Positions 1 through 64,000 of a DNA stretch of 64,000 nucleotides are shown piece after piece. Numbering within the stretch: the stretch's first letter is position 1; the number at the start of each line of letters is the position of its first letter. The translations under genes were made by a program, and so were the position numbers. Source of the DNA: Antarctobacter heliothermus (GTDB lineage Bacteria > Pseudomonadota > Alphaproteobacteria > Rhodobacterales > Rhodobacteraceae); the NCBI RefSeq assembly GCF_002237555.1, contig NZ_CP022540.1, positions 1,620,501 to 1,684,500 of the forward strand, given 5' to 3'. The notes under the pieces are model-generated. The model was not told the DNA's origin and searched no databases. It was given only the letters and a program-made list of their open reading frames with translations.

Positions 1-1
1 G

Positions 2-736
2 TTCTACGAAGAAGCGCGGCGCGTGCTGGAGACGGTTGATGAGGCAGAGGCCGTTGTGGCGCGATTTTCCGAGGCCCCGCGCGGCACAATCAGCCTGACC
101 GCACCGCTAGGCGTCGGGCGGCGCATCATCGCGCCATTGGTGCCGGAGTTTGTTGACCTGCATCCTGATATCCGCATCCGGATGCGGATGTCCGACCGCA
201 AGGTGGATATTCTGGCTGATGGCATGGATCTTGCGCTGTTTGTCGGAACGCCGCACGACTCCAGCCTGAAACTGCGCAAGTTCGCTGATTGTCCGCGGGT
301 GTTGTGTGCCGCACCCGCCTATCTGGACCGTGTCGGCGTGCCGCAATTCCCCGAGGATCTGTTACGCGGGCATAACTGTTTGTTGCTGCGCTATCCGCGC
401 TCGCCGGAGTATTTCTGGCTGCTCGACACCCCGGACGGGCAACGTAAATTCGAGGTGTCGGGGAAGTATGATGCCGATGACAGCGACGTGCTGACGGGGT
501 GGGCGCTGGCAGGCGCGGGGATTGCCAACAAGCCGCTGTTTGACGTGGCGGATCATCTGGAGGCCGGGCGGTTGGTCGAGGTTCTGCCGCAGGCGCGGCC
601 GGTGCCGTCGATCTTTGGCTGCCTCTATCCGCACCGAAAACTGCAAGATCCAAAAATACGGTTGTTTGTGGACTTTGTCGCGGATCGCGCGGTGGCTGCC
701 ATGAAACAGGGGGCGGCGGTACGGACCCCGGATTGA
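2..736 (+). CDS. LysR-family transcriptional regulator, C-terminal part (cut by window edge)
   Basis: The reading frame is open from base 2 and the true start lies before the window, so the N-terminal helix-turn-helix is not visible. What remains (about 244 residues) matches the linker and effector-binding domain of LysR regulators of the type that resemble CrgA/AaeR: a linker rich in Ala/Glu, then RGTISLTAPLGVGRRIIAPL, the typical entry into the first periplasmic-binding-protein-like subdomain, and a later GWALAGAGIANKPLF segment equivalent to the usual 'V..G.GIA.LP' motif. Such proteins bind a small ligand and regulate a neighbouring, usually divergent, gene. That gene would be upstream of the window. 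A hairpin follows the stop (742-760). Confidence 0.85.
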   Translation, partial: FYEEARRVLETVDEAEAVVARFSEAPRGTISLTAPLGVGRRIIAPLVPEFVDLHPDIRIRMRMSDRKVDILADGMDLALFVGTPHDSSLKLRKFADCPRVLCAAPAYLDRVGVPQFPEDLLRGHNCLLLRYPRSPEYFWLLDTPDGQRKFEVSGKYDADDSDVLTGWALAGAGIANKPLFDVADHLEAGRLVEVLPQARPVPSIFGCLYPHRKLQDPKIRLFVDFVADRAVAAMKQGAAVRTPD

Positions 737-1092
737 TTGCGCCCTGCTCGGCGAGCAGGGGGCGTGCCGTCATGCGCCCTCGCCTCCCACCCCAAGGCGA
801 ACGTTGCCCTTGATCCTTTGTGTCCCCCAAAAGACGTCCTGCGCGACAATAGGGGCAAGCAGCCGCACCACCCGCCAACCTGCTTTGGGTGCCGGATCAT
901 TTATGGCAATGAAAAGATATTCTTTGACCAGTCTGTGGAGCGGCCTATATTTACAGCTTCATTTTCGTTTGATGCTTCAGAAATACCGGGAGCGGTCTCT
1001 GGCGACACGCCTAACTATTCGTAAAAAACATTCGGCGTTGGGCGCGCATTAAGGTGCGCCGAGCCAGACAGGGTTTCCCAAGGAGGACTACA
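737..1092. other. Intergenic stretch between the LysR gene and the Nudix gene
   Basis: No convincing gene. It contains a perfect 8-bp hairpin just after the LysR stop (742-749 with 753-760, no T-run), a lower-GC stretch from about 900 to 1040, and one sigma70-like promoter candidate at 924-951. An open frame running through 1052 has no ribosome-binding site and no recognisable product. Confidence 0.6.
924..951 (+). promoter_or_regulatory. Candidate sigma70-type promoter upstream of the Nudix gene
   Basis: TTGACC (924-929), a 16-base spacer, then TATATT (946-951), inside the low-GC part of the gap. It would give a leader of about 135 bases before the Nudix start. Seen by eye only. Confidence 0.35.
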
Positions 1093-1554
1093 GTGCCGGA
1101 ACGCGGCCAACAAATCGCCGCCCTGCCCATGCGGCGGGACGCCAAGGATGAAGTCAAAGTGCTGATGGTCACCTCACGCGATACGGGGCGATGGGTCATG
1201 CCCAAAGGCTGGCAGATGGACGGCAAGAAGCCCTGGCGCGCCGCCGAAATCGAGGCGCTCGAAGAGGCCGGGGCCAAGGGGCATATCGGTAACGAGAGGA
1301 TCGGCACCTATCGCTATGGCAAGGTGCTGGACGACGGACAGGTGGTCCCTTGTCTGGTCGAGGTCTATCCAATGTTTGTCGACCGACTATTGCGCGACTG
1401 GAAAGAGCGTAAAGAGCGTAAGCGCAAGTGGTTCACACCCAAGGCGGCGGCGCAACGTGTGGACGAACCGGATCTGGCGGAATTGCTGCAAAGCCTGCAC
1501 AAGAACCCGCACAAGGTGCCGGCCATCCGAAAGCTGATCGACCAAATGGCCTGA
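1093..1554 (+). CDS. Nudix hydrolase with a divergent Nudix box
   Basis: 153 residues. The GTG start at 1093 is chosen because AGGAGG (1081-1086) sits six bases before it; an earlier in-frame GTG at 1054 lacks such a site. Residues 39-61 form a Nudix box (GX5EX7REUXEEXGU) in which the first Glu is Lys45 and the usual Arg is Ile53, while Glu54, the EE pair (57-58) and Gly60 are kept. The preceding PKGW and the compact size resemble the diphosphoinositol-polyphosphate/diadenosine-polyphosphate branch of the superfamily, which hydrolyses a nucleoside diphosphate linked to another group. The substrate cannot be read from sequence. The C-terminal half is basic (KERKERKRKWF). It stands alone, followed by a convergent peroxidase gene. 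Confidence 0.85.
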   Translation: MPERGQQIAALPMRRDAKDEVKVLMVTSRDTGRWVMPKGWQMDGKKPWRAAEIEALEEAGAKGHIGNERIGTYRYGKVLDDGQVVPCLVEVYPMFVDRLLRDWKERKERKRKWFTPKAAAQRVDEPDLAELLQSLHKNPHKVPAIRKLIDQMA

Positions 1555-1608
1555 TCGGCGTCCGGTTCAGTCCGCACGCCTTATCCTGTCTCCCGGTTAC
1601 TCCACCAA

Positions 1609-2949
1609 TCAATCCACTGGCAGACCGCTGGGCACGCTGTCAGGCCGCCCCAGCGGGCGTGTTTCAGCGGTCTCTCCGGTCAACGCGTTCAGGAACGCCT
1701 CTAGCGCGTCGATGTCGCTGTCGACCATCTCGACCGGAGCGATGTCCAAATAGGCAATCTGATCCGCCAATTCGTCACCGAAACTCATCAGGCGAAAATC
1801 ATGCTCGTTCAGCCAGTCCACATCGGGCAGCCGTGCCATGCCGGGAGTCCATTCCTCGCGCGCGGTGATCGGATCACACATGTGTCGGATCATGTCGCGT
1901 AGCTTGGGATAGGCACCGTTGTGACCATAGGGTGCGCTGAGCGCGACGTTGCGCAGGCTGGGTGTGCGGAACTTGTAGGCGTCGTCGGGGTTGCGCGTGG
2001 TTTCCATGCGGCCAAGGTCACGCGGTATCGTATCGCCGTCGAATGGGCGGCCCGGCCCGAATTGCGGCACGCCCACGGCATGAAACGCCTGATCCGAAAA
2101 TAGGGGTCCGCTGTGGCACCCGGCGCACCCTGCGTCCCCAAAAAAGAGCTGCCGCCCCTGTTCCGCCTGCGGCGAAAGCGGTTCGCCCAATGTCAGCCAT
2201 TTGTCATAGGGGCTGTCGTGGTTCTGCCATTCGGTGCCGATAAAGGCGGCTAAGGCATTCACGATCTCCACTATGGTGATGTCCTCCACGGACTGCACGT
2301 CGGGAAAGGCGCGCATGAACTGTTCTTGGTATTCGGGCACATTGCGGACTCGATCGGCCACCATGGCCCACCCCAGATCGATACGCGTCGCAAACGCCGC
2401 GGCAACGGGGTTTTCATCTGGCGCGCCTGCCATCTCTGTTGCCGAACTCATCGGAAAAAGCGCCTGTGCCGCAAGGATCGAATTGAGCCCCTCGGGGGTG
2501 TGGACCCCGGCGGGGGTCCTGAACCGGGTGCCGCTGTCATCTGCCATCTCGACCCGCCCGTCATGGAACATCTGACGCACGCCGGTATGGCCGAGGTTCC
2601 ACAAGGCGGGCGCGTTGCGCGGTACCCGTTCAGCTATCCGGGTCAGGCCATCGCCGGGGGTGCGATCTGCGCCAAGCCCGGCCCCGCCTTCGCCGATGCC
2701 AAGGCTAACGCCATCCGCCCCATGCAGCGAATGATGGTGGCAGGTGGCGCAGCTGATGTTCTGGTTGCCTGACAGGATTTTGTCATAAAACAGTAGTTGG
2801 CCCAACTGCGCCTGATGCCGGTCGAAGGTCAGGTAGTCCGCTGGCCGGATCGCGTCGGCCTGTGCGACGACCGGAAACAACGTCAAGAGGGCTGCGGAAA
2901 CGGCCCGCAAGGACCGGAGAAAGGGAGACGTGCGAAAAATGGGAAACAT
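1609..2949 (-). CDS. Di-haem cytochrome c peroxidase / MauG-family protein
   Basis: 446 residues, with an N-terminal signal sequence (basic start, hydrophobic residues about 14-30, ending VVAQA-DA), so the protein is periplasmic. Two c-type haem sites are visible: CATCH at 67-71 and CAGCH at 275-279, the spacing expected for bacterial di-haem peroxidases. Family members reduce hydrogen peroxide using electrons from a small cytochrome or cupredoxin, while MauG-type relatives oxidise protein side chains. The region RTPSLRNV near residue 330 is the conserved stretch after the second haem in this family. It is transcribed alone, convergent with the Nudix gene, with about 0.8 kb of non-coding DNA upstream. 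Whether it is a peroxidase or MauG-like cannot be decided here. Confidence 0.88.
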   Translation of the reverse strand: MFPIFRTSPFLRSLRAVSAALLTLFPVVAQADAIRPADYLTFDRHQAQLGQLLFYDKILSGNQNISCATCHHHSLHGADGVSLGIGEGGAGLGADRTPGDGLTRIAERVPRNAPALWNLGHTGVRQMFHDGRVEMADDSGTRFRTPAGVHTPEGLNSILAAQALFPMSSATEMAGAPDENPVAAAFATRIDLGWAMVADRVRNVPEYQEQFMRAFPDVQSVEDITIVEIVNALAAFIGTEWQNHDSPYDKWLTLGEPLSPQAEQGRQLFFGDAGCAGCHSGPLFSDQAFHAVGVPQFGPGRPFDGDTIPRDLGRMETTRNPDDAYKFRTPSLRNVALSAPYGHNGAYPKLRDMIRHMCDPITAREEWTPGMARLPDVDWLNEHDFRLMSFGDELADQIAYLDIAPVEMVDSDIDALEAFLNALTGETAETRPLGRPDSVPSGLPVD

Positions 2950-3760
2950 GCCAAACCTGTTCTGAAATGTCGGAACTTAGTGGATAACAAAAGTGTGATC
3001 ATTCTGCGGCGGCTTGGCAAGTTTCGGAAATGGCTGGATGACGCGGAGCTTCATTTGTCTGGTGAAATCAACAGGTTTCTCCTTCGGGAAATGCGTCCAC
3101 AAGGCAATGTTTGGCCAATTCGGCCTTCGCTGGCGCGACTCGGCGGACGTTAAAGCCATCCGCAACACCGCTGCGGGCGAAACTCTTGCGTACCTCAAAA
3201 TGCGGGGTTCCCATGACGTGTATAGCGAAACGGCCTGCGGCCATGAAAAACGGATAGCGCGTCATCGACTTGGCCGGGGTCTAAAGGACAAGGGGTGGGG
3301 CCAGCGAGACGCTGGATAATCTGTTGGCGGTGATGCCTGGCGGTCCGGTGGGTTTCATGCAGGCGACCTCTGCCATACCTGCGCAGATACGACCCAATAC
3401 ATCGCGAAACGCGCGGCTGCCGGCCCGTGCTGGGGTCATCAGTTCTTGCTTCCCCAGCTGTGCCCTGACGGCGCGCTGGTGCTTTGGGGGCCGTTTCGCG
3501 GGCACCGATTGTGATGCGGGCAGCTCGGTCCTTTTTGTTCCGGGGCGTTCGGGCCATCGTTGAAGAGCATATAGGATGCCGCGCAAGCTGCCACATTTTT
3601 GCCACAGGTCGCGGCGGGATTGTGGCTCTTCAACCCAATTTCCGCCTTATACCCGGGGCTTCGGGCAATTGACTGTAGCGGCGTTTCCAAAAGTAAGATA
3701 ATTCGCGAAGTGTAATAACAAGCTTGCCGACCTAAACAAGGCGAGCACAGAGGTAGAGCG
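2950..3760. other. 811-bp gap between the peroxidase and adhesin genes
   Basis: No gene I can support; open frames on both strands lack ribosome-binding sites and recognisable motifs. It must carry the divergent promoters of the peroxidase and adhesin operons. A weak -35-like TTGACT (3669) with TAAGAT (3694, spacer 19) precedes the adhesin. The last 100 bases are AT-richer than the rest. Confidence 0.5.
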
Positions 3761-6700
3761 GTGCAAATTATGAACGCGATTAATTTCGTGACCCGTACCC
3801 GTACGGGCGACGTTGAGCGTGGTGCAGTCGATGGGGACGGCAAAGGCTTCCTGATTGGTGCGACCGGCGGTCAGGATATTTCCCTGAACATCAGTCAGGC
3901 CGACGTGCGCGGATATGACCGCGCCGCAAACGACCTGCTAATTACCTTGGCCGACGGCCGAGTGATCGTCCTGGAAGGCTATTTTGATGCGGGCGGCGGG
4001 ATGGCCAGCCGGTTGTTCCTTAGCTCGGACGGGATCTTAAACGAGGTCAGCTTTGTCGAGGCGGAGGGTGGCGCGCTGTTTGCCCAGTACGGTCCGACCG
4101 AAAGCTGGGGTAAATGGAGCCCGGACGACGCGCTGATCTTTATCAACGAACCGACCGTAGTTGCCGAAGCGCCCGTGGTGGTGGGCGGCGACAATGACGT
4201 CAGCATGCTGGCAGCTGGTCTGCTGGGCCTTGGCGGGATTGGTGCGGCGGGTCTTGGCGCGGCGGCGCTGGGTGGCGCCGCCCTGTTGGGTGGCGGCGCA
4301 CGCAGCGGCGGCGGCGGCGGTGGTGGCGGCACTGTTGGGTGGACCCCGCCCACTGTGGACGACCCCGAGGCCAGCTATGACATCGCGAGCGGTGACACGC
4401 CCAGCATCACCATCACCGGCACGGCCAATCCCGGCTCGGAGATCATGGTCACCATCGGCGGTATTACCCTGACGGGTGTCGCGGGCGATGATCGCACCTG
4501 GGAGATTGTCTTTGAGGGTGAGAATTTCCCGCCAGACGGCATTTACCAGAATATTCCGGTGATCGTCACCGATCCAGACGGTACGATATCCGAACTTTAC
4601 GGCCCGTCGTTCGAGATTGACACAACGCCGCCGCCGATTGACGTCACTGACGGCACCGTGTCCACGGGCGTCATTGTCAACGAGGACGACCAGAGCGATG
4701 GCGTCACCGTCACGGGTGAAGGAGAGCCAGGCTCCACTGTGACCATCACCGTCGACGGCACCACGCAAGTGGTTGAGGTCGGGGCGGATGGCGCGTGGTC
4801 TTTCGACTTTTCCAGCACCATCTTTCCCCCGGGCACCTATAACAAGGACATCACCCTGACGGCGACGGACCGTTTCGGCAACAGCACGACCGTTGTCGAT
4901 GTGGTCGAGGTGGATACCGAAAACAGCATTTCGCTGACCAATCTGCCGCTGACCGGCGATAACGTGATCGCCGAGGCAGAGGCGGCAGCGGGCTTTACCT
5001 TTACCGGGTCCACGGACGCGGGGGCCACGGTCAACGTCACGGTCGAGGGTGTGACCTACAGCGCGACCGCCGCAGCGGACGGCAGCTGGAGTGTGACGTT
5101 CAACGCGGGCGATCTGCCCGGCGGCACCTATCAGACCACGGCCCAGATCGTCTCGACCGACACGGCGGGCAACGTCGCCACCATGAGCCACACCTTTGAC
5201 GTCGATACCGAAACCAGTGTGACCGTTGAGACCGCGACCATCGGCGGTGACGCGGTAATCAACGCGGTAGAAGCTGACGGTGGCATTGTCGTGACCGGCA
5301 CCGCCGAAGACGGCGCAACGGTCGTCGTCTCGACAAACGGCGAAAGCCATTCGACCACAGCCACGGCCACAGGCGGCTGGACCGTCGATATTCCGTCGGT
5401 CAGCCTGCCACGCGGGACCATGCCGCTGGAGATCACCGCGGCGGCGACGGATGCGGCGGGCAATACCGTCACCACCACGGGCACGGTTACAATTGACACA
5501 GAGATCGACCTGACGCTGAACACCGCCACGATCGAAGGTGATGGCGTGATCAATGCCGCCGAGGCCGCAGATGGCACCGTTCTGACCGGCACAGCCGAGG
5601 CGGGCGCAAGCGTTGTCGTCAGCGCCAATGGCTTTGATTACACGGCCACGGCGGACGGCTCAGGCGCATGGTCGGTAAATGTGCCTGCGGGCAATCTGCC
5701 CTCCGGCACCACCACCATGGACATCAGCGCCACGGCTACGGACGCGGCGGGCAATACCGTGACGGCCACCGGCAGCGTCGGGATCGACACAGAGATCGCC
5801 CTGACTATCGACACCTCGACTGTTGCGGTGGACGGCATCGTCAACAGCACGGAACACGCGGGCATGATCGCCTTTACCGGCACCGGGGAGCCGGGTGCCA
5901 CTGTGACACTGGAACTGTATGGACAGACGGCCAGCGCGGTTGTTGCCAACGATGGCACTTGGTCCATGCCGTTCCCGGCCAGTGTCCTGCCAACCAACGC
6001 AGGTCAGATGGGCAGTATCGCTGTTCTGGCCACTGTCTTCTCGACCGATGCGGCGGGCAACATGGCCTTGGCATCAGGCGGGTTTGAGATCGACGTCACC
6101 AACCACGTCGAGGTCTACACCTCGAACATCGAAGGGGACGGCGTGGTCAACGCCGCAGAGCGCGCCGATGGCGTGTTGCTGACCGGCTATACAGAGGCCA
6201 CGACCGCAGGTTCCAGCGTAACGGTCATGGTCAACGGCACCTCCTATGATGCTGTTATCAATTTCAACGGCAACTGGTCGGTTGTGATCCCGGCCTCTGA
6301 AATCCCCGCGGGCGAAACCTCGTTGGATGTTCTGGCCACCTCGATTGACGGGGCGGGCAACGTGTCCACGGCTACTGGCAGCATCGCCATCGACACCACC
6401 ACCAACGTTGCCGTCATGACGGCAGCGGTTGAGGGGGACGGCGTGGTCAACGCGGCCGAACGTGCCGACGGTGTGACCCTGACGGGTACGGCGGAGCCGG
6501 GCAGCACCGTCATGGTGACGCTGGGCACCGTGACACATCAGGCCACGGTTGCCGTCAACGGCAGCTGGACCGCCAATTTCGCGACTGCCGAAATCCCGGC
6601 TGGGGAGCGGACGCTGAATGTGACCGCCATCTCCACCGATCCGGCAGGCAATACTGCAACTGCCAATGGCAGCATCGACGTCGACACTTTGGTACGCAAC

Positions 6701-8458
6701 TTTGCCATCACCTCCACCCCCGGTGGGGCGGATGCGGTCATCAATGCGAATGAGGCGGCGCAGGGCCTGACCCTGACCGGCACAACCGAACCGGGCGGCA
6801 GCGTCACGCTGACCCTGAACGGCCACACCGTGCAGGCGACTGTGGATGCAAGCGGCAACTGGACCGCTGGCTTCGACGCGGCGCAGCTACCGTCGGGTGA
6901 GCAGACCGTGACCCTGACCGCCGTGTCCAAGGACCCGGCTGGCAACGTTGAAACCATCAGCCAACCTGTCACCCTCGACACCAGCGCGGGCACGCTGACC
7001 ATCAGCCCCGCCCCGGTCGAGGGCGACGATGTGGTGAACATGGTCGAGGCCTCTGATGGCGTGACCCTGCGCGGGACATCGGATGCCGGGCAGATGGTCG
7101 ACGTGACGCTGAACGGCGTGACCCATTCGGTCCTGACCGACCCCTCTGGCAACTGGTCGGTGGATTATGCTCCGGGTGAGATCGCGCCGGGCACCTATAC
7201 CGCCAACATCTCGGCCACGATCACCGACAGCGCGGGCAACACGTTGACCCGCACCGACAGCGTCCAGATCGACACAGAGGTGGTCAACTTTGCCGCTTCC
7301 GGCGCGCCGGTCGAGGGCGACAATGTCATCAACGCGAATGAGGCCAGCGACGGCTTTGTCCTGACCGGCACGACAGAGCCGGGCGGCACGGTGTCCGTCA
7401 CGTTTGAGGGCGTCACACATGCTGCATTCGTCGATGCCAGCGGCAACTGGAGCGTCGGTTTCACCGCCGCAGAGATCCCCACGGGCGAGAAAGCCACCTC
7501 GGCGGTGATCAACACCACGGATGCGGCGGGCAACACGGCCACAACCTCGGTGAGCTTTGACATCGACACTGTGGTGAACACCCTGACCATGTCTGCGGAC
7601 CCGATCACACCTGACAACGTCATCAACGCGGCAGAGGCCCGTCAGGGCGTCACCCTCAACGGTACCGTCGAAGAGGGATCGACCGTAACAGTGACTGTTG
7701 GCGGCATGGCGCATGTGGCGGCTGTCGATGCCAGTGGCAACTGGACCGTGGACATCCCGCCCAGTGCGATGCCCACCGGCACCCAATCCGCCCCGGTGCT
7801 GATCGAGGCGGTTGATCCGGCGGGCAACACCCGCGCCATCACAGAGTCGCTGAACGTCGATACAGACGCGCCCGACGCGCTGGGCTGGGTTGGCTATGGC
7901 CGTGACGGCTCTGGTGTGGATCTGATCCGTACAGAGATCACCACCGACGATGTGTTCCTTGGTCAACTCAACGACCCGTCGGGGACGCCGGATGTGACGG
8001 CGGTCGGCATTGATGCCAGCACGGATATCACGGCTCTGGGTCAGACCTATATCGACCTTACCGGGTCGGTTCCTGACGGCACTCATCTTGTGCTGGCCTC
8101 CACCGATGCGGCGGGCAACACCTCGGGGTCTTATCTGGTTACCGATGATCCGGCGACCAGCACGGTGCTGATGTCCGACGATATCGCCAGCGCGCTGGCG
8201 GATTTCCAGATCGAAACCATCGACCTGCATTTTGCCGAAGACAGCAGCCTGACCATCACAGAGGCGCAGATCAAGGCGCTGTCGGACAACTCTGACACGG
8301 TCACGATCCGGGGCGGATCGGATGACAGTGTGACTATCACAGGGGCGTCGGCGCAGGGCACAGAGACCGTCAATGGCGAAAGCTTCAACGTCTTTACCCT
8401 AGGCGACGCGCGCCTGTTGATCGACGACGACATCACGCAGGTCCACGGCGTCGTTTGA
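3761..8458 (+). CDS. Large secreted Bap/BapA-like adhesin with 12 Ig-like repeats
   Basis: 1565 residues, no Sec signal peptide. Residues 1-80 resemble the BapA-type prefix domain (ending DLLITLADGRVIVLEGYF). Residues about 148-191 are a Gly/Ala/Leu-rich stretch ending in eight glycines. Residues about 200-1369 hold 12 tandem Ig-like units of about 97 residues, each with a GDxVINAxEA-like start, a GTxEPGxxVxVT core, a W in the fourth strand and a TDxAGNT turn closing in IDT. Residues 1370-1565 form an unrelated acidic C-terminus ending LGDARLLIDDDI, like the C-termini of type I secreted adhesins. The protein is expected on the cell surface in attachment or biofilm formation. Three secretion genes follow. 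Start: GTG at 3761 behind AGGTAG; ATG at 3770 is possible. Confidence 0.88.
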   Translation: MQIMNAINFVTRTRTGDVERGAVDGDGKGFLIGATGGQDISLNISQADVRGYDRAANDLLITLADGRVIVLEGYFDAGGGMASRLFLSSDGILNEVSFVEAEGGALFAQYGPTESWGKWSPDDALIFINEPTVVAEAPVVVGGDNDVSMLAAGLLGLGGIGAAGLGAAALGGAALLGGGARSGGGGGGGGTVGWTPPTVDDPEASYDIASGDTPSITITGTANPGSEIMVTIGGITLTGVAGDDRTWEIVFEGENFPPDGIYQNIPVIVTDPDGTISELYGPSFEIDTTPPPIDVTDGTVSTGVIVNEDDQSDGVTVTGEGEPGSTVTITVDGTTQVVEVGADGAWSFDFSSTIFPPGTYNKDITLTATDRFGNSTTVVDVVEVDTENSISLTNLPLTGDNVIAEAEAAAGFTFTGSTDAGATVNVTVEGVTYSATAAADGSWSVTFNAGDLPGGTYQTTAQIVSTDTAGNVATMSHTFDVDTETSVTVETATIGGDAVINAVEADGGIVVTGTAEDGATVVVSTNGESHSTTATATGGWTVDIPSVSLPRGTMPLEITAAATDAAGNTVTTTGTVTIDTEIDLTLNTATIEGDGVINAAEAADGTVLTGTAEAGASVVVSANGFDYTATADGSGAWSVNVPAGNLPSGTTTMDISATATDAAGNTVTATGSVGIDTEIALTIDTSTVAVDGIVNSTEHAGMIAFTGTGEPGATVTLELYGQTASAVVANDGTWSMPFPASVLPTNAGQMGSIAVLATVFSTDAAGNMALASGGFEIDVTNHVEVYTSNIEGDGVVNAAERADGVLLTGYTEATTAGSSVTVMVNGTSYDAVINFNGNWSVVIPASEIPAGETSLDVLATSIDGAGNVSTATGSIAIDTTTNVAVMTAAVEGDGVVNAAERADGVTLTGTAEPGSTVMVTLGTVTHQATVAVNGSWTANFATAEIPAGERTLNVTAISTDPAGNTATANGSIDVDTLVRNFAITSTPGGADAVINANEAAQGLTLTGTTEPGGSVTLTLNGHTVQATVDASGNWTAGFDAAQLPSGEQTVTLTAVSKDPAGNVETISQPVTLDTSAGTLTISPAPVEGDDVVNMVEASDGVTLRGTSDAGQMVDVTLNGVTHSVLTDPSGNWSVDYAPGEIAPGTYTANISATITDSAGNTLTRTDSVQIDTEVVNFAASGAPVEGDNVINANEASDGFVLTGTTEPGGTVSVTFEGVTHAAFVDASGNWSVGFTAAEIPTGEKATSAVINTTDAAGNTATTSVSFDIDTVVNTLTMSADPITPDNVINAAEARQGVTLNGTVEEGSTVTVTVGGMAHVAAVDASGNWTVDIPPSAMPTGTQSAPVLIEAVDPAGNTRAITESLNVDTDAPDALGWVGYGRDGSGVDLIRTEITTDDVFLGQLNDPSGTPDVTAVGIDASTDITALGQTYIDLTGSVPDGTHLVLASTDAAGNTSGSYLVTDDPATSTVLMSDDIASALADFQIETIDLHFAEDSSLTITEAQIKALSDNSDTVTIRGGSDDSVTITGASAQGTETVNGESFNVFTLGDARLLIDDDITQVHGVV

Positions 8459-8480
8459 TTGCGTACCAGTAACGTCCGCA

Positions 8481-8501
8481 GGCCCGGCACAGAACCGGGC
8501 C
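8481..8501. other. Hairpin between the adhesin and its secretion genes
   Basis: A perfect 7-bp stem (GGCCCGG/CCGGGCC) with a 7-base loop, 22 bases after the adhesin stop and 47 bases before the next start. There is no T-run, so it is not a classical terminator. It could act as an mRNA stabiliser or attenuator that sets the ratio of adhesin to transporter. Confidence 0.4.
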
Positions 8502-8548
8502 GCGGATCCCGCTACATAACGATAAATCGAGCCGAGACGGGGGCACGG

Positions 8549-9865
8549 ATGAGCATAGGCAGGCAGAGCCTGAGCCTGATCGCCCTGGCGATCGCGCTCT
8601 CGGGTTGCATGAAAGATATGGCTGCGAAGATGCCTTTTGGCGGACGCGCGGACCCTCCGGCGGAGGAGACGGTCACGCGCGCGGCATCCGCGGCGCGCCC
8701 TGATACCGCACATGCCGCCCCCATTATTCACGCTCTGTCGCTGCGCGGCTCTGTGGTTGAGCCGGGGACACCCTATGCCCGCGTCGCCGATGCGGTCATC
8801 GCGTCGGACTCGCGGGTTGCGGCGGCTGAATTGCACATTGCCCGCCTGCGCGCCGAGGCCGCCAAGTACAACTGGCTGCCCAGCATTGGGCCGCGCATCT
8901 CTCTCAACTCGTTGGGAGATTTTGTCGCCGATCTGGTGGTCAATCAGGTTTTGTTCGACAACGGTCGCAAGAAGGCAGAGCGCGATTTGGCGAAATCCCA
9001 CGTCGAACTGGCCGCCGTCAAACTGGTTGAGGATGGCAATCGGCGCGTCAACGACGCTCTGACACTGTACGTCCGCGCGCAGGAAAGCCGCGAACTGGAC
9101 TCCCATCTGGAATTTGCGCTCAAGGACATGACCCAATTCGAATGGATCATGAACGAACGGGTCAAGGGCGGTGTATCCGATACATCCGACCTAAACGTTC
9201 TGCGCCAAAAACTGGCCAGCATCCGCGCGCGCCGCAGTGAGGCGCAGGAAACTGCCCGCACGGCGATGGCGGAACTGGATGCAATGGCCGCGACACCGCT
9301 GACCGATATACATGGCCTTGGCGGATTGCGTGATGCCTCTGGCGGCCCGGCGTTGGCCGTTCTACGGGCACAAGCCGAACGCGATATCGCCGTGGCCGAG
9401 GCCCGGATTGCCCGCGCCAGCCATCTGCCGAGCCTTGTGGCCAGTGGTTCAGGCGGGCAATCGCCATTGCGGGGCAGTCTGGATATCGGGTCAGACACGC
9501 TGTTTTCGCTGGGCACCGTATCCGACCTTAGGGCAATCGACGCCAGCAAGGACGCCGCATCGCGCAAGATCGGCGAGGCAGAGGAAACCGCAGAGCGCGC
9601 CATCCGCAGTCAGGCCAGCCAATTGGCCGCCTATACCCGGCAGGCCAAAGAGGCCGATCTGTTGACCCGGCAGGCCAAGCAGAACCTTGACCTGTTCCAG
9701 CGCCAGTACGATGGCGGCCAACGGCAGGTCATGGATGTGGTGGGTGTGTATGAAACCTATGCCGCTGCGCTAGAGCGGGCGATTGACCTGAAATACAAGG
9801 CGGCGCGCGCCGAATTGGAACTCGCCCGCCTGCGTGGCGCGCTGGCGGAAGGGGCGCAGTTGTGA
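8549..9865 (+). CDS. TolC-like outer-membrane lipoprotein of the type I secretion system
   Basis: 438 residues from ATG 8549. An upstream in-frame TTG at 8459 would hide the signal, so the later start is preferred. The start gives a lipoprotein signal with lipobox LSGC (Cys20). The rest is long alpha-helical sequence rich in Ala, Glu and Arg with two related halves (around 60-230 and 245-430), as expected for an outer-membrane efflux protein: segments such as LPSIGPRISL and FDNGRKKAERDLAKSHVELA match the family. It should form the outer-membrane channel for the adhesin. The stop overlaps the next start by four bases (GTGA), so the two are translationally coupled. About 90 bases separate it from the adhesin. 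Confidence 0.85.
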   Translation: MSIGRQSLSLIALAIALSGCMKDMAAKMPFGGRADPPAEETVTRAASAARPDTAHAAPIIHALSLRGSVVEPGTPYARVADAVIASDSRVAAAELHIARLRAEAAKYNWLPSIGPRISLNSLGDFVADLVVNQVLFDNGRKKAERDLAKSHVELAAVKLVEDGNRRVNDALTLYVRAQESRELDSHLEFALKDMTQFEWIMNERVKGGVSDTSDLNVLRQKLASIRARRSEAQETARTAMAELDAMAATPLTDIHGLGGLRDASGGPALAVLRAQAERDIAVAEARIARASHLPSLVASGSGGQSPLRGSLDIGSDTLFSLGTVSDLRAIDASKDAASRKIGEAEETAERAIRSQASQLAAYTRQAKEADLLTRQAKQNLDLFQRQYDGGQRQVMDVVGVYETYAAALERAIDLKYKAARAELELARLRGALAEGAQL

Positions 9866-12081
9866 CCCAAGGTGGCGTTCTCGAGATGGCAGGCAAGGCG
9901 GGTAAGGCGATGCTGCGGGCGGTGCCGGTTGGGTCCGTCGCCAACACGGCGCGCCGCGCGCCGCGGCACACCGACCGCGCCCGTGCCCGCGCCGCGTTGA
10001 TCCGCGTGCTGGCCGGGCGGCTGGGCGTCGAGGGGAAACAGTCAGACATCCTTGAGGCGTTGTCGCAAAAGGCCGGAGAGGGCGACAGCTATGGTGCTGC
10101 TGCCTTGCAGGCGGGGCTGAAAGCGGCGGGCTTGCTTGCGCTTCAGGACGCGCCGGATGCGCTGGTGCCCGGTCTTTGGCCTGCGCTGGCGTTGATGCGT
10201 AACGGGCAGGCCGTACTTGTGCTCTCGCAAGAGGGCGGTTCGTTGACCATCTACGACGAAAGCGCGGCGCACCGCCGGTCTGACGTCGGGCTGGCAGAGT
10301 TCGGGTCCGTCTTTTCTGGAGAGATCCTGCGCGCCGAAGCGCCTGTTCAGGCCCTGTCGGACAGTCATGCCAGCGTCGAGGCTGAGGCGCATTGGTTCTG
10401 GGGTCAATTCCTGCGGTTCCGCAAACATTTCGCAGAGGTGGCACTGGGCAGTTTTGTCGCCAACCTGCTGGCCGTCTCTGTCGCGCTGTTTTCATTACAG
10501 GTCTATGACCGAGTGATCCCGCACCAGTCCGAGGCGACGCTTTGGGTGCTGGCCGCAGGGGCCGGCATGGCGCTGATGCTGGAGTCGTTTCTGAAGGTCG
10601 CACGCTCACAGCTGTTGGACGGGGCCGGACGGCAGATCGAAATGGGCGTTCAAGGCCTGTTGATGAAGCGCCTTCTGGGGATGCGGTCGGACCTTCCGGG
10701 GCGCTCTCCGTCGCAACTGTTTTCGGCTATGCGCGAATTTGGATCGGTGCGCGAGTTCTTTACCGCCTCGACCGTGGGCGCGCTGGCCGACATTCCGTTC
10801 ATCTTTGTCTTCCTGCTGCTGGTCTGGTCCATCGCGGGCAGCGTCGTCTGGGTGCTGATCGCGGGCGGCCTGTTGATGGTCATTCCGGGGTTCTTCCTGC
10901 AAAAACGCATGATCCGCCTGACCCAGGAAATGCAGGGGGCCAGCGCCAAGCAATCGCGCCTGTTGCAGGAAACAGTGGTGGAACTGGACACGATCAAGAC
11001 GCAGCGCGCCGAGGATCGGTTTGCCCGCATCTGGGAAGAACTGACCGCCGTGCAGGCGCTCAAAAGCTCGGACCAGCGCAAACTGGCGGCATCTCTGGGG
11101 TTCTGGAGCCAGGCGATCCAGCAAGGCACCTATGTGGCCGCCGTGATCACCGGCACCTATCTGGTTTTCGCCGGCCAGTTCACCGTTGGGTCGATCATCG
11201 CCGTTGGTATTCTGTCTTCGCGCACGCTCGCCCCGCTGACGCAACTGTCGGGCATTCTGGCCCGCTGGGGCAACGTCAAGGCGGCGCTGGACGGGTTGGA
11301 CGCCGTGGCGCATGTGGCGCAGGACCGGTCGGCCACGCGGACCTATCTGCGGCGCGAGAAACTGAAAGGTCAGTATGAACTGCGCGACGCCACCTATCGC
11401 TATGATCCCGATGGGGCGGCGGTGCTGGACCTGACCCAACTGGTGATCCAGCCGGGGCAGGTGGTTGCGGTGCTGGGGGCCAACGGATCGGGCAAGTCGA
11501 CACTGCTCAAGATGTTGTCGGGGCTCTACGCGCCGGTCAGTGGCAAACTGATGATTGATGGCACCGAAATGGCCCAGATCGAGCCCAAGGATCTGCGCCG
11601 AGCCATTGGCTATCTTGGGCAGGACGTGCGCCTGTTTCAGGGCACGCTGCGCGACAACCTGAACCTCAGCCTGCTGGAGCGCGACGACGACCGCCTGTTC
11701 GAGGCGCTGGATTTCGCCGGTCTTGGCCAATACGTCAAGGCGCACCCCAAGGGGCTGGATCTGGACATTCGTGACGGCGGTGAGGGACTGTCTGTCGGGC
11801 AGCGCCAGTCGATCGGCTGGGCGCGGCTGTGGTTGCAGGACCCCGACATCTGCCTGCTGGATGAACCGACTGCGGCGCTGGATCAGACGTTGGAAAAGAC
11901 GCTGATCTCACGGCTGGAAAGCTGGTTGGAGGGGCGCACGGCGGTTATTGCGACGCATCGGGTTCCCATCCTTAGCCTGGCGTCGCGCACGCTGATCCTA
12001 GCCAATGGTCGCATGGCTATCGACGGCCCGCGTGATCAGGTGCTGGATCATCTGCGCACGTCCCAGACCGGAGCAGCGTGA
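9862..12081 (+). CDS. Type I secretion ABC transporter (LapB-like permease/ATPase)
   Basis: 739 residues. The GTG start overlaps the previous stop. The N-terminal 170 residues resemble a non-catalytic C39-peptidase-like domain (no catalytic Cys/His motif visible), which in the Lap/Bap group docks the substrate. Then come about six membrane segments (roughly 180-455) and a nucleotide-binding domain: Walker A GANGSGKST near 539, signature LSVGQ near 643 (one change from LSGGQ), and Walker B CLLDEPT near 663. It should export the adhesin in one step from cytoplasm to cell surface with the TolC-like and HlyD-like partners. The gene downstream overlaps the stop. Confidence 0.93.
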   Translation: MTQGGVLEMAGKAGKAMLRAVPVGSVANTARRAPRHTDRARARAALIRVLAGRLGVEGKQSDILEALSQKAGEGDSYGAAALQAGLKAAGLLALQDAPDALVPGLWPALALMRNGQAVLVLSQEGGSLTIYDESAAHRRSDVGLAEFGSVFSGEILRAEAPVQALSDSHASVEAEAHWFWGQFLRFRKHFAEVALGSFVANLLAVSVALFSLQVYDRVIPHQSEATLWVLAAGAGMALMLESFLKVARSQLLDGAGRQIEMGVQGLLMKRLLGMRSDLPGRSPSQLFSAMREFGSVREFFTASTVGALADIPFIFVFLLLVWSIAGSVVWVLIAGGLLMVIPGFFLQKRMIRLTQEMQGASAKQSRLLQETVVELDTIKTQRAEDRFARIWEELTAVQALKSSDQRKLAASLGFWSQAIQQGTYVAAVITGTYLVFAGQFTVGSIIAVGILSSRTLAPLTQLSGILARWGNVKAALDGLDAVAHVAQDRSATRTYLRREKLKGQYELRDATYRYDPDGAAVLDLTQLVIQPGQVVAVLGANGSGKSTLLKMLSGLYAPVSGKLMIDGTEMAQIEPKDLRRAIGYLGQDVRLFQGTLRDNLNLSLLERDDDRLFEALDFAGLGQYVKAHPKGLDLDIRDGGEGLSVGQRQSIGWARLWLQDPDICLLDEPTAALDQTLEKTLISRLESWLEGRTAVIATHRVPILSLASRTLILANGRMAIDGPRDQVLDHLRTSQTGAA

Positions 12082-13265
12082 TGTCGACCTCGACCACCAA
12101 TCTGTCGGCGCAACTGGCGCGGAAAAATCTCAAGGGACCGTCGCTGACGATCTGGCTGTGTGCGCTGACGGTCTGGGGGTTCATACTCTGGGCCAGCTTT
12201 GCCTGGCTGGATGAGATTGTGCGGGCGGACGGCGAGATCATCTCATCCTCACGCCCGCAGATCATTCAGAACCTTGAGGGCGGCATCCTGTCGGAGCTGC
12301 TGGTCAAGGAGGGCGACGTGGTGCTGCGCGGTGATGTACTGGCGCGGCTGTATGGCACGCAATTCCGGTCGTCCGTCGACGACCTGCGTGACCAGATCAC
12401 CGCACTGGAGGTGCGCCGCCTGCGGCTGGAGGCAGAGTTGCAAGGCGCATCCGTGGTCGAGGTTCCGACCGATGTTGCGGACCGCTCACCCGCGCTGGTG
12501 GCCTCGGAGCAAGCGTTGCTGGCGGCACGTCAGTCGGATTACCTGAAGCGGCGAGAGGGGGCGAAACGGGTTCTGGAACAGGCCGCCTCTGAGCGCAATT
12601 TGATGGAAGACCTTCTGGACAAGAAGGTGGTTGCGCTGATCGAGGTCACCCGCGCGCGGCGGTCCCATGCGGATGCGCAAAAAACCTATGACGAGATCAT
12701 TACCCAGACGGAACTTGTCCGGGCCGAGGAGTATTCGGAAACGCTCAAGGAACTGGCGACGCTGCAACAGAACCTGAAGGCCTCGCAGGATCAGTTGAAC
12801 CGGACGGTGTTGACGTCCCCGATGCACGGGGTGGTCAACAAACTGTCGGTGACAACAATCGGCGGCGTTGTCCGGCCGGGTGAAGAGATCATGCAGATCA
12901 TCCCGATGGATGAGGAGTTGTTTGTCGAGGCCAAGGTGCGCCCGCAGGACATCGCAAACATCCGTCCGGGGCAAGAGGCGACGATCAAGCTAACCGCCTA
13001 TGACTATACCATCTACGGCACGCTCAAGGGGCGGGTGCATGTGATTTCTGCCGATACGTTCAAGGATGAGCGGCGACCGGAGTCAGAGCCGCATTACAAG
13101 GTGACGGTTGGGGTGGATTTGTCGTCGATGACGGATCAACAGGTGAGCATGGAAATCCGTCCGGGCATGCAGGCACAGGCCGAATTGCACACCGGCGAGA
13201 AGACGGTTTTGCAGTACCTGTTGAAGCCGCTCTACAAATCGCGTGAGGCGTTCCGCGAACCCTGA
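12081..13265 (+). CDS. HlyD-family membrane fusion protein of the type I secretion system
   Basis: 394 residues from ATG 12081; a GTG at 12078 gives one more residue and a GTGA overlap. There is one N-terminal membrane segment (about residues 25-45, ending FAWLDEIV), followed by the lipoyl-like half motif GEIISSSRPQIIQNLEGG, a long coiled-coil hairpin (about 95-235) and a beta-barrel part (VEAKVRPQDIANIRPGQEA, about 275-295) typical of HlyD/LapC proteins. It bridges the inner-membrane ABC transporter and the outer-membrane component. This is the last gene of the adhesin operon. Confidence 0.92.
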   Translation: MSTSTTNLSAQLARKNLKGPSLTIWLCALTVWGFILWASFAWLDEIVRADGEIISSSRPQIIQNLEGGILSELLVKEGDVVLRGDVLARLYGTQFRSSVDDLRDQITALEVRRLRLEAELQGASVVEVPTDVADRSPALVASEQALLAARQSDYLKRREGAKRVLEQAASERNLMEDLLDKKVVALIEVTRARRSHADAQKTYDEIITQTELVRAEEYSETLKELATLQQNLKASQDQLNRTVLTSPMHGVVNKLSVTTIGGVVRPGEEIMQIIPMDEELFVEAKVRPQDIANIRPGQEATIKLTAYDYTIYGTLKGRVHVISADTFKDERRPESEPHYKVTVGVDLSSMTDQQVSMEIRPGMQAQAELHTGEKTVLQYLLKPLYKSREAFREP

Positions 13266-13345
13266 TCCACCTGATCCGATTTGAGCCGCCCATGGCGGCA
13301 CTGGATGTCTCGGGTTTTGCCTTTGGCAAACGCCCTCGGTGGATT

Positions 13346-13368
13346 GGGTATTTATGCAAAGAAGAAGC
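13346..13368 (+). repeat. Copy 1 of the GGGTATTT...AGAAGAA 3'-end motif
   Basis: GGGTATTTATGCAAAG followed by AAGAAGC, about 80 bases behind the HlyD stop. Two small hairpins lie between the stop and the motif (GCCGCC/GGCGGC and TTTGCC/GGCAAA). See copies at 36948 and 51532. Confidence 0.55.
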
Positions 13369-13386
13369 CGGGGCGGGGCGACGGGG

Positions 13387-13830
13387 CTAGCTCTTGGTGT
13401 CCATCCAAATCGTGACAGGCCCGTCATTGGTCAGGCTGACCGCCATATCGGCGCCAAAACGGCCCGTGGCTACGGGGATGCCCTGTTGCTGAAGCGCGCT
13501 GGCGAAGTATTCATAGAGGTGTTCCCCGTCGTCCGGCGGGGCGGCGGTGGAAAAGCCGGGACGGTTGCCGCGCGATGTGTCAGCGGCCAGCGTGAATTGG
13601 CTGACCACCAGAGCCGCGCCGTGGATGTCGAGAACCGAGCGGTTCATCCGCCCTTCGTCATCCTTGAAAATCCTCAGTTTGGCAATCTTTGCCGCCAGTC
13701 TGTCAGCTTCGGCCTTGGTGTCGCCCTGCATGGCGCAGATCAACACCAGCAGGCCGGGGCCAATCTCACCAACCGTTGCTCCGGCCACCTCTACGCGCGC
13801 CTGCGTTGCGCGTTGGATCAAGGCTCTCAC
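13387..13830 (-). CDS. dtd: D-aminoacyl-tRNA deacylase
   Basis: 147 residues. It removes D-amino acids (and glycine from tRNA-Ala) wrongly attached to tRNA, a cytosolic proofreading enzyme. Visible hallmarks are [10 protein letters not shown] at the N-terminus, the SQFTLAAD motif, and NDGPVT near the C-terminus with the Gly-Pro that reaches into the partner active site in the dimer. The GTG at 13830 is preferred because it overlaps the kinase stop as GTGA and gives the usual family N-terminus. An ATG at 13845 would add five residues. It is co-transcribed downstream of the sugar kinase. Confidence 0.93.
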
Positions 13831-14726
13831 AATTCGTGTTCCCATGGCGGGTTGGCACCGGCACGGCTGACGGTCACCGCAGCCGAGCGCACGCCCAGGT
13901 CCGCCGCAGTTCCAAGATTTTCTGCTGTGGCCTTGGCCAGCGCCGTTCGGGACAGCAGCCCGGCCTTGTGTAGCCCGGCCAGAAAGCCCGCGTTGAAGGT
14001 ATCGCCCGCGCCGACCGTGTCGACGACTGTGACCCGCCGGGCAGGCACGCGGTGCGTGCCTTGGGTTGTCATCACATCGACGCCTTCTGCGCCCAGCGTG
14101 ACCAACACCACAGAGGTCTCTCCCTGCAACAGCGCCGTCGGGTCCGTTCCCAGCCAGTCCATATCTTCGTCGGAGATCTTGACGATATCGGCACGCCCCA
14201 GCATCCCCGCAAGGCGTGCGCGATAGGACGCCTCATTGGTGATGAACCCGGGGCGGATGTTGGGGTCGATCATAACCACCCGGTCGCCCGCCCGGGAACA
14301 CAACGCGGCATAGCTGTTTGCCTGCGGTTCCGAGACAAGGCTGATCCCGCCGAAAAACAGCGCCTTGGTGGTGTCGTCCAGTGTCGGCAGTTCTGGTTCG
14401 GACAGCATCCGCCCGGCGGTGTTCTCATCGTAGAAGGCATAGCGCGCCTGTCCGTCCGTCAGGGTGACAAAGGCCAATGTGCTGGGCCGCCCAGAGCGTG
14501 GGCAGAGGCTATAATCAACCTTTGAGGCGGCCAGTGCTTCGGCCAGCATTTGCCCGAACAGGTCGTTGGACAACCCGCCAAGATAGCCCGAAGGTGCGCC
14601 CAGCCGACCCAGTGCGATGGCCGTGTTGAACACAGCGCCGCCTGCATAGGGGGCAAAGGCTGGTTCCCCCGCATCGGACTGGCGTGGCAACATGTCGATC
14701 AGCGCTTCGCCGCAGCAGAGGATCAT
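13827..14726 (-). CDS. PfkB-family carbohydrate kinase (fructokinase-like)
   Basis: 299 residues. Ribokinase/PfkB fold: the N-terminal sugar-binding signature [15 protein letters not shown] (about 29-43) and the C-terminal ATP-binding signature [13 protein letters not shown], whose GAGD Asp is the catalytic base. It phosphorylates a furanose-type sugar with ATP. The sequence is closest in feel to fructokinases, but the substrate is not proven. It overlaps dtd by four bases. There is no sugar transporter beside it. Confidence 0.85.
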
Positions 14727-14880
14727 GGCGTGTCTCCTTCGTGAAGATGTTTGCGCTAACTATCTCGAAAATCGGCCCCGGTCAAAGCCCATGACGCCTT
14801 GCCGCGCCCAGAATTTGCATCGGGTCACCATGGCACTGCCGGGATATATCGGGCACGAAACAGATCGCACCCGGTCCCGA

Positions 14881-16050
14881 TCATTGATTGATCGCGATCA
14901 GATAGCCGACGCCTCCCGCCACGATCAGGCCCAGAATCACGGCAATCGTGATTTTCCACGCCGACCAGGGGCGTTCTCCCTGCACCCGGCCAGTGCGCCC
15001 GTTGACCACAAAGCGAAAGCTCTTGCCGCGATATTTGTAGGCCGCCATCCACACCGGCAGCAGAACGTGTTTGAAGGTGATGTCGCGCATGTCCGTATCG
15101 ATGTTGTGCACGCGCTGACGGTCTCCGCCAATGTCGAATTTCACGTCCCTCTGGATTTGCCGGTCCATCTTTTCCTTGGCTTCGACAAAGCCCGCGTCAA
15201 GATCGACCTGATAGCCCTCGGCCCGGAACCCGGCGAGGTACTCCGGTCGATACGGTTCCATCGCTGCCAGATCCCAAGGTTCCAGCGCGTCGGTAAACCG
15301 CTTTGGTAGCGCCTTGGACGCCAGAACCAGCACGTCGTCGAAAAAGCGCTGCACCCGTCCAGAAACACGCGTCCAGCGGATTTTCTGCACTCGCTGCGTT
15401 TCTGTCTTGCCGTCGCGGACGACTTGGCGAGTCTCATAGTAGACGGTGCCACGTTCGCCGCGGTAGTCCGACGAGGTGTCGGCGTCGAAGGTCCAGTAGG
15501 GCACATAGATGCCGGTCAGTTTGCGGCCTTTGCGGGCGTATTCCTGCAAGCCGTTGGGCGCGAACCAGAGCTTGCCCAGCCAGCCGGTCATCGCCTCACG
15601 CGCTGCTGCTTCGTCCAGTGCAAAGGGCAACAGGCCGCGGGGTTTGATGTGCCGGTGCGTGCCGGTGTCGGTGACGACCGGGGTGGCGCAGAACGGGCAT
15701 TCGGCGGCGTGGACATCCGGGTCAAATTCGACCTGTGCTGCGCAATTGGGGCAAGTGGAGACGCGAGTTTCCTCCATCTCCTGCAAAGGCAGAAGATCCG
15801 CCATGGCGGCCTGAAAATCCAGCTCACGGATGCCGCCGCCGCCCCAGGGGCCAGCGGTGTCTGCGATCTCGGCCGTGTTGCCGCAGTGTCCGCAGACCAG
15901 CTCGCCGTTGTCGGGGTCAAAGCGGAAGTCCGAGCCGCATTGGTCGCAGGGAAAACGGTGTTCGTCCGTCAGATCCTTCGGCGCGGAAGGGGGTGGCGGG
16001 GTGTCGGAAGGCGGTGGGGGGGGAAGATCACTCATATCGGAAATGGACAT
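14881..16050 (-). CDS. Double zinc-ribbon membrane protein (YdjG-like; often misannotated as primosomal/phage replication protein)
   Basis: 389 residues from ATG 16050; an ATG at 16035 is also possible. The open frame continues to 16470, but that part overlaps the divergent gene and is not credible. After a Pro-rich start come two treble-clef or rubredoxin-like zinc ribbons: CDQC...CGHC (about 33-54) and CPNC...CPFC (about 80-105). A long mixed domain follows, then one membrane helix at the very C-terminus (ITIAVILGLIVAGGVGYLIA), so it is a tail-anchored protein facing the cytoplasm. Proteins of this build are encoded beside SPFH/band-7 proteins (B. subtilis ydjG/ydjI), and an SPFH gene lies 2.2 kb away. 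A role in membrane-stress or membrane-domain assembly is inference. Confidence 0.75.
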   Translation of the reverse strand: MSISDMSDLPPPPPSDTPPPPSAPKDLTDEHRFPCDQCGSDFRFDPDNGELVCGHCGNTAEIADTAGPWGGGGIRELDFQAAMADLLPLQEMEETRVSTCPNCAAQVEFDPDVHAAECPFCATPVVTDTGTHRHIKPRGLLPFALDEAAAREAMTGWLGKLWFAPNGLQEYARKGRKLTGIYVPYWTFDADTSSDYRGERGTVYYETRQVVRDGKTETQRVQKIRWTRVSGRVQRFFDDVLVLASKALPKRFTDALEPWDLAAMEPYRPEYLAGFRAEGYQVDLDAGFVEAKEKMDRQIQRDVKFDIGGDRQRVHNIDTDMRDITFKHVLLPVWMAAYKYRGKSFRFVVNGRTGRVQGERPWSAWKITIAVILGLIVAGGVGYLIAINQ

Positions 16051-16209
16051 CAATCTGTGCGGGTTGGCTGCATCCTTGCGCGGATCGCAGCCGAGGGAAA
16101 GGAAAAATAGTCGGGCATCGGGACGGATCGGGCGGTGCCCGTCCCACGGCCCTTGGCGGATTGGCACGCGGGCGCTAGCCTTTGGCGGGTGCAATGAAGG
16201 AGGCGGTGG

Positions 16210-16749
16210 ATGAAGCGGGTTCTGGCCCTTGGCTTGACGATTGCGGCGGCGGGAGCTGTGGCCGATCCTGTCACCTATGCCTTTGAATGGGCGGGTGGCG
16301 GCGGCTATGCGATCAAAGGGGCGCTGCAGTTTGATGACGCGGCTTACACCGGGAGATTTGTCCGGGAACAGGACCTGAGCTGTTTTGTGATTGAGGGCAG
16401 CAAAGACGGTGAGGACGTGGGGCGCTGGGCGTTGACCATGTTGAATGAGCAGACGTCGTGGCGGATGCATTTCGATCCCGTGTTGGGCCGCTTTCTGGTC
16501 GAAGGGGAGGGCGTCTGGATGCCTCAGGCTTGGAATATGAATGGGGAGGGGATCGACTGCGGTGAGGGTGGTTTTGGCTTTAACATCGGCAATGCGGCGC
16601 AGGATATCTGCGTCGATAATCAGCTGATTTTTGAGAGCCAGGTGACCCCGGAAGAGCCGTTTTTGGCGGCTCGGATGGATGATTTTGAGTTCCCTCGCGA
16701 TGCCTGCATCGCGCCGCCCTTATTGGGGTGGTTGCGCACCGGGAATTGA
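16210..16749 (+). CDS. Secreted or periplasmic protein of unknown function
   Basis: 179 residues; ATG behind AAGGAGG (16196-16202). It starts with a clear signal peptide (KRVLALGLTIAAAGAVA-DP). The mature part is rich in Gly, Phe, Trp and acidic residues and has four cysteines (in LSCF, IDCG, DICV and DACI), so disulfides are likely. I do not recognise a family. The last four codons, including the stop, are exactly duplicated (two 12-bp units, 16738-16761), so a second TGA follows in frame. Directly after begins copy A of the 74-bp palindromic element. It is divergent from the zinc-ribbon gene. Confidence 0.7.
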   Translation: MKRVLALGLTIAAAGAVADPVTYAFEWAGGGGYAIKGALQFDDAAYTGRFVREQDLSCFVIEGSKDGEDVGRWALTMLNEQTSWRMHFDPVLGRFLVEGEGVWMPQAWNMNGEGIDCGEGGFGFNIGNAAQDICVDNQLIFESQVTPEEPFLAARMDDFEFPRDACIAPPLLGWLRTGN

Positions 16750-16761
16750 ACCGGGAATTGA
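16738..16761 (+). repeat. 12-bp tandem duplication covering the stop codon
   Basis: Unit ACCGGGAATTGA occurs twice without a gap. Each unit contains an in-frame TGA, so the duplication gives the gene two tandem stops and abuts the palindromic element at 16762. Confidence 0.85.
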
Positions 16762-16835
16762 GGTGTCCACGCGTGGACAGAAACGCGCCTTATAAAAATC
16801 AATGGGTTACAGAGACGTTTTTACATTCCGTTAGG
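16762..16835. repeat. Copy A of a 74-bp palindrome-plus-block intergenic element
   Basis: Palindrome TGTCCACGCGTGGACA (16764-16779), 14 unrelated bases, then AAAAATCAATGG, TTACAGAG, CGTTTTTAC and TCCGTTAGG separated by 1, 1 and 2 variable bases. The same order and spacing recur at 51421-51494. The element lies between convergent genes and starts right after a stop codon. Confidence 0.85.
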
Positions 16836-16867
16836 AAACTGGATGACCCGACGCGGGCAGAGGGTGG

Positions 16868-17413
16868 TTAGGCGGGGCCCTTCCAGATCACCGGGGTGAC
16901 ATAGACAATACTGTCATCGACACTGACCATCACATCGCCGTCCTGAATATTGACCTGAAGCTTCATCGTGCGGCCGGCCAATTCTGCCAGAGCGGCTGTG
17001 TCGGCCTCGGACAAATTGATCACCTGAAGATTGTCAAACCGCGTGGTGCTGTTCTTGATCTTGTCCCACCACATGTCAGCCGTGCGGCCGCCATAGGGGT
17101 AGACGATCACCTGAGAGGCCTTGGCGCAGGATTGACGGACCACCTTTTCGCTGGGCAGACCCAGAGCAACCCAGACATCCAGTTCACCACTCAGGCTTTT
17201 CTGCCAGATGTCCGGCTCATCATCCGTAGACAACCCCTTGGTCATCTCCAGATGCTCATGCGCATTCAGGGCAAAGGCGACAAGGCGCACCATCAGCCGT
17301 TCATCCGTCTCTGACGGATGTTTGGCGACTGTCAGCTTGTGGGTCTCATAATAATGGCGATCCATGTCAGAGACAGAGAGTTCGACTTTATAAATAGTGG
17401 CTTTTTGCGCCAT
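16868..17413 (-). CDS. yaeQ: YaeQ family protein
   Basis: 181 residues from ATG 17413, the same length as E. coli YaeQ; a TTG 12 bases upstream is less likely. Family landmarks: an N-terminal MAQKATIYKVELSVSD, HYYETHKLTVAKHPSETDERLM, then GELDVWVALGLPSEK, and a C-terminal domain ending with WKG. YaeQ proteins have a PD-(D/E)XK-nuclease-like fold without proven activity; in E. coli the gene was reported to compensate for loss of RfaH, which other work disputes. It lies between the DUF3228 gene and copy A of the palindromic element. Confidence 0.9.
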   Translation of the reverse strand: MAQKATIYKVELSVSDMDRHYYETHKLTVAKHPSETDERLMVRLVAFALNAHEHLEMTKGLSTDDEPDIWQKSLSGELDVWVALGLPSEKVVRQSCAKASQVIVYPYGGRTADMWWDKIKNSTTRFDNLQVINLSEADTAALAELAGRTMKLQVNIQDGDVMVSVDDSIVYVTPVIWKGPA

Positions 17414-17535
17414 GATCTGTCCCAAACCTGCAAGGATTGGGATGCCTACTCTGTCCGAGGGCGTTTGAAAAGCGGATTGGGAAACGGCGCAGAGGCGCGG
17501 GCAAGGGGCGCGCTCACGAGGGGGCGCTGTGTCCC

Positions 17536-18108
17536 CTATCCTGCCGTCTTTACCGGCGCGTGCTGATCCCAGAATGCAACGGCCTTGGCATAAGACGCCG
17601 GATCAATTGGCTGACCTGATCCGCCCGCCTCACGGCCCAATGCGTTGCGCCATTGGGTGATGGGCGGCATGGGCGGCTCTGTTGGGGTCAGGGTGCCAAT
17701 GATCGACACGATGCCCCAATCGCAGTCTGGCACGACCTGATCCTCGGGGTAGTCGGCAGCTTCTAGCAGCATTTGGGCGTGGCTGTAGAGGATCACGTCC
17801 AGCCAGTTTGCGCGGGGGGCGGGGGTGTCGAACCAGCGTTCCAGCACCGGCATTTCGCCCTCGCGCCGGGCGCGGTAGCCGCTGCGCAGGAGATGCGCGT
17901 TGTCGGGCGTGATGGGGGCAAAGCCGCAGAGCGTGGGGGTGTCGTTTTCCAGAAACAGGTGTTTGCAGAAGGGCGCGTAACCGTCGACCAGCGGCGCGCC
18001 TTGCGCCATGGCCGCGTTGCAGCGGTTCGTCAAATCCTGTGGCGACAGGCCAAGGATGCGGGTGCCGCTGGCCTCTGGGTGCCAGTTGCGCAGGGCAAAA
18101 TCGGTCAT
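17536..18108 (-). CDS. DUF3228 family protein
   Basis: 190 residues from ATG 18108; a GTG at 18129 adds seven. Soluble protein, no signal. It begins MTDFALRNWHPEASGTRI, and the conserved HLFLEN, GY.ARREGE and APRANWLDVILYS segments match the DUF3228 family, which has no known biochemical role. A GC-rich perfect hairpin (18156-18175) lies between it and the SPFH gene upstream, so it may be transcribed separately from that gene. Confidence 0.75.
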   Translation of the reverse strand: MTDFALRNWHPEASGTRILGLSPQDLTNRCNAAMAQGAPLVDGYAPFCKHLFLENDTPTLCGFAPITPDNAHLLRSGYRARREGEMPVLERWFDTPAPRANWLDVILYSHAQMLLEAADYPEDQVVPDCDWGIVSIIGTLTPTEPPMPPITQWRNALGREAGGSGQPIDPASYAKAVAFWDQHAPVKTAG

Positions 18109-18155
18109 GGCGATTGGAGGGACCTGCACGGGCGTCCTTTGTGGAGAGGGCGAGG

Positions 18156-18175
18156 TCCCGGGGCAGGCCCCGGGA
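18156..18175. other. Perfect GC hairpin (CCCGGGGC/GCCCCGGG)
   Basis: Stem TCCCGGGGC with GCCCCGGGA around a 2-base loop, in the gap between the SPFH and DUF3228 genes. A related hairpin with core CCGGGGC/GCCCCGG is at 51561-51577. No T-run. Confidence 0.6.
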
Positions 18176-18201
18176 CGGTATGCGCGTGGAGATTGGTGCG
18201 A

Positions 18202-19341
18202 TTACATCGGTGGCGGGGGCGGTGGCATCACGGTGAAGAGTTGCGCCAGTTCCGTCACCTCTCCGGCACGTTTCCAGCCGTCCTGACCAGGGGTCCAGAC
18301 GTGGGTTTCGCGGGTCAGTTCCTTGCTGGCGACCATCTTGCCCAGATCCGCCTTGGAGAACGGACCGGTGGTTTGTCCGTTCACGGCCATGTGCCAGACA
18401 TGTTCGACCGGCGGCGGCGGTGGGGCCATTGGCGCGGCTTGCGGTTGCTGTGCCTGTGACGCGGCAGCCTGTTGTGGTGCAGCACCCCACGGGCCGCCCT
18501 GCGCGCCCATGGCATTGGCCATCTGCATGCCCATCCCGGCACCAAAGCCCATGCCCATGGATTGATCCATCGCACCGCCCTGACCCATCGCCTCGGCGGC
18601 TTTCCACTTCATGTGGTCGTCGAGGTTGCCCGCCAGACCGCGGCTGGTGCGGGCGTCCAGCGCCTTTTCCACCGCTTCGGGCAGCGAGATGTTTTCGATA
18701 TACAGTTCGGCCAGTTCCAGACCGTACTGGTGGATCACCGGGTCGATCGCCTTGCGGATCAGTTCAGACACTTCGCCGGTATTGGCTGCCATGTCGAGCA
18801 CGGGGATGCCGCTGCGGGAGATGTCCTTGGAAAATTCCTGCACGATGATGTTGCGGATCTGAAAGCTGATCTCATCCATGGTGAATTCGCCGTCGGTGCC
18901 GACGATTTCGGACATGAAGACCGCCGGATCGGCGACTTTGATCGCATAGGTGCCAAAGGCGCGGATGCGGGTCGGCCCGAATTCCGGGTCGCGCAGCATG
19001 ATGGGGTTTTTCGTCCCCCACTTCAGATTGGTAAAGCGGTTGGTGTTGACGAAATAGATCTCTGACTTGAAGGGGCTTTGGAACGCGTGGTCCCAGTGCT
19101 GCAACGAGGTCATGATCGGCATGTTATTGGTCTCTAGCATGTAGAGACCGGGGGTGAAGACATCCGCAAGCTGGCCTTCGTGGATAAAGACGGCGGCCTG
19201 CCCTTCGCGGACTGTCAGCTTGGCGCCGTACTTGATTTCATGGCCTTCGCGTTCAAAGCGCCAGACCATCGTGTCGCGGGTGTCGTCCGTCCAGTGAATG
19301 ACGTCGATGAACTGGCCCGATAGAAAATCCCAGATGCCCAT
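18202..19341 (-). CDS. SPFH/band-7 protein with C-terminal GYF-like domain (YdjI-like)
   Basis: 379 residues; ATG behind GGAGG. Residues 1-250 are an SPFH (stomatin/flotillin-like) domain of the YdjI type (IDVIHW, TVREGQAAVFIHEGQLADVFTPG, and the NTNRFTNLKWGT segment). A low-complexity Gly/Met/Gln/Ala/Pro linker follows (about 255-320), then a GYF_2-like module (about 322-370) with HVWHMAVNGQTTGPFSKADL, and a final poly-Pro tail. Such proteins oligomerise at the membrane; in B. subtilis the YdjI homologue helps recruit PspA. Older annotation calls them virion core or phage replication proteins without good reason. It lies downstream of the DUF2927-telA-xpaC genes on the same strand. Confidence 0.85.
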   Translation of the reverse strand: MGIWDFLSGQFIDVIHWTDDTRDTMVWRFEREGHEIKYGAKLTVREGQAAVFIHEGQLADVFTPGLYMLETNNMPIMTSLQHWDHAFQSPFKSEIYFVNTNRFTNLKWGTKNPIMLRDPEFGPTRIRAFGTYAIKVADPAVFMSEIVGTDGEFTMDEISFQIRNIIVQEFSKDISRSGIPVLDMAANTGEVSELIRKAIDPVIHQYGLELAELYIENISLPEAVEKALDARTSRGLAGNLDDHMKWKAAEAMGQGGAMDQSMGMGFGAGMGMQMANAMGAQGGPWGAAPQQAAASQAQQPQAAPMAPPPPPVEHVWHMAVNGQTTGPFSKADLGKMVASKELTRETHVWTPGQDGWKRAGEVTELAQLFTVMPPPPPPM

Positions 19342-19480
19342 GGTGCGGCCTCCAATCGTTAGCTTTAATCGTCGTGGGTGCGATGCTGCGCACAGGGTAC
19401 GCGATCGACAGAATAGCGGAAGCCCCCGCGCAAGGTCACGGGGAAATCAGGGGGAAATGGCGTGTCGCCTGTCGGTGGGC

Positions 19481-20461
19481 CTAGCTGGGTCCGCTGGTCC
19501 CCATCAGGTCCGCCGCTTTTTGCTGCACGATTGGCATGGCCTCTTCCGCGCGCATCCCCGGTTTCAGGCGCGGATCGTAGAGGATCTTGAGCAGCAGTTC
19601 GTCGTGGGTTGTCAGCAGCGCGAATTCATCGTCGTCGTTAAAGATCGACGGACGGGCGCGCGGGCTGTCGTTGCCAAGGCCCATGCCCTGGGCGAGTTCC
19701 TCATGGATGCAGGAGCGGCGCAGCAGCGGCGGGTGTTCCGAGCGGATGATGGCGATGGCGGTGCCATAGTCATAGCCACCGGGACTGCGCGAAAAGGCGA
19801 CGACGACGCAATGGATGCCGCGCGGCAGGTTGTTGAAGATGCGCAGGGCGTTGGGGTTCACGTCGGGCACGATCTGGCGGATGCGCGGGGCGATCTGGTC
19901 AGCGTCGTCCTCTGACATGAACAGGACGTGATAGTTGGGGTTGCTGTCAACCATCGAGATCGGGTGCCCGGTGATGCGCGACAGGCGGGCGGCATAACTA
20001 GCCACCGCCGCTTTGGACGAGGCGATCTGTTCCTTGGGGACATGGGCGCCGAATTCGGTCGTCATGCGGACCGGGATCGTCCATTTCTTGATCGCGCTGG
20101 GGGCCCCGGAGGAGGGGCGCAGGCCCGCGCCGCGTTCATATTCCTCTTCGAGCGCGATGGCGGCAAAATTGCGCACCAGCATCGTGTCGGTAAAGGCGGT
20201 GTCCGGTCCGCCACCATCGGTGCGCAACAGGCCGCGCGCGACCAGATCGTTCTGGACGCGTCCGTAATACTGCGACAGCGCCTTGCTGGCGGGGGACGCC
20301 TCTGGCGTAGGGGCGGTTGCGGCGGGCGCGGCCCCGGGGGGACGCGCCTCTGGTGTGACCGAAGTCTTGCGCGGCGCAAGATCAGATCCGACGCACCCTG
20401 ACAAGGTCAGGGCCGCCGCCAATGCAAACGCCGATGCCAGGCCGCCCCGCACCCTGCTCAC
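19481..20461 (-). CDS. DUF2927 family lipoprotein
   Basis: 326 residues from GTG 20461, chosen because it gives a lipoprotein signal with lipobox LSGC (Cys23). The longer open frame to 20656 overlaps telA. A Pro/Ala-rich linker follows the lipidated Cys, then the DUF2927 domain with CIHEELAQGMGLGND, SIFNDDDEFALLT and ILYDPRLKPGM. The HEELAQ stretch resembles a zincin HExxH helix with the second His replaced, so a metalloprotease ancestry is possible but unproven. It sits one base after telA on the same strand and is probably translated from the same message, placing a lipoprotein next to the TelA/XpaC membrane proteins. Confidence 0.8.
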   Translation of the reverse strand: MSRVRGGLASAFALAAALTLSGCVGSDLAPRKTSVTPEARPPGAAPAATAPTPEASPASKALSQYYGRVQNDLVARGLLRTDGGGPDTAFTDTMLVRNFAAIALEEEYERGAGLRPSSGAPSAIKKWTIPVRMTTEFGAHVPKEQIASSKAAVASYAARLSRITGHPISMVDSNPNYHVLFMSEDDADQIAPRIRQIVPDVNPNALRIFNNLPRGIHCVVVAFSRSPGGYDYGTAIAIIRSEHPPLLRRSCIHEELAQGMGLGNDSPRARPSIFNDDDEFALLTTHDELLLKILYDPRLKPGMRAEEAMPIVQQKAADLMGTSGPS

Positions 20462-20462
20462 C

Positions 20463-21644
20463 TCAGGACGGAACCGCGCCGGCACCCTGACGGCGCGACT
20501 TGGCCGAGGCCAGCGTGTCGCGCAGTTCGGATTCCATCCGCTGCAGCTCTTCTTCGGCCTTGGCGCGGCGCGCCTTGCCCTCATCCGCGATTTGCAGGCT
20601 GTCCTCGATGGTGGCAACCAGATCGGCGTTGGCCTGCTTGACCGCCTCGATGTCAAAGACGCCGCGTTCCATTTCTTCGCGGATCATCTTGTTGCTTTCG
20701 CGCAGATTGGCGGCGTTCGAGGTCAGCAACTCGTTGGTGAGGTCGTTGGCATCGCGCACGGCGGCGGCGGCCTGTTTCGACCGCTGGATGGTCAGCGCCT
20801 GCGCCAATTGGGTTTCCCACAGCGGCACGGTGTTCACGAGGGTCGAGTTGATCTTGGTCACCAGCGACTTGTCGTTTTCCTGCACAAGGCGGATCGATGG
20901 CAGCGACTGCATGGTGACCTGACGGGTCAGTTTCAGATCGTGCACCCGGCGTTCCAGATCATCGCGCGAGGCGCGCAGATCGCGCAGTTCCTGCGCCACC
21001 ATGACCTGATCGTTTTCCGGTGCGGCCTGAACAGCGGCCTCCTTGGCGGGGATCTCTTGGGTGTCCAGCTCTTCGAGCTTGGCCTCACCGGCGGAGATAT
21101 AGAGCGCCAGTTCATCGTAGAACTGCAGCGTCTTTTCATAGAGCAGGTCCAGCGACTTGATGTCTTTCAGCAGGACATGTTCGTGCTTGAGAAGGTCATC
21201 GGTGACCTTGTCGATCTGGCTTTGGACTGTCTCAAAGCGCGCGGTGAACTTGGCGAAAGGCGCGGCGCGGCCCAGCAGCTTTTCCCACCAGCTGCGCTCG
21301 CGGCGCACGTCCAGTTCAGAGATGGAGAAGCCGCGAATGGTGGTGACGATGCCGCGCAGGCTGTCGCCCGCCGGGCCTACGTCCTTGTTGCGGACGTCCG
21401 CCAGCATCGCTTGGCTGATTTCCTGCAATTCGGACTGGGCGGCGGAACCGAACGAGACAATCGAATTGGTGTCGCCCATGTCGAGCTCTTCCATCCGGCT
21501 GCGGATCTCGGCGCTCACTTCGGCGGGCGCGTCCTTGAGCGGTACGACGGCATTGGCTTCGGCCGGGTCAGGCAGCACGACAGCGTTGACTTCATCGACC
21601 AAGGCAACGGCTTTTTCGGCTTCCTGGCGAGTGTTTTCAGACAT
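20463..21644 (-). CDS. telA: TelA-family protein (toxic anion resistance / YaaN-like)
   Basis: 393 residues; ATG behind GAGGAAG. Mostly helical and charged, with conserved family stretches: EIRSRMEELDMGDTNSIVSF, RGFSISELDVRRERSWWEKL, and a long helical core ending in repeated Arg/Glu. TelA proteins have been linked to tellurite, nisin and general envelope stress; the mechanism is unknown. In Bacillus the homologue YaaN is next to XpaC, as here. It lies between xpaC (21-base gap) and the DUF2927 lipoprotein gene. Confidence 0.9.
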   Translation of the reverse strand: MSENTRQEAEKAVALVDEVNAVVLPDPAEANAVVPLKDAPAEVSAEIRSRMEELDMGDTNSIVSFGSAAQSELQEISQAMLADVRNKDVGPAGDSLRGIVTTIRGFSISELDVRRERSWWEKLLGRAAPFAKFTARFETVQSQIDKVTDDLLKHEHVLLKDIKSLDLLYEKTLQFYDELALYISAGEAKLEELDTQEIPAKEAAVQAAPENDQVMVAQELRDLRASRDDLERRVHDLKLTRQVTMQSLPSIRLVQENDKSLVTKINSTLVNTVPLWETQLAQALTIQRSKQAAAAVRDANDLTNELLTSNAANLRESNKMIREEMERGVFDIEAVKQANADLVATIEDSLQIADEGKARRAKAEEELQRMESELRDTLASAKSRRQGAGAVPS

Positions 21645-21665
21645 GGGCTTCCTCGTTCACTAAAA

Positions 21666-22568
21666 TCATCTACGATCGAGATGGACGCCTTCGCGCTGAA
21701 GGCGGTCGCGCAGTACCTCGATTTCTACATTCAGGTCTTCGTTGTTGTCGGCCAAAAGCTTGTCGGTCTTCTTGTCGAAACTTTCTTCAAGATCGGTCAG
21801 CAACATCATGTAATCGCTGCGCGCGGCGCGGTCGTTGGAGCGAGCAAAGACATCCGCGAACTTCACCGTCGCGTCGCGGGCCCCCATCAGGTAGACGCTG
21901 AGGAACTTCTTGGCACCGGTCAGGTCACGCGGGTCTTCCTCGACCGTGCGGATCATTTCGCGGACCTTGGTGACAAACCGTTCCACGCGCGCCTCGACCT
22001 GACGGTCTCCGGCGCGTTTGACGGCATCGGTCATGGCCGAAAGATAGCTTTCGGCCTCATTGACGACGCGGGCCACACGGTCCTGGGTGAAGGTGTCGAT
22101 GCCCTCCATCCCCTTGTCCTTCAACGGGTCGATGCCGAACGCGCCCAGATGCAATGCGCCCGCTGCGCCGCCAAAGATCAGCGGTGCGATCAGCCCCGGT
22201 TCGGACCGCCAAGCGGCCAGACCGGCCCCGATGCCGCAGAGAATGGCGGCGAATATCTTGCGCGGGATCGCCGGGCGGCGCGCCACCTTGCGGTCAAGGA
22301 ATGCGGCCTCGGCCAGCAGGCCGTCGCGCAACAGCCATGCGCCCAGAACCAGCGCGGCAGCACCCGCAAGGCCCACGGCCATACCGACGGCACCGTCATT
22401 GATTGACAGGATGGCAAGGATCACACCCGGGATGAACAACACGTTGGAGCGCGCGCCAGCCGGGGCCACGCGGGCCCGGTGATAGGCAGGGCGTTCGTCG
22501 CGGGGCCGGTCATCCGGTCCGCCTGACGCGCCATCGGGGCTATGTTTTCCGCCAAATCGTTGAGCCAT
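21666..22568 (-). CDS. xpaC: XpaC-like membrane protein
   Basis: 300 residues; ATG four bases after the stop of the 29-codon gene and behind a G-run inside it, so translation is probably coupled. After a polar N-terminus (1-40) there are about four membrane segments (about 42-140) containing IPRKIFAAILCG and FGIDPLKDKG, then a cytoplasmic helical domain (about 150-300) rich in Arg/Asp with RFVTKVREMIRTVEEDP. This is the build of the 'XpaC / 5-bromo-4-chloroindolyl phosphate hydrolysis' family. That name comes from a screening phenotype, not a shown enzyme activity. It is co-directional with telA. Confidence 0.85.
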   Translation of the reverse strand: MAQRFGGKHSPDGASGGPDDRPRDERPAYHRARVAPAGARSNVLFIPGVILAILSINDGAVGMAVGLAGAAALVLGAWLLRDGLLAEAAFLDRKVARRPAIPRKIFAAILCGIGAGLAAWRSEPGLIAPLIFGGAAGALHLGAFGIDPLKDKGMEGIDTFTQDRVARVVNEAESYLSAMTDAVKRAGDRQVEARVERFVTKVREMIRTVEEDPRDLTGAKKFLSVYLMGARDATVKFADVFARSNDRAARSDYMMLLTDLEESFDKKTDKLLADNNEDLNVEIEVLRDRLQREGVHLDRR

Positions 22569-22572
22569 GACG

Positions 22573-22662
22573 TCAGAGCCCCCCGAGCCAGCCGGTTGCC
22601 ACTCCGAAAAGCAGCACGATCAGCAAGACATAGCTCACCTTCTGCAAGGCGTTTCCCGACAT
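22573..22662 (-). CDS. 29-residue putative membrane peptide upstream of xpaC
   Basis: Short frame, ATG at 22662 behind GGGGAG (four-base spacing). It translates to an N-terminal polar stretch (MSGNALQKVSY), one hydrophobic helix of about 13 residues (VLLIVLLFGVATG) and a WLGGL end. The stop is four bases before the xpaC start and in the same direction. Ribosome-binding site, membrane character and tight coupling argue for a real gene; there is no homologue I can name. Confidence 0.5.
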   Translation of the reverse strand: MSGNALQKVSYVLLIVLLFGVATGWLGGL

Positions 22663-22759
22663 CAGACTCCCCGTTTTCCGGCGCTCTGCCGCGCCTTTTC
22701 ACCGCAGAACTTAAGGGCAAAATGCTGCACTTGCTAGGGGGAAGTCCGGGGCGATACGC

Positions 22760-23608
22760 TCAGGCGGCGGATTCTCGGGGCATCCGGTCAATTAGCTGAT
22801 CTGCCTGCCGTTCAAAGGCGTCGCGCGCACCGCGAATGCCGCTGTGAACGGCGAATGCCTCAAAGCTCTCGGTCATGACGTCCAGCTTGGCCAGATAGCG
22901 GCGGCGCGCAAAAGCCTGACCGGGTGTGTTCCATGCGGCTTCGAGGCGGTTCACTTCGTGGTCGAGCAATGTGATGACCTTGTTCACCGGGCGGGTGAGG
23001 CGGGCGGATTTTGCCGGATCGCCGGTACTGCGTCGCATCGGGCGCAGGACAAGATGGCGCGCGGTTTGGGTTCTTTTGGTCAGTTCGACATCTTCAAGCG
23101 CGGCAACCCGATCCGCCAGCGAGGCCAGCGCCAGTTCGGCTATATCCACCGCCGCCACCTGACGCGCCCGTTCCGAGCCCTTGTTGCGCATCGGGTCCAG
23201 TCCGAAGGCGGCAATGCTGAGACCGCAGGCAACCATCCCAGCCAGCGCGGGCATCCACAGGCTGTCGTATTTGAACCCGGCCAGAACCAGAACCACGCAC
23301 CCGACCATGACAGAGCCGATCAGTTTGCGCGGAATCCGGGGGGCTTGGGCCACTTCGGCACGCTCATATTCGTGGTGCAATTGCTGCCCTACGGAAATCA
23401 GGCGCAGGGCCAGCGACAGCATCCAGATCAGCGCAATGGCCGTGGCGATGCCGGCAAAGGATTCCTGAAAAACCCAGAGCAGCAGGGGAAAGGCGGCAAG
23501 AAACAGAAAATTCAGCCCCGAGTCGAGCTGCGCCCGTTCCATCCGGGGCGTGTCCAGTCCGTCGGCGTCCTCTGCCGTGTCGGTTTGGCGGATTTGCTCT
23601 GTTGCCAT
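22760..23608 (-). CDS. Second XpaC-type membrane protein (paralogue)
   Basis: 282 residues. Same plan as the xpaC product: about four membrane segments (about 32-130) with IPRKLIGSVMVGC and FGLDPMRNKG at the equivalent positions, then a helical Arg-rich cytoplasmic domain (about 150-282). The shared IPRK and FG(I/L)DP...KG landmarks indicate an old duplication. It starts 12 bases after the 65-residue gene and is followed by a 97-base gap before the 29-residue gene. Function unknown; probably a partner of TelA. Confidence 0.7.
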   Translation of the reverse strand: MATEQIRQTDTAEDADGLDTPRMERAQLDSGLNFLFLAAFPLLLWVFQESFAGIATAIALIWMLSLALRLISVGQQLHHEYERAEVAQAPRIPRKLIGSVMVGCVVLVLAGFKYDSLWMPALAGMVACGLSIAAFGLDPMRNKGSERARQVAAVDIAELALASLADRVAALEDVELTKRTQTARHLVLRPMRRSTGDPAKSARLTRPVNKVITLLDHEVNRLEAAWNTPGQAFARRRYLAKLDVMTESFEAFAVHSGIRGARDAFERQADQLIDRMPRESAA

Positions 23609-23620
23609 GCGCGTGTCCCC

Positions 23621-23818
23621 TCAGGCGTAGCTCATGATGAAGATCATCAGCCACAGCGCGAAATAGGCCACATGCCGGGTCATTTGCCCGGTCTGGCGGG
23701 CGCGGCGCGCATAGGTTGCCACGGCGTCGAAGGTGTCGACGGCGACCGTGCGCAGGTTCCCCAGCACCAAAAGCGCCGAGGCCGTGAGAATCGCGAGGGC
23801 TATGAATGTTGTCACCAT
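23621..23818 (-). CDS. 65-residue membrane protein upstream of the XpaC paralogue
   Basis: Two hydrophobic helices (about 2-22 and 48-64) joined by a basic loop (ATYARRARQTGQMTRH), so likely a small inner-membrane hairpin protein. It is the first gene of the XpaC/TelA run on this strand. The rluB gene ends about 100 bases upstream in the same direction, so the promoter must be in that gap or in front of rluB. No recognised family. Confidence 0.6.
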   Translation of the reverse strand: MVTTFIALAILTASALLVLGNLRTVAVDTFDAVATYARRARQTGQMTRHVAYFALWLMIFIMSYA

Positions 23819-23922
23819 GACGCCAACATTCGTGCGAAACCGGGCAAAACCGGGGCAATCGGCGGGAAAAAGAAAGAAGAGTTAACGAAGTGTGAAGCTG
23901 ACTGCGATTTTTTTGTGCTGTG

Positions 23923-24762
23923 TCAGCCTTTTTGGGGGGGGCGTCGCCGCCGCTGGACGGTGGGCTTGGCGGCCCGACCGGGTTTGCCGGGTCGTCCCGG
24001 CTTTGCGGCTGTGGCAGTGCCAACAGGTTCGGGGTCCATGCCCAATTGGTCGCGCAGGATCTTGCGGCGGACCTCTTCGACCTCGCCGGGTTTGAGCTGG
24101 CCCAGTTGGAATGGGCCATAAGACGTGCGGATCAGCCGGTTCACGGTCAGGCCGATGTCGATCATGGCGCGGCGAACCTCGCGGTTCTTGCCTTCGCGCA
24201 GGCCGACGGTCAGCCATGCGTTTGCGCCCTGCTGGCGGTCCAGCGTGACCTGCATCGGTTGAAAGCGTTGGCCATCGACCTCGATGCCATTGCGCAGCGG
24301 GGCCAGCACCTCATCGGTTGGGCGGCCGTTGACGCGCACGCGGTATTTGCGCAGCCAGCCGGTCGATGGCAGTTCCAGCTTGCGCTTGATCGCGCCGTCA
24401 TTGGTCAGCAGCAGCAGTCCCTCGGAATTGAGGTCAAGGCGGCCGACGCTCATGACGCGGGGCAGATCCTCGGGCAGGTCGTCATAGATTGTCGGGCGGC
24501 CCTGTTCGTCGCGGGTGGTGGTCACCAGTCCCGTGGGCTTGTGATACAACCACAACCGTGCGGCATCGGGGGCGGCCAGCGGGATGTCGTCGACGGTGAT
24601 CTGGTCGGCGTCGGTGACGTTCAGCGCGGGGCTGTCGATCTTCGTGCCGTTCACGGTGACGCGCCCCTCGGCGATCATGCGTTCGGCCTCGCGTCGGCTG
24701 GCGCGGCCTGCGCGGGCGATGACCTTGGCGATTCGGTCTCCGGGAGGGGTCTTGTTTTCCAT
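23923..24762 (-). CDS. rluB: 23S rRNA pseudouridine synthase, RluB/RsuA type
   Basis: 279 residues from ATG 24762; a longer frame to 24810 would add 16 poor residues. An S4 RNA-binding domain (about 10-60: RIAKVIARAGRASRREAERMI) is followed by the catalytic domain with GRLDLNSEGLLLLTNDG, in which the first Asp is the nucleophile, and EGKNREVRRAM near 205. The tail is basic and Pro/Lys-rich, as common in RluB. It isomerises a uridine in 23S rRNA (U2605 in E. coli). It is divergent from tadA. Confidence 0.9.
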   Translation of the reverse strand: MENKTPPGDRIAKVIARAGRASRREAERMIAEGRVTVNGTKIDSPALNVTDADQITVDDIPLAAPDAARLWLYHKPTGLVTTTRDEQGRPTIYDDLPEDLPRVMSVGRLDLNSEGLLLLTNDGAIKRKLELPSTGWLRKYRVRVNGRPTDEVLAPLRNGIEVDGQRFQPMQVTLDRQQGANAWLTVGLREGKNREVRRAMIDIGLTVNRLIRTSYGPFQLGQLKPGEVEEVRRKILRDQLGMDPEPVGTATAAKPGRPGKPGRAAKPTVQRRRRPPQKG

Positions 24763-24850
24763 CCGCGTCCCATAGCGCGGCGACAGGGGCGGTGGGAAGG
24801 GGGGTTGCAAGCGGCTTTCCCCGGCTGCGCTGTCGCGGTAAGCACCGGAA

Positions 24851-25300
24851 ATGAGCTTTCGCAGTCATATGGAGGCGGCGCTGCAAGAGGCGCGCGCCGC
24901 CGCCGCACGCGGTGAGGTGCCGGTGGGGGCCGTCATTGTTGCGCCTTCTGGCGCGGTGATCGCGCGGGCGGGCAATCGCACGCGCGAGTTGAACGACCCC
25001 ACCGCCCATGCCGAGGTTCTGGCGATCCGCGCGGCCTGTGCCGCTGTGGGGGCGGAACGGCTGCCCGAGCATGATCTGTATGTCACGCTGGAGCCTTGCC
25101 CGATGTGCGCCGCCGCCATTGGTTTTGCGCGCATCCGGCGGCTGTATTATGGCGCGGCGGACCCAAAGTCCGGCGGCGTGGCGCAGGGGGCGCGGGTGTT
25201 TGCCCATCCGCAGTGTCACCATGTCCCCGAGGTCTATGACGGCATTGGCGCAGAGCCGTCAGCGGCGCTGTTGCGTGAATTTTTTGCGGCGCGGAGGTAA
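24851..25300 (+). CDS. tadA: tRNA-specific adenosine deaminase
   Basis: 149 residues. Zinc-dependent deaminase that converts A34 to inosine in tRNA-Arg(ACG). The zinc and catalytic motifs are intact: HAE (His53, Glu55) and PCPMC (Cys83, Cys86). ATG at 24851 fits the family N-terminus. Three bases separate it from the next pseudouridine synthase gene, so the two RNA-modification genes form an operon. Confidence 0.95.
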   Translation: MSFRSHMEAALQEARAAAARGEVPVGAVIVAPSGAVIARAGNRTRELNDPTAHAEVLAIRAACAAVGAERLPEHDLYVTLEPCPMCAAAIGFARIRRLYYGAADPKSGGVAQGARVFAHPQCHHVPEVYDGIGAEPSAALLREFFAARR

Positions 25301-25303
25301 GTC

Positions 25304-25858
25304 ATGGCGCGGGTCATCTTGTTCAACAAACCCTTTGGCGTGCTGTCGCAATTTACCGACAAGGGGACCGAGGGCAGCCCGCGCGCGACCCTGTCCGACT
25401 ATATCGACGTGCCCGGCGTCTATCCGGCGGGGCGGCTGGACCGGGACAGCGAGGGGCTGATGGTCCTGACGGATGACGGCGCGTTGCAGGCGCGGATTTC
25501 GTCGCCCAAGTACAAACGCCCCAAAAGCTATCTGGCGCAGGTCGAGGGCGTGCCGTCAGAGGAGCAACTAGCGCAGTTGCGCAAGGGCGTGACGTTGAAA
25601 GACGGGCCGACGCGCCCGGCCAAGGTCGCGCGGATCGACACGCCTGAACTGTGGGAACGTGACCCGCCCGTGCGGTTCCGCAAGACGGTGCCGGACGCTT
25701 GGCTGCAACTGACCATCACTGAGGGGCGCAACCGGCAGGTGCGTCGCATGTGCGCCCATGTGGGTCTGCCCTGTCTGCGATTGGTGCGTTGGTCGGTCGG
25801 GGATTGGACGCTGGACGGGCTGGAGCCGGGCAAATGGAAGGACGCATTCACCGGCTGA
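25304..25858 (+). CDS. rluE: rRNA large subunit pseudouridine synthase E-like
   Basis: 184 residues, RsuA/RluB/E/F family without an S4 domain: [13 protein letters not shown] at the start, catalytic [19 protein letters not shown] (first Asp is the nucleophile), then [15 protein letters not shown]. The short form matches RluE, which modifies U2457 of 23S rRNA in E. coli. The target here is inferred. It follows tadA with a 3-base gap. Confidence 0.9.
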
Positions 25859-25871
25859 AGTCTTCTTAAAG

Positions 25872-25899
25872 TTGAAAAATGCGCCAAATGTGATACCAT
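25872..25899 (+). promoter_or_regulatory. Candidate promoter of the astacin-like protease gene
   Basis: TTGAAA (25872-25877), 16-base spacer, TACCAT (25894-25899), in a short AT-rich gap 34 bases before the ATG. By eye only. Confidence 0.3.
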
Positions 25900-25932
25900 A
25901 GCGGTGCATTTTCAGCATTTAGGAGATTTCTC

Positions 25933-27114
25933 ATGGCCATAACTACAGCGGACCCACGTCCGACGTCCAAATATGACAGGCACCTGTCGCAGCGACTTGA
26001 CCAGATCGAAGAGGTGCTGGCGCAGTTTGCCACGCAGTACGGTGGCGGATTGGGCGGTCACAAACCCGGCGACGTAGCACATGTCGGCCAGTGCGACATG
26101 CCCAAGGTGCCGGAACGGGTGCTGGGCCCCGGTGTGTCGGACGAACGCGCCAGCCTGATCCGGTATGTCGACCGCAAATGGGTTAATGGCACCACCCTGC
26201 GCTATTTCCTGTTCGACGAAGGCCCCTTTGCCGGGGATGCCTATAACATGGACAAGGTGCGCGAGGGGTTTCAGATCTGGGCCGATGTCGGCATCGGGCT
26301 GAATTTCGAGGAAACCGAGGATATTGATGAGGCCGAGGTTCGGATCGGCTTTCAACCCGGCGGGTCGTGGTCCTATGTGGGGCGCGATGTGATCGATATT
26401 CCCGGACAGAATGAGCGCACGATGAACATCGGTTGGGATCTGCGCAACGATCCGCGCGGCGTCGATACGGCGGTGCATGAGATTGGCCATACGCTGGGCT
26501 TTCCGCATGAACATCAGAATCCGTTTTCCGGCATCGTCTGGGATGAGGACGCGGTTTATGCCTATTTCGCCGGTCCGCCGAACAACTGGAGCCGGGAGCA
26601 GACCTTTCACAACGTGCTGCGCAAGCTGACCTCTGCCGATGTGGAAGGGTCGGAATGGGACCCGGATTCCGTCATGCACTATGGATTTGGTCCGGGATTG
26701 ATCCTTGAGCCGGATGAATACCGCACCGGGTTGCGGCCCGAACTGGGCCTGAGCGACACTGACAAGGCCGAAGTGCAGAAGTTCTATCCCAAGGCGCAGG
26801 CGGAAAAGACCGCGCTGCTGGAGCCTTTCAAATCGGCGGTTTTGGACATGATGCCCGCCGATCAGGTGAACTTTCTGCTGCAACCGACGGCCACGCGGGA
26901 CTACACCATCCGGTCCTTTGGCCGGGCCGATATGCTAATGGTGCTGTTCCGCAAGGACGGCGAGGTGACGCGTTTCATGGCCGGATCAGACGACGCCGGC
27001 ACCGAAGACAACGCGGAAATCGCCATCCGCCTATTGCAAGGGGAGGAGTATATCCTGCGCGTGCGCATGATGTCCCATTTCGGCAGCGGGCGGGTGGCGG
27101 TGATGTACTGGTAA
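25933..27114 (+). CDS. Astacin-like (M12 metzincin) metalloprotease without signal peptide
   Basis: 393 residues; ATG behind AGGAG (25921). The zinc site HEIGHTLGFPHEH (near residue 181) is a full metzincin motif with the extra Glu-His of astacins, and SVMHYGF about 60 residues later is the Met-turn. The C-terminal 100 residues (LLQPTATRDYTIRSFG ... GRVAVMYW) look like a beta-rich pre-peptidase C-terminal domain. There is no Sec or Tat signal, so the enzyme is either cytoplasmic or leaves by a signal-less route; type I secretion is one possibility, but no RTX repeats are seen. It stands alone between rluE and the convergent hemF. Confidence 0.85.
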   Translation: MAITTADPRPTSKYDRHLSQRLDQIEEVLAQFATQYGGGLGGHKPGDVAHVGQCDMPKVPERVLGPGVSDERASLIRYVDRKWVNGTTLRYFLFDEGPFAGDAYNMDKVREGFQIWADVGIGLNFEETEDIDEAEVRIGFQPGGSWSYVGRDVIDIPGQNERTMNIGWDLRNDPRGVDTAVHEIGHTLGFPHEHQNPFSGIVWDEDAVYAYFAGPPNNWSREQTFHNVLRKLTSADVEGSEWDPDSVMHYGFGPGLILEPDEYRTGLRPELGLSDTDKAEVQKFYPKAQAEKTALLEPFKSAVLDMMPADQVNFLLQPTATRDYTIRSFGRADMLMVLFRKDGEVTRFMAGSDDAGTEDNAEIAIRLLQGEEYILRVRMMSHFGSGRVAVMYW

Positions 27115-27117
27115 GGG

Positions 27118-27999
27118 CTAGACCCACTTGGCCAGCGGCGGCAGGCTCATCAGCACGGCGTTTGCGTCGTGGCCTGTCGCCAGTCCGAACTTGGTGCCCC
27201 GGTCGTAGACAAGGTTGTATTCCGCATAAAGGCCGCGATGGACCAGTTGCGTGTCCTTGTCCGCCTCCGTGAACTCTTGCACGCGGCGTTTTTCCACCAA
27301 GGGCAGATAGGCGGGCAGAAAGGCGCGGCCGATGTCCTGGGTCAGGGCGAAATCCGCCTCCCAGTCGCCGGTGTTGCGGTCATCCATAAAGATGCCGCCG
27401 ACGCCGCGTGCGCGGTGGCGGTGGGGGATGTAGAAATACTCATCAGCCCATGCTTTTAGTTCCGGGTAGAGCGTGTGCCCATGCGGGTCCAGATGCGCCT
27501 TTTGGGTGGCGTGGAAATGCGCGGTGTCGTCGTCGTATTCGATGCAGGGGTTCAGGTCCGATCCGCCGCCGAACCACCACGCGCCGGGCGTCCAGAACAT
27601 GCGGGTGTTCATGTGGACGGCAGGGGCGTGCGGGTTCTGCATATGTGCCACAAGGCTGATGCCCGAGGCCCAGAAGCGCGGATCCGCCTCGATCCCCGGA
27701 ACGCCGCGCGCGGCCATCGCCTTTTGCGCGGCCTCGCCCAGCGTGCCGTAAACGGTGGAGACGTTGACGCCGACCTTTTCGAACACGCGGCCCCCGCGCA
27801 TGACGCTCATCAAACCGCCGCCCGCATCCGATCCGTCGTCCGAGGCGCGTTTGGTTTCGGTGACGTCGAAGCGGCCCGGTGTTTCGTCGGCAAAGGGGCC
27901 CGTGGCGTGGCTGTCCTCTATCGCCTCAAAGGCGGCGACGATGTCGTCGCGCAACTGACGGAACCAGTCGCTTGCGCGGGTCTTTTCGGCGTCCATCAT
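27118..27999 (-). CDS. hemF: Oxygen-dependent coproporphyrinogen III oxidase
   Basis: 293 residues; two ATGs in tandem (27999, 27996) behind GGAGGA. It oxidatively decarboxylates coproporphyrinogen III to protoporphyrinogen IX using O2, a cytosolic step of haem synthesis. Family stretches: NPHAPAVHMNTRMFW, GGGSDLNPCIEYDDD, PHRHRARGVGGIFMDD, and a C-terminal LVYDRGTKFGLATG. Full length. It is transcribed separately from hemC and hemE, which lie 11 kb away. Confidence 0.97.
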   Translation of the reverse strand: MMDAEKTRASDWFRQLRDDIVAAFEAIEDSHATGPFADETPGRFDVTETKRASDDGSDAGGGLMSVMRGGRVFEKVGVNVSTVYGTLGEAAQKAMAARGVPGIEADPRFWASGISLVAHMQNPHAPAVHMNTRMFWTPGAWWFGGGSDLNPCIEYDDDTAHFHATQKAHLDPHGHTLYPELKAWADEYFYIPHRHRARGVGGIFMDDRNTGDWEADFALTQDIGRAFLPAYLPLVEKRRVQEFTEADKDTQLVHRGLYAEYNLVYDRGTKFGLATGHDANAVLMSLPPLAKWV

Positions 28000-28038
28000 G
28001 CGGTGTCCTCCGGTTTCGCGATGTCATGTGAGGGGGCG

Positions 28039-28839
28039 TTAGTGGGCGGGGGCGGCCACCGGGTCCAGCAGGGTGCGCCCGCCATCGACGGTCATGATCT
28101 GTCCAGTGATAAAGCCTGCGCCCTCACAAGACAGGAACTGGACCGCATCGGCCAGTTCGCGAGGGGCGGCGATGCGGCCCAGCGGCGTGTGCTCTTCGAT
28201 GTCAGCGCGGTAGCTTTTGTGCTCGCGCAGCGTGTCCTTGAGGCTGGACGACATGACAGAGCCAAAGGCAACGGCGTTGACGCGGATGCGGCGTGGCGCA
28301 AGTGCGACGGCCATCGAGCGGGTCATCTGGTCCAGCGCGGCACAGGACACGGAATAGCCCAGCAGTTCCGGGTGGGTGCGGCGCGCGGCGATGGACGACA
28401 GGTTGACGATCGCGCCGACTTGCCCCTCTTCCTGTCCTTCGGCCTGCTTGATCATGCGGCGCGCCACCAGTTGTGTCATGCGATACGACGTCGTCAGGTT
28501 TTGTGTCAGCAGTTGTTCGACAGTGTCGTCCTCAAGATCCAGCGGGTCAGAGGTCAGCAATTGCCGCGATCCGTTGATCAGAATGTCGACCCGGTCAAAG
28601 GCGTCCAGCGTGGCGGAGAGCAGGTTGGCCATGGTCAGCCGCTCGCGCAGGTCACCAGCGAAATAGCGGAGTGTGCTGTCGTCCGAGGTGTCGCCGCATT
28701 CCTTTATCAGCTGCGGCTCGTCCATGTCGGCCAGCATCACGTTTGCACCCTTGTTGGCAAAGTGCCGGGCGATGGCCAGTCCGACGCCATTGGCGGCACC
28801 GGTGACAATCGCGGTCTTGCCTTGGATGGAAAAACTCAT
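28039..28839 (-). CDS. Short-chain dehydrogenase/reductase with altered catalytic residues
   Basis: 266 residues. Classical SDR fold with cofactor motif TGAANGVG (about 14-21) and DMDEP after the second strand. The usual NNAG is INGS here, Ser is kept in NLSS, and the active-site YxxxK reads YSVSC: the lysine codon is TGT (Cys). The downstream CAALDQMTRSMAVALAP is otherwise ordinary. With the catalytic Lys replaced, normal NAD(P)-dependent dehydrogenase activity is doubtful; the protein may bind cofactor or ligand without turnover, or use other chemistry. It is 40 bases upstream of hemF on the same strand, so possibly co-transcribed. Confidence 0.85.
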   Translation of the reverse strand: MSFSIQGKTAIVTGAANGVGLAIARHFANKGANVMLADMDEPQLIKECGDTSDDSTLRYFAGDLRERLTMANLLSATLDAFDRVDILINGSRQLLTSDPLDLEDDTVEQLLTQNLTTSYRMTQLVARRMIKQAEGQEEGQVGAIVNLSSIAARRTHPELLGYSVSCAALDQMTRSMAVALAPRRIRVNAVAFGSVMSSSLKDTLREHKSYRADIEEHTPLGRIAAPRELADAVQFLSCEGAGFITGQIMTVDGGRTLLDPVAAPAH

Positions 28840-28878
28840 GTGGGCCTCGTTGGGGTTGTCCGGCCACGTTAGCCGGGT

Positions 28879-29868
28879 TCAGCGCCGCTGTCGCGTCGGT
28901 CTGACGGCGTGAAGGATCTTGAAACGGGTGTCGCCGCCGATCTCAGTGGTTTCGCGGAACGCCTCTGCGAGGGCAGTCTCATAAGGCAGGTGGCGATTGG
29001 CCACAAGCCAGAGCCGTCCATGCGGGGCCAGCATCCGCGCGGCGGCGGTGACAAAGGCGCGACCGATTTGCGGGTCGGCCTTGCGGCCCTGATGAAAGGG
29101 CGGGTTCATGATGACGCCGTCCAGCGCGCTGGGTGGCGTCCATTCAGTGGCATCGGCCCAGTGAAATACGGCGCGCGGGTCGGTGACATTCACGCGGGCG
29201 CAGTCCAGCGCGGTCTTGTCCGCCTCGACCAGATGCAGTTCGGAGAGGCCTGGACGGGTCAGCGCCTGTTTTGACAGCCAGCCCCAGCCCGCGCCCAGAT
29301 CGGCAAAGCGGCCCTTGAGGGTGTCGGGCAACGCAGCGGCCAGCGCCTGTGAGGCGGGGTCCGGCCCGTCTGCGGAAAAGACGCCCGGTGCAGTCAGATC
29401 GCCCGAAGGCAGGTGCGCAGGGGCGTGACGCCAGTCGGATAGATCGGCACCGCCCTGAAACCACAGGCATTTGCCATGCGCCTTGGACACCTGCCCCAGA
29501 AGGGGCAGGCGGGCGCGCAGGGCCTTGGCGATGGATTCGATCCCGTCCGTCTTGGCCCCATCGACAATGACCAGCCCGTCCGGCGTCAGTGCGCAGGCCT
29601 CTGCGATGCGGAGTTCGGCCAGATTGCGGGCGCGTGGCAGGGTGACGATGGCGGTGGCGTAGGGGCCAACAGGATCGGTCCGGGTGGCAACGCCGCGACG
29701 CAACCACGCGGCATGATCGGGGAAAAACCCTTGGACCACCTCGACGCGCGACGGATCAAACGCATCAAGGACGGCATCCCCCGGCGCGCCGAACAGGGCA
29801 ATGGTCCCGCTGTCCGGCAGGACAAGGCCGCCGGTGGCAAGGGCGTAGGAGAGGCGATCTGCTGACAT
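28879..29868 (-). CDS. RsmC-like class I methyltransferase (rRNA guanine-N2)
   Basis: 329 residues, two-domain build of RsmC/RlmG proteins: an N-terminal degenerate methyltransferase-like half (1-160) and a C-terminal catalytic half with the S-adenosylmethionine motif DLGAGWG (about 189-195) and the NPPF base-flipping motif in MNPPFHQGR (about 255-263). E. coli RsmC methylates G1207 of 16S rRNA; the target here is inferred. It lies between clpS and the SDR gene, all on the same strand. Confidence 0.85.
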   Translation of the reverse strand: MSADRLSYALATGGLVLPDSGTIALFGAPGDAVLDAFDPSRVEVVQGFFPDHAAWLRRGVATRTDPVGPYATAIVTLPRARNLAELRIAEACALTPDGLVIVDGAKTDGIESIAKALRARLPLLGQVSKAHGKCLWFQGGADLSDWRHAPAHLPSGDLTAPGVFSADGPDPASQALAAALPDTLKGRFADLGAGWGWLSKQALTRPGLSELHLVEADKTALDCARVNVTDPRAVFHWADATEWTPPSALDGVIMNPPFHQGRKADPQIGRAFVTAAARMLAPHGRLWLVANRHLPYETALAEAFRETTEIGGDTRFKILHAVRPTRQRR

Positions 29869-29889
29869 GGGGCGGAACGGCGCGGGCGC

Positions 29890-30216
29890 CTATTCCTTCT
29901 CCATCGTGCATTGCAGGGGGTGCTGGTGACGGCGGGCGAAATCCATCACCTGTCCCACCTTGGTCTCTGCAATTTCATGGCTGAAGACACCCACCACGGC
30001 GACGCCCTTCTTGTGCACGGTCAACATGACCTCAAACGCTTGCGCGTGGGTCATGCCGAAAAAGCGTTCCAGCACATGAACGACAAATTCCATCGGCGTG
30101 TAATCGTCATTCAGCAGCAGCACCTTGTACAGCGGCGGGCGTTTGGTCTTGGGCTTGGTCTGGACAGCCACGCCGACATCGCCCTCGCCGTCATCGGGCG
30201 GGGTGTCCGTCATCAT
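29890..30216 (-). CDS. clpS: ATP-dependent Clp protease adaptor ClpS
   Basis: 108 residues from ATG 30216; alternative ATGs are at 30213, 30231 and 30246, and the best start is unclear because no strong ribosome-binding site is visible. The core [40 protein letters not shown] and [10 protein letters not shown] are diagnostic. ClpS delivers N-degron substrates to ClpAP; the LLNDDYT loop contacts the N-terminal residue. clpA is not in this window. It is divergent from the HAD gene. Confidence 0.95.
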
Positions 30217-30338
30217 GAACGTCCGTTTCATGTGGGCGTCTGTCATCGAACCGTTCGCGCATTGGGTTTCCAGGTACGGTCCCTTTATATAGGCTAAGGC
30301 GTGTTGCCGAAAAGGGGGCCGTTGGGGCTGAATACAGG

Positions 30339-31037
30339 ATGGCGGGAAAACTGCAAACAATCGGATTCGATGCCGACGACACCCTGTGGCACAACGAACG
30401 CTTTTTCGTGCTGACTCAGGACCGTTTCGCGGATCTGCTGCGAGACTACGCAGAACGCGATCATCTGGCCGACCGGCTGATCGAATCGGAGCGGCGCAAC
30501 ATCGGCCACTATGGATTCGGCGTAAAAGGCTTTGTCCTGTCGATGATCGAGACCGCCATCGAGGTGACAGAGGAGCGCGTGCCAGCCTCTGTCATCTCTG
30601 AGTTGATGGAGGCAGGGCGCGAGATGCTGGCCCATCCGATCGAATTGCTGCCCCATGCCCGTGAGACGGTCGAGACGGTGGCGGGCACGCATCGTGTGGT
30701 TCTGATCACCAAGGGCGACCTGCTGCATCAGGAACGCAAACTGGCGCAATCGGGGCTGGGCGAGCTGTTTGACGCGGTCGAGATCGTGTCGGACAAGCAG
30801 CCGGACACCTATGCGCGCATCTTTGCTGCCTCGCCCGGCGGCGCGAGTGCGGCGATGATGGTCGGCAATTCGATGAAATCCGATGTGGTTCCGGCCATCG
30901 CGGCGGGTGCATGGGGCGTACATGTGCCGCATGATCTGGCCTGGGCGCTGGAGCACGCCGACGCCCCTGAAACGCCGCGCTTTCGCACAGTTGTGGATCT
31001 GGGTGACCTGCCTGACCTTGTGGCTGAAATCGGCTGA
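30339..31037 (+). CDS. HAD-family hydrolase
   Basis: 232 residues. Motif I FDADDTLW (Asp nucleophile at residue 10), a helical cap (about 20-100), motif II in LITKGD, motif III Lys in SDKQP, and motif [13 protein letters not shown]. These are complete haloacid-dehalogenase phosphatase residues, so an active Mg-dependent phosphatase is expected; the substrate is unknown. ATG 30339 follows ACAGG. It is divergent from clpS. Confidence 0.88.
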
Positions 31038-31180
31038 TCCCGCGGCGCGCCCGAGTCGCCACATTCCTGCCTTAATTCGCCACAATCCCGCCGCATTGGA
31101 CGGTCTAGGGGGCGGATCAAGCGGGATCGCAACATGTAGACACATGCCTGCGATAAAACCATTCAAAATCAGTATATTGC

Positions 31181-31198
31181 CGACTTCTCTTGAAGTCG
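31181..31198. promoter_or_regulatory. Inverted repeat upstream of the carboxypeptidase gene
   Basis: CGACTTC TCTT GAAGTCG, a perfect 7-bp inverted repeat in an AT-rich stretch 109 bases before the start, followed at once by a second imperfect one (TTCTCATG/CATGAA). It may be an operator or a leader hairpin. Confidence 0.35.
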
Positions 31199-31306
31199 TT
31201 CTCATGTTAGCATGAACTTAACCACGGTGCTGGCAGAGTCGCATCGGGACAAAGAAAAGAACCCCAACCGAAAAATCGGGGGGACGAGGCAGAAAGGCAG
31301 TGAATC

Positions 31307-32821
31307 GTGACGGGACGTCGCAGGACTCCGGGCCAGTTTGGCCCGCTCATCTTCATGTTTGTTTGGCTGTTGGTACTCGTGCCCCTCAGCGTGGCCGCCG
31401 CACCCTATGCGGCCATGGTGATGGACGCGCGCAACGGTAAGGTTCTGCATGCACAGAACGCCGACACCCGGCTGCATCCGGCCTCGCTGACCAAAATGAT
31501 GACGCTCTATGTCGTCTTCGAAGCGGTGCAGAACGGTGAAATCACCATGGACACGTTGGTCACCGTCTCGCGCAAGGCCGCCGCCGAAGAGCCGTCGAAA
31601 CTGGGTCTGCGGGCGGGGCAGAAGATCAAGTTGCGTTATCTTGTTCGGGCGGCGGCGGTGAAATCCGCCAATGACGCCGCAACCGCCATGGCCGAAGCCA
31701 TCGAAGGGTCCGAAGCAGCCTTTGCCCGCCGGATGAACCGCACGGCACAGGCCATGGGCATGACTCGCACCACCTTCAAGAACGCGCATGGACTGACCGA
31801 AAGCGGGCATTTGTCCACGGCGCGCGACATGACGATCCTTGGTCGGCATGTGATCTATGACTATCCGCAGTATTATAATTTGTTCTCACGCAAGACGGCG
31901 GATGCGGGGGTGCGGCAGGTGTCGCACACCAATACGCGGCTGCTGAATTCCTACAAAGGCGCGGACGGGATCAAGACCGGTTATACCCGCGCCGCGGGGT
32001 TCAACCTTGTGGCTTCGGCGGAGCGCGGCAAGGAACGCGTTATCGCCACGGTCTTTGGCGGTCGGTCGACGGCCTCGCGCAATGCGCGGGTCGAAGAACT
32101 CTTGGACCTCGGGTTCAAGAAGTCTCCGGCTTGGGCCAACCTACGCGCGCCCAAGGCTCCGCCCTATCTGGGCAAGGGGGCAGGCGCGGTCGTCGTGGCC
32201 AAGACGTCGGACCCGATGCCCGGAACGCGGGCTAAGTCGATCCGTGTCGCGTCGGCGGCGGTGACGCGCAGTCTGCGACCGCAGGCCCGCCCGGGCAGCG
32301 TGGTCACGCCCGGCATGGTGGCCCCGATTGTGGCATCGGTGGGCAAGGAGATCGAACGGGAGCTACAAGAGATCGCCATGGTCTCGGACACGGCGCCAAG
32401 CCCGATCCCAAGCCCTGCGCCAGATCCATCGCCAGAGGCTGTGGTGGTCAGTGCTGTCGCGCCAACGGCCTCGGTCAAGCCGGTCCAGCGGCCTACAGGC
32501 GTGGCCGCGGCGACCCTGACGTTCAAGGATACCCCGACACCGGCGCGCAAGGCAGAGGTGGTGACCCGCCTGTCGACCTCGGGCGGGCGGCATTGGGGCA
32601 TCAACGTGGGCCGCTATCCCAGCGAATTTGCTGCGCAAAAGATCCTGTTGCAGACCGCGCTTGCCGAAACGGCGTCGCTGGATGGTGCGTCGCGCAAGGT
32701 GGTGCGGGGCAAGACGGGTTTTGACGCCAACTTTATGGGCATGACCCGGGACAGCGCCGAACTGGCCTGTCGTCGGCTTCAGGCGCGTCAGATCACCTGT
32801 TTCATGGTAGGGCCGGGCTAA
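31307..32821 (+). CDS. D-alanyl-D-alanine carboxypeptidase (PBP5/6 type) with C-terminal SPOR-like domain
   Basis: 504 residues; GTG start. Signal sequence to about residue 31. The penicillin-binding active site is complete: Ser60-Leu-Thr-Lys63, Ser120-Ala-Asn122 and Lys223-Thr-Gly225. It trims the terminal D-Ala of peptidoglycan stem peptides in the periplasm. After a Pro/Ala/Val-rich linker (about 290-420) comes an 80-residue SPOR-like domain (WGINVGRYPSEFAAQKILL ... CRRLQARQITCFMVGPG), which would target the enzyme to denuded septal glycan. A strong terminator follows. Confidence 0.92.
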   Translation: MTGRRRTPGQFGPLIFMFVWLLVLVPLSVAAAPYAAMVMDARNGKVLHAQNADTRLHPASLTKMMTLYVVFEAVQNGEITMDTLVTVSRKAAAEEPSKLGLRAGQKIKLRYLVRAAAVKSANDAATAMAEAIEGSEAAFARRMNRTAQAMGMTRTTFKNAHGLTESGHLSTARDMTILGRHVIYDYPQYYNLFSRKTADAGVRQVSHTNTRLLNSYKGADGIKTGYTRAAGFNLVASAERGKERVIATVFGGRSTASRNARVEELLDLGFKKSPAWANLRAPKAPPYLGKGAGAVVVAKTSDPMPGTRAKSIRVASAAVTRSLRPQARPGSVVTPGMVAPIVASVGKEIERELQEIAMVSDTAPSPIPSPAPDPSPEAVVVSAVAPTASVKPVQRPTGVAAATLTFKDTPTPARKAEVVTRLSTSGGRHWGINVGRYPSEFAAQKILLQTALAETASLDGASRKVVRGKTGFDANFMGMTRDSAELACRRLQARQITCFMVGPG

Positions 32822-32852
32822 GTCTCTGTCTGATGCATGGTTTCAAACAACA

Positions 32853-32889
32853 CGGGCCCGCCTTCTTCCAAAGGCGGGCCCGGTTTTTT
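32853..32889 (+). terminator. Rho-independent terminator of the carboxypeptidase gene
   Basis: 12-bp perfect stem CGGGCCCGCCTT/AAGGCGGGCCCG, loop CTTCCA, followed by GTTTTTT; 32 bases after the stop. It may also serve the convergent gene. Confidence 0.9.
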
Positions 32890-32902
32890 GTGGGGCTCGG
32901 TG

Positions 32903-34645
32903 TCAGCGAATGGCCAGCAGAATGCGTTCCAGCACGCTCATGACACGATCCACCCGGGTCTGATCCGTCAGCAGATCAAACACCAGCAAACGGATCTCAT
33001 CGCTGGTGCGCAGATGTTTGGCCTGCGCGTTCGAGATCACCCCGATGAGGTCGTTCGACGGGCAGACGCCCTCGCGGTATTCCCAGACGGTGCCGTTGCG
33101 GGCCTCACGCGCCTGCAGGCCGCAGCGCCGTTCGGGCGGGACGTCCTGCCAGAACAGGGTCATGATATCGACCAGCGCGGAGCTGTCGTTGGAGAAATAG
33201 TTGTGCGCCAGCATGTCGTCGCCCAGCGACGACATGTCGATGCTGTCGAGGGCAGGGTGCGTCAGCAGGATGTCGCCGCCCAGACCCGCACGCGGGGCAG
33301 AGCCGTGCAGCTTGCCCGACGACACCAGCGCCCAATCGGTCGAAGAAGCATAAAGCGTCATGCGCTGCGCCAAGGGGGCAAAGGTGCCCGCCATCTCGCT
33401 GAACAGATCGGCGTCGACGTCGGGCGCTGCAAACATCACCTGATCCAGGATCGGCGCGTCGCCGGGGCGCGCATCGCGCTTCAGCGCCATGATCTCCAGC
33501 GCATCGGTCAGAGCGCGGTTGCCCATGGAATGCGCCACCACGTTGATCGACCGCGCTCCGGACCGCAGCACCAGATCCTCCATGAAGCGGGCCAGACGGC
33601 GCCCGGACAGACGCACCACCGCCGCATCGGCGTTGTAGCCGATGGTTGTATCGCGCGAAGGCCATGAAAACAGCACCGGCACCGTGTCATTGCCCATGTC
33701 ATGCACCATCTGCGCCGTGCGCTGGGCGGCATATTCAAAGCTGGTGTTGTAGCCGTGAATGAACAGCAAGAGATCACGCTGATCCTCTTCGGCAAATTCG
33801 TCCTGCAACTTGCCAAAGAAGCTGTCGGGGTCCACCGGCTCGACCGATTTCAGCAAAACGTGCTTGGACGGAGTGGCACGAAATTCCAGCCGCCAGATCG
33901 ACGGCTTTTCAACCCGGCCGGCAACATGGCTGTCGGGAATGGTCACCGTGGCAATGCCCAATTCCAGGCGGTCGCCCCGTTCGCCGCCATAAAAGCGGGC
34001 GGGATGGGTTGCCCCTGTGCGGGCGCGATCGGTGGCATAAAAGACGTCAACCGCGTGAAACCCGCCATCGTCGGTGCCAAAAGCGGTTTCCAGCGATGGG
34101 CTGCCGAGCGCCTTTAGCATGGCGCGCGCGTTTTCAGCGGCCTCTGCATCGCCCAGAAGGTCGGCCAGCCGCACCAGTTCCTTGTAAAGGTCGATTAGCG
34201 CGTCGTCGCTGCGGCCAGTTTCCTGTTCGGCCGTAATCGCGGCCTCGATCATGGTGCGGGCCGAGGCCAGCGCGCTTTGCGCCTCATAGATCTGGGCGGC
34301 CTTGAGATAGGCGGGCACCGGGTCCTCACCCAATTCGGTCCGGGCAAAGGCGCGGGTTCGCGCCAGATCGGCCCACGCGTCGCTGGCCTGAACATAGCCC
34401 AGCCCGTCCAGCAGGTCGGCGCGCAATTGCATGAGATCGACAAGAATGCGCATTTGTGGTGGCGTGCCCAACACCAGCGGGTCGCGCATGGCGATGTCGA
34501 CCTGTTGCAGCGCCTGAAACGGATCACTGCCGGCCAGTGTGTCAAGTGCGACAACCCGGCTGATGTCCTGTGCCCGACCGGGCACCGGTATTACCGCCAC
34601 GCAGGCGCAGATCGTGAAAAGGATGGATCGAGCCAGCAATGTCAT
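32903..34645 (-). CDS. Secreted alpha/beta-hydrolase of the DUF900 family
   Basis: 580 residues. Signal peptide about 1-25 (ending GRA-QDI). The N-terminal part (26-190) is helical, TPR-like, with repeated Ala/Leu/Asp helices. The C-terminal part holds the DUF900 hydrolase: VFYATDRARTG, LLLFIHGYNTSFEYAAQRTA (oxyanion region), and the nucleophile elbow AHSMGNRAL with the catalytic Ser. A conserved APDVDADLF supplies the acid. Periplasmic or exported esterase/lipase-like enzyme; substrate unknown. It is transcribed alone, convergent with the carboxypeptidase gene. Confidence 0.85.
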   Translation of the reverse strand: MTLLARSILFTICACVAVIPVPGRAQDISRVVALDTLAGSDPFQALQQVDIAMRDPLVLGTPPQMRILVDLMQLRADLLDGLGYVQASDAWADLARTRAFARTELGEDPVPAYLKAAQIYEAQSALASARTMIEAAITAEQETGRSDDALIDLYKELVRLADLLGDAEAAENARAMLKALGSPSLETAFGTDDGGFHAVDVFYATDRARTGATHPARFYGGERGDRLELGIATVTIPDSHVAGRVEKPSIWRLEFRATPSKHVLLKSVEPVDPDSFFGKLQDEFAEEDQRDLLLFIHGYNTSFEYAAQRTAQMVHDMGNDTVPVLFSWPSRDTTIGYNADAAVVRLSGRRLARFMEDLVLRSGARSINVVAHSMGNRALTDALEIMALKRDARPGDAPILDQVMFAAPDVDADLFSEMAGTFAPLAQRMTLYASSTDWALVSSGKLHGSAPRAGLGGDILLTHPALDSIDMSSLGDDMLAHNYFSNDSSALVDIMTLFWQDVPPERRCGLQAREARNGTVWEYREGVCPSNDLIGVISNAQAKHLRTSDEIRLLVFDLLTDQTRVDRVMSVLERILLAIR

Positions 34646-34776
34646 TGTTCCCTCGCAATATGGGGGTTCGTCTTGGTGTCGAGTATGCGGCGTCGTGGGA
34701 GCTTAACAAAGTGGGGAATTCCGGGGCTTGTCGCGACGCCCGTCTCCTATGCCCCACAAAAGCGGTCCCGCAAACG

Positions 34777-34806
34777 AAAAACCCCCGCGGGCGGGCCGCA
34801 GGGGTT
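34777..34806 (-). terminator. Rho-independent terminator of rpsU
   Basis: On the minus strand: stem AACCCCTGCGG with CCGCGGGGGTT (one G-T pair), loop CCCGC, followed by a run of T; it begins 28 bases after the rpsU stop. Confidence 0.85.
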
Positions 34807-34834
34807 CGTATCTGACTAAAAGCGTTCGGTACGC

Positions 34835-35041
34835 TTACAGCATGCCTTCGCGCTGGGCCTTTTTACGAGCCAGCTTGCGGGCGCGGCGGATTGCCTCGGC
34901 CTTTTCACGGGCTTTCTTTTCGGACGGCTTCTCGAAATGTTGCTTAAGCTTCATTTCGCGGAACACGCCTTCGCGCTGCAGCTTTTTCTTCAGAGCGCGG
35001 AGCGCCTGATCGACATTGTTGTCACGAACACTGACCTGCAT
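34835..35041 (-). CDS. rpsU: 30S ribosomal protein S21
   Basis: 68 residues, highly basic, starting [20 protein letters not shown] and ending in repeated Arg/Lys/Ala, as in all bS21 proteins. It binds the anti-Shine-Dalgarno region of the small subunit. ATG behind AAAGGTGG. Single gene with its own terminator, divergent from coq9. Confidence 0.97.
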
Positions 35042-35156
35042 GTGGTTTTCACCACCTTTCTAGATTTGAGTTGCAAGGGAATTTGCAGGAGGTGGCCATA
35101 TAGCAAGCACCGTTCTATTTGTCTAGGGTGTAGACGGAACATGAAGGATGCCCCCG

Positions 35157-35834
35157 ATGCCCGATATCACCGACAGGATTCTGGACGCCGCGCTGCTGCA
35201 TGTGCCTTTTGACGGCTGGTCAGAGCCCAGCTTTCGCGCCGCCGTGGCCGACGCTGATGTCGACCCGGTGGTGGCGCAGGGGCTTTTCCCGCGCGGGGCC
35301 GTCGATCTGGCGGTGGCCTATCACAAACGGGGTGACGCGGACATGTTGCGCCGAATCGCGGGCGCGGACCTTGCAGAGATGCGGTTTCGGGATCGCGTTG
35401 TCTTTGCCGTGCGCGCCCGGATCGAGGCTGCGGAGGATCGCGAGGCGGTGCGCCGGGGTACAACGTTGTTTGCGTTGCCGCCCTATGCGCCGGATGGCGC
35501 GCGGCTGATCTGGGGGACGGCGGATGCGATCTGGACCGCGCTGGGCGACACATCGCGGGATTTTAACTGGTACACCAAGCGAGCGACGCTGTCGGCGGTC
35601 TATTCCTCGACGGTGCTGTACTGGCTGGGGGACGATTCGCTGGGCAATGATCCGACATGGGCCTTTTTGGATCGCCGGATCGAGGATGTGATGCGGTTCG
35701 AAAAGGTGAAGGGGCAGCTGCGCGAGAACCGCCTGTTCGGCGCTTTGACAGCGGGGCCTGCGAAGATCCTTGAACGGGTCAAGGCTCCGTCGGGTGTGGA
35801 TGCGGATCTGCCCGGCGGCACGCCATCCCGCTGA
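35157..35834 (+). CDS. coq9: COQ9-family ubiquinone biosynthesis protein
   Basis: 225 residues from ATG 35157 behind GAAGG; an ATG three codons earlier (35148) is possible. COQ9 fold related to TetR repressors but without DNA-binding residues: FDGWSEPSFRAAVADADVD at the start, FPRGAVDLAVAYHKRGD, and the conserved TSRDFNWYTKRATLSAVYSSTVLYWL that lines the lipid pocket. It assists COQ7-type hydroxylation in ubiquinone synthesis. Followed by a quinone oxidoreductase gene. Confidence 0.9.
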   Translation: MPDITDRILDAALLHVPFDGWSEPSFRAAVADADVDPVVAQGLFPRGAVDLAVAYHKRGDADMLRRIAGADLAEMRFRDRVVFAVRARIEAAEDREAVRRGTTLFALPPYAPDGARLIWGTADAIWTALGDTSRDFNWYTKRATLSAVYSSTVLYWLGDDSLGNDPTWAFLDRRIEDVMRFEKVKGQLRENRLFGALTAGPAKILERVKAPSGVDADLPGGTPSR

Positions 35835-35925
35835 ACGCGCCTTTACAGCGCAGGCATCCCGGCCTGAAACCGCTTTGCCCCCTTCGCCCCGCTTGTTACC
35901 AGATTCCAAAAAGGGAGGCCTGACC

Positions 35926-36912
35926 ATGTCCGACACCATGCGCGCCATCGAGATCACCGAGCCGGGCGGCCCGGAGGTTCTGAAACTGACAACGCGGCCC
36001 GTGCCGCAGCCCGCCGCAGGGCAGGTGGTCATCAAGGTTGCCTATGCCGGGGTCAATCGCCCCGACGCGCTGCAACGCGCGGGCAACTATGCGCCGCCGG
36101 CGGGGGCCTCTGACCTGCCGGGGCTTGAAGCCTCGGGAGAGGTGGTTGCGATGGGGGCCGGGGTGGACGGGCTATCGCTGGGCGACACGGTCTGCGCGCT
36201 GCTGCCCGGGGGCGGATACGCGGAATACGTCGCGACCCCTGCGGCGCATTGCCTGCCGGTGCCCAAGGGGATGGGGCTAAAAGAGGCCGCTTGCCTGCCC
36301 GAGACGTTCTTCACCGTCTGGTCGAACGTGTTTCAGCGCGGCGGTTTGCAGGCGGGGGAGCGTTTCCTTGTGCATGGCGGGTCCAGTGGAATCGGGACGA
36401 CGGCGATCCAATTGGCCGCGCATTTCGGGGCGCGTGTCTTTGCCACCGCTGGGTCCGAGGCCAAGTGTCAGGCCTGCCGCGATCTGGGGGCAGAGCGGGC
36501 GATCAACTATCGCGAAGAAGATTTCGTCGAGGTGATGCGCGCGGCGGGCGGTGCCAACCTGATCCTCGACATGGTGGGGGGCGAGTATCTGCCGCGCAAC
36601 GTCAAGGCCCTGGCCGATGACGGGCGGTTGGTGCAGATCGCGTTTTTGCAAGGGCCGAAGGTGGCGCTTAACTTTGCGCAGGTCATGATGCGGCGGCTGA
36701 CGATCACCGGCAGCACCCTGCGCCCGCAAAGCGATCTGGCCAAGGCGCGCATCGCCGACGCGTTGCGCGCGCAGGTCTGGCCACTTCTGGATGCTGGGCT
36801 GGTGGCCCCAGTTATGGACAGCGCGTTCCCGTTGGATGAGGCCGCCGCTGCGCATGCGCGGATGGAAAGCTCGGGCCATATCGGGAAGATCGTTTTGAAG
36901 GTGGGCGACTAG
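35926..36912 (+). CDS. Zinc-free quinone oxidoreductase (MDR family, PIG3-like)
   Basis: 328 residues; ATG behind GGGAGG (35913-35918). Medium-chain reductase fold: an N-terminal GroES-like domain without zinc ligands (AGVNRPDALQRAGNY, LPGLEASGEV) and a Rossmann domain with HGGSSGIGTTAIQLA (about 146-160) for NADPH. It probably reduces quinones or reactive aldehydes. The position behind coq9 is suggestive of quinone metabolism, but it could be an independent stress enzyme. Confidence 0.88.
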   Translation: MSDTMRAIEITEPGGPEVLKLTTRPVPQPAAGQVVIKVAYAGVNRPDALQRAGNYAPPAGASDLPGLEASGEVVAMGAGVDGLSLGDTVCALLPGGGYAEYVATPAAHCLPVPKGMGLKEAACLPETFFTVWSNVFQRGGLQAGERFLVHGGSSGIGTTAIQLAAHFGARVFATAGSEAKCQACRDLGAERAINYREEDFVEVMRAAGGANLILDMVGGEYLPRNVKALADDGRLVQIAFLQGPKVALNFAQVMMRRLTITGSTLRPQSDLAKARIADALRAQVWPLLDAGLVAPVMDSAFPLDEAAAAHARMESSGHIGKIVLKVGD

Positions 36913-36947
36913 GAAGCCTGCGCAAGGCATGCTTGCAGCATGTCAGT

Positions 36948-36971
36948 GGGGTATTTTGACAGAGAAGAAAC
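36948..36971 (+). repeat. Copy 2 of the GGGTATTT...AGAAGAA 3'-end motif
   Basis: GGGGTATTTTGACAG followed by AGAAGAAAC, 35 bases behind the quinone oxidoreductase stop and preceded by hairpin CATGCT TGC AGCATG (36928-36942). Confidence 0.55.
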
Positions 36972-37014
36972 TGCGGGCGCGGCGCCGGAATTTGGGTCGT
37001 GCCCTGTTGACTGG

Positions 37015-37869
37015 TTACACGACCGCGCGGCGATAGAGGTGCCAAGTGGCGTGGCCGAGCACCGGCAGGACGATCACCAGCCCAAGCAGGAAGGGCAGGC
37101 TGCCCAGTACCAGTCCGGCGGTCACGATCGCCCCCCATGTCAGGATCACCTTGGGGTTCTGTCGTGTCACACGGAGCGAGGTCTGTACAGCCATCGGCAG
37201 TCCCACGCTGCGGTCTAGCAGCAGCGGGAAGGACACCACGCTGGTGGCCAGTACCGTCAGGGCAAAAACGCCGCCGATGCCGCAGCCCAGAACGATCATC
37301 AGCAGTCCGGGACCCGTCATCAGGCTGTCGATGAACGCCCCGGGTGAGGCGGGCATATCCGGCCCAAGCGTTATTCCATAAAGATGCGCTGCCAGCACGA
37401 GCCAAAGGCAAAAAATCACCGCCAGGTAGAGCCCCATTACGACGATGGCGGCAAAGCGCGGCCGTTCCAGCACCTTGAGCGCGCCGAGCCAGCCGATGTC
37501 TTCGCCCTCTTCCCGGCGGCGGCTGATCTCATACACGCCGACGGCCGTGACCGGGCCGAGCAGGGCAAAGCCTGCGATCATTGGAAAGATCAGCGGTATC
37601 AGCGACAGGTGATGCGCCGAGACCGCAAGGACAAGTCCGATGATCGGATAGAGCAGGACGAGGAACATGACGTCTGTGCGGCAGGCCTGAAAGTCGCGCC
37701 AACCTGCCTCCAGCGACTCGCGCAGGTCCTCTGCGGTGAGTTCACGGATGCGCGGCGGGGCGGCGACCTCGACCCCGCCAAGGTTTTGCGTTGAACGTGC
37801 CGCGTGGCGACCGGCAAGACCAAAGGCCTGCGCCAGCCAACTGCCGGGGTTTCCAATTGTCTGTGTCAT
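37015..37869 (-). CDS. DUF2189 integral membrane protein
   Basis: 284 residues from ATG 37869 behind GGAGAGGA; the open frame continues upstream without support. After a polar N-terminus with RELTAEDLRESLEAGWRDF (the DUF2189 entry motif) there are about six membrane helices (roughly 70-280), including PLIFPMIAGFALLGP and PFLLGLVIVLPVLGHATWH. The family is common in Rhodobacterales, often near cytochrome oxidase genes; its function is unknown. It ends convergent with the quinone oxidoreductase gene. Confidence 0.85.
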   Translation of the reverse strand: MTQTIGNPGSWLAQAFGLAGRHAARSTQNLGGVEVAAPPRIRELTAEDLRESLEAGWRDFQACRTDVMFLVLLYPIIGLVLAVSAHHLSLIPLIFPMIAGFALLGPVTAVGVYEISRRREEGEDIGWLGALKVLERPRFAAIVVMGLYLAVIFCLWLVLAAHLYGITLGPDMPASPGAFIDSLMTGPGLLMIVLGCGIGGVFALTVLATSVVSFPLLLDRSVGLPMAVQTSLRVTRQNPKVILTWGAIVTAGLVLGSLPFLLGLVIVLPVLGHATWHLYRRAVV

Positions 37870-38014
37870 GCGTCCTCTCCTAATGGCGTGGGAAGGCGCC
37901 AACCGGACAAGGGGCCGTCGCGCGGCGACGGACGGACCGGTCAGACGCGATTGTGCGTCAAAAGGTAGCATGGTTTTGGCGTGTTGCCTATCACAGTGGT
38001 GAGAGACGCGCCGA

Positions 38015-38965
38015 TCAGTGGGTGAAAAAACCCGGACCGCCCTGTGCCAGAAGGTCGGCAGCAAGGGAGCGGCCCATCTCTGCCCCGGTGCCGACGGGGC
38101 CGGTGATTTCGCCGGCGTAGGCCGCCGAGCCATCGGTTTTCAGGATCTCGCCACGCAGGCGCAAGGTGTCGCCGGTCTGTTCGGCCAGCGCCGCGATGGG
38201 GGTTTCGCAAGAGCCATCAAGTGCGGCGAGGAAGGCGCGTTCGGCGGCCAGCCGCAGGGCAGTGGGCGTGTCGTGGATCGCGGCCAGCATGTCTTGCGTG
38301 CGGGTATCGTCGGCGCGGCGTTCAATGCCGATGGCCCCCTGTGCCACGGCGGGAAGCATGTCGTCGGCTGAAATCGGGCTTTGCGGCACATGGCTCATGC
38401 CCAGCCGGTTCAGGCCCGCGCAGGCAAGGAAAGTGGCGCGCGCCACGCCCTCATTCAGCTTTTTCAGTCGGGTCTGCAGGTTGCCGCGAAACTCGACCAC
38501 GTGCAGGTCAGGGCGGCGGTGCAGCAATTGCGCGCGGCGGCGCAGGGACGAGGTGCCGACAACCGCGCCTTGTGGCAGGTCATGCAGGCTATCCGCATCG
38601 GGACAGATAAAGGCATCGCGCACGTCTTCGCGCGGCAGGTAGCAGTCCAACACAAGACCGGCAGGCTGTTCCGTCGGCATGTCCTTCATCGAATGCACGG
38701 CGATGTCGATCCGGCCTGCCAGCATCGCCTCTTCGATCTCTTTGGTGAACAGGCCCTTGTTGCCGATCTCCTTCAGAGGGCGGTCGGCGTCGATCATGCT
38801 GCGGTCGTCGCCGGTGGTCTTGATCACCACGATTTCGAACGCGTCCATCGGCAGGCCAAAGGCGGCGGCCAGACGGTCACGGGTTTCATGGGCCTGGGCC
38901 AGTGCCAGCGGAGAGCCGCGGGTGCCGAGTTTCAGCGGGGATTGGGGTGTGGGCAGATCGGTCAT
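38015..38965 (-). CDS. hemC: Hydroxymethylbilane synthase (porphobilinogen deaminase)
   Basis: 316 residues from ATG 38965; a TTG two codons earlier is less likely. It polymerises four porphobilinogens to hydroxymethylbilane. Motifs: KLGTRGSPLALAQA at the N-terminus, HSMKDMPTE (the cofactor-near loop with the catalytic Asp region), GTSSLRRRAQLL, and GSCETPIAALA with the Cys that carries the dipyrromethane cofactor. Divergent from hemE; the 155-bp gap must hold both promoters. Confidence 0.97.
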   Translation of the reverse strand: MTDLPTPQSPLKLGTRGSPLALAQAHETRDRLAAAFGLPMDAFEIVVIKTTGDDRSMIDADRPLKEIGNKGLFTKEIEEAMLAGRIDIAVHSMKDMPTEQPAGLVLDCYLPREDVRDAFICPDADSLHDLPQGAVVGTSSLRRRAQLLHRRPDLHVVEFRGNLQTRLKKLNEGVARATFLACAGLNRLGMSHVPQSPISADDMLPAVAQGAIGIERRADDTRTQDMLAAIHDTPTALRLAAERAFLAALDGSCETPIAALAEQTGDTLRLRGEILKTDGSAAYAGEITGPVGTGAEMGRSLAADLLAQGGPGFFTH

Positions 38966-39120
38966 GGGCAAGGGTTAGCGCGGCGGCGCGGGAAAGGAAA
39001 CGGGATTTGACAGGCTTGGGATGCGTCATGCGCGCCCGGTTTGGCCGCAGGCGGGCAAGGCTGCTTGACACGGGCGGGCCTGCATTGGACCAAGACAATC
39101 GAATTTGAGGAGCGAGCCGA

Positions 39121-40149
39121 ATGACCAAGACGATCCTGCGGGCCCTTGCGGGCGAGACACTGCCGACTCCGCCGATCTGGATGATGCGTCAGGCGGGGCG
39201 TTATCTGCCGGAGTACAAGGCGACGCGGGCCGAGGCGGGGGATTTCCTGTCGCTGTGCTACAACCCGGAGCTGGCGACAGAGGCGACCTTGCAGCCGATC
39301 CGGCGCTATGGCTTTGACGCGGCGATCCTGTTTGCCGATATCCTGCTGTTGCCGCAGGCGCTGGGCATGGACCTGTGGTTCGTGACCGGCGAGGGGCCAC
39401 GCCTGTCGACAATTACCTCGGACGCGGATTTCGACAAGCTGGGTCGGGGCGAGATGATCCACGACACGCTGAACCCGATCTATCAGACGGTGCGCAACCT
39501 GTCGGGGGCGCTGCCGTCAGAGACGACGCTGATTGGCTTTGCGGGGGCGCCGTGGACGGTGGCGACCTATATGATCGCGGGGCAGGGGACCAAGGATCAG
39601 GGCCCCGCCCATGCGCTGAAGGCAGAAAACCGCGCGCTGTTCGAAAAGATCATCGACCGGCTGACCGAGGCAACGATTGATTACCTGTCAGAGCAGGTGA
39701 AGGCGGGGGCAGAGGTGGTCAAGCTGTTCGATAGCTGGGCCGGGTCGCTGACGGATGAGGATTTTGATCGTTACGCGCTGGAACCGGCGCGCATCATCAC
39801 ACAAGAGTTGAAGCGGCGGCATCCGGGTCTGCCGGTCATCGCCTTCCCGCGTCAGGCGGGCGACAAATACATCGGTTTCCATCAGGCGTCCGGCGCGGAT
39901 TGCGTCGCGGTGGATGACAGCGTGACGCCGGAGTGGGCGGCGGAGCATGTGCAGGTGTCGGGCTGTGTGCAGGGCAACCTTGCCTCGTCACATATGGTCA
40001 CGGGCGGCGATGCGTTGGTCGCGGAAACGCAGCGCGTGGTGCAGGCCTTCCGCAACGGGCCGCATATCTTCAACCTTGGTCACGGGATCACGCCGGATGC
40101 AGACCCCGAGAACGTGCAGTTGATGATTGATACCGTGCGCGGGATGTAA
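39121..40149 (+). CDS. hemE: Uroporphyrinogen decarboxylase
   Basis: 342 residues; ATG behind GAGGAGCG. It decarboxylates the four acetate chains of uroporphyrinogen III. Signature [16 protein letters not shown] (about 19-34) and [13 protein letters not shown] (about 140-152) are diagnostic; the catalytic Asp lies in [12 protein letters not shown]. Full length. With hemC across the divergent promoter, it forms one haem biosynthesis pair. Confidence 0.97.
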
Positions 40150-40154
40150 CGCGC

Positions 40155-41216
40155 TCAGATGTGGGCGGGTTGTCCCCGCCCACCCAGAATGGCGTCCATG
40201 CTCATCCCGCCGATCCACATGCAGAACAGCGCCAGCCATGCGGTGCCCGCAAAGATCGACCCGCCAGAGACGCCCGCGCCGATGGCGCAACCGCCTGCCA
40301 GCATCCCGCCAAAGCCCATCAGCACCGCGCCGATCATGGCGTTGCGCATCGGTGTTGGCCCTTCAAAGCCCTGAAACTTCAACTCGCGGGTTGCGGCGGC
40401 GGCAAGGAACGACCCCAGCACCACCCCCGGCACCAATCCGATGTCGAACTCCAGTACCGAATTGCGGTCGAGGAAGAACATCAGCGTATTGGCCGAGGGT
40501 CCGGTAAAGGTCAGGCTTTCGATCTGCACCGGCCCAAACGCGACCTGACTGAGGGCATAGGTCAGGCCATAGCCCACGGCGGCGGCAAACCCGACGCCTG
40601 AGGCAAAGACAAGGCGCGCAAATCCGATCCGGTTACGGCGGCTGAGTTCCAGTGCCAGAAGGGCGATCATGAGGCCGATCACCAGCCCGGCCACTCGGGG
40701 CAGGTGGGCGGCGGCCAGCAGGTCCATGTTGCGCCCGCCGCCGGTGATCCAAAGCGCCGCCAGCTTGTCCCGAACGGGTGACAGCCAGCCGGTCAGCGAC
40801 ATCTGCGCCACCACCGCAAAGATCAGTCCGGACACGACAGACCGCAGGTTTCCCGTCGCCGCCAGCACCAGCAGGCGGCCCGAACAGCCGCGCGCCAGCA
40901 CCATGCCCGCGCCAAACAGCAGCCCGCCAATGATCGCACCGGACCAACTGCCCGGCACCGCCATCATGCGGGCGTCGGATGTGTCGAGAAGGCCCAGCAG
41001 TTGCGCGCCCTGCACCCAGACCACGGCGGTGGAGAAGGTCAGCAACCAGACCGCCACCTTGTCCCGCATCATGCCGCGCGCGAATTCGACCGTGGCCGCG
41101 CGCAGGCAAAAGCGCGAGCGTTGTGCCGCGACGCCAAAGATCACTCCGGTGATCAGACCAAACAGCGCCGAGGTCGGGTTCTCACCGATGCGGTCGATCA
41201 GGGGAACGATATCCAT
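40155..41216 (-). CDS. YeeE/YedE-family sulfur-compound permease (TsuA-like)
   Basis: 353 residues from ATG 41216 behind AGGAG. About nine membrane helices. Conserved cysteines of the thiosulfate-uptake family are present: RSRFCLRAA, ARGCSGRLL and GGCAIGAGVSGG, which relay the thiosulfate ion through the pore. No TusA-like gene lies beside it, although this family often has one fused or adjacent. Convergent with hemE (five bases between the stops). Confidence 0.88.
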   Translation of the reverse strand: MDIVPLIDRIGENPTSALFGLITGVIFGVAAQRSRFCLRAATVEFARGMMRDKVAVWLLTFSTAVVWVQGAQLLGLLDTSDARMMAVPGSWSGAIIGGLLFGAGMVLARGCSGRLLVLAATGNLRSVVSGLIFAVVAQMSLTGWLSPVRDKLAALWITGGGRNMDLLAAAHLPRVAGLVIGLMIALLALELSRRNRIGFARLVFASGVGFAAAVGYGLTYALSQVAFGPVQIESLTFTGPSANTLMFFLDRNSVLEFDIGLVPGVVLGSFLAAAATRELKFQGFEGPTPMRNAMIGAVLMGFGGMLAGGCAIGAGVSGGSIFAGTAWLALFCMWIGGMSMDAILGGRGQPAHI

Positions 41217-41415
41217 CACAGCTGCTCCTTGCGCGTGTTGCGCAGCGTGATGCACCAAAGGGGCTTTGCCTTGCCTTGATGCAGATCATGGGGCGGAACG
41301 GAGTAGAACGGACGTTGCCTAGACAACGACGATTGCGGCAACGGCCCCTGTTCTGTGCGCTGATGCGGAGTAGGCGGGTCTCGCCAACCCTGAGATTTGG
41401 GCGTAATGCGAAATT

Positions 41416-42645
41416 ATGGCTCCTGTTTCCCTGAATGACGCGCACCAGTTACCACTGTGGCGGCGTCCCGCAGCCTTGTTGACGCTTATGGCGATCGCAA
41501 TGCCGCTGTCGTTCGCCACTTGGTCGGCGCTGCTCAACAACTTTGTTATCGAAGCTGCGAATTTCGATGGCAAGGACATCGGCGTACTGCACACGGTGCG
41601 CGAGATTCCCGGCTTTTTGGCCATCGGCGTGATCGCCGTGCTGTTGGTGATGCGCGAACAGGTGCTGGCGTTGGTGTCATTGGCGCTGTTGGCCGTGGCT
41701 ACGGCGCTGACTGCGATGTTTCCCAGCATGGGCGGGCTGCTGTTCATCACCCTGCTCAGTTCCATCGGTTTTCACTACTACGAGACGGTGAACCAGAGCC
41801 TGCAATTGCAATGGCTGCCCAAGGATCGCGCGCCGCAGATGCTGGGCTGGCTGATTGCCGCCGGCTCTGCGGCCACGCTGATCGCCTATGGTGCCATCGT
41901 GCTGACATGGCAGGCTTGGGAGCTGTCCTATAATTTCGTCTACATGGTGTCGGGTGGGCTGACGCTGGTCATTGTCGCATTCTGCGCGCTGGCCTATCCG
42001 CAATTCGAAAGCCCCAACCCGCAGGTCAAAAAGTTCATCCTGCGCCGCCGGTACTGGCTGTATTACGCGCTGCAGTTCATGTCGGGCGCGCGGCGGCAGA
42101 TCTTTGTCGTCTTTGCCGGGTTCATGATGGTCGAGCGGTTCGGGTTCGAAGTGCATGAGGTCACGGCGCTGTATCTGATCAACCTTGTCGCCAACATGGT
42201 GATCGGCCCGGTCTTTGGCCGCGCGGTGTTCAAGTTCGGGGAACGCAACACGCTGATTTTTGAATACGTCGGCCTGACTGTGGTGTTCCTGCTGTATGGC
42301 GGGATCTACTGGTTTGGATGGGGCGTGATCCTTGCCGCCACGCTGTATGTGATCGACCACCTGTTTTTCGCCATGGCGCTGGCGCTGAAAACCTACTTCC
42401 AGAAGATCGCCGATCCGGGGGATATCGCCCCCACCGCCGCCGTGGCCTTTACCATCAACCATATCGCGGCGGTCTTTCTGCCGTTTTTGCTGGGCTACCT
42501 CTGGCTGATCTCACCCGGGGCAGTGTTCGGTCTTGCCGCTGGTATGGCGCTGGTCAGTCTGGCGCTTGCGATGATGATCCCGCGCCACCCGGAACCGGGC
42601 AATGAAACAGTTTTTGGCGGGGTCATGGCGGCCCCGGCCGAGTAG
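41416..42645 (+). CDS. Major facilitator superfamily transporter
   Basis: 409 residues, about 12 hydrophobic helices. N-terminal half with PGFLAIGVIAVLLVMREQVLAL, central cytoplasmic loop ending KKFILRRRYWLYY, and second half with VVFAGFMMVERFGFEV. This subgroup is found mostly in Alphaproteobacteria and its substrate is unknown. Two bases separate it from the MATE gene, so both exporters are probably made from one message. Confidence 0.8.
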   Translation: MAPVSLNDAHQLPLWRRPAALLTLMAIAMPLSFATWSALLNNFVIEAANFDGKDIGVLHTVREIPGFLAIGVIAVLLVMREQVLALVSLALLAVATALTAMFPSMGGLLFITLLSSIGFHYYETVNQSLQLQWLPKDRAPQMLGWLIAAGSAATLIAYGAIVLTWQAWELSYNFVYMVSGGLTLVIVAFCALAYPQFESPNPQVKKFILRRRYWLYYALQFMSGARRQIFVVFAGFMMVERFGFEVHEVTALYLINLVANMVIGPVFGRAVFKFGERNTLIFEYVGLTVVFLLYGGIYWFGWGVILAATLYVIDHLFFAMALALKTYFQKIADPGDIAPTAAVAFTINHIAAVFLPFLLGYLWLISPGAVFGLAAGMALVSLALAMMIPRHPEPGNETVFGGVMAAPAE

Positions 42646-42647
42646 GT

Positions 42648-44057
42648 ATGGCAGCAGGCCCCACGCAGACGGACGGGCGGTTTCTGACCGGGTCCACGCT
42701 GGGCCATGTGGTCCGCATGACCCTGACCGGGGCGGCCGGGATTACCTTTGTGTTTATCGTCGATGCGGCGAACCTGTTCTGGGTGTCGCAACTGGGGCAG
42801 CCGATCCTGATGGCGGCCATCGGCTATGCCTTTGCCATCCAGTTCTTTACCGTCTCCATCGGCGTCGGGCTGATGGTTGGCACCACGGCACTGGTATCGC
42901 GCAGTATCGGGCGCGGTGAACGGGCGTTGGCGCGCGAACAGGGCGCGGCGGGGATGCTGCTGACCTTTCTGGTACAGGCCGTCACGGCGGGCACGGTGGT
43001 TGCGTTCCGGCGCGATTTTCTGGGCAACGTTGGTGCCAGTGGCGAGGTGCTGGATCTGGCCGCGCGCTATGTGGCGCTGTCGATGCCGTCGCTGGCGATC
43101 ATGGCCGTGGGCCTGTGTGGCAGTGCTGTGCTGCGTGCCGACGGGCTGGCGCGGCAGGCGATGATGGTCACCATGGGCGGCGGGATTATCATGCTGGGCG
43201 TCGACCCGGTGCTTATCTATGTGCTGGAGATGGGGCTGGATGGTGCCGCGCTCAGTGTCTGGATCTTTCGCGGCATTATGGCCGGGTTGGCGATCTGGTA
43301 CGCGGGGTTTCGACACGGGCTGCTGGCGCGGCCCTCGCTGGTCCTGTTGGTGCGCCACGCGCCCGCGTTGCTGCGGGTGGCGGTGCCTGCCATCGTGACG
43401 CAAATGGCCACGCCTTTCGGGAACTTCCTGTTGACCGGCTTTATCGCGGCCTATGGCGACAACGCGGTTGCGGCCTGGGCGGTGATCAACCGCCTGACGG
43501 TGGTGGCCTTTGGCGGGCTGTTCTCACTTGCGGGGGCGATTGGCGGCATCTTTGGCCAGAACTTTGGCGCGCGGCAGTTCGACCGCTTGCGCCAGACCTA
43601 TCGGGACGCGGCGCTGTTTTGCGTCTGCTACGCGGGCGTCGTCTGGCTGATCTTGATGGCGCTGACGGGGACGATTGCCAAGGGCTTCGGGCTGACGGCA
43701 GAGGGGGCCACGGTGCTGCGCGCCTTTACCCAGATCGGCGCGTTGTCCTTTACCCTTGGCGGGCTGCTGTTCGTGTCCAATGCTGCGGTCAATACGCTGG
43801 GTCGGCCGCTGTGGGCCTCTGTCCTCAGTTGGCTGCGCGATGGGCTGTTGTTGTGGCCTGCCGCAGTCTGGTTGACGGCGGGTTATGCGGCAGAGGGCGT
43901 GGTTTATGCGCAGGCGCTGGTTGGCGCGGTCATGGGCATTGTGGCCGGGGGATTGGGCTGGCGTTATGTCCGGACAATTGGCGACGGCCCGCTGCCAAAG
44001 GTCAACCTGCGGGAGCGGCGCGCATGGCGCGATCCCAATCGCTGGCGGCGGCGCTAG
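42648..44057 (+). CDS. MATE-family efflux transporter
   Basis: 469 residues, 12 membrane helices in two related halves (starting GHVVRMTLTGAAGITFVFIV and RVAVPAIVTQMATPFGNFLL). It is expected to export cationic compounds in exchange for Na+ or H+. The C-terminus is basic (RERRAWRDPNRWRRR). Its stop overlaps the end of a small convergent gene. Confidence 0.88.
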   Translation: MAAGPTQTDGRFLTGSTLGHVVRMTLTGAAGITFVFIVDAANLFWVSQLGQPILMAAIGYAFAIQFFTVSIGVGLMVGTTALVSRSIGRGERALAREQGAAGMLLTFLVQAVTAGTVVAFRRDFLGNVGASGEVLDLAARYVALSMPSLAIMAVGLCGSAVLRADGLARQAMMVTMGGGIIMLGVDPVLIYVLEMGLDGAALSVWIFRGIMAGLAIWYAGFRHGLLARPSLVLLVRHAPALLRVAVPAIVTQMATPFGNFLLTGFIAAYGDNAVAAWAVINRLTVVAFGGLFSLAGAIGGIFGQNFGARQFDRLRQTYRDAALFCVCYAGVVWLILMALTGTIAKGFGLTAEGATVLRAFTQIGALSFTLGGLLFVSNAAVNTLGRPLWASVLSWLRDGLLLWPAAVWLTAGYAAEGVVYAQALVGAVMGIVAGGLGWRYVRTIGDGPLPKVNLRERRAWRDPNRWRRR

Positions 44058-44149
44058 ACCGCACCGCGCAGGGCGAAGACCAGGATCGCTAGCGCGATCA
44101 CGGCGGTCAGCACCCAGAACACGCGCAAGATGCGGCCACGGCTAGTCAT
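44054..44149 (-). CDS. 31-residue putative membrane peptide overlapping the flavo-reductase gene
   Basis: Short frame with ATG at 44149 lying inside the end of the reductase gene (ATGACTAG: the reductase TAG is five bases into it). GGAG lies ten bases upstream. Product: basic N-terminus (MTSRGRILR), then one hydrophobic helix (VFWVLTAVIALAILVFAL) and an RGAV tail, a single-span inner-membrane peptide by the positive-inside rule. The overlap implies coupled translation. No known family. Confidence 0.5.
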   Translation of the reverse strand: MTSRGRILRVFWVLTAVIALAILVFALRGAV

Positions 44150-45461
44150 AGCTGAACTGCTCCAGAAGGATGTTTTTTGGGGGGACGCCAAGGTCCGTCA
44201 GGACCTGTTCAACCGCGTGCAGCATGGGAGGGGGACCGCAGAGGACAAAGACCCAAGTGCGCAGTGCGTCTTGATCGAAATGGCGTCGGATCATTTCCGC
44301 GGTGACAAAGCCGGTCTCGCCCGTCCAGTTTTCAGGCGGTTCTGACAGGACATGGACCACCCGCAGCGGCCCGTCCGTGGCGCGCGCTTTCAATTCCGCG
44401 TCGCAGACGATCTGGTCGATGGTCCGGTTGGCGTAGAGCAACAGACGCGGGCGCGGGTCCGCGTCGGCATCCAGTTGGCGCAGGTGCGACAGCATCGGGG
44501 CGATGCCGACGCCCCCCGCGATCAGCGCAACACCCGCAGCGTCCCGATGCCGGTCCAGCGTCAGTGACCCAAAAGGCGCATCGACATAGGCACGGGTGCC
44601 GGGCCGGATCCCTCCAATTCGGTTGGTGAAATCGCCCAGTTCCTTGATGACAAAGCGCAGGTCCGGGTCTTCCGCCGGGGCAGAGGCGATGGAGAACGGA
44701 TTTTCATCCAGCGATACGGCAGGTCTGCCAACACTGATCCAGGCGAAATGACCGGGTTGGTAGCGCAGCCCTGTGTGGCCTTCGGGGCGCAGGCGCAGTT
44801 CCCAAGTACGGTCAGCCACGCGGGCAACGGCGCTGACCGTCCAGGGGCAGCGCGCCTTCATGGCCGGTTTGATCACATAGACCCAGAGCAGCGAAAAGAC
44901 GGCCACCGCAAACAGCGCCCACCATAGCACGGCCAGCGTCGGATCGGCGCTGTACCGACCCGCGCGAGTGGCGTGCAGCACGCCAAGCCCGGCCACACCT
45001 AGCGCCATCAGCCCATGCATCGCGCGCCAGTGTTCATGTCGGAACAGTCCGTCGCGCCCCAGCGCTATGACCATCAGTGCCCCCAGCAAAAGCCACGCAA
45101 CGATTCCCGGCCATAGCCCCGACCAATCGTAGTTGAGTGCGGCAGACCCAGGCGGCGTCAACCCGCCGCTCAAGCTTTGCGGACCGGCATACAGATAGGG
45201 GTGCAGCAGGATCATCACGGTGGCGGCGCGGGCCAGCAGCTGATGCAGGCGCATGGTGACGTCCATGCCGATCCGCCCCGAGATTACCCGGAACCGCCCC
45301 GACAGGACAAATTCCACCAACAGGATGGCCAACCCGGCCAGCGCCACGCCACTGGCCAGTTCGTCGCGCAAGGGGCGCGGCGCATGGCCCTGCACTGCGG
45401 CCAAGACAAGCGGCGCGCAGGTCAGACCGAGGTAGAACAGGACAAGCAGGGCTGCGGGCAT
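44142..45461 (-). CDS. Ferric-reductase-like transmembrane flavoprotein (ferredoxin reductase family)
   Basis: 439 residues from ATG 45461; the open frame goes on to 45548 without support. The N-terminal half has about six membrane helices with His residues on helices 3-6 (RLHQLLARAATVMILLHPYL, HWRAMHGLMALG, LGVLHAT), placed to bind two haems. The C-terminal half is an FAD/NAD(P)H reductase: RYQPGHFAWI, NPFSIAS (FAD), GGVGIAPMLSHLR and VLCGPPPML (NADPH). It moves electrons from cytosolic NAD(P)H across the inner membrane; the acceptor is unknown. Confidence 0.87.
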   Translation of the reverse strand: MPAALLVLFYLGLTCAPLVLAAVQGHAPRPLRDELASGVALAGLAILLVEFVLSGRFRVISGRIGMDVTMRLHQLLARAATVMILLHPYLYAGPQSLSGGLTPPGSAALNYDWSGLWPGIVAWLLLGALMVIALGRDGLFRHEHWRAMHGLMALGVAGLGVLHATRAGRYSADPTLAVLWWALFAVAVFSLLWVYVIKPAMKARCPWTVSAVARVADRTWELRLRPEGHTGLRYQPGHFAWISVGRPAVSLDENPFSIASAPAEDPDLRFVIKELGDFTNRIGGIRPGTRAYVDAPFGSLTLDRHRDAAGVALIAGGVGIAPMLSHLRQLDADADPRPRLLLYANRTIDQIVCDAELKARATDGPLRVVHVLSEPPENWTGETGFVTAEMIRRHFDQDALRTWVFVLCGPPPMLHAVEQVLTDLGVPPKNILLEQFSYD

Positions 45462-45593
45462 GGCGTCATCTCGAAACGTGCATTGACGATACCACGCCCT
45501 AACATCGGTTTCACACCTGGGGTGCGGCGGCTTGCGGTGGACGGGCATTCGTGCAACAGCGAGGGCGTTTTCCCCCGGAATGGACTCCTCGAC

Positions 45594-46469
45594 ATGCCCA
45601 AGACATGGACCGCCTTCACCACACTTTCCGACAAGGAGCAGGCCGAGGCGCTGGGCCTCGCAATCGAGGAGATGGACCCGGAGCCCATGGGCGTTGGTGT
45701 CTTTGAGATCGAGGACGGCTCTGGCATGTCCGAGGTGGGCGGCTATTTCACCGAGGCACCGGACGAGGTGGCGCTAGCGCTGCTGGCGGCGGCCTATGGG
45801 GCCAAACCCTTTGTTGTCTCCAAGGTGCCGGACACCGATTGGGTCGACAAGGTGCGGCGCGAACTGACCCCGGTCGAAGCGGGACGTTTTTTCGTCTATG
45901 GCAGCCACGACGCGGACAAGATCCCCGATAGCGCTGTGCCTCTGCTGATTGAGGCCGCGATGGCCTTTGGCACCGGGCACCACGGCACCACGCAGGGCTG
46001 TCTTGAGGCGCTTGATCGTCTGGCAACTGAGGGGTTCATCGGCAAACATGTCGCTGACATCGGCTGCGGCACGGCGGTTCTGGCGATGGGGGCCGCGTGC
46101 CTCTGGCCCGACATGATCATTGCCTCCGACATTGATGAAGTCGCCGTCGAGGTGGCAGAGGCCAACGTGCGCGCCAACAACCTGTCCGACAAGGTAACCT
46201 GCGTTGTGGCCGCCGGGTTCGAGAACCCGGAACTGCATGCGCGCGCGCCGTATGATCTGGTCTTTGCCAATATTCTGAAACAGCCGTTGATCGACCTTGC
46301 CCCGGACATGGCCAGCCACATCGCCCCCGGCGGCTATGCGATCCTGTCCGGCATTCTGACCTGGCAGGCGGATGAGGTCGTCGAGGTTTATACAGCCCAA
46401 GGGATGCCGCAATTGCGCCGCGATACGATTGGCGAATGGGTGACGCTTACCCTCCAGCGGAGCCAGTAA
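45594..46469 (+). CDS. prmA: Ribosomal protein L11 methyltransferase (or PrmA-like methyltransferase)
   Basis: 291 residues from ATG 45594. The N-terminal substrate-recognition domain (1-100) is followed by a class I methyltransferase: AMAFGTGHHGTTQGCL (PrmA signature), VADIGCGTAVLAMGA (S-adenosylmethionine loop) and DLVFANILKQPL (post-motif II). PrmA trimethylates several amino groups of L11. The GTGHH instead of the usual GTGxH is within family range. Confidence 0.9.
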   Translation: MPKTWTAFTTLSDKEQAEALGLAIEEMDPEPMGVGVFEIEDGSGMSEVGGYFTEAPDEVALALLAAAYGAKPFVVSKVPDTDWVDKVRRELTPVEAGRFFVYGSHDADKIPDSAVPLLIEAAMAFGTGHHGTTQGCLEALDRLATEGFIGKHVADIGCGTAVLAMGAACLWPDMIIASDIDEVAVEVAEANVRANNLSDKVTCVVAAGFENPELHARAPYDLVFANILKQPLIDLAPDMASHIAPGGYAILSGILTWQADEVVEVYTAQGMPQLRRDTIGEWVTLTLQRSQ

Positions 46470-46552
46470 ACAAAGGGTTAATGTCTCTATTCAGAACAAA
46501 TTTGAACTGAATTGCCTCATTCTTGCCGTAAAGTTTGGCTAAAACTTGTCTT

Positions 46553-46570
46553 AATCGGTGGGGGCCGATT
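46553..46570 (+). other. Leader hairpin of the 114-residue gene
   Basis: AATCGG with CCGATT around a G-rich 6-base loop, ending five bases before the TGAGG ribosome-binding site. It could limit or stabilise translation of the next gene. Confidence 0.3.
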
Positions 46571-46585
46571 TCAAGTGAGGCTGCC

Positions 46586-46930
46586 ATGGATCAGGCCCAA
46601 CAAAGTTTTCACAAGCGTGAGCAGGCGCTGCGGCGCAAACACATCCGCATGTCCAAGGGCTATGTGACCCGGATGAATCGCAACGGGGTCATCGAACAGG
46701 TGCCGGACCGGCATTTCAGCGGGATTGGCCTGCGCCTTGTTCTGCGATTGGCTCTGGTCGTCATGGCGTTCAAGATACTGGCCTATGCCTGGTTGGGTGA
46801 GACGCAATACCTTAGCAGTGTCGCGACCCTGTCGCAGGGGGCCTTGTATGAAAAGGCCGGGGCCTGGGTGATGCAGGCAGATCCCGTGACCCGTGCGGTG
46901 GCGGGGTTCATCTCGCCGCGGGTCGGCTAA
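46586..46930 (+). CDS. Single-span membrane protein of unknown function
   Basis: 114 residues; ATG behind TGAGG (five-base spacing). A basic cytoplasmic N-terminus (about 1-48, many Arg/Lys/His), one membrane helix (LRLVLRLALVVMAFKILAYAWL, about 48-69), and a short C-terminal part. Small proteins of this type are common in Rhodobacterales, but I know no function. A 14-bp tandem repeat array starts two bases after its stop. Confidence 0.65.
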   Translation: MDQAQQSFHKREQALRRKHIRMSKGYVTRMNRNGVIEQVPDRHFSGIGLRLVLRLALVVMAFKILAYAWLGETQYLSSVATLSQGALYEKAGAWVMQADPVTRAVAGFISPRVG

Positions 46931-46932
46931 GG

Positions 46933-47051
46933 CCCATTGGTTAAAACCCATTGGTTAAAACCCATTGGTTAAAACCCATTGGTTAAAACCCATTGGTTAA
47001 AACCCATTGGTTAAAACCCATTGGTTAAAACCCATTGGTTAAAACCCATTG
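46933..47051. repeat. 14-bp tandem repeat, 8 full units plus half
   Basis: Unit CCCATTGGTTAAAA repeated eight times without a mismatch (46933-47044), then CCCATTG. It is AT-rich compared with its surroundings and lies directly behind the stop of the 114-residue gene and before a 15-bp hairpin. Confidence 0.95.
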
Positions 47052-47062
47052 TCCAGAATGCG

Positions 47063-47096
47063 AAACGGCCACGCTTCTTGCGAAGCGTGGCCGTTT
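47063..47096. terminator. Strong hairpin, probable bidirectional terminator
   Basis: 15-bp perfect stem AAACGGCCACGCTTC/GAAGCGTGGCCGTTT with loop TTGC between convergent genes; A/T at the stem ends serve as short U-runs in both directions. Confidence 0.75.
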
Positions 47097-47160
47097 GCCT
47101 TGCCGTGAGTGGCAACCGTATGGACCGGGTCATCCCACCCGTTCCATCCAAGTCTAAAGA

Positions 47161-47367
47161 TCAGTAGCGTCCAGCAACGCTGTCGATGTCGCCGCGGTGC
47201 AGGCCGATATCGTCAAGTTCACGATCGGTCAGGGCAGACAGGCTGTTGCGGGTCAGGCGGGCATCATTCCATGCGGCAAACGTGCCGATGGCAGTTGTAA
47301 ACATAGTGCCGATGCGCGCGGCGGAGCCCGAAGCGGCGTACGGGCGGGTCAGGTCGGTTGCGGCCAT
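47161..47367 (-). CDS. DUF1127 small basic protein
   Basis: 68 residues from ATG 47367 behind GGAGACC. The C-terminal half carries the DUF1127 motif: LSALTDRELDDIGLHRGDID, a helix-turn-helix-like RNA-binding segment. In Rhodobacter sphaeroides a short DUF1127 protein (CcaF1) binds RNA and affects stress RNA processing, and such genes are often induced by heat or oxidative stress. Here the gene is divergent from ruvC with a promoter-like sequence and TGCAT repeats in between. Confidence 0.88.
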   Translation of the reverse strand: MAATDLTRPYAASGSAARIGTMFTTAIGTFAAWNDARLTRNSLSALTDRELDDIGLHRGDIDSVAGRY

Positions 47368-47420
47368 TTCTGGTCTCCTTGAGTCTGGTCGAATATGGTT
47401 TGTTGTTCGTTCTGAAACCG

Positions 47421-47449
47421 CACATAGTTTGGGCAATCGGCCCGTTCAA
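47421..47449 (-). promoter_or_regulatory. Candidate DUF1127 promoter
   Basis: On the minus strand TTGAAC (47449-47444), a 17-base spacer, then TATGTG (47426-47421). It would give a leader of about 50 bases. By eye only. Confidence 0.35.
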
Positions 47450-47451
47450 GC

Positions 47452-47489
47452 TGCATTTTCTGCATGGGTCTCATGCATTTTTTGCATGG
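47452..47489. promoter_or_regulatory. Operator-like direct repeats TGCATTTTnTGCATGG
   Basis: Two 16-bp copies (47452-47467 and 47474-47489) differing at one base, offset by 22 bp, that is two helical turns. Each contains two TGCAT sites nine bases apart. They lie immediately upstream of the candidate DUF1127 -35. Confidence 0.5.
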
Positions 47490-47692
47490 CAGAAACAGAG
47501 GTTAACCCTGTTGAAAAACAAGCAAAAAACCGCCGTTTTCGGCGTCGGTTTCTGACGTTTGCGTGACGCAATCAGGCAGCGCGTGTCGGTCCGGGAGTAA
47601 GCGGTGTCGCAATTGGTCTTCGGCGCATTAACCTTGGTCTTTGTTCGCGTTTCGTGCTAGCCGTGTCTGAAAAACAACAACAGTAGGCATCC

Positions 47693-48181
47693 ATGCGGAT
47701 ATTGGGCATCGACCCGGGGCTGCGCACCCTCGGATGGGGTGTGATCGAGGTAGACGGCAGCCGACTCAGGCACGTTGCAAACGGGTTGTGTAAGCCCGGT
47801 GGTACGGAATTGGCCGAACGACTCCTCAATCTGCACGTTCTTTTGACAGAAGTGTTCCGCGAAATGGCCCCCGATGAGGCGGCTGTGGAAAAGACCTTTG
47901 TGAACCGCGACGGGGCCGGGACGCTGAAACTGGGTCAGGCGCGGGCGATTGCCTTGCTGGTGCCGGCTCAGTTTGGGCTGACCATCGGAGAATATGCGCC
48001 GAACTCTGTCAAGAAGACAGTTGTGGGTGTCGGCCACGCTGAAAAACATCAGGTCGAACATATGGTCAATCTGCAATTGCCCGGTGCCAATCCGGCAGGG
48101 CCGGATGCGGCAGACGCGCTGGCGATTGCGATCTGCCACGCGCATCACATGGGGACGCGACGGATGAAGGTGCGGGCATGA
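47693..48181 (+). CDS. ruvC: Holliday junction endonuclease RuvC
   Basis: 162 residues. RNase-H-like resolvase: [16 protein letters not shown] (first catalytic Asp), [21 protein letters not shown] (catalytic Glu), and [16 protein letters not shown] (last Asp pair). It cuts Holliday junctions symmetrically. Its last four bases overlap the ruvA start (ATGA). Confidence 0.97.
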
Positions 48182-48840
48182 TCGGGCGCATTGCAGGGCG
48201 GATCATCTATCACGGTGAGGATCATGTGCTGATCGACGTTCAGGGCGTCGGCTATGTCGTCTATTGCAGCGACCGGGTGCGCGCGGGCCTGCCCGGCGCA
48301 GGCGAGGCGGCGGCGCTGTTCACCGATCTGCTGGTGCGTGAGGATCTGTTACAGCTTTTCGGCTTTCCGACGTTGGTTGAAAAGGAATGGTTTCGCCTGC
48401 TGCTGTCGGTGCAGGGCGTTGGGGCCAAGGCGGCACTGGCGATCCTCGGCACGCTGGGGCCGGACGGGGTCAGCCGCGCGCTGGCATTGGGCGACTGGTC
48501 AGCGATCAAGGCGGCGCGTGGCATTGGCCCCAAGACGGCGCAACGCGTGGTCATGGAGTTGAAAGACAAGGCGCCGATGGTCATGGCCATGGGCACGGCA
48601 GAGACGCAGGGCTCTGATTCTGTGACGCCGGTCGATGTGATCGAAACCGCGCCCGCCGCTACCCCCGCTCCACCACGCGCCGCCAACGCGCAGGCAGAGG
48701 CGCTGTCGGCATTGGGCAACCTTGGCTATGCCCCTTCAGAGGCCGCAGGAGCCGTGGCAGAGGCCGCTGGTGCCGCGCCTGAGGCAGACACCGCGGGACT
48801 GATCCGCGCGGCGCTGAAGCTGCTGGCGCCAAAGGGGTAA
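48178..48840 (+). CDS. ruvA: Holliday junction branch migration protein RuvA
   Basis: 220 residues. N-terminal OB fold ([29 protein letters not shown]), two helix-hairpin-helix motifs ([16 protein letters not shown] and [13 protein letters not shown]) and a C-terminal domain III that contacts RuvB ([17 protein letters not shown]). The tetramer holds the junction. ATGA overlap with ruvC. The normal partner ruvB follows only after an extra gene. Confidence 0.97.
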
Positions 48841-48843
48841 GGG

Positions 48844-49710
48844 ATGCGATTGGCCGAAATCCTCATGGCGAGGGGCATTCAAACGCATGAAACTGCTGTC
48901 GTCCTTCATCGTCCATCAGAGCCGGGGTTGCGTGGCGCAATGGCCCATATCATACAAAATCGCCGCGAAATTTTTGAGGCGTATCAGTCGTTTCACAGCA
49001 AGACCGCGACGGCGACACTGCGTAGGCGGGCAAAAATGCTGTCTTTTGCGGAAACGGAACCGGGTGAAATGGTGTTTGTCGGCTTTTATGCCGCGGAGTT
49101 TGTTGGCCAGCGACCGAGCGCGGAGATTAATTTGGACCCTAGTGTTCTGGCCCTTCACAGGGACTATGGTATGGACCTGTGGCGGGAAGCCGATAATGAG
49201 AGTCAGCCATGGTTTGACGTGAAGTTGTTGCCTGAGATGGCTGATTTGGCGGGCCGTCTGCGAATCCGAACACCGGAGGGGCGCGCCTATGTGCGGTTGG
49301 CTGAAAACCTAGACGCGGAAGTCATCTCGATTGAGAGAGCCTCCAGGTATTCGCCACCATTTCCTGGGTGGCGCAAGCTGTGCTTGAAAACAGAAGATGT
49401 ACGGTTTCTGCCTAACGCTTGGGCGACGAGGCTGCGCGAGTGGAGAGGGATTTACCTGATCGTCGACGAAAGCGATGGCGCTCGCTATGTCGGTAGTGCT
49501 TACGGAGCGGAGAATATTCTGGGGCGCTGGCAGCAACATTGTGCCGGAGAGGTGGGTGTCACAGTCGAGCTGGAGCGACGTGACACATCCTTTTTTAGGT
49601 TCTCAATCCTCGAGAGAGTTTCCCCGGATATGCCCCCGGAAGATATCATCGCAATCGAACATACATGGATGGAGCGTCTGCATACGCGTCAATTCGGGTT
49701 GAACGCATGA
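48844..49710 (+). CDS. GIY-YIG nuclease-domain protein between ruvA and ruvB
   Basis: 288 residues; ATG behind TAAGGG three bases after ruvA. The N-terminal 195 residues match no family I know. The C-terminal part is a GIY-YIG domain: [16 protein letters not shown], Arg in LGRWQQH and Glu in IEHTWMERL, all four hallmark positions being filled, so it may be catalytically competent. Codon use is visibly less GC-rich than in the ruv genes. The stop overlaps the ruvB start as ATGA. Related multi-domain GIY-YIG proteins occur as accessory genes. A DNA repair or genome-defence role is inference. Confidence 0.75.
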
Positions 49711-50735
49711 CCGACCCGGACCCCACCCTGCGGCCCGACCCGCTGCCAGAGGACCGCGACCGCGCCCTGCGTCCGCAGATGCTGGGCGATTTCATCGGGC
49801 AGGCAGAGGCCCGCGCGAACCTGCGCGTCTTTATCCAAAGTGCGCGCCAAAGGGGCGAGGCGATGGACCACACGCTGTTCCACGGTCCCCCCGGTCTGGG
49901 CAAAACGACGCTGGCGCAGATCATGGCGCGCGAACTGGGCGTCGGCTTTCGCATGACCTCTGGTCCGGTGCTGGCCAAGGCCGGCGATCTGGCGGCAATC
50001 CTGACCAACCTCGAACGCAACGACGTGTTGTTCATCGACGAAATCCACCGTCTGAACGCCGCCGTCGAGGAAGTGCTCTATCCGGCGATGGAGGATTATG
50101 AGCTCGACCTCGTGATCGGCGAGGGACCGGCGGCGCGAACAGTTCGGATTGAATTGCAGCCTTTCACACTGGTCGGTGCGACGACGCGGCTGGGCCTGCT
50201 GACGACCCCCTTGCGCGACCGTTTCGGCATTCCGACACGGCTGAATTTCTACACCATCCCGGAACTTGAGACGATCGTGTCCGGAAACGCGGTCAAGCTG
50301 GGCGTGCGGATGGAAGGCGACGGCGCGCTAGAGATTGCACGGCGGTCACGCGGAACGCCCCGCATCGCGGGGCGCCTGCTGCGCCGCGTGGTGGATTTCG
50401 CCATCGTTGAGGGTGGCGGCGTGGTCAGCCGCGCGCTGGCCGACAATGCGCTGACGCGGCTAGGGGTCGACAACCTTGGCCTCGACGGTGCGGACCGGCG
50501 CTATCTGACGCTGGTGGCCGAGAACTATGGCGGCGGTCCTGTGGGCATCGAAACCCTCTCCGCCGCCCTGTCCGAAAGCCGCGATGCGCTTGAGGAGGTG
50601 GTGGAACCCTACCTCTTGCAGCAGGGGCTGATCAGCCGTACCCCGCGCGGGCGGATGCTGGCGCAAAAGGCGTGGACGCACCTTGGACTTGCCGCGCCCG
50701 TGCCGCCGGGACAGAGCACTCTGTTCGACAACTGA
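49707..50735 (+). CDS. ruvB: Holliday junction branch migration helicase RuvB
   Basis: 342 residues from ATG 49707, overlapping the previous stop by four bases; the open frame from 49665 is a read-through of the overlap. AAA+ ATPase: [12 protein letters not shown], Walker [12 protein letters not shown], Walker [10 protein letters not shown], sensor [17 protein letters not shown] with the arginine finger, and a winged-helix C-terminus. It drives branch migration with RuvA. Confidence 0.98.
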
Positions 50736-50780
50736 CCGTCGGGCGGCGGGATTTGAGCATTTGACGTGAGAAGAAGCAGC

Positions 50781-51419
50781 ATGGCACAAGACCTGACCCC
50801 AGAGGACATTGAAAAACTGTTCACGCGGTCGGATGGCAGCTATCTCTGCGCGCGCTGGGGCCGTCCCCTGTCGCCGATCGTCTTTGGCGTCGAAGAGACC
50901 ACACTGCAGGTGATCAAAGGCGCGTTTGAGGCTGTTTGCGTGCTGGCGGGGCATCAGATGGCCGAAACGGATCCGGAACTGGGCGCCAACGTCATGGTAT
51001 TCTTCTGCCGCGATTGGGCAGAGCTTCTCGATGTGCCGGACCTCGGTCGGATGATCGATGGCTTGGAAACGATGGTGGACCGGCTGGAGGCGGCGAACGC
51101 GAACCAGTACCGGGTGTTCCGTTTCGAAGCGGATGGCGGGATCAAGGCCTGCTTTGTTTTCCTTCGGATGGATGCGGAACTGGCCAAACTGCCCGCAGAA
51201 ACGCTGGCGTTGGGGCAGGTGGTGCAGTCGATCCTGCTGTGGTCAGACACGGCCTTTGCTGACCGGTCGGCGCTGGCGCAGGTCGGGGGCGGGCAGGTGA
51301 TCCTGCGCCCGGACATCGCCGATGTGATCCGGGCGGCTTATGATCCGGTGCTGCCGGTGGCGGCGACGGAGCCGGCCCATGCCTTGCGGCTGGCGGCGAG
51401 GATCGCGGCCGGACGTTGA
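50781..51419 (+). CDS. Conserved hypothetical protein
   Basis: 212 residues from ATG 50781. Soluble, no signal or membrane segment, slightly acidic. Recognisable stretches are YLCARWGRPLSPIVFGVEE, VMVFFCRDWAELLDVPDL and QSILLWSDTAF, which I associate only with Rhodobacterales proteins of unknown role. The start is 45 bases after ruvB, so it may be the last gene of the ruv operon. Copy B of the palindromic element starts two bases behind its stop. Confidence 0.7.
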   Translation: MAQDLTPEDIEKLFTRSDGSYLCARWGRPLSPIVFGVEETTLQVIKGAFEAVCVLAGHQMAETDPELGANVMVFFCRDWAELLDVPDLGRMIDGLETMVDRLEAANANQYRVFRFEADGGIKACFVFLRMDAELAKLPAETLALGQVVQSILLWSDTAFADRSALAQVGGGQVILRPDIADVIRAAYDPVLPVAATEPAHALRLAARIAAGR

Positions 51420-51420
51420 G

Positions 51421-51494
51421 GGTGTCCACGCGTGGACACGCACCAGTGTCAGAAAAATCAATGGCTTACAGAGGCGTTTTTACGATCCGTTAGG
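51421..51494. repeat. Copy B of the 74-bp palindrome-plus-block intergenic element
   Basis: Palindrome TGTCCACGCGTGGACA (51423-51438, extended to 18 bp here), 14 variable bases, then AAAAATCAATGG, TTACAGAG, CGTTTTTAC and TCCGTTAGG at exactly the spacings of copy A (16762-16835). It lies between convergent genes, right after a stop codon. Confidence 0.85.
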
Positions 51495-51531
51495 GATTGG
51501 CCGGACGAGAGAGGGACTGCGCAAGGCCCTG

Positions 51532-51555
51532 GCTTCTTCTCTGTACAAATACCCC
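51532..51555 (-). repeat. Copy 3 of the GGGTATTT...AGAAGAA 3'-end motif
   Basis: Minus-strand GGGGTATTTGTACAG followed by AGAAGAAGC, behind the trpS stop on the trpS strand, preceded by the hairpin at 51561-51577. Confidence 0.55.
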
Positions 51556-51560
51556 GGGGT

Positions 51561-51577
51561 CCGGGGCAGAGCCCCGG
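51561..51577. other. GC hairpin (CCGGGGC/GCCCCGG) downstream of trpS
   Basis: 7-bp perfect stem, 3-base loop. Shares its core with the hairpin at 18156-18175. It precedes copy 3 of the 3'-end motif on the trpS strand. Confidence 0.55.
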
Positions 51578-51610
51578 TCCGGCAGTGCAACACGCGCAGA
51601 CATTGAACCC

Positions 51611-52639
51611 TCAGCGCACCATGCCGACAATCTCATAGGTCTTCGCCAGGATCGGGGAGGCGATTTCGCGTGCGCGCTCTGACCCGCGGCGCAGGATGGC
51701 GTCGATCTCTGCCGGATCGGCGGTCAGACGCTTCATCTCGGTCGAAATCGGCTCCAGCTTGGCAACCGCCAGATCGGCCAGTGCGGGCTTGAAGGTGCCA
51801 AATTGCTGGCCGGCGTGTTCTGCAATGACCTGATCGACGGTCAGATCCGCAAGAGCGGCGTAGATGTTTACCAGATTACGCGCCTCGGGGCGTTCAGCCA
51901 GACCCTCGGCGTTGTCGGGCAGCGGTTCCGGGTCGGTCCGCGCCTTGCGGATCTTTTGCGCGATGGTGTCCGCATCATCGGTCAGGTTGATGCGGCTCAT
52001 GTCCGAGGGATCGGATTTCGACATCTTCTTGGACCCGTCGCGCAGCGACATGACGCGCGTGGCCGCACCCTCGATCACCGGCTCTGTCACCGGAAAGAAA
52101 TCGACGCCGTAGTCGTTGTTGAACTTGATCGCGATGTCGCGGGTCAGTTCAAGGTGCTGTTTCTGATCCTCGCCCACCGGCACATGGGTGGCGTGGTACA
52201 CGAGGATATCGGCGGCCATCAGCGCGGGATAGGCGAGCAGTCCCAGCGAGGCGTTCTGCGTGTTCTTGCCGGCCTTGTCCTTCCACTGGGTCATCCGCTG
52301 CATCCAGCCCATTCGGGCGACACAGTTGAAGATCCATGCCAGTTGCGCGTGCTCGGCCACCTGGCTCTGGTTGAAGAGGATGGATTTCTCCGGATCGACA
52401 CCCGAGGCGATGAACCCGGCGGTCAGTTCCCGCGTCTGGCGGCGCAGTGCCTCTGGGTCTTGCCACACCGTGATCGCGTGCATGTCGACCATGCAAAAGA
52501 CCGACTGGACGCCTTGATCCTGGCTGTCGGCAAAACGTTTCAGCGCGCCAAGGTAATTGCCCAGCGTCAGCCCGCCGGAGGGCTGGATGCCAGAGAAAAC
52601 GCGCGGGGTGAAGGCGGAGTTGGGCTGGCCGTCTGACAT
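51611..52639 (-). CDS. trpS: Tryptophan--tRNA ligase
   Basis: 342 residues from ATG 52639. Class I synthetase: [17 protein letters not shown] (HIGH-equivalent TLGN), DMHAITV, and [10 protein letters not shown] (KMSKS loop). It charges tRNA-Trp. The open frame upstream to 52705 lacks a start signal. Divergent from the rhomboid gene. Confidence 0.97.
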
Positions 52640-52719
52640 GGGAACTCCCGAAGGGTGTGGATATTGCTGCGCGGCTGGCTTACCCATGCGGCTGAGGACC
52701 GTCAAGGAAGAGGCAGACC

Positions 52720-53403
52720 ATGACCCATCCCCACAACGAAGCCCCGATCAACCCGCTGCCACCGGTGGTGGTTGCGCTGTTCCTTGTGCTTGCGGGGATA
52801 GAGCTGGTGATCTGGCTGGGCGGGCAGGGGATTATCGGCGGTCCGGCGGCGGTTGGCTGGCGGTCCAGTATGATCGAATCCTACGGGTTTTCAGGGCGCG
52901 CCTTTGACTGGATGCTGGAGACCGGGCAGACCCCGCCAGAGCTGATGGTGCGATTTGTCAGTTACTTGTTCCTGCATGCCAGTTTCAGCCATGGACTGTT
53001 TGCCATGGTGATCCTGCTGGCCATGGGCAAGATCGTCTCCGAGGTGCTGGGGGCGCTGGCCTTTGTGACGATCTTTTTCCTGTCCGGTATCATGGGCGCC
53101 GTGGCCTTTGGGTTGATAAGCGATGATCCGTGGCTGATCGGGGCGTTTCCGTCGGTCTACGGGTTGATCGGCGGGTTCACCTTTTTGCTGTGGATGCGGT
53201 TGGGGACGGCGGGCGCGAACCAGTACCGAGCCTTTTCGCTGATCGGGATGCTGTTGGCGGTTCAACTGATCTTTGGCGTTTTCTTTGGCGGCACCAACGA
53301 CTGGATCGCGGATATTGCGGGTTTCATTGTCGGGTTCGGGCTGACGGTGGTTTTGGTCCCCGGCGGACGGGCGGGCGTGATGGCGCGTATTCGGCGGCGC
53401 TGA
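52720..53403 (+). CDS. Rhomboid-family membrane protein lacking catalytic residues (pseudoprotease)
   Basis: 227 residues; ATG behind AAGGAAG. About six membrane helices in the rhomboid arrangement. The landmark loop [20 protein letters not shown] aligns with the usual FLHxxxxHLxxNMxxL, but the Asn is Ala/Met. The helix that should carry GxSG reads [12 protein letters not shown], with Phe-Pro at the Ser-Gly positions. The helix that should carry the catalytic His reads ADIAGFIVG, with Asp for His. So all three catalytic positions appear lost. Catalytically dead rhomboids act as chaperones or anchors in other systems; that role is inferred here. Confidence 0.75.
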
Positions 53404-53424
53404 CGCGGCCGGGATCGGCGCGTG

Positions 53425-54684
53425 CTAGAACAGGTCGTCGGGTAACCACGAACGGCTATAGCGCGGGGTGGCTGTCTCCAGCGTTTTCCCCCCGGTGAGA
53501 GCGGCGCTGACATATGCGTGCAGCGCCTGTGTCAGGTCCGGGTCACGGGCCAGCACCATGGCCTCTGTGTTCCAGCGGCAGGCGCGGCGGGTCAGTGTCG
53601 CTGAGCCTAGCAGCGTGACATCGTCAAACAGGCACAGCGTGGCTCTTTCGCAGGCGGTGGGATCGGCGTGGATTGTTAGCCGGTCGCCAAAAGCTGATTG
53701 TAGCAGGTGCAGGTTGGTGGCCTGCAGGGCACTGGCGCGGGCATCGTCCCATGTTCCTGTGGTCGCGGGTGGCAGCAGCAGCGTCACATCGGGGCCGCTA
53801 GGGGTTGCCGCCTCGGCCAGCGCCTGCGCCAGACCATCGTGGCGAAAGGCAGCGGTGCGGATCAGGACGCGGCGGCGGGCAGAGCCAAGCAAGCGGGACA
53901 GGGTCGCCTCTATGTCATCGGCAAAAGGACGCGGGCCAAGACCCCGTTGCGGGCGCGACAGCGTGCGCAGCAGGCGCAAATCTTCGCGGCTTTGCGGTCT
54001 GGCGGGGCAGGCAACGGGGGCGATGCGTGCGGCCAGGCTGGGGGCGCCGCTGCTGTGGGCATCTGCCCAAGTATCGGCAAACTGGCCGCGCAGCGCGCCG
54101 CAGAAATCCGCGTCCTCCACCGCAAGGGCAAGACCGGCAGGGCCATCGGTGCCCAGATCCGGCCCGCCGATCACCGCGCCCAGACCATCGGCGACCGCGA
54201 AACTTTGCGAGATGTCGGCAGGGCGGGGGATTGGTCCCGTGGATAGCAAAGCGCGCTGTACCGGGGTCAGACGAGCGGGGTCTTCCGCGCGGAGCGCGGC
54301 CAGTGCGGGTGCAAGGCGGCGGCGCAGGGATCGCGCGCGTAGGCCTGTAGCGCGCTGGCCGTGGGTGGCGCAGACCAATTGCGCCTCACCCTGCACCACA
54401 TCGGCGAACCCCGACGCATGGGACCACGCCGCGCGGTGTCTGTCAGGCGACAGCAGCGGGTCCGTGTCGGCGATCAGGAGACGCAGGTCGATGCCACGGC
54501 GCGACAGCAGCGCCAGCAGATCGCCCCATGTCTCTAGCCCGCCGTCGCGCAGGTCGGACGTGATGAGGGGCGCTGTTGGCGACAGATGCGGCAGGCACAG
54601 CAGCAGTTCGCCTTTGGCCGTGGCGGCAAGGCGCTCCAGCGCTGCGGCGGTGTCTTTGGCGGAGAGCAGCGCACGGGTGGTCAT
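53425..54684 (-). CDS. Phospholipase-D-like superfamily protein with degenerate HKD motifs
   Basis: 419 residues from ATG 54684, which overlaps the murJ stop as ATGA. Two related halves with the spacing of phospholipase-D-like proteins. In the second half ERATLCLFDDVTLLGSATLT corresponds to HxKxxxxDxxxxxxGSxN, but His and Lys are missing; GS and RWNTEA remain. The first half also lacks a full HKD. No signal peptide. It may have kept the fold without activity. The tight coupling to murJ suggests an envelope-related role, but that is inference. Confidence 0.6.
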   Translation of the reverse strand: MTTRALLSAKDTAAALERLAATAKGELLLCLPHLSPTAPLITSDLRDGGLETWGDLLALLSRRGIDLRLLIADTDPLLSPDRHRAAWSHASGFADVVQGEAQLVCATHGQRATGLRARSLRRRLAPALAALRAEDPARLTPVQRALLSTGPIPRPADISQSFAVADGLGAVIGGPDLGTDGPAGLALAVEDADFCGALRGQFADTWADAHSSGAPSLAARIAPVACPARPQSREDLRLLRTLSRPQRGLGPRPFADDIEATLSRLLGSARRRVLIRTAAFRHDGLAQALAEAATPSGPDVTLLLPPATTGTWDDARASALQATNLHLLQSAFGDRLTIHADPTACERATLCLFDDVTLLGSATLTRRACRWNTEAMVLARDPDLTQALHAYVSAALTGGKTLETATPRYSRSWLPDDLF

Positions 54685-56228
54685 GTGCGGGACCGTTTGA
54701 ACATGGCCTTGACCTCGGACAGACGGAAGGCACCCAATGTCTGGCCGGCGATGCCATAGACCAATGCGCCCAGAACGATCAGGCCAAACAGGACCGCAAA
54801 ACGCAGGTATGGAATGGCAAGCCATGGGGCGAGCAAGACGTTCAGGCCCCACAGCGCGGCGCCCATCACGACCGAGGCGGCGCAGATGCGCCACAGGCGA
54901 TTGCGAAAGCGGGTGTCGAAGCGGGCGACCTCTCCCATTTTGCGGGCGCCGCGTGCCAGTTGCCAGACCATGATCCAGCCCGCCAGCGTGGTGGCGATGG
55001 CGGGGGCCAGCCAGCCGATAAAGGGCGACAGGCCGATGGCGATGGCGGCGTTGACCACCATGGCCCAGACGGCATAGCGGAACGGGCTGCGGGTGTCCTC
55101 ACGCGCAAAGTAGAGCGGTTGCAGCACCTTCTGCAGCACAAAGGCCGGCAGTCCCAGACCATAGATCGCCACCGCCGTGGCGATGGCGGCGCTGTCGATG
55201 GCGGTGGTCGCGCCACGTTCGAACAGGACCGCCACCATCGGCAGCGGGATCACGATCAGCGCCACGGACGACGGGATCGTCAGCGCGAGGCTGAGTTCGC
55301 CTGCGCGGGAAAAGGCAGCGCGCCCGCCGGTGTCATCCTGCGCCTTGAGCCTGCGCGACAGATCCGGCAGCAGGACGATGCCGACAGCGATGCCAACGAC
55401 GCCAAGCGGCAGCTGGTACAGACGGTCAGCGGCATACAGCCAGCCCACCGCCTTGTCGAAATGGCTGGCGACCTGCTGGCCGACCAGCAGGTTGATCTGC
55501 ATAACGCCACCCGCAAGGGCCGCTGGCACGGCGATCACCAAAAGGCGTTTCATATCGGGGGTCCAGCGCGGCAGGCCGGGGCGAATGCGCAGGCCGGACC
55601 GTTCGGCCGCGACCCAGACCAGCGCCAGTTGCGCCATGCCTGCCACAGGAATGGTCCAGATCAGCCATTGGATCACCTCGCCCCCCAGTGCCACGCCCAA
55701 GGCCATCGACGCGCAGACGAGGATGTTGAGCAGGACCGGCGCGGCAGCGGCGGCGGCGAAATGCCCGGCGGTGTTCAGCGCGCCGGAAAACAGCGCCGCG
55801 AGTGAGATCAGCAGGATGTAGGGAAAAACGATGCGGCCATAGCCCACGGTCAGATCGAACCGGGCATCGCCGTAAAACCCGCCCGCCGTGGCCCAGACCA
55901 GCGCGGGCATAAAGATCATCGCCAATCCCGTCAGCCCAAGCAGAACCGTCGCCAGCCCGTTAAAGGCATCGCGGGCAAAGACCATCGGATGCTCTTCGCC
56001 TTCATATTTCTTGGAAAACAGCGGCACAAAGGCGGCGTTGAACGCGCCTTCGGCGAAAAATCGGCGGAACATATTGGGCAGGCGAAAGGCGGCGACAAAT
56101 GCGTCCATCACCGGCCCCGGACCGATCAGGCCAAGGATCAGGATTTCGCGCACGACGCCCAGAACCCGGCTCATCAGGGTCCAGAAACCGACGGTCATGA
56201 CACCGGCGACAAGGCGAATGGGTTTCAT
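54681..56228 (-). CDS. murJ: Lipid II flippase MurJ
   Basis: 515 residues from ATG 56228; the upstream open frame is not supported. 14 membrane helices of the MOP superfamily. Typical MurJ stretches: SRVLGVVREILI (with the essential Arg), DAFVAAFRLPNMFRRFFAEG, AFNAAFVPLF, and YAADRLYQLPLGVVGIAVG. It flips lipid II across the inner membrane for peptidoglycan synthesis. It is the first gene of a two-gene operon with the degenerate phospholipase-D-like gene. Confidence 0.96.
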   Translation of the reverse strand: MKPIRLVAGVMTVGFWTLMSRVLGVVREILILGLIGPGPVMDAFVAAFRLPNMFRRFFAEGAFNAAFVPLFSKKYEGEEHPMVFARDAFNGLATVLLGLTGLAMIFMPALVWATAGGFYGDARFDLTVGYGRIVFPYILLISLAALFSGALNTAGHFAAAAAAPVLLNILVCASMALGVALGGEVIQWLIWTIPVAGMAQLALVWVAAERSGLRIRPGLPRWTPDMKRLLVIAVPAALAGGVMQINLLVGQQVASHFDKAVGWLYAADRLYQLPLGVVGIAVGIVLLPDLSRRLKAQDDTGGRAAFSRAGELSLALTIPSSVALIVIPLPMVAVLFERGATTAIDSAAIATAVAIYGLGLPAFVLQKVLQPLYFAREDTRSPFRYAVWAMVVNAAIAIGLSPFIGWLAPAIATTLAGWIMVWQLARGARKMGEVARFDTRFRNRLWRICAASVVMGAALWGLNVLLAPWLAIPYLRFAVLFGLIVLGALVYGIAGQTLGAFRLSEVKAMFKRSRT

Positions 56229-56301
56229 GGTTGTCTCGCTTGCTGCTCTGCCGACCCGCTTATCCCAAAGCGCCAGAGGGCGGAAGGGGAGGCGATGGAG
56301 G

Positions 56302-56895
56302 CTACAGCAGTGTCGTGGCCGCGACGGCAATCAGCAAGGCCCCGGCAAAGGCCATGTTGATGACCCGTCCGGCGCGCGGGCTGCGCACGGTGCGGGTCAA
56401 CAGGCTGCCTGCACACAGCCATGCAAGATTGACAGCAAGAATCGTCAGCATCAGCAGGGCGGTTTTTACCAGCGCGTCGCCAAGTGGTGCCCCGGACACA
56501 AGGGTAAAGCCGGAAAAGACGGCGGCCATGGCGGCGTAGGCCTTGGGGTTGACCAGCGACAGCAGCGTGCCTTCGGTCCAGTGCGGAGGATTGCCCTGCG
56601 CCTTGGTAAGACCGATCGGCGGGGCTGTGGCGATCCGCCAAGCCAGCCAGAGGAAATAGGCGATGGCCCCAAGTGTCACCACCGGCGCGACGCCCGGCAG
56701 CGCCAGCAGAAGGGCCGACAGCCCACTGCCCACAATGGCAATCACCCCCAGCATGCCCAGCGTCAGCCCGGCCATGTAACGCAGCCCCTGCCTGCGCCCG
56801 AAGGCGGCACCAACCGCCGCGACCGACAGAGTATTCGGCCCCGGACTGCCCGTAAGGGCCAAGGCAACGACAAGGAATTGCGGCACATCTGACAT
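56302..56895 (-). CDS. LysE/RhtB-family amino acid exporter
   Basis: 197 residues from ATG 56895. Six hydrophobic segments; the N-terminal ALTGSPGPNTLSVAAVGAAFGRRQGL is the family signature (PGP), and LVNPKAYAAMAAVFSGF is the second conserved block. It probably exports an amino acid or homoserine-lactone-like compound. 73 bases upstream of murJ, same strand. Confidence 0.88.
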   Translation of the reverse strand: MSDVPQFLVVALALTGSPGPNTLSVAAVGAAFGRRQGLRYMAGLTLGMLGVIAIVGSGLSALLLALPGVAPVVTLGAIAYFLWLAWRIATAPPIGLTKAQGNPPHWTEGTLLSLVNPKAYAAMAAVFSGFTLVSGAPLGDALVKTALLMLTILAVNLAWLCAGSLLTRTVRSPRAGRVINMAFAGALLIAVAATTLL

Positions 56896-57048
56896 GGCAT
56901 CAGAATGCCGTGCTCTGCCGCGCATGCAATAGGTGGGGGGAAACGACCCGATTTTTGGCAAATGGCCTAACTATTGCGCTTTGCATGGCAAAGGGTTTTG
57001 CTAGGCTCTGAAATCGACCGCCAGAACTGTCCCGGAAAGGGCTTTGAC

Positions 57049-57480
57049 GTGCCTGTTACCTTCAAAGTGCTGCCCGAACTCAATCTGGTGCTTTCCTGGT
57101 TTCGTGGCGATGTGTCCACCGCGCAGCATATCGCCTCTTTTCAGGCCTACGCCGCAGATCCGCTGTTTGATGGCAAACAGCATGTGCTGGTCGACATGTC
57201 CAATTGTACGCTGGAGAGCAGCTATTTCGACGACATGCAGCGTCTCGCCTACCAGATGAAAAGCTATTATTCGGTACGGGATCTATCGTCGAAGACATCG
57301 GCCTATGCGCCGGGCGACGTGGCCTATGGCATGTCGCGCATGTACCAGTCGATCACAGAGGGAAACAGTCCTTGGGCCTTTGGCGTGTTTCGCACGCGCC
57401 ATGAGGCGATCGCCTTTGTCGACATCCAACCAGGCAGCGCGCAGGAGGCACTATTGCTCGCAAACTGGGATGCTAATTGA
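57049..57480 (+). CDS. Conserved hypothetical protein, possibly STAS-like fold
   Basis: 143 residues from GTG 57049, chosen because GGAAAGG (57034-57040) precedes it by eight bases; the open frame begins at 56974. No signal or membrane segment. The alternation of beta strands and helices (LVLSWFRGDVSTAQHIASFQAY, KQHVLVDMSNCT, WAFGVFRTRHEAIAFV) recalls SpoIIAA/STAS-type domains, but without a conserved Ser I cannot assign it. First of three unknown genes in a row. Confidence 0.6.
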   Translation: MPVTFKVLPELNLVLSWFRGDVSTAQHIASFQAYAADPLFDGKQHVLVDMSNCTLESSYFDDMQRLAYQMKSYYSVRDLSSKTSAYAPGDVAYGMSRMYQSITEGNSPWAFGVFRTRHEAIAFVDIQPGSAQEALLLANWDAN

Positions 57481-57603
57481 GCAAGGTGGCTTCTGCTGCT
57501 CTAAGTTGAGTTGTTGGTGTGAAAAGCCCGGCAGGATTGCCAGACGATTGGCGTTCGCGTAGCCTGACGTCATAGAGACAGTCCTTTGAGGATTCCAAAT
57601 TCC

Positions 57604-58398
57604 ATGACCGCCGCCGTGTGCAGATGGTGTTCCAACACATTGCCAGCACAGGATGCCAAGGTCTGTACCGCCTGCAACATGAGCCAGAATGTGGTCTATG
57701 AGCGTGCTCGGCAGACGATCACGGTGGCAACCCTGCTGGGCTTTGTGACCTCGGCGTTGTTGTTTGTCTGGCAACCGATGCTGGACGGCTACCACCGGCT
57801 GTTCACCACGCCCAGCCTGACCGTGACGGCCTTTATGACCGAGCGGGATGGCCTGCTGAGGAACACCGGGAAGTTGCCGATTTTTGCCTCACATATCGAG
57901 ATTGTGCCGGTAGACGCGTCGCGCCGCGCGGTGGTGTCCATCGCGCAAGAGCTTGCGCCGGGTGAGACGATTTCGATTGATACGCGCGGGCTATATGCGC
58001 AGCGGGTCGAGAAATCCGATACGCTGGAGCCATGGATCTTTTCCGTGGCGGCACCGGATCCGGTATTTGCAATGATTGGCGAGGACAGTCGTGTGATCCC
58101 GGTCTATGCGGCCCGCGACGATTACCAGCTGAAGGCCCAGATCGCCCATGCTGAACAGAAACAGGCCGCCAGATCGAACGGTGGCCGGGCCGTCGGACTG
58201 CCGACAAAGGTGAACATCAAGGATGCGACCTGTGAGGTGCATTTTTCCACCAAGGCGCAGGGGGCAGAGCGGTCGGCGTTCGACTGTGTCATGCTGTTGG
58301 CGTCCAAAGGATCGCTGACCGGGCTGTTCCCGATCCGTGAGGTTCCGCCGGCGGCGGGCGCAGGCGACGGTCCGGCCAAATCGGACGGCGACGATTGA
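57604..58398 (+). CDS. Zinc-ribbon membrane-anchored protein of unknown function
   Basis: 264 residues from ATG 57604 (GAGGA 11 bases before; a TTG at 57586 is possible). The N-terminal zinc ribbon CRWCSNTLPAQDAKVCTAC (Cys pairs at about 6/9 and 21/24) is followed by one membrane helix (VATLLGFVTSALLFVW, about 42-57) and a beta-rich domain outside the membrane, ending in an acidic tail. The combination suggests a small membrane sensor or scaffold. Unknown function. 22 bases before the next gene. Confidence 0.6.
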   Translation: MTAAVCRWCSNTLPAQDAKVCTACNMSQNVVYERARQTITVATLLGFVTSALLFVWQPMLDGYHRLFTTPSLTVTAFMTERDGLLRNTGKLPIFASHIEIVPVDASRRAVVSIAQELAPGETISIDTRGLYAQRVEKSDTLEPWIFSVAAPDPVFAMIGEDSRVIPVYAARDDYQLKAQIAHAEQKQAARSNGGRAVGLPTKVNIKDATCEVHFSTKAQGAERSAFDCVMLLASKGSLTGLFPIREVPPAAGAGDGPAKSDGDD

Positions 58399-58420
58399 GC
58401 CCGACACAGGGAGACAGGGA

Positions 58421-58792
58421 ATGAGACGGATTGCAATTGGCACGGTGCTGGCGCTGGTCGGGACGCAGGTCGCCGCAGATGGGCATGAAATGCCCGGCTC
58501 TGCGTTGTTGATGCACGGGTTCGACCCCGACCAGATCATCGGGGTCAGCCCGCTATTTCAGGCGTCGCCAATAGAACTGCTGACGCAGGATCCGGCAGAG
58601 ATGCTGCGCGATCAGGTGCCGGATTTCACGCTGCCGGACAGCACGCGGAACGGGGGCGTGCTGATGGACGAGGGGCTGCGCGGGCTGGACCCGCAGGCCG
58701 TCACCCATGTGCGGCTGGTCTGGATCGAGATTGACGGTGAGGTCTATTGCATCACCGAAACCTCGACCCAGGATACTGCGCCGGATTCGTAG
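58421..58792 (+). CDS. Exported protein of unknown function
   Basis: 123 residues; ATG behind AGGGA. A signal peptide (RRIAIGTVLALVGTQVAA-DG) precedes an acidic mature part with one Cys. There is no family I recognise. It follows the zinc-ribbon gene in the same direction and is convergent with glnD, ending four bases from the glnD stop. Confidence 0.6.
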   Translation: MRRIAIGTVLALVGTQVAADGHEMPGSALLMHGFDPDQIIGVSPLFQASPIELLTQDPAEMLRDQVPDFTLPDSTRNGGVLMDEGLRGLDPQAVTHVRLVWIEIDGEVYCITETSTQDTAPDS

Positions 58793-58796
58793 CGCG

Positions 58797-61592
58797 TCAG
58801 TCCCGCGCCCGTTCTGACCCTTCTGCAATCGCGGCGCGCAGCTTTTTCTCGATCAGGTCGCGCTTGACCTTGGAGTGCAGCTTTAGCCCGAACATGTCCT
58901 TGACGTAGAAGGCGTCGACCACCTGTTCGCCATAGGTCGCGATGACCGCAGAGGCGATGTAGATGTTCAGGTTGGCCAGCGTGCGGGTGAGATCATACAG
59001 CAGGCCGGGGCGGTCGCGGGTGTCCACCTCGATGATGGTAAAGATCTCAGAGCCATCGTTGTCAAAGGTGATGTGTGTCGGTACCCGGAACGCTTTTTCA
59101 CGCTTCTTGAGCTTGTCCTTGGGACGGATCGCCTCTCGTGTGACAACCTCCCCCTTCAGGGTCTTGCGGATGGTTTCGCGCAGGCGCGGGATGCGGGTGT
59201 CCTCATAGGGAGAGCCTTCGGCGTCCTGAATCCAGAACGCGGCGGTGGCGTAGCCGTCCTTGGTGGTGAAGGTCCGCGCATCGACGATGTTGGCTCCGGA
59301 CAGCGCCAGCGCCCCGGCGAGGCGGGAAAAGATGCCGGGATGATCCTGAAGCGCAAAACAGACGCGGGTGGCGTCGCGGTCCTCATCCGGGTGGATGTCG
59401 ATCTTGATCTCATCTTCCTGAAGGTCGCGCAGAAGTTTGGCGAACACCACATGCGCGGTGACATGCAGGCCTTGCCAATAGGGCGGATAATGACGCCGGA
59501 TTTCGGCAACCAGCGCCTCTTTTTCCCAGTCCGACAGTGCCTCGCGCAGGGCCTTGCGCGCCTCTGTGCCGCGATTTTCACGGTTGAGCGCCTCCATCCC
59601 GCCTTCCAGTGCGCGGCGGGTCTGGCGGTAGAGCGCGCGGATCAGCGCGGCTTTCCAGTTGTTCCAGACGCCGGGGCCGACACCGCGAATATCGCAGACC
59701 GTCAGCACGCATAGCAGATCCAGCCGTTCGCGCGTTTGCACGGCCTTGGCAAAGTCGCGAACGGTGCGCGGATCGGCGATGTCGCGCTTTTGCGCCATGT
59801 CGGACATCAGCAGGTGATAGCGGACCAGCCATTCCACCGTGGCGCATTCGCTTTTGTTCAGGCCAAGGCGCGGCGCGACACTGCGCGCGATGCGTGCACC
59901 GAGGATCGAGTGGTCCTCATCCCGGCCCTTGCCGATGTCGTGCAGCAGCAACGCCACATAAATAACGCGTCGGTTGATACCCTCTTTGAGGATCGTCGAC
60001 GCAACCGGCAGTTCCTCTGTCAGATGGCCCAGTTCGATTTCCGACAGGTTCCAGATGCATTGGATGGTGTGTTCGTCCACCGTGTAGTGGTGATACATGT
60101 TGAACTGCATCATCGCGACGATGGGCGCAAATTCGGGGATGACGGCGGCCAGCACGCCGAGTTCATTCATCCGGTGCAGGGCACGTTCCGGGTTGCCGTG
60201 TTTCAGCATCAGATCAAGGAACAGGCGGCGCGCCTCTTCGTCCTGACGGAAGCCGTTGTCGATCAGGTGCAGGTTCGCCTTGACCAGGCGCATAGCGTCG
60301 GGGTGGATCAGCAATCCGGTGCGCAGGCCTTCCTCGAACAGGCGCAACAGGTTCAGCTTGTCCGACAGGAACGCCTCATCGTCGTCCAGCGCAAGGCGGT
60401 TGTTGACCACGCGGTAGCCGGGTTTGACCTGTGGCGGACGGTTGAACAGCCGCTGGATTAGTGGGGCACCCTTGGTGTGATCCGCCTCCAGCGAGGTCAA
60501 CAGGATACGGGTCAGATCACCGACTGCGGTGGCGTGGCGGAAATAGTCCTGCATGAACCATTCCACTGCGCGGCGGCCGCCTCGATCATTGTAGCCCATG
60601 CGCGCGGCCACCTCGACCTGCATGTCAAAGCTGAGCTGTTCGTTGGCGCGCCCTGCCGCGAGATGCAGGTGACACCGCACGGCCCAGAGAAAACGCTCCG
60701 CCTGAACAAAGGTTTCGTATTCCTCGGGGCGAAACACACCTGCAGTGACCAGTTGCGACACATCGTCGGTGTGGTGGACGTATTTGATGATCCAGAACAG
60801 CGATTGCAGATCACGCAACCCGCCCTTGCCCTCCTTCACGTTGGGCTCGACCATGTAGCGTTGGCCTTGCTTGTCGTGGCGGGCGTCGCGTTCGGACAGC
60901 TTGGCCTCGACAAATTCACGCGCCGTGGCGTTGAAGAGATCGTTCCAGAGCGTCTTTTCCAGATCGTCGGAAAGCCCCCGGTCGCCGATGAGAAATCGGC
61001 TTTCCAACATGGCGGTGCGGATGGTGAAATCCTCGCCGCCCAGGCGAAGGCAGTCCCGCACGGTGCGAGAGCTGTGGCCGACCTTCAGCCGCAAGTCCCA
61101 CAAAATGTAGAGCATCGATTCAATGACGCTCTCGGCCCAGGCGGTGATCTTGTAGGGGGTCAGGAACAGCAGATCGACGTCGGAATAGGGGGCCATTTCG
61201 CCACGGCCATAGCCACCCACCGACAGGACGGACAGCCGCTCTGCCTCTGTCGGATTGGGACGACGGTGCAGGACCTCGGTGGCGATTTCAAAGGTCAGGC
61301 GGACGATGCAATCGGTGATCCAGGTATAGGATCGGGTGGTCCGACGCGCGCCAAACGGCTCCAGCGCAAAGGCCTCTGCCACCGCTGCGCGCCCGGCGTC
61401 GCGGGCGTCGCGCAGGGTGGCGACAGTATGTTTGCGGATGTCGGTTTCCGCGGAGCTTTTCGGCAGGCCGGAAAACAGCGCGCTGCGCACCGCCGAGAGA
61501 TCAAAGATCTCTGCGGCGGGCGCGATCAGGTCATCGGGGAGGGTTTCTGTCTCAGAAACCGCCGCCGGAGAGGTTGCTTGGGGCAGGGTCAA
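58797..61592 (-). CDS. glnD: Bifunctional PII uridylyltransferase / uridylyl-removing enzyme
   Basis: 931 residues from a TTG at 61592; no ATG or GTG fits the expected N-terminus, so the start lies 41 bases inside the preceding lipoprotein gene. Nucleotidyltransferase motif GGYGRGEMAPYSDVDLLFL (near 127), central HD domain with LLHDIGKGRDEDHS (near 555) for removing UMP, and two ACT domains (DHPGIFSRLAGALALSGANI and DRPGLLYDLTRTLANLNIYI) that sense glutamine. It controls nitrogen metabolism by uridylylating PII. Confidence 0.95.
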   Translation of the reverse strand: MTLPQATSPAAVSETETLPDDLIAPAAEIFDLSAVRSALFSGLPKSSAETDIRKHTVATLRDARDAGRAAVAEAFALEPFGARRTTRSYTWITDCIVRLTFEIATEVLHRRPNPTEAERLSVLSVGGYGRGEMAPYSDVDLLFLTPYKITAWAESVIESMLYILWDLRLKVGHSSRTVRDCLRLGGEDFTIRTAMLESRFLIGDRGLSDDLEKTLWNDLFNATAREFVEAKLSERDARHDKQGQRYMVEPNVKEGKGGLRDLQSLFWIIKYVHHTDDVSQLVTAGVFRPEEYETFVQAERFLWAVRCHLHLAAGRANEQLSFDMQVEVAARMGYNDRGGRRAVEWFMQDYFRHATAVGDLTRILLTSLEADHTKGAPLIQRLFNRPPQVKPGYRVVNNRLALDDDEAFLSDKLNLLRLFEEGLRTGLLIHPDAMRLVKANLHLIDNGFRQDEEARRLFLDLMLKHGNPERALHRMNELGVLAAVIPEFAPIVAMMQFNMYHHYTVDEHTIQCIWNLSEIELGHLTEELPVASTILKEGINRRVIYVALLLHDIGKGRDEDHSILGARIARSVAPRLGLNKSECATVEWLVRYHLLMSDMAQKRDIADPRTVRDFAKAVQTRERLDLLCVLTVCDIRGVGPGVWNNWKAALIRALYRQTRRALEGGMEALNRENRGTEARKALREALSDWEKEALVAEIRRHYPPYWQGLHVTAHVVFAKLLRDLQEDEIKIDIHPDEDRDATRVCFALQDHPGIFSRLAGALALSGANIVDARTFTTKDGYATAAFWIQDAEGSPYEDTRIPRLRETIRKTLKGEVVTREAIRPKDKLKKREKAFRVPTHITFDNDGSEIFTIIEVDTRDRPGLLYDLTRTLANLNIYIASAVIATYGEQVVDAFYVKDMFGLKLHSKVKRDLIEKKLRAAIAEGSERARD

Positions 61593-62742
61593 GGATCACC
61601 ATCTGCTTGTCTTTTACCGTGGCCACCGCCAGCGCGCGCCGGTTGGTGCCATCGTTCAACAGTCGGAATACACCGCCCGTCCCGGTAAAGCCAGTCGAGG
61701 TGAGAGCCGTTGTGGACAGCGCGTCTGCGCGCCCGGCCACTGCCAGAGTGCCGATGGCGCTGATCCCGTCATAAGCCAAACCGGCCAGCGGGTGCGGATC
61801 GGTGCCATAGGCAGTCTTGTAGCGGGCCGAGAACGCAGCAAGGCGCTGGGTGTCCGGCAGGGCGAACCACGCGCCTTCGGCGCCGGGCAACGCAAAGAGA
61901 TCGGGACGGACATCCCAACGAGTCAAGCCCAGGTATTGAACCTTGTCAGCCGTAACCCCGGCCTCTGGCAATTGTGTCAGCAGCATCTGCATCGCGGCGT
62001 TGGTTGCGTCCGTGGTGATAAAGATGCTGTCGGCAGCACCGGAGTTGACCACACGACCAGCGGCCTTGGCGGCGTTCGTCACGCCCTCGATCGAAAGTTG
62101 GTAAGGCTGCGCGCCGACAACTTGGACACCGGCGGCAGTCGCGGCCTTTTCGATGGCAAGTTTGCCCAATTGGCCCGCCACGTCGTCAGAATACAGGATC
62201 ACCATCTTGGATTTGCCGTTGCGGCGGGCATGCTCGACCATGCGCAGGGCGGTGTTGTCAAAAGTCGCGCCCAGGATGAACACGTTGCCGCCGGCAATGG
62301 TCGGGTTGTTCGAAAAGCCCAGAACGTTGATGCCTTCGTCTGTCACCGCCAGACCTGCGGCGTTCACTGCATCGGCGCGCAACGGCCCCAGAATGATTTT
62401 GGCGCCGTCATCGACCGCTTTCTGGGCCACCGCTGCGGCAGCGGGTGCCTGACCGCCGGTGTCATAGACACGCAGGTCGATGATCACGCCGTCGCCAAGG
62501 TCCGCCATTGCCAGCCGTGCTGCGTTCTCCAACGCGGTGGCGATGGGGGCCGCGCCGCTGTCCGACTGTGGCACCAACAGGGCGACAGGGATCGGTTTTG
62601 CGGTGTTGATCCGGGGACCGTCGCCGCCGTCACCACCAAGGCCGGGCAGGCCCGATGGATCACAAGCGGCCAGCGTGAGGGCCGCAGCCAGACCGGCCAA
62701 TGGGCGCAGCGCCTTGCGGAGGTTGGTAAAAATGGCAAACAT
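61552..62742 (-). CDS. Penicillin-binding protein activator (LpoA-like lipoprotein)
   Basis: 396 residues. Lipoprotein signal with lipobox LAAC (Cys27), then a Gly/Asp-rich linker and a periplasmic-binding-protein type I (Leu/Ile/Val-receptor-like) domain: VALLVPQSDSGAAPIATALENAA, GAKIILGPLRADAVNAA, VILYSDDVAGQLGKLAIEKAA. This is the C-terminal LpoA-type domain without the N-terminal TPR half. It probably activates a peptidoglycan synthase from the outer membrane. Divergent from rsmI; overlaps glnD. Confidence 0.85.
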   Translation of the reverse strand: MFAIFTNLRKALRPLAGLAAALTLAACDPSGLPGLGGDGGDGPRINTAKPIPVALLVPQSDSGAAPIATALENAARLAMADLGDGVIIDLRVYDTGGQAPAAAAVAQKAVDDGAKIILGPLRADAVNAAGLAVTDEGINVLGFSNNPTIAGGNVFILGATFDNTALRMVEHARRNGKSKMVILYSDDVAGQLGKLAIEKAATAAGVQVVGAQPYQLSIEGVTNAAKAAGRVVNSGAADSIFITTDATNAAMQMLLTQLPEAGVTADKVQYLGLTRWDVRPDLFALPGAEGAWFALPDTQRLAAFSARYKTAYGTDPHPLAGLAYDGISAIGTLAVAGRADALSTTALTSTGFTGTGGVFRLLNDGTNRRALAVATVKDKQMVILDPAPSNLSGGGF

Positions 62743-62841
62743 GGACTACAGGCTCCCTCGTGTTCTGCGCTTTTGGTGCGACACGGGTAGTGTGCGGCGC
62801 GATTTGCCGCCGATCATAAAGAAGCGGGAAAGGGGGGGCCA

Positions 62842-63729
62842 GTGACGATTGCGGACAATGGTACGTCTGGTGGCGGATTGACGCCGGGTTTATATTTGAT
62901 CGCCACCCCGATCGGCAACGCGCGCGACATCACCCTGCGGGCGCTGGACCTGCTGGTGGCTGCGGATGTGCTGGTGGCAGAGGATACGCGCAGCCTGCGG
63001 CGGTTGATGGAGATCCACGGCGTGACGCTGGGGGACCGGCCGCTATTGGCGTACCACGACCACAACGGGGCGCGAATGCGACCGCGCCTGATGGCGGAAC
63101 TGGAGGCGGGACGTTCGGTGCTCTATGCGTCCGAGGCGGGAACGCCGATGATCTCGGATCCCGGTTTCGACCTTGCCCGCGCGGCGTCCGAGGCGGGGCA
63201 TGCGGTGACCAGCGCGCCGGGGGCAAGCGCCGTGATCACGGCGCTGACTCTGGCCGGGTTGCCGACGGACCGGTTTCTGTTCGCCGGATTCCTGCCGAAC
63301 GCGGGTGGGCCACGCAAAGCCGTGCTGCGGGATCTGTCGGGCGTCCCGGCGACGCTGGTGTTCTACGAATCCCCCAGACGGCTGCCCGAGATGTTGGAAG
63401 CCGCGCAAGAGGTGTTGGGCGACCGCGAGGCCGCGGTTTGCCGCGAACTGACCAAGAAATTCGAGGAAACCCGGCGCGGCCGCCTGTCCGACCTTGCCGA
63501 ACACTACCGCGAGTCACCGGCAAGAGGTGAGGTCGTCGTGGTGATCGGAAAGGGCGATTCAGCATCTGTTAGGGAAATTGACCTAGAACATGAGGTGAAC
63601 AAGGCGCTGGAAACGATGTCGGTGCGGGATGCGGCGGACTTTGTCTCGGCACGGTTCGGGGTCAAACGGCGTCCGGTCTATCAATTGGCCATGCGCCTCT
63701 CTGACAGGGGGAACGATGGTGACACATGA
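62842..63729 (+). CDS. rsmI: 16S rRNA (cytidine(1402)-2'-O)-methyltransferase
   Basis: 295 residues; GTG start behind GGGAAAGGGG. Tetrapyrrole-methylase fold: LYLIATPIGNARDITLRAL, ADVLVAEDTRSLRRLM, SEAGTPMISDPGFDLARAA, and VTSAPGASAVITALTLAGLPTDRFLF. It methylates the ribose of C1402 in 16S rRNA. It overlaps the yraN start by 14 bases. Divergent from the LpoA-like gene, an arrangement common in Rhodobacterales. Confidence 0.95.
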   Translation: MTIADNGTSGGGLTPGLYLIATPIGNARDITLRALDLLVAADVLVAEDTRSLRRLMEIHGVTLGDRPLLAYHDHNGARMRPRLMAELEAGRSVLYASEAGTPMISDPGFDLARAASEAGHAVTSAPGASAVITALTLAGLPTDRFLFAGFLPNAGGPRKAVLRDLSGVPATLVFYESPRRLPEMLEAAQEVLGDREAAVCRELTKKFEETRRGRLSDLAEHYRESPARGEVVVVIGKGDSASVREIDLEHEVNKALETMSVRDAADFVSARFGVKRRPVYQLAMRLSDRGNDGDT

Positions 63730-64000
63730 TATGGTTGGAAACGGGCGTCAGGCGACCGGGCGGTGCGGCTATCACGCCGGGCTTGCGGCCGAGGATGGTG
63801 TCGCATTGGATTATGCACGCCGTGGATATCCCCAGTTGGCGCGCCGTTGGCGTGGGCAGGCGGGAGAAATCGATCTTGTCGTGCAGGATGGTGACGGTGT
63901 CGTCATGGTCGAAGTCAAGAAAAGTCGCAGTTTCGCGCGGGCTGCCGACCGACTGTCACAGCGTCAGATCGGGCGGCTAATGCAGGCGGCTGAGGAGTTT
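63716..64000 (+). CDS. yraN: UPF0102/YraN-family protein (5' part, runs off the window)
   Basis: First 95 codons visible, from ATG 63716 behind AGGGGG; an ATG at 63731 is the alternative. The Holliday-junction-resolvase-like (PD-(D/E)XK) core is recognisable: YPQLARRWRGQAGEIDLVVQ with the Glu-Ile-Asp, then VVMVEVKKSRSFARAADRLS with Glu-Val-Lys, and QRQIGRLMQAAEEF. It is the usual neighbour of rsmI. Biochemical function unproven. Truncated by the window end. Confidence 0.9.
   Translation, partial: MVTHDMVGNGRQATGRCGYHAGLAAEDGVALDYARRGYPQLARRWRGQAGEIDLVVQDGDGVVMVEVKKSRSFARAADRLSQRQIGRLMQAAEEF

Follow-up and report, generated by a model that had tools for sequence, protein, structure and literature searches.

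An element found twice in this stretch of the Antarctobacter heliothermus chromosome (the window, the whole 64,000 nucleotides analysed; G000:C1:1620501-1684500 in a genome, G000, of 5.33 Mb and 4 contigs) is probably, on balance, an IHF-folded, parS-like loading site that would work like a small centromere for an orphan ParB-like protein. We term the element E and the protein X. The argument proceeds from the structure and number of the sites, through their conservation and placement relative to genes, to the distribution and ancestry of the candidate protein.

Both copies in the window carry the palindrome TGTCCACGCGTGGACA, at 16764-16779 and 51423-51438, and continue 14 bases beyond it with the block AAAAATCAATGGnTTACAGAG, at 16794 and 51453. 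Taken alone, the palindrome is less striking, since at least two matches with three or fewer mismatches arise in 12 of 100 shuffles; the block has no match in 100 shuffles, and the combination of the two is far beyond chance. The pairing described in the earlier note is therefore real at both sites, which comprise the following features along with their flanking genes:

16758..16843, plus strand: E copy A, full conserved stretch (55-copy profile; model match G000:C1:1637260-1637338)
16764..16779, plus strand: copy A palindrome, 16 bp (sequence match)
16780..16793, plus strand: copy A spacer, 14 nt, mostly free sequence (profile and pair comparison)
16797..16809, plus strand: copy A IHF consensus WATCAANNNNTTR (pattern match)
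16815..16835, plus strand: copy A right block ACGTTTTTAC-N5-GTTAGG (sequence and profile)
51417..51502, plus strand: E copy B, full conserved stretch (profile and model match)
51423..51438, plus strand: copy B palindrome, 18 bp if the flanking G/C is counted (sequence match)
51439..51452, plus strand: copy B spacer, 14 nt (sequence)
51456..51468, plus strand: copy B IHF consensus (pattern match)
51474..51494, plus strand: copy B right block GCGTTTTTAC-N5-GTTAGG (sequence and profile)
16210..16749, plus strand: ORF with its stop codon ahead of copy A; 179 aa, no Pfam match
16868..17425, minus strand: convergent neighbour of copy A, YaeQ family
50766..51419, plus strand: ORF with its stop codon ahead of copy B; 217 aa, no Pfam match
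51611..52705, minus strand: convergent neighbour of copy B, class I (W/Y) aminoacyl-tRNA synthetase family

A search of G000 with the block pattern recovered 55 copies, all on contig C1, and none with the reversed control pattern. The sequence model built from these 55 identifies 72 full-length copies (E-value of 1.6e-7 or less for each), all on the 4.72-Mb main chromosome C1 and none on the other contigs (p 1.6e-4), so that the chance duplication entertained in the earlier note, should the element occur only twice, gives way to a genome-wide family. Conservation in the 55-copy profile is sharp, extending from about -36 to +48 relative to the block and falling to background outside; the element first described as 74 bp long thus stands, with a conserved stretch that is longer, at about 84 bp. 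Its layout is palindrome, 14-nt spacer, IHF consensus and right block, roughly GGG(C/G)-TGTCCACGCGTGGACA-N14-AAAATCAATGGGTTACAGAG-RCGNTTTTAC-N6-TTARG-N3-TTTG. The spacer is constant in length and mostly free in sequence, differing in every one of the 55 copies, yet it has a G at -7 in 48 of them, and the claim of a wholly free gap is corrected to that extent. The constant spacing and joint conservation support the further suggestion of a joint reading of palindrome and block. One sub-class (L160, L162-L164, L166, L167 and, less exactly, L159) has a largely common spacer, AAGGTGACGTAGCGTCTTCAATGGCTTGCAGAG, conserved unlike that of other copies, and in several of its members the right palindrome arm is weakened (GTGGCGG).

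The AATCAATGGGTTA stretch of E is a perfect match to WATCAANNNNTTR, which we take to be the IHF consensus. With both strands counted, WATCAANNNNTTR occurs twice in the 64-kb window, both times within E; by sequence only, it is in its fixed place in 50 of 71 G000 copies, and strict matches outside E number 2 in 240 kb of G000 loci. Readings of the blocks as DnaA boxes or CtrA sites, made by eye against the consensus sequences, were set aside as they are broken by the palindromes of other genera.

Evidence for function comes from comparison with a relative, G001, which we take to be A. heliothermus DSM 11445. Orthologous copies, each behind the same upstream flank, exist in G001 for 62 of the 72 G000 sites, while 10 have no partner among the 66 G001 copies compared (deeper scoring counts 70 there). 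Across 61 of these 62 pairs, differences affect 52 of 976 palindrome sites and 87 of 1159 core sites, as against 276 of 854 spacer sites; the set includes L015, L025 and L158, with shifted or degraded palindromes, and omitting these three gives 22 of 928 for the palindrome and 256 of 812 for the spacer. The same model found E in both genomes, which favours conserved copies and could let strongly decayed orthologues escape, a bias limited by the fact that the contrast between palindrome or core and spacer lies inside each element. Since the spacer, too, would become uniform under copying or gene conversion, purifying selection is the best reading, and E is best read as two separate DNA pieces that selection appears to hold at a fixed distance.

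This pattern bears directly on whether E might be a non-autonomous mobile element, MITE- or REP-like and spread by a transposase. Such an origin would account for copies that are interspersed, intergenic and patchy among genera, and for the lack of copy B at the same junction in G001 and in the congener G002; the one empty junction examined has no clean footprint. Against it stand the orthologous positions, the different spacer in each of the 55 copies, and selection that covers palindrome and core and exempts the spacer. Further, no terminal inverted repeats or target duplications were seen in the 55 aligned copies, and the Y1 transposase domain (Y1_Tnp, of RAYT proteins) is found in none of 15 genomes, 8 of which have E. 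Two E patterns have no match among viral contigs, E has none in the plasmids of PLSDB, and phages yield just a 27-bp chance match in two records of one Staphylococcus phage. We accordingly regard a mobile origin as very improbable, and the earlier note's options of a mobile element or recombination site are not upheld, with 62 of 72 positions common to G001, 55 distinct spacers and no RAYT.

E also has a preferred placement relative to genes. The ORFs ahead of copies A and B end at 16749 and 51419, leaving 14 bp and 3 bp, respectively, between stop codon and palindrome, in line with the original description of copies just behind plus-strand stops. The next ORFs, of the YaeQ and class I W/Y tRNA synthetase families, are oppositely oriented, making both junctions convergent; this setting, correctly noted for the two copies, does not extend to all: a rough gene caller rates 32 of the 72 G000 junctions as clean convergent and 20 as tandem, leaving 20 of another or unclear type. 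More generally, among the 195 copies from five genomes (of 206 located for this test), a long plus-strand ORF ends -3 to 20 bp from the palindrome in 118, reading palindrome first, compared with 19 of 195 in the mirrored test at the right end of E and 112 of 3171 random positions. L161 and L221, in which the score matrix failed to locate E, are excluded from later counts.

This strong upstream anchoring and constant polarity across five genomes could indicate a local gene-end insulator or terminator acting on the upstream gene, via a protein roadblock or an RNA hairpin. We consider this unlikely, as the consensus from the 55-copy profile lacks the T-run behind the palindrome that is the hallmark of an intrinsic terminator. 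In G000 and G001 pooled, of the 25 copies with a gap above 25 bp, 10 already have an intrinsic terminator ahead of them, and of the 92 close ones 10 have one after them; E would thus sometimes lie outside the transcript, which argues that it is read as DNA. The terminator-substitution test has low power, given that the detector finds terminators at just 5 of 71 control gene ends. An alifold analysis of the 55 G000 copies yields 3 pairs, none with both sides changed, and Rfam has no match in the window; the structured RNA that the earlier note suggested looking for in the second block thus finds no conserved fold behind it. Likewise, a spacer constant at 14 nt and free in sequence agrees with DNA geometry and counts against an insulator or terminator, and the similar copy numbers across genera, mostly behind different genes among the loci compared, speak for a global role. 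Separately, a terminator-like sequence, CTTCTTCTCTGTACAAATACCCCGGGGTCCGGGGCAGAGCCCCGG, adjoins copy B at 51528-51580 of the window, and G002-G005 contain several repeats of part of it.

On the scale of the chromosome, with dnaA at 1.13 Mb as a proxy for the origin, the G000 sites are spread evenly along the ori-ter axis (KS p 0.73), with neither clustering at origin or terminus nor exclusion from the terminus. In another carrier, G268, 46 of the 47 matches listed (of 76) sit on its 5.56-Mb contig. Co-orientation with the replication fork is seen for 48 of 72 copies (p 0.006), a bias too weak for a KOPS-like polarity and perhaps no more than what follows from gene orientation. Of the alternatives in the earlier note, the one that is well supported is a protein-binding, chromosome-organisation site, being favoured by dispersal confined to the main chromosome in G000, polarity to gene ends, purifying selection and the perfect IHF consensus.

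Beyond Antarctobacter, the exact core is found in Tateyamaria (three genomes), Marinibacterium profundimaris, Allosediminivita pacifica and the MAG SP126, and a broader model has matches in 26 of 394 genomes of the family. Deeper scoring counts 70 copies in G001, 76 in G268, 81 in G287 (taken as Allosediminivita) and 73 in G076, the last three representing three other genera, and only 5, 7, 2 and 2 in the congeners of G000 termed G002, G003, G004 and G005; these counts outside G000 admit E-values up to 0.01 and could contain a small number of opposite-strand matches to the palindrome only. Some cross-genus sites lie behind the same gene (L032/L205 with L321, L156/L192 with L329, L010/L201 with L316), and the majority of those compared lie behind different genes. 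The palindrome itself comes in dialects that differ between genera: mostly TGTCCACGCGTGGACA in Antarctobacter, TGTCCCACGCGTGGGACA in Marinibacterium, SP126 and the G268 loci examined, TGTCCCACGRTGGGACA in G076, TGTCCCA-N3-TGGGACA at most Tateyamaria loci and mostly TGTCCCGGGCCGGGACA in Allosediminivita. The same change at many sites is what is expected from co-evolution with one binding protein. In length the palindrome is 16, 17 or 18 bp depending on genus, a spacing change that is unusual within one dimer family and counts against X as the protein involved.

In Allosediminivita, a TGTCC half-site ends the right block in 14 of 17 copies, as opposed to 4 of 189 elsewhere; its near-absence in the other genomes likewise counts against X loading. 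Upstream of the palindrome, TGTCC is present in 6 of the 17 Allosediminivita copies, as if a protein could bind in rows, and L326, L328, L331 and L335 have extra direct half-sites (GTGTCCCGGG or alike) ahead of it in steps of about 10 bp. A different repeat, (GTACG)TTTTGTACAAAACGTAC-N12-CATTTTGTACAAA, often followed by CGTTAACC, occupies 18-20 distinct sites per genome in G003, G004 and G005, three congeners with few E relics (loci L294-L299, L360-L383). It has no match in G000-G002, and a stricter pattern has none in a further 294 genomes of the family; 2 of the 11 junctions seen coincide with G000 E junctions, that of copy B included.

A candidate for the binding protein emerged from a genome-wide ParB_N scan of five genomes, two with E (G000, G268) and three non-carriers:

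G000:C1:1361273-1362118, minus strand, outside the window: X, orphan ParB-like protein, 282 aa (ParB_N genome scan)

Each of the five has a canonical-looking ParB; X is an additional, chromosomal protein in both carriers, 52-54% identical between them, and is absent from the non-carriers G002, G005 and G008, whose ParB_N loci give no tblastn match to it even at an E-value of 10. Among the matches listed, named holders of X are Tateyamaria species, Marinibacterium profundimaris, Antarctobacter jejuensis, Tropicimonas, Citreimonas and Tabrizicola; Allosediminivita is not named in those lists (120 listed of 547 and of 160, the majority nameless). A distance of 2.3 kb in G000 and 2.0 kb in G268 separates the gene from an E copy that follows clpB, whose domains were confirmed; this is one orthologous locus in both genomes, and by an estimate from site density X would fall within 2.5 kb of E by chance alone in about 7% of cases. 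Its neighbours are a fasciclin-domain gene and a glutamate-synthase-like gene, and the neighbouring ORFs scanned at the two loci encode no ParA-like domain; copies A and B have other neighbours. In G268 there is also a gene for a long ParB_N-domain protein in two identical copies (C1:2566297-2569611 and 2659851-2663165; L400, L401).

X falls below the NCBI cut-offs for both ParB and Noc, while Noc is the top PDB match to its profile (E-value 3e-12) and its predicted structure (pLDDT 91) resembles those of Noc, ParB and KorB. The model lacks an N-terminal helix, beginning with coil at 1-4 and a strand at 5-9. None of the five X proteins compared has, in its first 60 residues, the ParA-binding motif given in PMC12704722. 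X is thus Noc-like in having a predicted ParB-family CTPase fold and in lacking this motif. The best 12 plasmid relatives are ParB proteins 34.6-37.5% identical over 94-97% of X, housed in modules with a replication initiator and an ATPase. Four plasmid loci, from 443 records matched, were inspected, and all contain the perfect 17-bp odd palindrome GGTTTCGC-N-GCGAAACC. Leisingera has three copies behind parB and Alisedimentitalea one within the start of parB; Paracoccus and Sulfitobacter each have one immediately after the parB stop codon and one more. E of G076 has the same 8+1+8 layout.

From these observations we infer the following course of events. An X dimer would bind the palindrome of E; IHF would bind the AATCAANNNNTTA core and bend the DNA, returning the right block to the palindrome-bound dimer, and the TGTCC of the Allosediminivita right block is where such a bend would return it. 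X would then be loaded as a clamp onto neighbouring DNA, as in ParB/Noc, at about 70 sites distributed over the main chromosome and would serve chromosome organisation or anchoring, candidate roles being compaction, anchoring, occlusion of division and SMC loading; the position of most copies just behind stop codons would be compatible with transcription. The main competitor shares the selected, IHF-assisted binding site and puts another protein, such as a nucleoid protein, recombinase or regulator, on the palindrome, with X as a bystander. The site-level evidence is indeed independent of X, and the connection of X to E consists of five genomes, shared named genera, linkage and homology; against this, the fold of the X family is right, its distribution agrees in the genomes tested, and palindromes of similar geometry accompany its relatives' own genes at the four plasmid loci. 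We hold the bystander alternative to be doubtful, though clearly less so than the two above, and continue to favour X loading.

Extended across the family, the loading-site reading would give several Rhodobacteraceae genera a second, ParA-less chromosomal centromere, in which a plasmid-type ParB tamed by the chromosome acts at 70-80 IHF-folded sites behind stop codons, with dialects that shift together and with loss in sister species that retain decaying relics; we regard this wider scenario as evenly poised. If true, these bacteria would have a ParB-type network that spans the chromosome, depends on IHF and lies outside both the Noc lineage and the origin-proximal parS cluster. Matched protein/site pairs for studying the evolution of ParB specificity, at dozens of sites simultaneously, would come from the dialect series (16, 17, 18 bp; TGTCC-A, TGTCCC-A, TGTCCC-G), and the contrast between carriers and relic-only congeners makes E function testable. 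None of six E strings occurs in the open-licence PMC papers covered, and among those listed there on dispersed intergenic repeats with IHF, orphan ParB or nucleoid occlusion for these bacteria none treats E; we know of no Noc-like factor in these bacteria.

Several known systems share individual traits with E. The BIME/RIB elements of Escherichia coli are interspersed extragenic repeats containing IHF sites. The Correia elements of Neisseria, too, contain an IHF site, according to PMC2229807. E is likewise an interspersed extragenic repeat with an IHF site, differing from both in its lack of a RAYT, the absence of visible terminal inverted repeats and the free spacer between conserved parts. 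In the plasmid par loci of Roseobacter and Paracoccus, ParB is related to X, and all four loci inspected contain 17-bp odd palindromes, two of them with a copy immediately after the parB stop codon, but an AAA-family ATPase gene (taken as ParA) adjoins parB, the sites are few and of another palindrome sequence, and the stretches read contain no strict IHF consensus.

In the short parS site of P1, ParB repeats flank an IHF site, and the bend made by IHF promotes ParB binding (PMC5016525). E similarly places a palindrome, an IHF consensus and a second block within about 84 bp, its internal IHF site being recognised from the sequence alone. In contrast to P1 parS, it is chromosomal, in some 70 copies and with the palindrome on one side; in P1 parS the ParB repeats lie to either side of the IHF site, whereas a right-side repeat in E is clear only in Allosediminivita, and P1 parS adjoins a parA-parB operon, whereas X has no ParA-like domain beside it at two loci. 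Noc of Bacillus and Geobacillus is, as described in PMC8429893 and PMC7333895, an orphan ParB-family protein without a ParA-binding motif that acts at dispersed palindromes. X and E parallel this in both respects, with 72 chromosomal copies, but the sites have no terminus exclusion, their even spread up to the terminus speaking against a plain Noc role; Noc has an N-terminal amphipathic membrane helix, in contrast to the X model, and E adds the IHF site and the tie to stop codons. For these reasons E is classed here as a site that would act in the manner of an IHF-assisted parS/NBS site, outside either family.
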